A DNA stretch of 22,352 nt from IMG/VR virus record IMGVR_UViG_3300010354_000741, positions 1-22,352 of that record; one strand, 5' to 3'. The position numbers and the translations under genes were made by a program. Numbering within the stretch: position 1 is the stretch's first letter; the number at the start of each line of letters is the position of its first letter. Under the pieces are notes generated by a model. The model ran no database searches and was not told where the DNA came from. It was given only the letters and a program-made list of their open reading frames with translations. Of this stretch, positions 1 through 22,352 are shown piece after piece. This DNA comes from a virus.

Positions 1-211
1 AGGTTGCGCGGATCAAAAAGACCCCTATCGGCTGCCTGCCCGTAAAACCGAGCGAATTAATCTGCGCTTCCCTCGGCCTGATGTTTCAGTGGCGGCGATT
101 CAGAACAACATCGTTACAAACAACCAACAAACCGTTATACTTTCTACTGAAGGCAATACCCAAACGCCCGAAAACAATGGGAATCTTGACGGAATAGCGA
201 TTTCACCATAA
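1..211 (+). CDS. 3' end of an unrecognised phage protein (partial)
   Basis: An open frame enters at the left edge (first full codon at base 2) and runs for 69 codons to a TAA at 209-211. The stop shares its last A with the ATG of the next gene (TAATG), which is typical of translationally coupled phage genes. The visible C-terminus is polar and Asn/Gln/Thr-rich, with a basic Arg/Pro patch near residue 20, and has no motif I recognise. Because two tail-fibre-like genes follow, it could be another virion or tail-associated protein, but this is only context. The start lies outside the window, so length and function cannot be judged. Confidence 0.7.
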   Translation, partial: GCADQKDPYRLPARKTERINLRFPRPDVSVAAIQNNIVTNNQQTVILSTEGNTQTPENNGNLDGIAISP

Positions 212-1896
212 TGGCTAATCAGACTATCACGCAGTTACCCGCCGCGCAAGCACTCACCGGCACGGAACTTGTACCCATTGTGCAAGACGGCGGTACCGTA
301 AAAACCACGGTGGCCGATATCGCCAACGCCCCTACGCTGACGTTCAGCTTTTTGACGGCTACGTCAGAAGCGGGCTTGCCCGATTCGCGGCTTTTGGCTA
401 CGTCGGGCAACGGGCTCACGCTAACGGACAACGGCGGAGGGTCAACGCTCGATATAGCCTTGTCGGGTGCGCCGGCGAGTTTGATATCTTCGGGCAACGG
501 TATTCAGGTCAAAACTAATTCAACAACGCTCGCGGCTCGTTCAGTTGCGGTTGGGGCGGCGGGTTTGAGCGTTGCCGATGGCGACGGGGTGGCGGGCAAC
601 CCTACAATTTCACTCACGGGTATGCCGCTGTATTTGGCGCAATCCACAGGCGTAGGGTTGCTGACTCGCACTAGCGGAAACAGCGTTGGGGTTGTGACGC
701 TGCTTGGGACGACGAATCAAATTACGCTTTCGAACGGATCGGGCGATGGTGCAGATCCAACGGTGGCGTTAGCTCTGAATGCGGTTTTGCCGGGCCAAGC
801 GGGTATTGTGTTACCTAAGGGCTTAACTTCAGATAGGCCGGGGCTTCCGACCGAAGGAACGCTTCGGTACAACACACAAACTGCAACTTTTGAAGGTTAC
901 ACTTCATTCGGTTGGGGCGTTATTCAGGCCGGGTCTGGGGTGACGTCTTTTAGCGGGGGCGGCACAGGGCTGACGCCGTCTTCCCCCACGGCGGGCGCAA
1001 TTTCATTAAACGGCACACTAATCGGCGCAAACGGCGGAACGGGCGTAGTCAATACAGGTAAAACGATTACTTTAGGCGGTTCGTTGACCCTTTCCGGTGC
1101 GTATGATTTAACGCTTACGCAGACCGGCGCAACTAATGTGACGCTTCCAACCACGGGAACGCTTGCAACGTTGGCGGGTTCTGAAACGCTGACCAATAAG
1201 ACAATCAACGGTCCAGACAACACGCTTACAAATATCTCTAACTCAAGCCTTTCGAACTCCTCAATAACCATTAACGGCTCCTCGGTGAGTCTCGGGGGGT
1301 CGGTTACCGTTACAGCTACTGCATCCAACGCGTTAACAATCGGCACAGGTCTAAGCGGCACGAGTTACAACGGATCAACCCCAGTAACAATTGCAATCAG
1401 TAATACTGGGGTGTCGGCTGCAAGTTATGGCACGGCTTCCGCAGTGCCTACGATTGCTGTAAATGCGCAAGGGCAGATCACAAGTGCTACGGATACTGCC
1501 ATAGCGATTGCAGCGTCTCAGGTAACGTCAGGCACGCTTGCTATTGCTCGTGGAGGCACAAACGGCTCCGCAACACCAACCGCAGGGGCGGTGCCTTATG
1601 GAAGCGGAACGGCGTATGCATTTTCGGCTGCAGGCAATGCTTCAGAGGTCTTGCTTTCTGGAGGCGCGGGTTCGCCAACTTGGGCTGCGCAGAGCACGCT
1701 TTCCGTAGGAACGGCGACCAACGCGGTAAACATCGGCGTCACAGATGACACTTCAACCAACGCAACGATGTATCCGGTTTGGGTAACGGCTAACACCGGC
1801 AATCTACCGGCTAAAGTTACTTCAACGAAGTTGAGTTTTAACCCTTCGACGGGCATTCTGACCGCAACTGGCGGCGTTGCTGGCGGCGCATTTTAA
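211..1896 (+). CDS. Putative tail-fibre-like structural protein
   Basis: This 561-residue protein is rich in Thr, Ser, Gly, Ala and Asn and almost lacks Cys and Trp, as expected for a fibrous beta-structured phage appendage. The first 40 residues (ITQLPAAQALTGTELVPIVQ and what follows) are of a kind I know from the N-termini of fibre-like proteins in environmental phages. Around residues 214-235 is an RYNTQTATFEGY-type strand. Around 316-370 is a TLTNKTI...SLSNSSITINGSSVSL block, and around 444-491 an ARGGTNG...GAVPYGSG...SPTWA block; these modules recur in cyanophage and other fibre proteins. It ends in GVAGGAF, nearly the same as the protein encoded at 7136-8374. The ATG overlaps the preceding stop and has no clear Shine-Dalgarno site, so coupling is likely. 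Probable role: host-contacting fibre or a related virion surface protein; the receptor is unknown. Confidence 0.72.
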   Translation: MANQTITQLPAAQALTGTELVPIVQDGGTVKTTVADIANAPTLTFSFLTATSEAGLPDSRLLATSGNGLTLTDNGGGSTLDIALSGAPASLISSGNGIQVKTNSTTLAARSVAVGAAGLSVADGDGVAGNPTISLTGMPLYLAQSTGVGLLTRTSGNSVGVVTLLGTTNQITLSNGSGDGADPTVALALNAVLPGQAGIVLPKGLTSDRPGLPTEGTLRYNTQTATFEGYTSFGWGVIQAGSGVTSFSGGGTGLTPSSPTAGAISLNGTLIGANGGTGVVNTGKTITLGGSLTLSGAYDLTLTQTGATNVTLPTTGTLATLAGSETLTNKTINGPDNTLTNISNSSLSNSSITINGSSVSLGGSVTVTATASNALTIGTGLSGTSYNGSTPVTIAISNTGVSAASYGTASAVPTIAVNAQGQITSATDTAIAIAASQVTSGTLAIARGGTNGSATPTAGAVPYGSGTAYAFSAAGNASEVLLSGGAGSPTWAAQSTLSVGTATNAVNIGVTDDTSTNATMYPVWVTANTGNLPAKVTSTKLSFNPSTGILTATGGVAGGAF

Positions 1897-1905
1897 GGAA
1901 TAAAT

Positions 1906-4638
1906 ATGGCACAGGCAGGCTTTACCCCCATTCTTATTTACGCCAGCGGAACGGCTACGAATGTTCCCGCAGCGGGAGATCTGACAAGCGGCGCATCGGG
2001 TGCGGAGCTTGCGATCAATTACGCTGACGGAAAGCTCTACTACAAGGATAGCGGTGGCAATGTTCAGCTTATCGCTTCAAAATCCGGAGCCAGTGGCGAT
2101 GTTGTTGGTCCGGCAAGCGCCACCGACAACGCAATTGTGCGTTTTGATGGCACAACGGGCAAACTGGTTCAGAACTCTGTTGTTACGATTGCAGACTCAA
2201 CGGGTGATATTTCTGGGGTTGGCCAGCTTAATGCGACGACGGTCGATACCACCAACATCGAAGTCACCAACATCAAAGCCAAGGACGGAACCGCAGCGGC
2301 AAGCATCGCTGACTCCACAGGCATCATCACGGTATCAACCCAGTTGCAAGTGGATAACATCAACATATCTACCAACACCATTAGCAGCACAGACACTAAC
2401 GGCAACATCGTACTGGCCCCGAATGGCACGGGTGACGTTCAGCTTGATGCGGACACCGTTCGCATTGGAGACTCCAACGCCAACGCTACGCTCACGACCA
2501 ACGGCACAGGCGACCTGATCCTGAACACCAACGCCGGAACCAACTCAGGGTCTATTACGATTGCGGACGCTGCCAATGGTGATATTTCCCTTGCCCCCAA
2601 CGGCAATGGTTCCGTGGTCATTACGAATGCGGGTACGAGCAACGCACTACGCATCACGCAAACCGGATCGGGTAATGCAATTTTAGTTGAAGATAGTGCT
2701 AATCCTGACGCAACGCCTTTTGTAGTCAACGCGGATGGTTTCGTTGCTATTGGATCAACAACCGCACCAGAAAGATTAAATCTTGTTTCTGATGGAAGAA
2801 ATTTTTTTACTCTTACAAGAGCAAGCACAGACTTAAATCAATCTGTTATTGCGTTTAGAAAAGCAAGAGGAACAAATGCATCTCCAACAGTTGTTTCTTC
2901 AGGAGACTATGTTGGTGATTTTCAGTATTATGGATACGATGGGGCTAGCTATATCCAGCTAGCCGGAATCCTTTCCGGTGTAGATGGCACCCCCGGCACC
3001 AACGACATGCCTGGACGGTTGGTATTTAGTACCACCGCTGATGGTGCTTCATCTCCGACTGAGAGGATGCGGATTGATAGTGCTGGGCGAGTAGGGATTG
3101 GGCAGACCCCAAATGATTCAATGATTTTAGGACTTACCGGAACGCCAGCAGCAGCCTATAGTTATGCGGTACAGAATAATCCGACATTTCAAAGCACCAC
3201 AACTCAAGAAGGTGTTGGGTATCTTACAAGTCTAAAAACGGCGGCTGCTTCTTTTACTCTTGCTCTGATGCAACATTTCCGAGCAATTCAAAGCACTATT
3301 GGTGCTGGTTCAACTGTAACTAACCAATATGGGTTTTTTGCCGACTCCACCCTCACCGGCGCAACCAACAACTATGGTTTCTTCAGCAACATAGCCTCCG
3401 GCACAGGACGTTGGAACTTTTACGCTAACGGTACAGCAAGTAATTTCTTCGGTGGCAACACAATCATCAGCGTCGCTGATAACACCAACGCAGCTTTGAG
3501 GATTACTCAGACTGGTACAGGCGATGCAATCTTAGTTGAGGATAGTGCTAATCCTGATGCGACTCCGTTTGTTGTTGATGCAAATGGGCTTGTGGTTGTT
3601 GGGCATACTTCTGCTATTCCTGCATACGGATTCAACAATCAATTTGAAGTTTTAAGCACCTCAAATTCTTATCAGTTAAACGCTGCATTCAGAAATGACG
3701 CATTTGCTCCTTTACTGACAATAGCCCACTCTAGAAACGCTTCAATCGGATCTCATACTGTTCTTCAATCTGGGGATGAAACGGGGACACTTGCTTTTGC
3801 TGGATCAGATGGAACTGCGTTTATCCGAACTGCTCAGATTATTTCAGCCGTAGACGGCACCCCCGGCACTAATGACATGCCTGGGCGGTTAGTTTTCGGC
3901 ACCACTGCTGATGGCGCAAGCAGTCCGACAGAACGGATGAGGATTGATAGCTATGGAGCGGTAGGGGTTGGAACTTCTAGTCTTACTGGATGGAGCCTGC
4001 GGGTTGGTAAAAATATAACAGGTGGTACTTCTAGTTTTGGTGTTGGGTCTGATGGCAGCATCCAGTCTGGCGTTACATCTGCTGCCCGTATGTTCATTAG
4101 CCAACCTAGCACTGCTGCCGCATCATTTACTCTGCCTATTCTTGATCATTACTTGGCAGCACAAGGAACAATTGGTGCGGGTTCAACTGTAACTAATCAG
4201 TATGGCTTTAGTGTAACTAGCACCCTCACTGGCGCAACCAATAACTACGGCTTCTACAGTGACATCGCTTCTGGTACAGGGCGTTGGAACTTTTTTGCTA
4301 ACGGGACAGCGGAAAACTACCTTGGCGGCAATCTAAAGATTGGTGGTACTGCGGCCCGTGCGACAACGGCAGGAACCAATCAGCTTGTGCTTTTTGACGG
4401 TACCGCACCTGTTGGAACCCTGACTAATGGCGTATCGTTTTACTCAGCTTCGGGTGAAGCAAGGGTGATGGATTCAGCGGGCAACTCAACCCTACTATCC
4501 CCTCATGATGCCGAAACAAATGAATGGATTTATCATTCAGTCCACACCCCAACAGGTAAAAAACTGCGGATTGACATGGAAAAAATGATGCGGTTTTTGA
4601 ATGAGCATTTCGGCTTAGATTTCATTCACGAAGAGTAG
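1906..4638 (+). CDS. Putative tail-fibre protein with a tandem ~285-residue duplication
   Basis: This is a 910-residue Thr/Asn/Gly-rich fibre-like protein. The N-terminus contains an ELAINYADGKLYYKDSGGNV block (about residues 34-53), which I know from phage fibre proteins. The middle carries two copies of a long module, at residues about 244-518 and 527-809. Each copy has the same order of motifs: ALRITQTG..AILVEDSANPDATPFVV, then GTPGTNDMPGRLVF.TTADGASSPTERMRID, then TVTNQYGF...LTGATNNYGF..IASGTGRWNF.ANGTA. Stretches between the motifs differ sharply between copies. The C-terminus (HTPTGKKLRIDMEKMMRFLN...) is helical and charged and may be a trimerisation or capping end; no S74 peptidase chaperone is visible. 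The start is well set by AAGGA at 1895-1899, six bases before the ATG. Likely role: receptor-binding or long tail fibre. The exact receptor and attachment point cannot be read from the sequence. Confidence 0.75.
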   Translation: MAQAGFTPILIYASGTATNVPAAGDLTSGASGAELAINYADGKLYYKDSGGNVQLIASKSGASGDVVGPASATDNAIVRFDGTTGKLVQNSVVTIADSTGDISGVGQLNATTVDTTNIEVTNIKAKDGTAAASIADSTGIITVSTQLQVDNINISTNTISSTDTNGNIVLAPNGTGDVQLDADTVRIGDSNANATLTTNGTGDLILNTNAGTNSGSITIADAANGDISLAPNGNGSVVITNAGTSNALRITQTGSGNAILVEDSANPDATPFVVNADGFVAIGSTTAPERLNLVSDGRNFFTLTRASTDLNQSVIAFRKARGTNASPTVVSSGDYVGDFQYYGYDGASYIQLAGILSGVDGTPGTNDMPGRLVFSTTADGASSPTERMRIDSAGRVGIGQTPNDSMILGLTGTPAAAYSYAVQNNPTFQSTTTQEGVGYLTSLKTAAASFTLALMQHFRAIQSTIGAGSTVTNQYGFFADSTLTGATNNYGFFSNIASGTGRWNFYANGTASNFFGGNTIISVADNTNAALRITQTGTGDAILVEDSANPDATPFVVDANGLVVVGHTSAIPAYGFNNQFEVLSTSNSYQLNAAFRNDAFAPLLTIAHSRNASIGSHTVLQSGDETGTLAFAGSDGTAFIRTAQIISAVDGTPGTNDMPGRLVFGTTADGASSPTERMRIDSYGAVGVGTSSLTGWSLRVGKNITGGTSSFGVGSDGSIQSGVTSAARMFISQPSTAAASFTLPILDHYLAAQGTIGAGSTVTNQYGFSVTSTLTGATNNYGFYSDIASGTGRWNFFANGTAENYLGGNLKIGGTAARATTAGTNQLVLFDGTAPVGTLTNGVSFYSASGEARVMDSAGNSTLLSPHDAETNEWIYHSVHTPTGKKLRIDMEKMMRFLNEHFGLDFIHEE
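2635..3459 (+). repeat. Fibre module, copy 1 (in-gene tandem duplication)
   Basis: First copy of a duplicated coding module inside the fibre gene at 1906-4638. Its motif order matches copy 2 at 3484-4332. The offset between matching motifs grows from 849 bases (the ALRITQTG motif) to 870 (GTPGTNDMPG) and 873 (TVTNQYGF), so a few codons were gained or lost between them without breaking frame. Confidence 0.85.
2943..2964 (+). repeat. Inverted repeat at a fibre module boundary
   Basis: GGCTAGCT (2943-2950) and AGCTAGCC (2957-2964) form a perfect 8-base inverted repeat around the 6-base loop ATATCC. It lies inside the fibre gene just before the conserved GTPGTNDMPG block. The corresponding place in copy 2 lacks it. 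It may be chance; no T-run follows, so it is not an intrinsic terminator. Confidence 0.4.
3484..4332 (+). repeat. Fibre module, copy 2 (in-gene tandem duplication)
   Basis: Second copy of the module at 2635-3459. Conserved segments are close at both protein and DNA level, for example the stretch coding GTPGTNDMPGRLVF. The spacers (about 3595-3845 and 3960-4165) are unrelated or strongly diverged from those of copy 1. Confidence 0.85.
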
Positions 4639-4659
4639 TTTCAACTTTAGGAGCAACAT

Positions 4660-4848
4660 ATGCCTACGCTAAACGTAGAACTCACGCAAGACCAGTATGA
4701 TCGCTATAAGGCTGGATTCAAGAAGCTGCAAAAACTTGAAGACGACCCCACGGATGAGCAGCTTATCGCTCAACTTAAACGCGAAGCCTCGGCCATTACT
4801 TATGCGGCTGAGACAAACCCCAACGAAGACGCTGGTTGGAAATTCTAA
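4660..4848 (+). CDS. Small acidic hypothetical protein (62 aa)
   Basis: A 62-residue soluble protein with no membrane segment or signal peptide. The centre is a predicted helix (QDQYDRYKAGFKKLQKLEDD) followed by a DEQLIAQLKREA helix, and the end is WKF. The ATG is preceded by a good Shine-Dalgarno sequence, AGGAG at 4649-4653, with six bases of spacing, which supports it as a real gene. It sits between the fibre gene and the small protein at 4861, ahead of the lysis genes. I do not recognise a family. A small structural accessory or regulatory role is possible, but nothing in the sequence decides this. Confidence 0.72.
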   Translation: MPTLNVELTQDQYDRYKAGFKKLQKLEDDPTDEQLIAQLKREASAITYAAETNPNEDAGWKF

Positions 4849-4852
4849 GGAG
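4847..4852 (+). promoter_or_regulatory. Ribosome binding site fixing the start at 4861
   Basis: AAGGAG lies eight bases before the ATG at 4861. An in-frame TTG at 4855 would be only two bases from this site, so the ATG is the better start. The site overlaps the TAA stop of the upstream gene. Confidence 0.75.
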
Positions 4853-4860
4853 CCTTGAAC

Positions 4861-5049
4861 ATGCAACAAAAGCAACCCGTACAAACCACCCTGAGCCTGA
4901 CGCTTGATGAGGTCAACGCTGTATTGACTGCACTGGGCAAAGCCTTTTCATACATTGAAGCGGTGGGTTTGATTGAAAAGATCAAAGAGCAAGTCATCCC
5001 GCAGTTGCCCGTTCCCACACCGCAAAGCGAAACGGAAAAGGCTGAGTAA
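4861..5049 (+). CDS. Small conserved-type phage protein (62 aa)
   Basis: A 62-residue protein with an N-terminal strand-plus-helix signature (TLSLTLDEVNAVLTALGKA) and a second amphipathic helix (EAVGLIEKIKEQV), ending in a Pro-rich, acidic tail. I recall proteins of this L-T-L-D-E-V-N-x-V-L-x-A-L-G form from many phages; they have no assigned function. There is no membrane segment. The ATG at 4861 is preferred over the TTG at 4855 because of the AAGGAG site at 4847-4852. Only two bases separate its stop from the XhlA-like gene, so the two are probably co-translated. Its place directly before the lysis genes is suggestive but does not prove a role in lysis. Confidence 0.72.
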   Translation: MQQKQPVQTTLSLTLDEVNAVLTALGKAFSYIEAVGLIEKIKEQVIPQLPVPTPQSETEKAE

Positions 5050-5051
5050 AA

Positions 5052-5252
5052 ATGGGCGGCGATGACTTGGACAAGCGCCTGTCGGTGCATGAAGCGATTT
5101 GCGCCCAACGCTACGAGCAAATTGAAAAGCGCCTGGGGGATGGCAGCAGGCGTATGCGGCATATTGAGTGGCTGCTCTACATCACGATTGCAGCCGTACT
5201 GCTTGGTCCAGGCGTCGCGGCCATGTTTGTCAAGAAACTGTTAGGTATATAA
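5052..5252 (+). CDS. XhlA-like membrane protein, possible lysis (holin-like) component
   Basis: A 66-residue protein with a charged, probably coiled-coil N-terminus (residues 4-36, repeated I/L and E/R positions) and one transmembrane segment at about residues 39-60, ending in a basic KKLLGI tail. This layout is that of the haemolysin XhlA-type family found beside phage holins and endolysins. The assignment rests on topology and position rather than a diagnostic motif. It begins two bases after the preceding stop, and its own TAA ends one base before the GTG start of the three-TM protein, so the two membrane proteins are likely made together. Alternatives are a holin antagonist or a small membrane anchor of unrelated function. 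The N-terminus is predicted to be cytoplasmic. Confidence 0.65.
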   Translation: MGGDDLDKRLSVHEAICAQRYEQIEKRLGDGSRRMRHIEWLLYITIAAVLLGPGVAAMFVKKLLGI

Positions 5253-5738
5253 GTGTTTGATATCCTTGGCGGCGGTCTTTTAGGTTCAATTTTTGGGGGT
5301 TTGTTTCGACTTGCCCCTGAGATTCTTAAGTTTCTTGATAAGAAAAACGAGCGGCTGCATGAACTGAATATGTTCAGATTGCAGACTGACCTTGAGAAGA
5401 TGCGCGGTGAGTTTCGTGTGGAGGAAAAGTATGTTGACTACAGCATTCAGCAACTCGACACCATCAAAGCGGCCTTTGAGGAACAGAGCCAAACGGCTCA
5501 AGCAGCAGGTTGGTTTGTGGCTGCTATCTCTGCCTTGGTACGTCCAGGAATCACCTGGGCGTTATTTGGAATGTACGCAACTGTCAAGGCGGCTACGCTT
5601 GTTCTTGCGTTTCAAAGCAATGCGGTCTGGCATGAAGTAATACTCAAGTGTTGGGATGTTAATGATTTTTCTCTTCTTATGATGGTGCTTACGTTCTGGT
5701 TTGTAGGACGATCAATAGAAAAATATCAAAAATCGTGA
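5253..5738 (+). CDS. Putative three-TM holin
   Basis: This 161-residue membrane protein starts at a GTG placed directly after the stop of the gene before it. It has hydrophobic segments at about residues 3-27, 84-120 (likely one or two passes, containing LVRPGITWALFGMY) and 138-153. Between them is a charged, coiled-coil-like stretch (about 29-80). The central RPGITWALFG pattern and overall size resemble the three-TM holins of the gene-transfer-agent type. Holins make membrane holes that let the endolysin reach the cell wall. The GH24 endolysin lies immediately downstream and lacks a signal peptide, which fits dependence on a holin. The family call is by resemblance only; a non-lytic membrane role cannot be excluded. 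Its TGA stop overlaps the GTG of the hidden coiled-coil ORF. Confidence 0.6.
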   Translation: MFDILGGGLLGSIFGGLFRLAPEILKFLDKKNERLHELNMFRLQTDLEKMRGEFRVEEKYVDYSIQQLDTIKAAFEEQSQTAQAAGWFVAAISALVRPGITWALFGMYATVKAATLVLAFQSNAVWHEVILKCWDVNDFSLLMMVLTFWFVGRSIEKYQKS

Positions 5739-5905
5739 ACTATGATCAGCTTATCGAGCTTGTCCGAATCCGCGCCGATATTGAGGCGCAGTTACGGTTC
5801 ATCGAAGAACAGCGTCGAGCCATCGAGGAGCAAACCCGAAGAATTTCCGAGCTCTTTGGATTTTGCGAAAAACCTTGCCAAGGAGGCTCTGATCAAACCG
5901 TTTGA
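5735..5905 (+). CDS. Hidden 56-residue coiled-coil ORF overlapping the endolysin frame
   Basis: A GTG at 5735, overlapping the TGA of the holin-like gene (GTGA), opens a 56-codon frame ending with TGA at 5903-5905. The product is strongly helical: after NYDQLIELVRIRADIEAQ comes a stretch of about 20 residues dominated by E, Q, R and spaced I/L/F, which reads as a convincing coiled coil. It ends with two Cys (FGFCEKPC) and a polar tail. It overlaps the first 55 codons of the longest endolysin frame in a different frame, where the endolysin translation is low-complexity Ser/Arg/Pro. That contrast suggests this ORF is the real coding frame for 5735 to about 5855. No strong Shine-Dalgarno site is seen, so coupling to the holin-like gene is likely. 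No signal peptide, lipobox or TM, so it is not an obvious spanin. Function unknown. Confidence 0.55.
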   Translation: MNYDQLIELVRIRADIEAQLRFIEEQRRAIEEQTRRISELFGFCEKPCQGGSDQTV

Positions 5906-6323
5906 GGGTCTCGCAAGGCGGCTGCCCGACGGAAGGGTATCAGCTTACCCGGACCCCGCAACAAAAGGCCACCCTTGGACTATTGGTTGGGGCGCTACGG
6001 GTCCAGATATCAACCCCGGCACCGTCTGGACGATTGAGAAGTGCGAAGAAGCGCTTGATCATCATATTGAGTATTTTGTGCAGAATTTGCTGAAAATGTC
6101 ACCTAAAATCAAAAATGCGCCTCCGCGACGCATTGCCGCCGTAACGAGCTGGGTTTATAATTGCGGCCTAGGGAACTACCGAATCTCAACGTTCAAGAAG
6201 CGCATTGACGATGAAGATTGGAGCGGTGCCGCGCAAGAGTGTGTAAAATGGAACAAGGGTGCCGGTCGAGTTCTTCCGGGTCTTACGCGCCGTCGCGCTG
6301 CCGAAGCCGCTTTAATGAGGTGA
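5742..6323 (+). CDS. GH24 (T4/P22-type) endolysin, start uncertain
   Basis: This is a lysozyme-family muramidase that cleaves the glycan strands of peptidoglycan. In the longest frame (193 residues) the catalytic region is visible: Glu55 in KPFEG, Asp71 in AYPDP and Thr80 in WTIGWG. The family C-terminal motifs follow: AVTSWVYNCGLGNY (about 133-146), STFKKRI, and WNKGAGRVLPGLTRRRAAEA (about 169-188). Spacing from Glu to Asp is longer than the usual eight residues because of an inserted LPDGRV-like loop. No signal peptide or TM is seen, so export should need the holin. Residues 1-38 look like noise (Ser/Arg/Pro) and overlap the coiled-coil ORF in another frame. The functional start may instead be the TTG at 5856, giving DFAKNLAKEALIKPFEG as N-terminus. 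Neither start has a good ribosome site. Family assignment is firm; the start is not. Confidence 0.88.
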   Translation: MISLSSLSESAPILRRSYGSSKNSVEPSRSKPEEFPSSLDFAKNLAKEALIKPFEGLARRLPDGRVSAYPDPATKGHPWTIGWGATGPDINPGTVWTIEKCEEALDHHIEYFVQNLLKMSPKIKNAPPRRIAAVTSWVYNCGLGNYRISTFKKRIDDEDWSGAAQECVKWNKGAGRVLPGLTRRRAAEAALMR

Positions 6324-6329
6324 TGAACC

Positions 6330-6491
6330 ATGAAAGACGTATGGGAAAAACCGCGACCTAAAGAGCTCGGAAAACCCAAATCACTCAGCCCGAATCAAAA
6401 ACGAGCTGCAAAAGCGTTTGCAAAACGCTCCGGCACTAAGTACCCTTCGCTCGTAGCTAACATGGCGGGTGCAAAAGCAAAGAAAGGCTGA
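6330..6491 (+). CDS. Small Lys-rich phage protein (53 aa)
   Basis: A 53-residue, very basic protein. It begins with a Lys/Pro-rich segment (WEKPRPKELGKPKS), followed by LSPNQKRAAKAFAKRSG and then YPSLVANMAGAKAKKG. I recall small proteins of this pattern (S-L-S-P-x-Q-K, then P-x-L-V-x-N-M) from environmental tailed phages, commonly among virion genes. GAGG at 6317-6320 lies nine bases before the ATG, and an upstream ATG at 6323 leads to only a few codons. Its TGA is six bases before the adaptor gene. The high charge fits DNA or capsid association, but no function is established. Confidence comes from the conserved-looking pattern, the ribosome site and the otherwise empty gap it fills. Confidence 0.78.
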   Translation: MKDVWEKPRPKELGKPKSLSPNQKRAAKAFAKRSGTKYPSLVANMAGAKAKKG

Positions 6492-6497
6492 TAACCG

Positions 6498-7133
6498 ATG
6501 ACTGCCGCCTATGTAATGACTTATGATAATTTGGTGACTGATGTGGCGCAGTATCTCGAGCGCACCGATACGGCTACGCTTGATAAAATACCGACCTTTA
6601 TCGGAATCACAGAGCAGAAAATAGCCGCGCAGCTCAAATTGTTAGGCAATCTTACTGTGCAGGCTTCGAATTTTGTAACGGGTCAAAACATCATTGATAA
6701 ACCGGCGCGGTGGCACAAGACAGTGTCTTTTAATTTGACGCTTGCCGGCCGCCGGCAGCCGGTTCTGCTAAGAACCTATGAGTATCTTCGCGAATATTGG
6801 CCTGACCCTGCGCAGCAAGATGTTCCAAAATTTTACGCCGATTACGACTACACCCACTGGATGATTGCTCCAACGCCGGACAGCGGCTACAGTTTTGAGA
6901 TTCTGTACTATGAGCGAATACAGCCGTTAGATTCATCAAACCAAACCAACTGGTTTACGATATATGCCCCACAAGCCATGCTCTACGGATCGCTTGCGGA
7001 GGCTTCGGTGTTTTTGAAAAATTTCGACAAAGCAAAAGAGTACGGAAGTCAGTTTGATTTTATTATGAAAACCCTGACGGCAGAAAACAAGCTCCGTCTT
7101 GCCGATCGTCAAGCCGTCGCAATGGATAGCTAA
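6498..7133 (+). CDS. Putative head-to-tail adaptor protein (SU10/gp4-like)
   Basis: A 211-residue soluble, mainly helical protein. Its N-terminus (YDNLVTDVAQYLERTD...IPTFIGITEQKIAAQL, about residues 9-45) and centre (RTYEYLREYW...FYADYDYTHWMIAPTPDSGYSFEILYYERI, about 93-137) match my recollection of the phage adaptor family (SU10-type). A helical C-terminus with APQAMLYGSLAEASVFLKN follows. Adaptors of this kind bind the portal ring after packaging and connect it to the tail nozzle of podoviruses. The nozzle-like protein encoded two genes downstream fits this. A weak AAAGG site (6483-6487) precedes the ATG at 6498. An internal ATG at 6516 (MTYDNL...) is a possible alternative start. The stop lies two bases before the next ATG. 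Confidence 0.72.
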   Translation: MTAAYVMTYDNLVTDVAQYLERTDTATLDKIPTFIGITEQKIAAQLKLLGNLTVQASNFVTGQNIIDKPARWHKTVSFNLTLAGRRQPVLLRTYEYLREYWPDPAQQDVPKFYADYDYTHWMIAPTPDSGYSFEILYYERIQPLDSSNQTNWFTIYAPQAMLYGSLAEASVFLKNFDKAKEYGSQFDFIMKTLTAENKLRLADRQAVAMDS

Positions 7134-7135
7134 TC

Positions 7136-8374
7136 ATGAGCTACAACAGTCCTTTTACGGGTAACGTTATTCAGCCGACTGATGTGTCTTACAGGGCAAT
7201 TACGCTTTCAGCAAATCTTCAGCTCGAATGGCCTATAAACGGCAACGCCACCGATGACTACGCTGCCCGTATCATGCAAGTTACGGCTACTGGTGCGGGC
7301 TTTTCAATTTATATGCCGCCGGCTAATCAGGCTTCGGTTGGGCAAGATGCGCTGATTCGAAACGTCGGCGCGAATACGTTTACGGTAAAAGACTACGAGG
7401 GCGTAAACACAATTGTTACGGTTGCGGCGGGTGAGTCAAAGTACATTTACATCACCGCCAACTCAACCGAGCAAGGCTCTTGGGGCATTATAGCGTTCGG
7501 GGTTGGTACGTCGAATGCCGACTCTGCCACGCTGGCCGGTTACGGACTTTTGGCATCGGGGCCGACTTTAAATCAAAGTCACCCCACACTGGGGCTCGCA
7601 ACCGGACAAACGTTCGCGGCGGCCGACCGCGCACAAACCTACATTTGGTCAGGCGGGGTGGGGTCAGCCACGTTGCCCGCCGCGTCGTCATTGGGTAACA
7701 ACTGGTTCACGCTTTTGAAAAATAATGGTTCAGGGGCGCTTACTGTAAACACTTCGGGCGGGCAGTTTATCGACGGGGCGGTGAGTAAAACCTTCAACCC
7801 CACTGAGTCGGCGTTTATCGTGTGTACCGGCACCGAGTACGTTACGATAGGTTACGGGGTTAGTCAGACATTTGCGTTTAACGTGCTTACGAAACCCGTT
7901 ACAACGGGCTCTTACACATTGACGGCTTCTGAAGCTAGCAACACTATTCAAATTTACACGGGCACGCTTACGGGCAACGTCACAATCGAGTACCCGCCCG
8001 TTAGCAATCTTTACGTTATTTCGAACCAGACCACGGCTGGCGGAAACACGCTGACGATAACAACGGGCGTAATCGGCGCTACGAGTGTTGTTGTTCCGGC
8101 GGGAGACCAGGCAACGGTATTTTGCGATGGAACTGACTTTTACTCTGCAAATACGGTCATTATTGGCGGCTCAACGTTCAGCATCAACAACGGAAGCGCC
8201 GGGTCGCCTTCGATTAACTTTCTTTCTGAAACCAACACCGGCCTTTACAGACCAGGTGCGGGGCGGTTTGGGATTTCAGTTTTAGGTTCGCTTGTCGCTG
8301 ATGTAACCGCCACAGGGTTAGCCGTTACGGGATCGGGCAACTTTACAACGGGTGTCGGAGGGGGTGCGTTCTAG
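7136..8374 (+). CDS. Putative tail-fibre-like structural protein
   Basis: A 412-residue protein, rich in Thr, Gly, Ser, Ala and Val, with repeated beta-strand-forming segments. The N-terminus (SYNSPFTGNVIQPTDVSYR, then QLEWPINGNATDDYAARIM) and the GTSNADSATLAGYGL block around residues 125-139 are familiar from environmental phage structural proteins. Near the end (about 359-380) is a SINFLSETNTGLYRPGAGRF motif shared with fibre proteins, and the chain closes with GVGGGAF, like the first fibre protein of the window. Its place between the adaptor and the nozzle-like gene suggests a virion component at the tail hub, perhaps a short fibre or spike. The start is two bases after the adaptor stop with only a weak ribosome site, so coupling is likely. 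The TAG stop shares a base with the next GTG. Confidence 0.68.
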   Translation: MSYNSPFTGNVIQPTDVSYRAITLSANLQLEWPINGNATDDYAARIMQVTATGAGFSIYMPPANQASVGQDALIRNVGANTFTVKDYEGVNTIVTVAAGESKYIYITANSTEQGSWGIIAFGVGTSNADSATLAGYGLLASGPTLNQSHPTLGLATGQTFAAADRAQTYIWSGGVGSATLPAASSLGNNWFTLLKNNGSGALTVNTSGGQFIDGAVSKTFNPTESAFIVCTGTEYVTIGYGVSQTFAFNVLTKPVTTGSYTLTASEASNTIQIYTGTLTGNVTIEYPPVSNLYVISNQTTAGGNTLTITTGVIGATSVVVPAGDQATVFCDGTDFYSANTVIIGGSTFSINNGSAGSPSINFLSETNTGLYRPGAGRFGISVLGSLVADVTATGLAVTGSGNFTTGVGGGAF

Positions 8375-10659
8375 TGACTGCAAAGGTTTTTGCGCTTGAC
8401 ACAAAGCCCGGAATACAACGTGATGGGACTCTTTTTGATAAAGAGTTTTATGTCGACGGACGTTGGGTTCGGTTCCAGCGCGGGAGACCTCGCAAAATCG
8501 GAGGGTATCGGCAAATCACAGATCAGTTGGCTGGCCCTTCAAGAGGTATTTTTGTTGTTGTGCGAAACACATTCAACAACGTCTATAGCGGTTATGCTGA
8601 TGGCCTTCAGGTCGTTCCCGTAAACAATAATGGTGTGGGTGCGGGGATCTCAGATTTTACATTTGCAGGACCTCTAGACACAGTTTCAATTCTAGACGGA
8701 GGCTCGGGCTACGCGAACGGAACCTACACCAACGTGCCGCTAAATTATGTGACTTCAGGCACGGGTTCGGCGGCTATCGGCACTGTTACGGTTGCGGGAA
8801 ACACGGTTACGGCGGTCACTGTGACGGCTCCCGGAATACGCTATCAGCCCGCTGATCAGCTTACGGCTAGCGACGCGGACTTGGGTGGAGGGGGCGGAAC
8901 GGGTTTCTTAATGCAAGTGGGTAGTGTTGATACGCCGTTTTTGGCATCAGATTTAAATTCTTGGCAATTTGACACATTTACAGACAGAAACGGTTCAGGT
9001 GAAAACCTGCTGCTGGCGCATCCGTCCCAAGATCTTGTCGACATAGATGACGAAACCGACACACGTCTCATGGCTTCGATCGTGGGGACAACTGTAATGT
9101 GGGCGGTTGGAATCTTTGCCGTAACTGACGTTGCGCTCACATCCGGAAGCGTCACAATCACCACCGCCGCAATTACGACTCAGGTTGGTGTGGGGCAGCT
9201 TGTGAAAGGTTACGGAATTCCAGCGGCAACGCGAGTTGTTTCTGTCGTTGGAACTGCAATAACACTCAGCAACGCTGCAACTCAAACGCTCGCGAACACA
9301 ACGCTTACCTTTGACAACGAGGTTTTTGTTTCGGGTGGTGTTGTGTCGTTGCACCCGTATTGCTTTGTGTACGGTAACAACGGTTTGATAAGAAACTGTT
9401 CAAATGGAAACATTGACGATTGGGTCTCACCCGACGCCAACGAAGTAAACGTAGCAACGGGAAAAATTCTTCAGGGTTTGCCTGTGCGCGGCGGCTCGAA
9501 CTCACCTTCAGGGTTATTTTGGTCGTTAGACTCTTTGATTCGAGTTTCTTACGCGCCGCAATCGTTAGGCGTGGCGGGCACGGCTAACTTTTCAGCCCCA
9601 ACGTATTGGCGTTACGATATCATCACGAGTCAGTCTTCTTTTATGTCTTCAGCGGGTGTAATCGAATACGACGGGATTTACTACTGGGTCGGAACCGACC
9701 GTTTCATGTTGTATGGGGGCACGGTTAAAGAGATCCCCAATCCGATGAATCAAAACTACTTTTTTGACAATTTAAACTACAACCAACGTCAAAAAGTATT
9801 TGTTTCGAAAGTTCCGCGATTTGGTGAAATTTGGTGGTTTTACCCAAGAGGAAATGCCTCTGAATGCACCGATTGTGTCATTTACAACATACGGGAAAAT
9901 GTTTGGTACGACACCGGCACCGCGTTAGGAGCAAGGCGCTCGGCGGGCTACTTTTCACAGGTCTTTCGTTACCCTATCAACTCAGGCACTGAACTCAACG
10001 CAACAAACGGGGTGAACTCGGTTTCTATATCTGACCCAGGAAGTGGTTACGCCGACGGCACGTATCTTTACGAAACGTTAACGGGCGGAACAGGCTCGGG
10101 CGCAACCGCAACACTTACCGTTTACGCCGGCGAAGTTATATCGGCGGTCATAAATAATCGAGGTTCAGGCTACACAGTAGGAGACCTGCTCGGAGCGACA
10201 CTTGACGGCGTAGGCGTTGATTTTGAGTTAACTGTTGAAACGTTGATGAATTTTACATCGTTGTGGCAACACGAAATCGGTAAAGACGAAATCCAAGGCA
10301 CAACGGTTTTAGCCATTGAGAGCTATTTTGAAAGCTCCGATCTGGGTTGGGTCGCAGGCGGTCCGTCTCAGCCTAGCCCCGTAGGAGAAAACCTTTGGTT
10401 ACGTATTGAGCGGGTTGAACCTGACTTTATCTTAGAAGGCGAAATGCAGCTCTACGTCACGGGCAGACCCTACGCTCAAGAAAACGACTCAACCACTGGC
10501 CCCTATACGTTTGACGCTACGACGGGCAAAATCGACATGAAAGAGCAGCGTCGTGAACTACGCTTAAAATTTGTGTCAAATCAAGCCGGCGGCGACTACC
10601 AACTAGGAAAAGTCATTGTAAGCGCCGACTCGGGCGACGTTCGGGGATATTCAACATGA
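8374..10659 (+). CDS. Putative tail nozzle / packaged-DNA stabilisation protein (P22 gp10-like)
   Basis: A 761-residue protein with a GTG start overlapping the upstream stop; the conserved-looking N-terminus (KPGIQRDGTLFD, WVRFQRGRPRKIGGYRQI) begins right after it, which supports this start. Segments such as NVYSGYADGLQVV (about 70-82), SNGNIDDWVSP, GGSNSPSGLFWSLDSLIRVSY, YWVGTDRFMLYGGTVKEI and PRFGEIWWFYPRG (to about 495) read as the blades of a beta-propeller. This is the arrangement of nozzle proteins that close the podovirus tail and hold packaged DNA. Two Gly-rich modules carrying GSGYxxGTY motifs are inserted at residues about 103-186 and 549-624. The C-terminal 130 residues look like a beta domain (LWLRIERVEPDFILEGEMQL). 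The product call rests on fold-type pattern and neighbours, not on a search. Confidence 0.6.
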   Translation: MTAKVFALDTKPGIQRDGTLFDKEFYVDGRWVRFQRGRPRKIGGYRQITDQLAGPSRGIFVVVRNTFNNVYSGYADGLQVVPVNNNGVGAGISDFTFAGPLDTVSILDGGSGYANGTYTNVPLNYVTSGTGSAAIGTVTVAGNTVTAVTVTAPGIRYQPADQLTASDADLGGGGGTGFLMQVGSVDTPFLASDLNSWQFDTFTDRNGSGENLLLAHPSQDLVDIDDETDTRLMASIVGTTVMWAVGIFAVTDVALTSGSVTITTAAITTQVGVGQLVKGYGIPAATRVVSVVGTAITLSNAATQTLANTTLTFDNEVFVSGGVVSLHPYCFVYGNNGLIRNCSNGNIDDWVSPDANEVNVATGKILQGLPVRGGSNSPSGLFWSLDSLIRVSYAPQSLGVAGTANFSAPTYWRYDIITSQSSFMSSAGVIEYDGIYYWVGTDRFMLYGGTVKEIPNPMNQNYFFDNLNYNQRQKVFVSKVPRFGEIWWFYPRGNASECTDCVIYNIRENVWYDTGTALGARRSAGYFSQVFRYPINSGTELNATNGVNSVSISDPGSGYADGTYLYETLTGGTGSGATATLTVYAGEVISAVINNRGSGYTVGDLLGATLDGVGVDFELTVETLMNFTSLWQHEIGKDEIQGTTVLAIESYFESSDLGWVAGGPSQPSPVGENLWLRIERVEPDFILEGEMQLYVTGRPYAQENDSTTGPYTFDATTGKIDMKEQRRELRLKFVSNQAGGDYQLGKVIVSADSGDVRGYST
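8680..8931 (+). repeat. GSGY module copy 1 within the nozzle-like gene
   Basis: Codes residues 103-186. The motif order is GGSGYANGTY, a GTGSAAIGTVTVAG strand pair, GIRYQPADQLTA and GGGGTGFLMQV. The same order appears in the copy at 10018-10245. Such modules are common in phage structural proteins and look inserted between propeller blades. Confidence 0.7.
10018..10245 (+). repeat. GSGY module copy 2 within the nozzle-like gene
   Basis: Codes residues 549-624, with PGSGYADGTY, GGTGSGATATLTVYAG, RGSGYTVGDLLGA and DGVGVDFELTV. It aligns with copy 1 but is diverged and shorter at the end, so the duplication or double acquisition is not recent. Confidence 0.7.
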
Positions 10660-10901
10660 CCGTGGCTCTGATTTATGACCCTCGTTATCACACGTTCGAT
10701 TCGTGGGCGTGTTTGATGTGTGAGCTTTACGCGGCTCAGCAACTTGAGAACCCCGCCACAAGCACTGATTGGAAATCTTGGGGGTCAGGTTTAAAGGCAA
10801 TTGACGTTTTTGCTAATGAAGCCATTCCAGAACCTTATCAATACGACGATTGGCAAGAGTGGGCCGAGGCGGTGATGGGTGCGATAAACGGGAGAACATA
10901 A
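10656..10901 (+). CDS. Small conserved-type phage protein (81 aa)
   Basis: An 81-residue acidic, Trp-rich protein (five Trp, two Cys). The pattern FDSWACLMCELYAAQQLENP...DWKSWGSGLKAIDVFANEAIPEPY...DDWQEWAEAVMGAING reads as a conserved helical domain that I associate with environmental tailed phages, usually beside virion genes. Its ATG overlaps the nozzle-like gene stop by four bases (ATGA), and its TAA shares one base with the ATG of the giant gene, so all three are likely translationally coupled. No membrane or signal sequence. Function unknown. Its fixed place between nozzle-like and internal-virion genes suggests a virion assembly factor or small structural part, which is inference only. 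Confidence 0.78.
   Translation: MTVALIYDPRYHTFDSWACLMCELYAAQQLENPATSTDWKSWGSGLKAIDVFANEAIPEPYQYDDWQEWAEAVMGAINGRT
10891..10894 (+). promoter_or_regulatory. Ribosome binding site fixing the start of the giant virion gene
   Basis: GGAG lies six bases before the ATG at 10901. The open frame extends upstream to 10850, but those 17 codons lie inside the 81-residue gene in another frame and look like a shadow. The ATG at 10901 is therefore the likely start. Confidence 0.75.
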
Positions 10902-13900
10902 TGGCCTACACCCCAGAACAATACGCCGCTGCAGCTCAGTTCATACTTGCAAACTTAAATAACCCCGATCTTATTGCAAGCACTGCGAGCAGTTTGGGTT
11001 TATCAGCAAATGATCTTCTTACCGCTGCTCAAACGGTTGCTCCTAATTTAACCCTTGAAGATGTATCAGGGTATTTTAAGCAAGCCAATACAGCTTATCA
11101 GCCCCCTGCCGTAACAGGCGGGCTGCCAGCAACAAATGCAGGCGCATTATCAAATGATTCTGCTTCTACGAGTGGCGCACTATCCAATCAAGTCACTTCT
11201 ACACCCTTAGGAGGTGACAAGGCAATCCCGACAGGGGCATTGCCAACTACAGACCTCACAACAAAAGCCGTCGATACTAAAGGGGCGCTATCTAATCAAA
11301 ACGTCGCTACAACAACTCAAACGGCCTCTGGCCCTACGGACAATTGGATGGCAGGGTCTGCTTTTGATCCTTCTCTGATTCCTGCTGATTTCAACTGGCA
11401 GGTATATACAAGACTCTATCCAGACTTGGTAGCTGCTGGCATAGACACTCCGGAAGAGGCTAAACGCCACTACGCAATCTACGGTGCTAATGAAAAGCGC
11501 CAATTTGCACAAGAAACACCCAATGTTGATGCCGTCAAACAGCTTTACAGGGATATTCTTGGTCGAGAGGCCGATCCTGGCGGACTTTCTCATTGGGCGT
11601 CAGCGTTTGGAAGTGAGGTTTCGCCAGAAGAACGGGCGGCTTTTCAAAATGCGGCAGCCGCTGAGTTAGCGCAGAGAACTGCACCTTTGTCTTCTGTTAC
11701 TTCTACGAGCACCCCTGCTCTTACTTCAACTGCTGGGGCGACGGTTGATCCTAGAGTTTTGGAAGTTAAAACTTATTGGGAGCAAACCACTGGTGATAAG
11801 ACATACGGTGGGCAAACAGATGAACAAATATTAAAGTACATCACGGAAAACCCAACTACTTATAAACAAACCGTTGGAGAAGCCGCAGCCAATCTAAACC
11901 GAAGCAACACAATACGTGATGCGTTTTTATCTATTTACGAACACCCTAAGAAAAGCTCTTATGAAAAAGCGCAAGAGATAAAAGCGCTTGCTGCTAGTTC
12001 AAAGGTAAGCCCAACTGAAATAGCAAATGTTTTAGGGTTTACTGGGCAAGATGGCGTAGCGCTTTTGAATACGTTTTTAAATCAGCCTGATCCAACAATG
12101 GCTGCTATTAAAACTTCTGTTGCAAATATATATTACAACAAAGATCTTACCGATCAACAAAAAGCGCAGCAGATCAATCAGTTTGCATCCACAAACAAAG
12201 TCAGCAGGGATCAAATAGCTACTGCTTTAGGTATTAGTTCAGCCAATCTCAACACGTATCTTGATCAAGATCCTACAGTTATTAGCAGTTTGTTGGCGAC
12301 AGCGAATGATTCTTCATATAAACCTGAAAACTATACATATGCAACCGATTCTGACGGTATGCAATATCGTGTTTTAAGTGAACAAGGTATTGCGGCACAG
12401 AGAGCAAGAGCAGATGCGGGCAGGCGGCTTGAAGCTCTTGGCTATGAATTGTTTGATCCTGACGGCCCTGCTTATACGGATGATTTTGGTACGGTGAATG
12501 AGAAACCAGCAGTGTGGCTATCACCACAAGAGGCAGCAAGAACAACCGGCACGAAAATAAATAATCAGTTAAGAAATCAGGCTTATGTTCAAAATACTGA
12601 TTATCTTGCGTCTCAACTCAGCCCTCTTGCAAATCAACTGCGTCAAAAGTTGGATGCTGTGAACGCTTCTGGAAATTTAGTAGCCAATCAGCCAGCAAGA
12701 TATTACAACGAAGTTGCTAATCGACTTACGCAACGAACAGGAATTACAGACTTAAATGATGTAGCCGTTAGAAAACTTGAAGGGCGTTGGATTGATGCCG
12801 GTGGAGACCCTCCTGTCTCATACTTCATACGTTCGGGCAGCAACCAAATAGAGTTGGATGACGAAGAGATTTACAGCAAAAAAACCGGACAAGTTTATGG
12901 ACAAGGAAGTTTTATAAATCTTGGCACTTTTGGAAATCAACAAGATGAAACAAGTGCATTGTTAAGCGTTGGGCCGGACGGAAAATTAAAATTAGATGCT
13001 GGTTACGCGCATGAAGGCGAAGAATGGCGAGACTGGATTGCGCCACTTTCGATCATCACGGCGCCGTTTACTGTCGGCTCAAGCCTAGCGGCGCTTGGTG
13101 GCGCAGAAGCCGCTTTATTGGCCGCTGAATCGGGAATTGCTGCTGGTGGCTTAGGTGTTGCTGGTGCAGGATATGGTGCTGGAGCTTTAGGTGCTGGATC
13201 ATTAGCATCAGCTATTACTTCACAACTACCAGCAGAACTTGTTGAGGCTGGCCGGACGCTTTACAACACGTTCAACACTGTTAAACCTTATATTCAGGGT
13301 GCTAATGCGTTTTATCAACTCTCGCAGGGAAACATTGCAAACGCGCTTTTAAGCGGGTTAGACGTAGCGGGTGGGGCTGGTATTGCTGGCGCAAAAGAAC
13401 TCGGTCAAGCGTTAAGTGTTGGAATGGCAGCGAAAAACGGGAACTATCTTCCTGCTTTGCAAGCCTTTCTAAATCAAACTGGAGTTGGAGGCGAACTTGC
13501 TAATACGAAGATCGCTGGCAACTTTACTATTGGCGACGCAATAAGCGGTGCGAAGTTTATTAACGCAGCGCGTTCTGGCGACACGACACAGATCCTAACC
13601 GAACTATCTTCGCTAACCAAGAGCCAAGATCTAAAAGTAGCGGCTGCGGCTAGTAGTTTTATCAAAACGCTTGAAAACCCAAATGCAACGGCATTTGACA
13701 TTGCCATGAGTGCAAATGGGGTTGCAAACGCGCTCAATACATCTGCATCAAAAGTCACTGGCGGGCAAGCCACAGTAACCGGCGGCACTGGAAACGACTC
13801 AGTCACTGGCGCTGCTGGAAATGATACGGTTACTGGCTCTGATGTAATAGACGAATACAACGTCACTGGCGATGGGGGAGCACTTAGCACCTTAACAGTA

Positions 13901-16900
13901 ACCGGCGGTACTGGAAACGACTCAGTTCGCGGAGGTCTTTCAAGCACTTCAGTAACTGGAGGTACTGGAAACGATTCAGTAGCCGGTGCACTTGGAACCT
14001 TAACAGCAAGTTCTAACCCAACTGAAGATGAGCAAATCAGTCTTGCGCAAACCAATCAAACGATTAACAGCCTGCTTAGAGACTTTTCAGCCACAGGCTC
14101 CACGATTGAGCCAACGGACCTTGCAGATAGTTTAAGACTACTTAAAGACCCTTCTGGAAAACCTATAGCCGAGTCGGAAGTTACAAGACTTGTCAACACA
14201 GCGGTCATGAATCGAACGGGCGTCGATATCATGAACCAGTATTCAAAGATTGATCCGGAATTTGGTACGCCTGGTATTGAGCGCAAAACTGCGATTGATC
14301 GCATGGTTGCGGCAGGGTTTTCTTCAGAGCGAGCCAATAACCTGCTTAATGATATTGATGCACAAAATGCAATCAAATTAGAAAACAAGCTCAATGTTCA
14401 ATCTGCATATAGTAATTTCATATCTGGCCAAGGCACTGAAAAGCAATTACGAAGCGCATTGACATCGGCTGATTACACCGACGCAGAAATCAATAATCTA
14501 ATCACGCGTGGCAATGCGGTCATTGAAGGTAAAAGACTTACTACTGGCGAACAGGCTCAAGAACGTGCATCACAATTGCCAGACATTCGAGCAGAGATCG
14601 CTGGCAAGTCTAATTTTAATGATGCTTATGCGCTAGCCCGAGAAAAACTTGGTCCAGGTGCTACATTTACCTGGCAAGGTAAAGACTACGTTGCATCATC
14701 TGCAACTGAGCGACCTGACTTGACGAGCACAACGACAACAACAACGACAGGGTCGTCAACAACCGCATCACAAGCGGACACATCACAGCAAAACACAACA
14801 CAAACTGCCCAATCGGGGCAAACTGTGCAGGTTGCTGGCCCCGGAGGAAGAACGTTTACGGTGAAACTTCCGCTTTCTCAGCAGCAAGTTGCTGATAAAA
14901 ACGCAAGCGGCATGCTTTATAACCTTGATGCGGTGTTAGATGAGATTGGAAATAATTTATCAACGCTTGCACAAGCAAATCATCAAGCCGCCGTAAGTTA
15001 TTTAAAAAACAACCCAAATAGTCCTTGGACGCAAAGCGTAAGCACAGCTTACGAAGCGGCGGGCACGACGATGCGCGACCTTGTGGGTGGTGGCGTGCTC
15101 GCTTTAGGTAATAAGCCTCTTGCGTTTGACATCATCAAAGGCGGTGAAGACCTTATTAAGCTAGGTCAGTCAATAGGAACCGGGCCGCAAGATTCGGCTA
15201 ATTGGGAAGAAACAACACGACTTGTGCAAGCCACAACGGATCCTTTTGCGAAAATCGGTATTGTTGCAGGGCGCATTTTGGATGGAAATAGCGGTTTAGG
15301 GCGTCAAGTAGAAGTTGAATTGCGTCAGGAACTTCCAGGAATTTTCCTTGGTGGTGGCACCGTAAAGGGTGCGCTCGTAGCGAGCGGGTTGTTTGACGTA
15401 GGCGAAACCGGAGGTAGCGCAACAATCGAAGGCTACCAACAAGCTATCAATGAAGGCAAACCCCATGAGCAGGCTTTGGCAGAAGGGCGCAGAAGGGGTT
15501 TGGCTGAAGGCGCAACAGAGCTTGTAGTTCAGGCTACGCTTGGAAAAATTACTGATGTTGCGCTCGGGCGCGTAACTTCTCTTGGAGGAAAAGCCGCTAC
15601 GCGAATTGGTTCAGAAACCGTTGAAGAGACGCTTCAAGAGGGTTTAGGGTCAGTTGCTGGCGACGTCGCAACCGGACGAGCGGTTGGCGCAAACTCAGCT
15701 TGGACCAAAGCGGTTTTAGGCGGCTACACAGGCAAAGGCACTGCGCTCACGACAGCGGGTGTATCAACGGCTCAAGATATTTCAGAAAGCTCACGCCCCC
15801 CACCCGGTTCAGACCCCGAAGCGGTTAGCCGTTCGCTCGGCACGATTCAAACGATTTATGGGGATTCAAAAGCTCAACAAGTCGTTAACACACTCACGTC
15901 ATCTTCTGACTTAGCGGCTTCCGGGCAGCAAATCGCAACTAGCCTTTCAAACGTACTGGGCGATGACGCCGCTTCGACAATATCAAACAACTTAGTGGCG
16001 AATTTTGGATTAAGCAGCGCTTCAAACACCTTGCAAGGTCAAGGCGTCACATTAAATAACTTATCAACCGTCGTGGGGAAAACCGACGCTGGCAACAACA
16101 TCACACTTGGTGATGCGCTGGGCGCTTCGATTACGGGCAATGGTCAGAAAGTTGCCGCCTCAACGGTAGTGGGTACAAAAGCCGACGGAACAAACCTCAC
16201 GTTAGGCGATTTAGCGACAACGATAAAAACATCAACAGGAGCAGCCACAAGCGGAGCCTCTACTGGCGCAGTCACGGGTGATCTTACAACTGGGGCTACG
16301 ACAGGCGCTACAACTGGGGCTACAACCGGCTCTACTACTGGAGCGACTACAGGCGCAATTACTGGAGCTACAGGAGCAACAGGAGCTACAGGAGCAACTA
16401 CGGGTGCTACAACCGGAGCAACTGCTGGAGCGACGACAGGTGCTACAACTGGCGCGGGTACGGGAGCCACAACTGGAGCAACAACCGGAGCCACCACTGG
16501 CGCAACCACGGGAGCAACTGCTGGAACAGCTACAGGTGCAACCACGGGAGCCACAACAGGAGCCACAACGGGATCAACTACGGGTGCGACAACGGGGGCA
16601 ACGACAGGGGCGACCACAGGAGTAACTACTGGAGCCACAACAGGAGCAACTACGGGTACAGCTACTGGAACAGCTACAGGTGCTTCAACTGGAACTGATA
16701 CCGCCGGGTCAGTTGTTACCGATGTAAAGTCTGATACTACAACCGGAGCCACGGTAATAACGTCAACTGACGTGTCAACAGGCACTGATACGAAAGTAAC
16801 AATCGGCGCAAATACCGGAATTGATACTTCGGTTGTTACGTCAACCGATGGGACAATTTCAACTGAAGTCAACACAAACACTGGTATTACAACTAACGTT

Positions 16901-17755
16901 GCAGTTGATACGAACACAAACCTAACTACAACAACAACGCTCGACACGAAGACGGGGGACGTTGTAATTACGGTTACGGATACGAAGACCGGCGACGTAA
17001 TTGATAAAGAAGTTACAGTCGTCACCGAACTTAGCCCTGAAGAAGTTGCGCTGCTTACGGTTACGGACCCCCGCACTAAAACTCAAACCCCTACCGTTCG
17101 GCCACAACAGCAACCAGCGGCGAGCTCAGGTTTGCTGCTCGGAACCGCCTTGGCCGCTGCGAACCCTGAAGACTGGCTAGGGGGTAAACTACTAAGCAGT
17201 AAAGAACGCGATAAGTTCTACGACCCCCTTGCCGAGTTAAAAGCCCTTCAACAAGACTCACAACAACAAACCCAGCCCGAGCCGGCTGGAGCCTTAGCGG
17301 AGCGTGCGATGCCCGTCAAACCTTACTACTCATACGGTGAAGAACCCTCGATTGATGAAATTCTTGGGTTGCCCGGTGAAGACTCTTCAAGTTATAATGA
17401 AGAGGAAGAAGACACCGTACCCGTATTCAAGTCCGGCGGAAGGGTTTCTCCGCTCAACATCCAGATGATGTACGCAAAAGGTGGGCACACACGTGAAGAC
17501 TTCCGTAGCGGAAAACATGTTGCGGGTCCCGGCGACGGCCAGTCAGATGATATACCGGCGTGGCTCGCGGATGGGGAGTTTGTGTTTCCGGCGGATGTTG
17601 TTAGCGCCCTGGGCAACGGATCAACTAAAGCCGGAACTGAAAAGCTCTACGACATGATGCACGAAATACGACGTCGCGCCCGCTCCAAACACCCCAAAGA
17701 CTTACCGCCCCCGGCGTTGAAGTCCCCGTTAGATTACGTCAAGAAGGGTAGGTAA
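10901..17755 (+). CDS. Giant mosaic virion protein (2284 aa), putative internal/ejection protein
   Basis: Modules in order. An N-terminal helical region has three GALSN motifs (to about residue 150). Residues about 164-203 (YTRLYPDLVAAGI...AKRHYAIYGANEKR) and 208-255 (LYRDILGREADPGGLSHW) form a DUF4214-type pair. Residues 338-461 are two helical repeats. About 710-860 is a Gly/Ala-rich hydrophobic stretch, possibly membrane-active. About 952-1032 are RTX-like GGTGNDSV repeats. About 1236-1275 is a FNDAYALAREKLG...FTWQGKDYVA motif. About 1350-1620 is a long amphipathic region. Residues 1796-1932 are a Thr-Thr-Gly-Ala tract, followed by Thr/Asp-rich strands. Finally, about 2175-2284 is a conserved phage virion C-terminus (KSGGRVSPL, GPGDGQSDDIPAWLADGEFV, then a basic tail). 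Size, position after the nozzle-like gene and Ala/Gln richness fit an internal protein ejected to guide DNA entry, but no catalytic motif is seen and a tail or fibre role is possible. Confidence 0.65.
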   Translation: MAYTPEQYAAAAQFILANLNNPDLIASTASSLGLSANDLLTAAQTVAPNLTLEDVSGYFKQANTAYQPPAVTGGLPATNAGALSNDSASTSGALSNQVTSTPLGGDKAIPTGALPTTDLTTKAVDTKGALSNQNVATTTQTASGPTDNWMAGSAFDPSLIPADFNWQVYTRLYPDLVAAGIDTPEEAKRHYAIYGANEKRQFAQETPNVDAVKQLYRDILGREADPGGLSHWASAFGSEVSPEERAAFQNAAAAELAQRTAPLSSVTSTSTPALTSTAGATVDPRVLEVKTYWEQTTGDKTYGGQTDEQILKYITENPTTYKQTVGEAAANLNRSNTIRDAFLSIYEHPKKSSYEKAQEIKALAASSKVSPTEIANVLGFTGQDGVALLNTFLNQPDPTMAAIKTSVANIYYNKDLTDQQKAQQINQFASTNKVSRDQIATALGISSANLNTYLDQDPTVISSLLATANDSSYKPENYTYATDSDGMQYRVLSEQGIAAQRARADAGRRLEALGYELFDPDGPAYTDDFGTVNEKPAVWLSPQEAARTTGTKINNQLRNQAYVQNTDYLASQLSPLANQLRQKLDAVNASGNLVANQPARYYNEVANRLTQRTGITDLNDVAVRKLEGRWIDAGGDPPVSYFIRSGSNQIELDDEEIYSKKTGQVYGQGSFINLGTFGNQQDETSALLSVGPDGKLKLDAGYAHEGEEWRDWIAPLSIITAPFTVGSSLAALGGAEAALLAAESGIAAGGLGVAGAGYGAGALGAGSLASAITSQLPAELVEAGRTLYNTFNTVKPYIQGANAFYQLSQGNIANALLSGLDVAGGAGIAGAKELGQALSVGMAAKNGNYLPALQAFLNQTGVGGELANTKIAGNFTIGDAISGAKFINAARSGDTTQILTELSSLTKSQDLKVAAAASSFIKTLENPNATAFDIAMSANGVANALNTSASKVTGGQATVTGGTGNDSVTGAAGNDTVTGSDVIDEYNVTGDGGALSTLTVTGGTGNDSVRGGLSSTSVTGGTGNDSVAGALGTLTASSNPTEDEQISLAQTNQTINSLLRDFSATGSTIEPTDLADSLRLLKDPSGKPIAESEVTRLVNTAVMNRTGVDIMNQYSKIDPEFGTPGIERKTAIDRMVAAGFSSERANNLLNDIDAQNAIKLENKLNVQSAYSNFISGQGTEKQLRSALTSADYTDAEINNLITRGNAVIEGKRLTTGEQAQERASQLPDIRAEIAGKSNFNDAYALAREKLGPGATFTWQGKDYVASSATERPDLTSTTTTTTTGSSTTASQADTSQQNTTQTAQSGQTVQVAGPGGRTFTVKLPLSQQQVADKNASGMLYNLDAVLDEIGNNLSTLAQANHQAAVSYLKNNPNSPWTQSVSTAYEAAGTTMRDLVGGGVLALGNKPLAFDIIKGGEDLIKLGQSIGTGPQDSANWEETTRLVQATTDPFAKIGIVAGRILDGNSGLGRQVEVELRQELPGIFLGGGTVKGALVASGLFDVGETGGSATIEGYQQAINEGKPHEQALAEGRRRGLAEGATELVVQATLGKITDVALGRVTSLGGKAATRIGSETVEETLQEGLGSVAGDVATGRAVGANSAWTKAVLGGYTGKGTALTTAGVSTAQDISESSRPPPGSDPEAVSRSLGTIQTIYGDSKAQQVVNTLTSSSDLAASGQQIATSLSNVLGDDAASTISNNLVANFGLSSASNTLQGQGVTLNNLSTVVGKTDAGNNITLGDALGASITGNGQKVAASTVVGTKADGTNLTLGDLATTIKTSTGAATSGASTGAVTGDLTTGATTGATTGATTGSTTGATTGAITGATGATGATGATTGATTGATAGATTGATTGAGTGATTGATTGATTGATTGATAGTATGATTGATTGATTGSTTGATTGATTGATTGVTTGATTGATTGTATGTATGASTGTDTAGSVVTDVKSDTTTGATVITSTDVSTGTDTKVTIGANTGIDTSVVTSTDGTISTEVNTNTGITTNVAVDTNTNLTTTTTLDTKTGDVVITVTDTKTGDVIDKEVTVVTELSPEEVALLTVTDPRTKTQTPTVRPQQQPAASSGLLLGTALAAANPEDWLGGKLLSSKERDKFYDPLAELKALQQDSQQQTQPEPAGALAERAMPVKPYYSYGEEPSIDEILGLPGEDSSSYNEEEEDTVPVFKSGGRVSPLNIQMMYAKGGHTREDFRSGKHVAGPGDGQSDDIPAWLADGEFVFPADVVSALGNGSTKAGTEKLYDMMHEIRRRARSKHPKDLPPPALKSPLDYVKKGR
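11912..12283 (+). repeat. Two ~60-residue helical repeats within the giant protein
   Basis: Residues 338-401 and 402-461 share the pattern IY...KAQ-I--A---KVS---IA--LG-----LN-(F/Y)L-Q-DP. The copies agree in motif order and length but are well diverged at DNA level, indicating an old duplication. A weaker relative may exist at the N-terminus of the protein (LNNPDLIASTASSLGLSAND). Confidence 0.65.
13754..13996 (+). repeat. RTX-like Gly/Asp repeats within the giant protein
   Basis: Residues about 952-1032 contain GGTGNDSVT directly followed by GAAGNDTVT, two adjacent nine-residue units of the GGxGxDxUx type, and two more VTGG-TGNDSV units spaced further apart. The DNA around each TGNDSV is nearly the same. 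Such repeats bind calcium in secreted bacterial proteins. Four units is few, so calcium binding is only a possibility. Confidence 0.7.
16286..16698 (+). repeat. 12-base / tetrapeptide (Thr-Thr-Gly-Ala) repeat tract in the giant gene
   Basis: About 35 tandem units encode TTGA, with variants TTGS, TAGA, TTGV, GTGA and ATGT. A short run drops to the three-residue unit TGA near 16367-16395. Third codon positions vary widely (ggagcaacaacc, ggcgcaaccacg), so the protein sequence is kept while the DNA has drifted. The tract spans residues about 1796-1932. It is not a CRISPR array: there are no spacers and the frame is coding. Confidence 0.92.
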
Positions 17756-17761
17756 CAAATC

Positions 17762-18802
17762 ATGGCCGGTTTATTCGAAGGCTCAGCCCCAGATCCCGTC
17801 GAGCTCAGTAAAAGCTCGGTAACTAAAACCCCCGAGTACCTTACAAATTACCTCACGCAACTTGCGTCGGCGGGTATGGGGGCGCTCGGAACCGTAACAC
17901 CCGGCACGCCGGCTTCCGGATCAACCCCAGGCACCCCGCCGACGGTAACGCCGTTTACCGGACAAAATTTGATTGCCGAGCGTCCTGATTTTTATAAAAA
18001 TCTGATGACTCCGGCAGCCGGCGCAGACCTTCCGACTGCGGCTGATCTTACGCGTTATCAGTCACCGCTCGACACCGCCGCCACAACGGCGGCTTATGCT
18101 CAAGGGGTTGACGCCGCCGACATTAGCAAGTTTTATGACTTAAACCAGCAAGAAGTCATTGACGAGATGCAACGTCAGTCTGACATCAACGTTCAGCGTA
18201 ATCTTCTTCCTGCGTTGCGCACTTTAGGTATGGGGGGTCTTGGCGGGGCTTCGGGTTCGCGGCGGACTTATGATATTTCTGGTCAGGCTTTAGCGGATGT
18301 AGCTTCGAATCTTCAATCGCAACAAACCGCCGCTCGCACCGCCGGCCTTAAACAAGCCATCGATGCCGCCCTACGCGAGCAAGCCACTCAGCAAGGTCTA
18401 GTGAGCGGGCTGAGCTCATTAGGGTCAACCGAGGCAACCGCTGCTCAAAACGCGGTTAAATCTTTATATGATCTTGGAACTGCAGATTTGGCGTATAAGC
18501 AATCTTTAATCGACGCGCCCGTAAAACGGGCTTTAAACGTTGCGGAAATCATGCGCGGTTACCAGTACCCCACAACGGTTGATGAAACAAAAGAGGAACT
18601 ACCCACTAACTTTAGCCCCTCCGCATTGCAGCAAATTGCGGGTCTTGGAACATTGGTTGGCGCGGCGTTTCCGGCAGGGGGCGGCGGCCTTGGAAATAAA
18701 ATTATTACCGGCATAGAAAACATTTTTAGCGGGGCTCAAAACCAATATCCTGAAATTGCGTACCCAGGCGGAGCTCCGATTGTTGACCGAAGCGAAGGTT
18801 AA
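17762..18802 (+). CDS. Putative internal virion / minor structural protein (346 aa)
   Basis: A soluble, Ala/Gln/Leu-rich protein. It has a Pro/Thr/Gly linker (about residues 43-68). A helical core follows (about 95-220): LTRYQSPLDTAATTAAYAQG, then DLNQQEVIDEMQRQSDINVQRNLLPALRTLGM and a GGLGGASGSRR turn. This resembles a widespread phage virion domain in which a helix with N-P-Y-x-Q-x-V-D-type residues precedes a Gly-rich G-G-S-R motif. The C-terminus has a Gly-rich hydrophobic patch (QQIAGLGTLVGAAFPAGGGGLG, about 289-310) that could touch membranes. The ATG follows the giant gene by six bases with a weak GGTAGG site. Its place between two other large helical virion-type genes suggests that they form one ejection or internal core complex, though tail-tip localisation is also possible. 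Confidence 0.62.
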   Translation: MAGLFEGSAPDPVELSKSSVTKTPEYLTNYLTQLASAGMGALGTVTPGTPASGSTPGTPPTVTPFTGQNLIAERPDFYKNLMTPAAGADLPTAADLTRYQSPLDTAATTAAYAQGVDAADISKFYDLNQQEVIDEMQRQSDINVQRNLLPALRTLGMGGLGGASGSRRTYDISGQALADVASNLQSQQTAARTAGLKQAIDAALREQATQQGLVSGLSSLGSTEATAAQNAVKSLYDLGTADLAYKQSLIDAPVKRALNVAEIMRGYQYPTTVDETKEELPTNFSPSALQQIAGLGTLVGAAFPAGGGGLGNKIITGIENIFSGAQNQYPEIAYPGGAPIVDRSEG

Positions 18803-18805
18803 GTC

Positions 18806-20455
18806 ATGAGTACTTCCAAAGGCGCATTGCCCGTTTCTTATAACACCGAAACGCCGGGTGAAAAGAAAAGTCTTGAAGAGTTTTTACGCATTCAAGATGA
18901 ATTGGAGCAGGCGCTCAACAATCGGCAACAGCTTTTTGACCCGGTCATGCTCGCTATGGCGCAGGGGTTTTTAGCGCCCACAAAGACCGGAAAGTTCGGC
19001 GAGGCGCTCGGCAATGTGGCCGCGCTGGTTGGCCCTGCGCAGCAAGCCGAAGAAAAGCGCAGACTGGAAAACATCGCTATGCGTCGTGAGTTAGCCGCCG
19101 CGAAATTAGGCGCTCAGCAAGCCAGTCGCGACGAAGCTATGTTGCGTGGGTTGATGGGCTCACCCTCAGCTGCGCCCGCCAGCCTTACGACCCCCGAAGG
19201 GGTCGGGACGCCCGCTCAAGCGCCTGCCAGTGCGCCGGGGGCTACGCCTCAGGCCGCCGGGCCAGCCACTTTAGCCCCGGAGGGTGCGCCTGTGGTGGGT
19301 GCGCCGCTAGCGTCCCGACCGGATGAGAAGATTCCTGAGGGGACGTTCCTTGACAAGATATCGCCCCAACAGCTCAGCGTAATGAGCATAAGCACCAACC
19401 CTCGGGTTCAGGGGTTCGCGAAAACGGTGCTTCAGTTGCGCGAAGATCAGCGCAAAAATTTCATGGTTGTAAACGGCAACATCGTCGACACCCGCACCAA
19501 TAAAGTAGTTTATCAGGGTCCAGAAGAGCAAAAAGAAGCCACTTTCGCCGGCATTGAAGGCACATTCCGCATGACCCCCAGCGAACGCGCAGCAATTGTG
19601 AAAGAGATTGGGGCGCTTCCCCCAGAGCAACGCGACGCCCGGCTGCGCGAGCTGTTGAAAGGACTACCCACCTCTGAGCAGCTCGCCGCAAAAGCGGACC
19701 TTCTTAAGTCACGGGCTAAAGGCGAGGGCGAAGAAGAGCAAGCAATCATCGCGGCGGGCGCAGGCGCGTCAAATCAGATTCTTCCGGCGCGGTCAGTTTT
19801 GTCGTTCGCGGAAGACCCCAAACTCCGTGACGCTTTCGGCGTAACGTCTGAACCCACTGTCCTGAACGCCATTGCGGAGGCGGTTCGTGTGGGGCTTACG
19901 ACGCCCGGCGGCAGCATAGGGTTCGCGGGCATCGACGAAGCCATAGCGAATCTCAAACTCACGCCCGAGCAGAAACGTGCCCGTCAGATGGTGGCTCGAG
20001 AACTGGCGATGCTTAACTTGGCGTACCGCCGAACTTATCTTCAGGGGCAGGGTTCAGTCTCAAATATGGAAGGCGAGGTCACGGCGCTGCTCGGCGGGTC
20101 GTTGTCAGACACCCCTGAGGCGTTGGCTGCTAAAGCTAAGTTGATCATCGCTCGGGCTGAGTTTGACAAAAAGGCCCGCGCAGGTTGGCTAAAGGCCCGT
20201 GAGCGCGGTGAGACAGTTTATCAGTTCAAAGACTCAGAAGGCTACACATCGGCGCTCGCCGAGCTTGATGAGAGAGCTAAAGAAATTCGAGACGAAATGA
20301 TCGCCAAGGCCTCAAAGCGTCCGGGCGGAAGTCAAGCCAGCTCAACCGCAAAACCCTCCTCAGCCGCACCCGACCGCAGCGGCGCAACGGTTCAGGGCAG
20401 TAAAGGAGTTTGGGTCCGAGAAGCTAACGGCAGTTTGACTCTGAAAAAAGAGTAG
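18806..20455 (+). CDS. Putative internal virion protein (549 aa)
   Basis: This is a long helical, charged protein without signal peptide or membrane segment. The N-terminus has FLRIQDELEQALNNRQQLFD followed by MLAMAQGFLAPTKTGKFGEALG (about residues 47-68), a pattern I recall from phage virion genes near internal core proteins. A coiled-coil stretch (about 78-107) leads into an Ala/Pro linker (about 114-165). Further on are MVVNGNIVDTRTNKVVYQGP (about 220-240), a helical segment LPPEQRDARLRELLKGLP, and a C-terminal helical domain with YLQGQGSVSNMEGEV (about 414-428) and TPEALAAKAKLIIARAEFD. A GAAGG site precedes the ATG, which lies three bases after the previous stop. A DNA-ejection or scaffold-like role is inferred from position and composition; no enzyme motif is seen. 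Confidence 0.62.
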   Translation: MSTSKGALPVSYNTETPGEKKSLEEFLRIQDELEQALNNRQQLFDPVMLAMAQGFLAPTKTGKFGEALGNVAALVGPAQQAEEKRRLENIAMRRELAAAKLGAQQASRDEAMLRGLMGSPSAAPASLTTPEGVGTPAQAPASAPGATPQAAGPATLAPEGAPVVGAPLASRPDEKIPEGTFLDKISPQQLSVMSISTNPRVQGFAKTVLQLREDQRKNFMVVNGNIVDTRTNKVVYQGPEEQKEATFAGIEGTFRMTPSERAAIVKEIGALPPEQRDARLRELLKGLPTSEQLAAKADLLKSRAKGEGEEEQAIIAAGAGASNQILPARSVLSFAEDPKLRDAFGVTSEPTVLNAIAEAVRVGLTTPGGSIGFAGIDEAIANLKLTPEQKRARQMVARELAMLNLAYRRTYLQGQGSVSNMEGEVTALLGGSLSDTPEALAAKAKLIIARAEFDKKARAGWLKARERGETVYQFKDSEGYTSALAELDERAKEIRDEMIAKASKRPGGSQASSTAKPSSAAPDRSGATVQGSKGVWVREANGSLTLKKE

Positions 20456-20459
20456 AGCG

Positions 20460-22043
20460 ATGGAAGACAAAAAACTCAGCAAACCTGAACGTTACAATAA
20501 CCCTGGGGCGCTACGTCCGTTCAAGGTCATTTACGAAGGTCAGGTTGACGTTGACCCAGACGGCTTTGCTATTTTCGAGACTTCCGAAGCGGGTCGTCGC
20601 GCCCTGATCAAGCAGATTGAAACCCAGATTAAACGCGGCGAAAACACCGTAGACACTTTTCTAAACAGATACGCACCGCCGGGAAAAGAAAACCCGCCAG
20701 CCAACCGAGATAATTACCGTGTGGCTTTAGCCGAACATTTAGGGCTTAAAAGCACTGATCAACCGTTCCCTGAAGGCTCAACTGAACGCATCGCCGACGC
20801 TATTACTAAATTTGAAAGCGGCAGTGCATGGGGTAAACCTCCCGCAGCGTCTCAGGAGTCAGATGCGAAAGAAACCGTTAGTCAGCCCACGTTGGGTGAA
20901 AAGTTTTCTCAACTAGGCGAAGACGCTAAAAACCTCGCCCTTAAGACCGTTGAAGAATACCCCACCACCACTCGCGTTGTAAGTGATCTGATTGGTGCTG
21001 AGGCCGGACGGCGATTGAATGTAGCCGGGGAAATGGGTCGGCGGCGTTTTGTGCTTGAGAAAAGCCGCATGCAGGCCGCTGACCGGGCCGCTGCCCGAGC
21101 CGCAGAGCAAGCCGCCCGACAAGCAGCACAAAACGTTGAGGTTCTTCCCGCAACCTCCCGTCCCCCCGGCCCGGTGTCGGTTCCTGGTGCGGGGGCGGCC
21201 CCACCGCCCGGCCCAGTTGCTGCGGGGCCGAACGTCCCTGTGGGCCCAGCGGACGCGGGCCGAATGGCACCGGGGCAGACCGGGCAAATGGTCTACAACT
21301 ACGGAAAAGCCGCCGGCCTGACTGATATAGAAGCCGCCCGCGCCCTCGACATGACTAAGCAAACCGGCGGCGTACATGACTTGTCGACGGGTCGGCGCGA
21401 AGGTCTGCAGCGCGTTCAGAGTATGTTTCCCGGTGAGCGGTATGTTGAAAATCCGCGTTTCGGCGGCCTTATGACCCCAGACTCAGGAGCCGGCGGCGGC
21501 CCTAGAGCTTCTTACGTTATGAACCAGCCCCCGCAGTCTTCCGCAACGCCGCTTGGCGGACCGCCTCAGCAGCCTACGCTTAGGGCGTTGCCTCCGCCTG
21601 AGCGTATTCCAAACGCCCCGATTGAGCCGCCGTTACAAGCTCAACCTTCCGCACCGAGCGGGCCTTCGGCGCTTTCTCAAGCGGCGAAAAACGTCTCACA
21701 GAACGTAAATGCGGGCGTTAGGGCATTTCCTGGGGTCGCAGGATTTTTAGGCGGCCTAGGGACGGTTGACTTGGGCCAAGAGGCTTATAGTCGTTTTTCG
21801 AAAGGCGACGCCCCAGGAGGCTTTTTAGCCGCTGCGGGGTCTGGGGCTTCGGCGCTGTCGTTATTTCCGTTCCCCGCAACAAAAGTTCCGTCAACCTTTT
21901 TAGCCATTGCTTCACCGTTGGCGCTTTACGCTTACGATAAGCTGAAGAATCGCGCCGTTTCTCAAGCCAAAGGATACGGCTCGCTGTTAGCCGGGGCCGA
22001 GCTCCCCGCACCGTCAATCTATTCCGGTTATTCGAATCCCTGA
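20460..22043 (+). CDS. Putative virion protein with NNPGALR-type N-terminal domain (527 aa)
   Basis: The N-terminal 120 residues carry RYNNPGALRP, DGFAIFETSEAGRRALIKQI, GENTVDTFLNRYAPPGKENP, NYRVALAEHLGL and ERIADAITKFE. This set recalls the (N)NPGN(L/I)R-type domain of phage structural proteins, which is often suspected to degrade cell wall; catalytic residues cannot be assigned here. An Ala/Arg coiled-coil helix (about 196-222) and a Pro/Gly-rich linker follow. About 278-350 has a conserved-looking MVYNYGKAAGLTDIEAARALDM and YVENPRFGGLMTPDSG segment. The C-terminus has two or three hydrophobic stretches (about 420-500). It is the last gene before the terminator and closes the virion operon. 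An ejected protein that opens the peptidoglycan and inserts in the inner membrane would fit this layout, but that is inference. Confidence 0.6.
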   Translation: MEDKKLSKPERYNNPGALRPFKVIYEGQVDVDPDGFAIFETSEAGRRALIKQIETQIKRGENTVDTFLNRYAPPGKENPPANRDNYRVALAEHLGLKSTDQPFPEGSTERIADAITKFESGSAWGKPPAASQESDAKETVSQPTLGEKFSQLGEDAKNLALKTVEEYPTTTRVVSDLIGAEAGRRLNVAGEMGRRRFVLEKSRMQAADRAAARAAEQAARQAAQNVEVLPATSRPPGPVSVPGAGAAPPPGPVAAGPNVPVGPADAGRMAPGQTGQMVYNYGKAAGLTDIEAARALDMTKQTGGVHDLSTGRREGLQRVQSMFPGERYVENPRFGGLMTPDSGAGGGPRASYVMNQPPQSSATPLGGPPQQPTLRALPPPERIPNAPIEPPLQAQPSAPSGPSALSQAAKNVSQNVNAGVRAFPGVAGFLGGLGTVDLGQEAYSRFSKGDAPGGFLAAAGSGASALSLFPFPATKVPSTFLAIASPLALYAYDKLKNRAVSQAKGYGSLLAGAELPAPSIYSGYSNP

Positions 22044-22061
22044 GTGTTGGGTGTCTCCTTG

Positions 22062-22092
22062 CCGCCTTCTTCAGTCCTTTCAAAGGCGGTTT
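22062..22092 (+). terminator. Weak hairpin upstream of the main terminator
   Basis: CCGCCTT (22062-22068) pairs with AAGGCGG (22083-22089) around a 14-base loop, followed by only three T. It may fold before or with the stronger hairpin at 22094, forming a tandem termination region, or may have no role. Confidence 0.4.
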
Positions 22093-22093
22093 C

Positions 22094-22124
22094 ACCCTCA
22101 AGTTGAAAAACTTGAGGGTTTTTT
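22094..22124 (+). terminator. Strong intrinsic terminator of the virion operon
   Basis: A perfect 11-base-pair stem (22094-22104 with 22109-22119) closes a GAAA tetraloop and runs into six T (22119-22124). It lies 50 bases after the last virion gene and next to the stop of the convergent - strand gene. No matching run of A precedes the stem, so it is oriented for the + strand. Confidence 0.93.
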
Positions 22125-22352
22125 CTACCTGTGCTTTGACATATAAAGCCATCGCGCCATGAGAAGCGCCTCAGCCCGGTCGACGTATTTCTTGAGGTTG
22201 AGCGGTGCTTCGGGGTAGGTTCTGATCGCGTACGCTCGACACAGCTCTTTATCAGAGCTCAGTTGAAAATACTTTTTCCAAGTCGAAGGCGTTACGTACA
22301 CTACGTGAAGTCGCGTGGCGGAAACCGCTGCTCGAGCCACACCGAACGAATC
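22125..22352 (-). CDS. RuvC-like Holliday-junction resolvase, C-terminal part (partial)
   Basis: The - strand frame enters from the right edge and ends with TAG (complement of 22125-22127), giving about 75 residues. The sequence DSFGVARAAVSATRLHVVYV, then TPSTWKKYFQLSSDKELCRAYAIRTYPEA, and the final KKYVDRAEALLMARWLY match the C-terminal half of RuvC-type resolvases in phages. They carry the family's TPxxWKK, DKE and DxAEALL features. The last Asp (in YVDRAEALL) corresponds to a metal-binding catalytic Asp of the family; the usual DH/DG pair is here D-R. The N-terminal acidic residues lie beyond the window. These enzymes cut four-way junctions during phage recombination or before packaging. 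The gene converges on the virion operon, implying opposite transcription of the replication/recombination genes. Confidence 0.82.
   Translation of the reverse strand, partial: DSFGVARAAVSATRLHVVYVTPSTWKKYFQLSSDKELCRAYAIRTYPEAPLNLKKYVDRAEALLMARWLYMSKHR

Follow-up and report, generated by a model that had tools for sequence, protein, structure and literature searches.

Our analysis of a family of phage tail-fibre genes indicates that crossovers between relatives concentrate in the conserved cores of a common module and that, in some pairs, a variable spacer between the cores is replaced from core to core. The gene at the centre of the analysis lies in the window, by which we mean the whole stretch of DNA analysed, 22352 bases of the partial virus record IMGVR_UViG_3300010354_000741, from an uncultured phage, and it contains two copies of this module, which we call c1 and c2. 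Since each copy is closer to modules of other phages than to its sister, the pair probably did not arise by recent duplication on the spot; the copies have the look of diverged modules from a common pool that came to lie side by side. We consider it likely that c1 and c2 both belong to a pool of shuffled fibre modules that recombine in register and preferentially in the cores, and the same process may have built the window gene.

Two module copies in one fibre gene

The fibre gene is an open reading frame of 910 aa on the plus strand (1906-4638), as are all the parts described below. It matches two PHROG families annotated as tail fiber protein (PHROG 18345, E = 2.2e-50, and PHROG 9942, E = 4.1e-45, both profile matches); no Pfam family reached the cut-off on it. 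The N-terminal part (residues 1-243, 1906-2634) finds its best matches in loci L076 (residues 1-60 at 67% and 61-150 at 92%) and L010 (residues 151-243 at 89%). It is followed by c1 (residues ~244-526, approximately 2635-3483), by c2 (residues ~527-811, approximately 3484-4338) and by a C-terminal part (residues 812-910, 4339-4638), which from its position is probably the distal end of the fibre and whose residues 861-910 gave no blastp match among the 127 loci of our collection.

Profiles, built first from c1 and c2 and then from 74 family modules, give the module the order X core, Y variable, Y core, Z variable, Z core. In what follows the variable stretch of Y is divided into Yv and Ym, the latter having been counted as spacer in the earlier note, and that of Z is called Zv. 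In c1 the X core occupies residues 247-283 (2644-2754), Yv 284-318 (2755-2859), Ym 319-360 (2860-2985), the Y core 361-400 (2986-3105), Zv 401-444 (3106-3237) and the Z core 445-520 (3238-3465). The corresponding parts of c2 are the X core at residues 530-566 (3493-3603), Yv at 567-608 (3604-3729), Ym at 609-650 (3730-3855), the Y core at 651-690 (3856-3975), Zv at 691-735 (3976-4110) and the Z core at 736-811 (4111-4338).

The two copies, each of about 286 residues, are identical at 54% of residues, and their local BLOSUM62 score of 722 compares with a mean of 52 and a maximum of 89 in 200 shuffles, so that the observation of two copies is real and far above chance. The cores themselves score at z = 19.6 (X), 22.7 (Y) and 29.3 (Z), bearing out the earlier note, which had described two copies with their cores in the same order. 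Its further statement that the spacers are unrelated fits Yv, which cannot be aligned between c1 and c2 (z = -0.5) and for which a family profile gives a weak match of 4 bits in c1 and a moderate one of 18 bits in c2, but it fails for Ym, which is clearly homologous between the copies (z = 10.3). Zv stands between the two: the direct comparison is not significant (z = 1.3, with 234 of 2000 shuffles equally good), and homology is seen through the family profile only, which detects Zv both in c1 (i-E = 2e-6) and in c2 (i-E = 2e-20) with a search space of one protein. The family profile used for the spacers was built without window sequences. Good alignment of spacers between copies, which the note had taken to speak against its own reading, was thus found for one spacer of three, Ym.

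The same note had offered gene conversion as one origin of this pattern. Recent conversion between c1 and c2 would keep the cores alike, and the cores are indeed far more alike than the spacers; moreover, each copy finds its third best Z-core match in its sister. However, 88 of the 151 codons for identical residues differ between c1 and c2, the longest DNA run identical in both is 17 nt, and the core identities between them (0.76, 0.88, 0.75) fall inside the span covered by comparisons with other phages' modules. The core substitution rates (X, dN 0.12 and dS 2.8; Y, 0.18 and 1.6; Z, 0.18 and 1.4) are rough values, the dS of 1.4-2.8 being near saturation. With the silent sites of the cores so close to saturation, we regard recent conversion between the copies as very improbable.

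An even smaller chance should be given to a diversity-generating retroelement that rewrites the spacers. Variable spacers amid conserved stretches of a fibre gene are what such an element would leave, but the window holds no near-identical template: in the list of repeats over 90 nt, those of the fibre gene are 73-78% alike. In relatives, moreover, the spacers are of unequal length and replacement takes place in blocks. Nor was a match to a reverse transcriptase found when 10 window proteins of this partial record, a set without the 2301-aa ORF and the small ORFs, were compared with PHROGs (E <= 0.01).

Kinship of the copies

If c1 and c2 were sisters by duplication within the gene, as the earlier note supposed, each would be expected near the top of the other's list of relatives. 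Ranked by identity among the family modules, the sister copy comes 25th of 118 for c1 and 35th of 118 for c2 (20th and 40th of 85 in an earlier, smaller module set), and 12% of 6989 between-gene module pairs, from which pairs of 90% identity or more were excluded, are as similar as c1 and c2. Within single ORFs, two copies are each other's nearest relative in just 1 of 19 pairs (15 ORFs). The parts of each copy point to different relatives. For c1 the nearest modules in Yv, Ym and Zv are those of L002/L008 (identity 0.76, 0.69 and 0.50), whereas its Z core is nearest L006 (0.87; 87-88% as best match), against about 0.6 for L002/L008. By blastp over the 127 loci, c1 Yv matches only L002, L008 and L083, together with two duplicate loci, and c1 Zv, which found no relative in a scan of its own, did yield L002/L008, at 50%. 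For c2 the nearest relative is L009 in Zv (0.82; 82-83% as best match) and L110 in the Z core (0.80; 80-81%). The Y part of c2 is without a close relative among the family modules, and c2 Yv gave no blastp match (E <= 0.01) among the 127 loci. The check proposed in the note, namely whether spacers and cores have different best matches, thus comes out positive by similarity.

How do these similarities compare with phylogeny? Trees of 40 rows were computed with LG+G4; their bootstraps were unsettled, and the rows had been picked by similarity to c1 and c2, which could favour close neighbours. In the Y tree, c1 falls inside a supported set of four rows (98/99) with L002, L008 and L083 as the nearest rows, and the grouping of c1 with c2 is rejected (p-AU 0.009), as is that of c1 with L006 (1.5e-5). 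When the full set of 119 rows was used for Y, c1+c2 had p = 0.507, though the tree search was poor and missed better trees. In the tree of whole Z, c1 groups with L002/L008 (99/98); c1+L006 is rejected (p = 0.020) and c1+c2 is marginal (p-AU 0.060). For the Z core alone, neither c1+c2 (p = 0.19) nor c1+L002+L008 (p = 0.25) is rejected. Since c1 with L002/L008 survives the Z-core test and c1 with L006 fails that for the whole of Z, similarity is all that speaks for a mosaic inside c1. The non-sister relation of the two copies is clear for Y and weaker for Z.

These results bear directly on the main rival for the origin of the copies, an old tandem duplication in the window gene followed by drift, with the cores under purifying selection and the spacers free to change. 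This explanation can draw on the core dN, which is far below dS, on the alignment of Ym between the copies, and on the Z tests, which leave c1+c2 unrejected for the core and marginal for the whole. It does not account for the fact that, for either copy, modules of other phages are closer kin than the sister, nor for the Y tree, where c1+c2 is rejected and c1 lies nearest L002/L008/L083. We therefore think duplication within the gene an unlikely origin, the argument being strongest for Y. If the copies do come from a shuffled pool of modules, the window fibre would have c1 in common with the L002/L008 lineage, and a lineage near L009 would share the Z part of its c2; the copies would already have diverged when they came to lie side by side.

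Crossover positions in related fibre genes

Relatives of the module are numerous: each of the six window core segments matches 91 to 114 of the 127 loci, a count that includes duplicates and in which many loci had been recruited by core peptides, other peptide patterns having come from spacers. Sub-domains X, Y and Z also occur singly or repeated. Among 189 distinct ORFs the architectures are XYZ in 41, Z-Z in 13, Z in 13, XY in 9, YZ in 6, XYZ-XYZ in 5, and others, these calls resting on rough column limits.

To locate crossovers, blocks of at least 150 nt and at least 93% identity that stop inside both genes were collected from the 189 ORFs. They have 194 internal ends, reduced to 96 by merging, of which 55 map to the module; the other 41 fall outside recognised modules and were left unclassed. 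Cores make up about half of the module, and from their share of residues 26.8 of the 55 mapped ends would be expected in them. We find 44 in cores and 11 outside. By region, the ends number 10 in X, 2 in the Y spacer, 17 in the Y core, 6 in the Z spacer and 20 in the Z core. As a control, uniform change points were placed on the match vectors of real module pairs; a true core share of 0.496 was recovered as 0.497, with a median error of one base, showing that the estimator is without bias. The excess persists at higher stringency (38 of 46 ends in cores at 95% identity, 29 of 32 at 97% and 19 of 21 at 98.5%) and when the core cut-off is varied between 0.45 and 0.65 (P from 0.001 to 2e-7). When one event is drawn per connected gene set, the median is 16 of 20 in cores (P = 0.005) and the 5th percentile 14 of 20 (P = 0.055); at 97% or more it is 13 of 14 (P = 0.0009). 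Moreover, 49 of the 50 ends that map on both sides fall in the same profile column, i.e. in register.

Single pairs of genes make the exchange explicit. Loci L196 and L204 match at 100% over a left flank of 628 nt and at 99% over a right flank of 591 nt, and between these flanks lies a replaced middle of 332 versus 347 nt, with 39% aa identity, that runs from the X core (column 21) to the Y core (column 133). In L018 and L254 the flanks have 944 nt at 96.9% identity and 320 nt at 98.8%, and the replaced segment of 356 nt, with 62% aa identity, runs from the Y core (column 148) to the Z core (column 267). A third replacement, from X column 28 to Y column 125 in L031/L064, is weaker, its flanks being about 100 nt at 93-95%. 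Whole units are gained or lost as well: L004 is set apart from L041 by 897 nt, exactly one unit of 299 codons, and the crossover lies inside a 28-nt run that is identical in both Z cores. The reading frame is kept in all 43 pair rows compared, as it must be in open ORFs; many of these rows are redundant, and in many the ends lie outside recognised modules.

Could this pattern in the relatives be an artefact of metagenome assembly, with reads joined at conserved cores? The loci are mostly metagenome contigs, and short common runs such as the 28 nt of L004/L041 are where a short-read assembler could mis-join. As a guard against such artefacts, 12 cultured cyanophage loci were taken from 44 phage records with a match. 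Among these isolates S-H34 and S-N03 have 1012 nt in common at 96.6%, a block that ends in register in a core, at column 149, and in S-TIM61/S-TIM66 one unit of 825 nt is present or absent between flanks of ~98%. The isolate ends are few (n = 8, from non-redundant pairs that we chose), with five in cores, one core/spacer and two in spacers, the last at columns 168 and 289, near core edges. In addition, a different metagenome yields locus L131, whose fibre has the 1244 aa of L004 and a first module identical to that of L004, and the agreement in register of 49 in 50 ends also speaks against mis-joining. Taken together, an assembly artefact seems to us quite improbable.

A more serious rival concerns the cause of the concentration rather than its existence: junctions might arise anywhere, with selection for a folding trimer, and not common DNA, leaving those in cores. 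The cores are conserved by selection at the protein level, and their mean DNA identity between genes is just 0.55 with gaps counted against, both of which suit this explanation; the in-register ends and the identical run at the L004/L041 crossover fit homology-guided exchange better. We regard selection alone as a real possibility, though one somewhat less probable than its opposite, and infer that common DNA sequence in the cores guides the exchange, rather than selection removing other junctions.

A mechanism based on core-guided exchange would work as follows. The module is built, in this order, from the sub-domains X, Y and Z, every one of which holds a conserved core; in Y, presumably a beta-helix of the shaft, and in Z the variable stretch comes first and the core last. 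Recombination between phages, and between copies within one gene, would cross over mostly in cores and in register, so that the reading frame survives. The outcome would be either replacement of the variable stretch between two cores or gain or loss of a whole unit.

In the relatives, then, the earlier proposal that cores act as recombination anchors between which spacers are swapped stands, by 44 of 55 ends and by the L196/L204 and L018/L254 replacements; for the window gene it may hold likewise. No relative is near enough to reveal a junction in that gene, matches over 200 nt being at ~66-78% DNA identity, with higher values on short core pieces (91% over 103 nt with L035, in the c2 Y core). 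Locus L009 is 92% identical just downstream of the fibre stop codon; over 4311-4648 it gives no DNA match, and none of the 127 loci has one across 4400-4600.

Probable role of the module and comparison with known systems

AlphaFold2 single-chain models of c1 and c2 have a mean pLDDT of 84 and 85, respectively (five-model ranges 57-84 and 63-85), and share their main strands in X and Y. The Y sub-domain matches the Bdellovibrio MAT protein Bd1334 by profile (hmmsearch, E = 5.4e-13), and its modelled fold gives a Foldseek E of 3.7e-9, with Z = 12.1 and an rmsd of 1.6 over 105 residues against 8ol4; fold Z scores are 12-14 against Bd1334/Bd2439 and 10 against the T5 L-shaped fibre (4uw7/4uw8). 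Since the structure alignments mainly cover model residues 56-168, X and Z are barely tested by them. The Z sub-domain has high pLDDT yet forms no DSSP strands in the single chain, and perhaps its strands pair between chains.

The part of Bd2439 matched by Y is residues 850-958, and residues 970-1107 are unmatched. The former are a beta-helix stalk and the latter a GlcNAc-binding TNF-like tip (PMC10769870). A role of Y as receptor-binding tip was considered and dropped, since the matched part of Bd2439 is stalk. Because Y matches the stalk and not the tip, the module is most likely part of the fibre shaft, as far as models can tell, and direct contact of the spacers with the host is a guess. 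The variation may change what the fibre touches.

A bolder extension is that the cores are kept as common landing sites besides their role in folding, that one module pool extends across unrelated phages, and that stretches of shaft are routinely traded, changing host contact; we think this rather unlikely. Such a pool would span uncultured phages, cyanophages and an element on a Nitrosomonas contig. More generally, our results show that with many relatives the crossover points of a fibre family can be mapped nearly to the base, that exchange takes place mostly at conserved cores, and that units of up to about 290 residues are gained and lost in frame. They also suggest that variation in phage fibres is not limited to the tip.

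In the exchange of T-even fibres, conserved motifs are reportedly the crossover sites and the variable segments between them are exchanged, and it is the adhesin that is said to be exchanged, with a change of specificity. The relatives of the window gene resemble this system in their mode of working, with crossovers at conserved motifs, and differ from it in that the modules are shaft-like. Tail-fibre domain duplications have reportedly been found in T4 as well (Tetart 1996). In the Xanthomonas phages OP1, Xp10 and Xop411, tail-fibre domains are duplicated with short direct repeats at the domain junctions; the units, which have been tied to host range, are small, with about 118 aa for three domains (PMC2248197). 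As in these phages and T4, fibre domains are here gained and lost in frame; unlike the Xanthomonas phage units, ours are about 290 residues long, and the copies are strongly diverged and non-sister. General literature searches found no paper on the gain or loss of units by crossing over.

With the Bdellovibrio MAT fibres and the phage T5 L-shaped fibre the module has in common a beta-helix fibre domain, in Y only; Bd2439 as a whole differs by its GlcNAc-binding TNF-like tip, which has no counterpart in the match. A survey by profile comparison, as represented in its main text, places tail fibres among the protein classes richest in domain mosaicism (Smug et al. 2023, PMC10684548), a general picture that our fibres fit; a text search of that main text finds none of the words "breakpoint", "tandem" and "duplication". 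The mode of working is also in keeping with host-recognition islands in marine phages (PMC3909814). Thus, since its mode resembles T-even exchange, the duplications of Xanthomonas phages and T4, and tail-fibre mosaicism at large, the window fibre and its relatives present a known kind of fibre evolution, seen unusually clearly.

The 3' end of the fibre gene and its flanks

When we compared the DNA of window positions 4311-5021 with two loci of relatives that carry the fibre module, L009 and L117, we found that the DNA directly past the fibre stop codon is 92% identical to L009 over 373 nt, in a region with two small ORFs (4660-4848 and 4861-5049). In the same DNA comparison the C-terminal part of the fibre, at window positions 4311-4648, had no match to L009. 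Because the downstream DNA is so close to L009 and the 4311-4648 segment is without a match, the 3' end of the fibre gene looks, from its sequence, as if it has been exchanged.

On the upstream side the fibre gene is adjoined by a second gene of 561 aa (211-1896), which is of low complexity and fibre-like in appearance; another locus, L076, has parts in common both with this gene and with the start of the fibre gene.

Repeats in the large ORF

An ORF of 2301 aa occupies window positions 10850-17755. It contains a 12-nt tandem array at about 16225-16719, with Thr/Gly/Ala-rich repeats, and a distinct set of repeats at 13773-13997 that reads TVTGGTGNDSVTG.

The fibre module elsewhere

Locus L035 is 91% identical to a 103-nt piece of the Y core of the second module copy (window 3850-3952), well beyond the other matches of the window fibre gene. 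The module is also present on a bacterial contig, that of Nitrosomonas sp. Nm166 (NZ_FONE01000054.1; 47%, residues 1-274), and on an IMG/VR record (L062) that equals it in length, at 15263 bases, and these two are probably one and the same contig. Between the cultured cyanophages S-TIM5 and S-TIM61 the fibre ORF identity is 99.95%; the fibre is one ORF in S-TIM61 and reads as two ORFs in S-TIM5.
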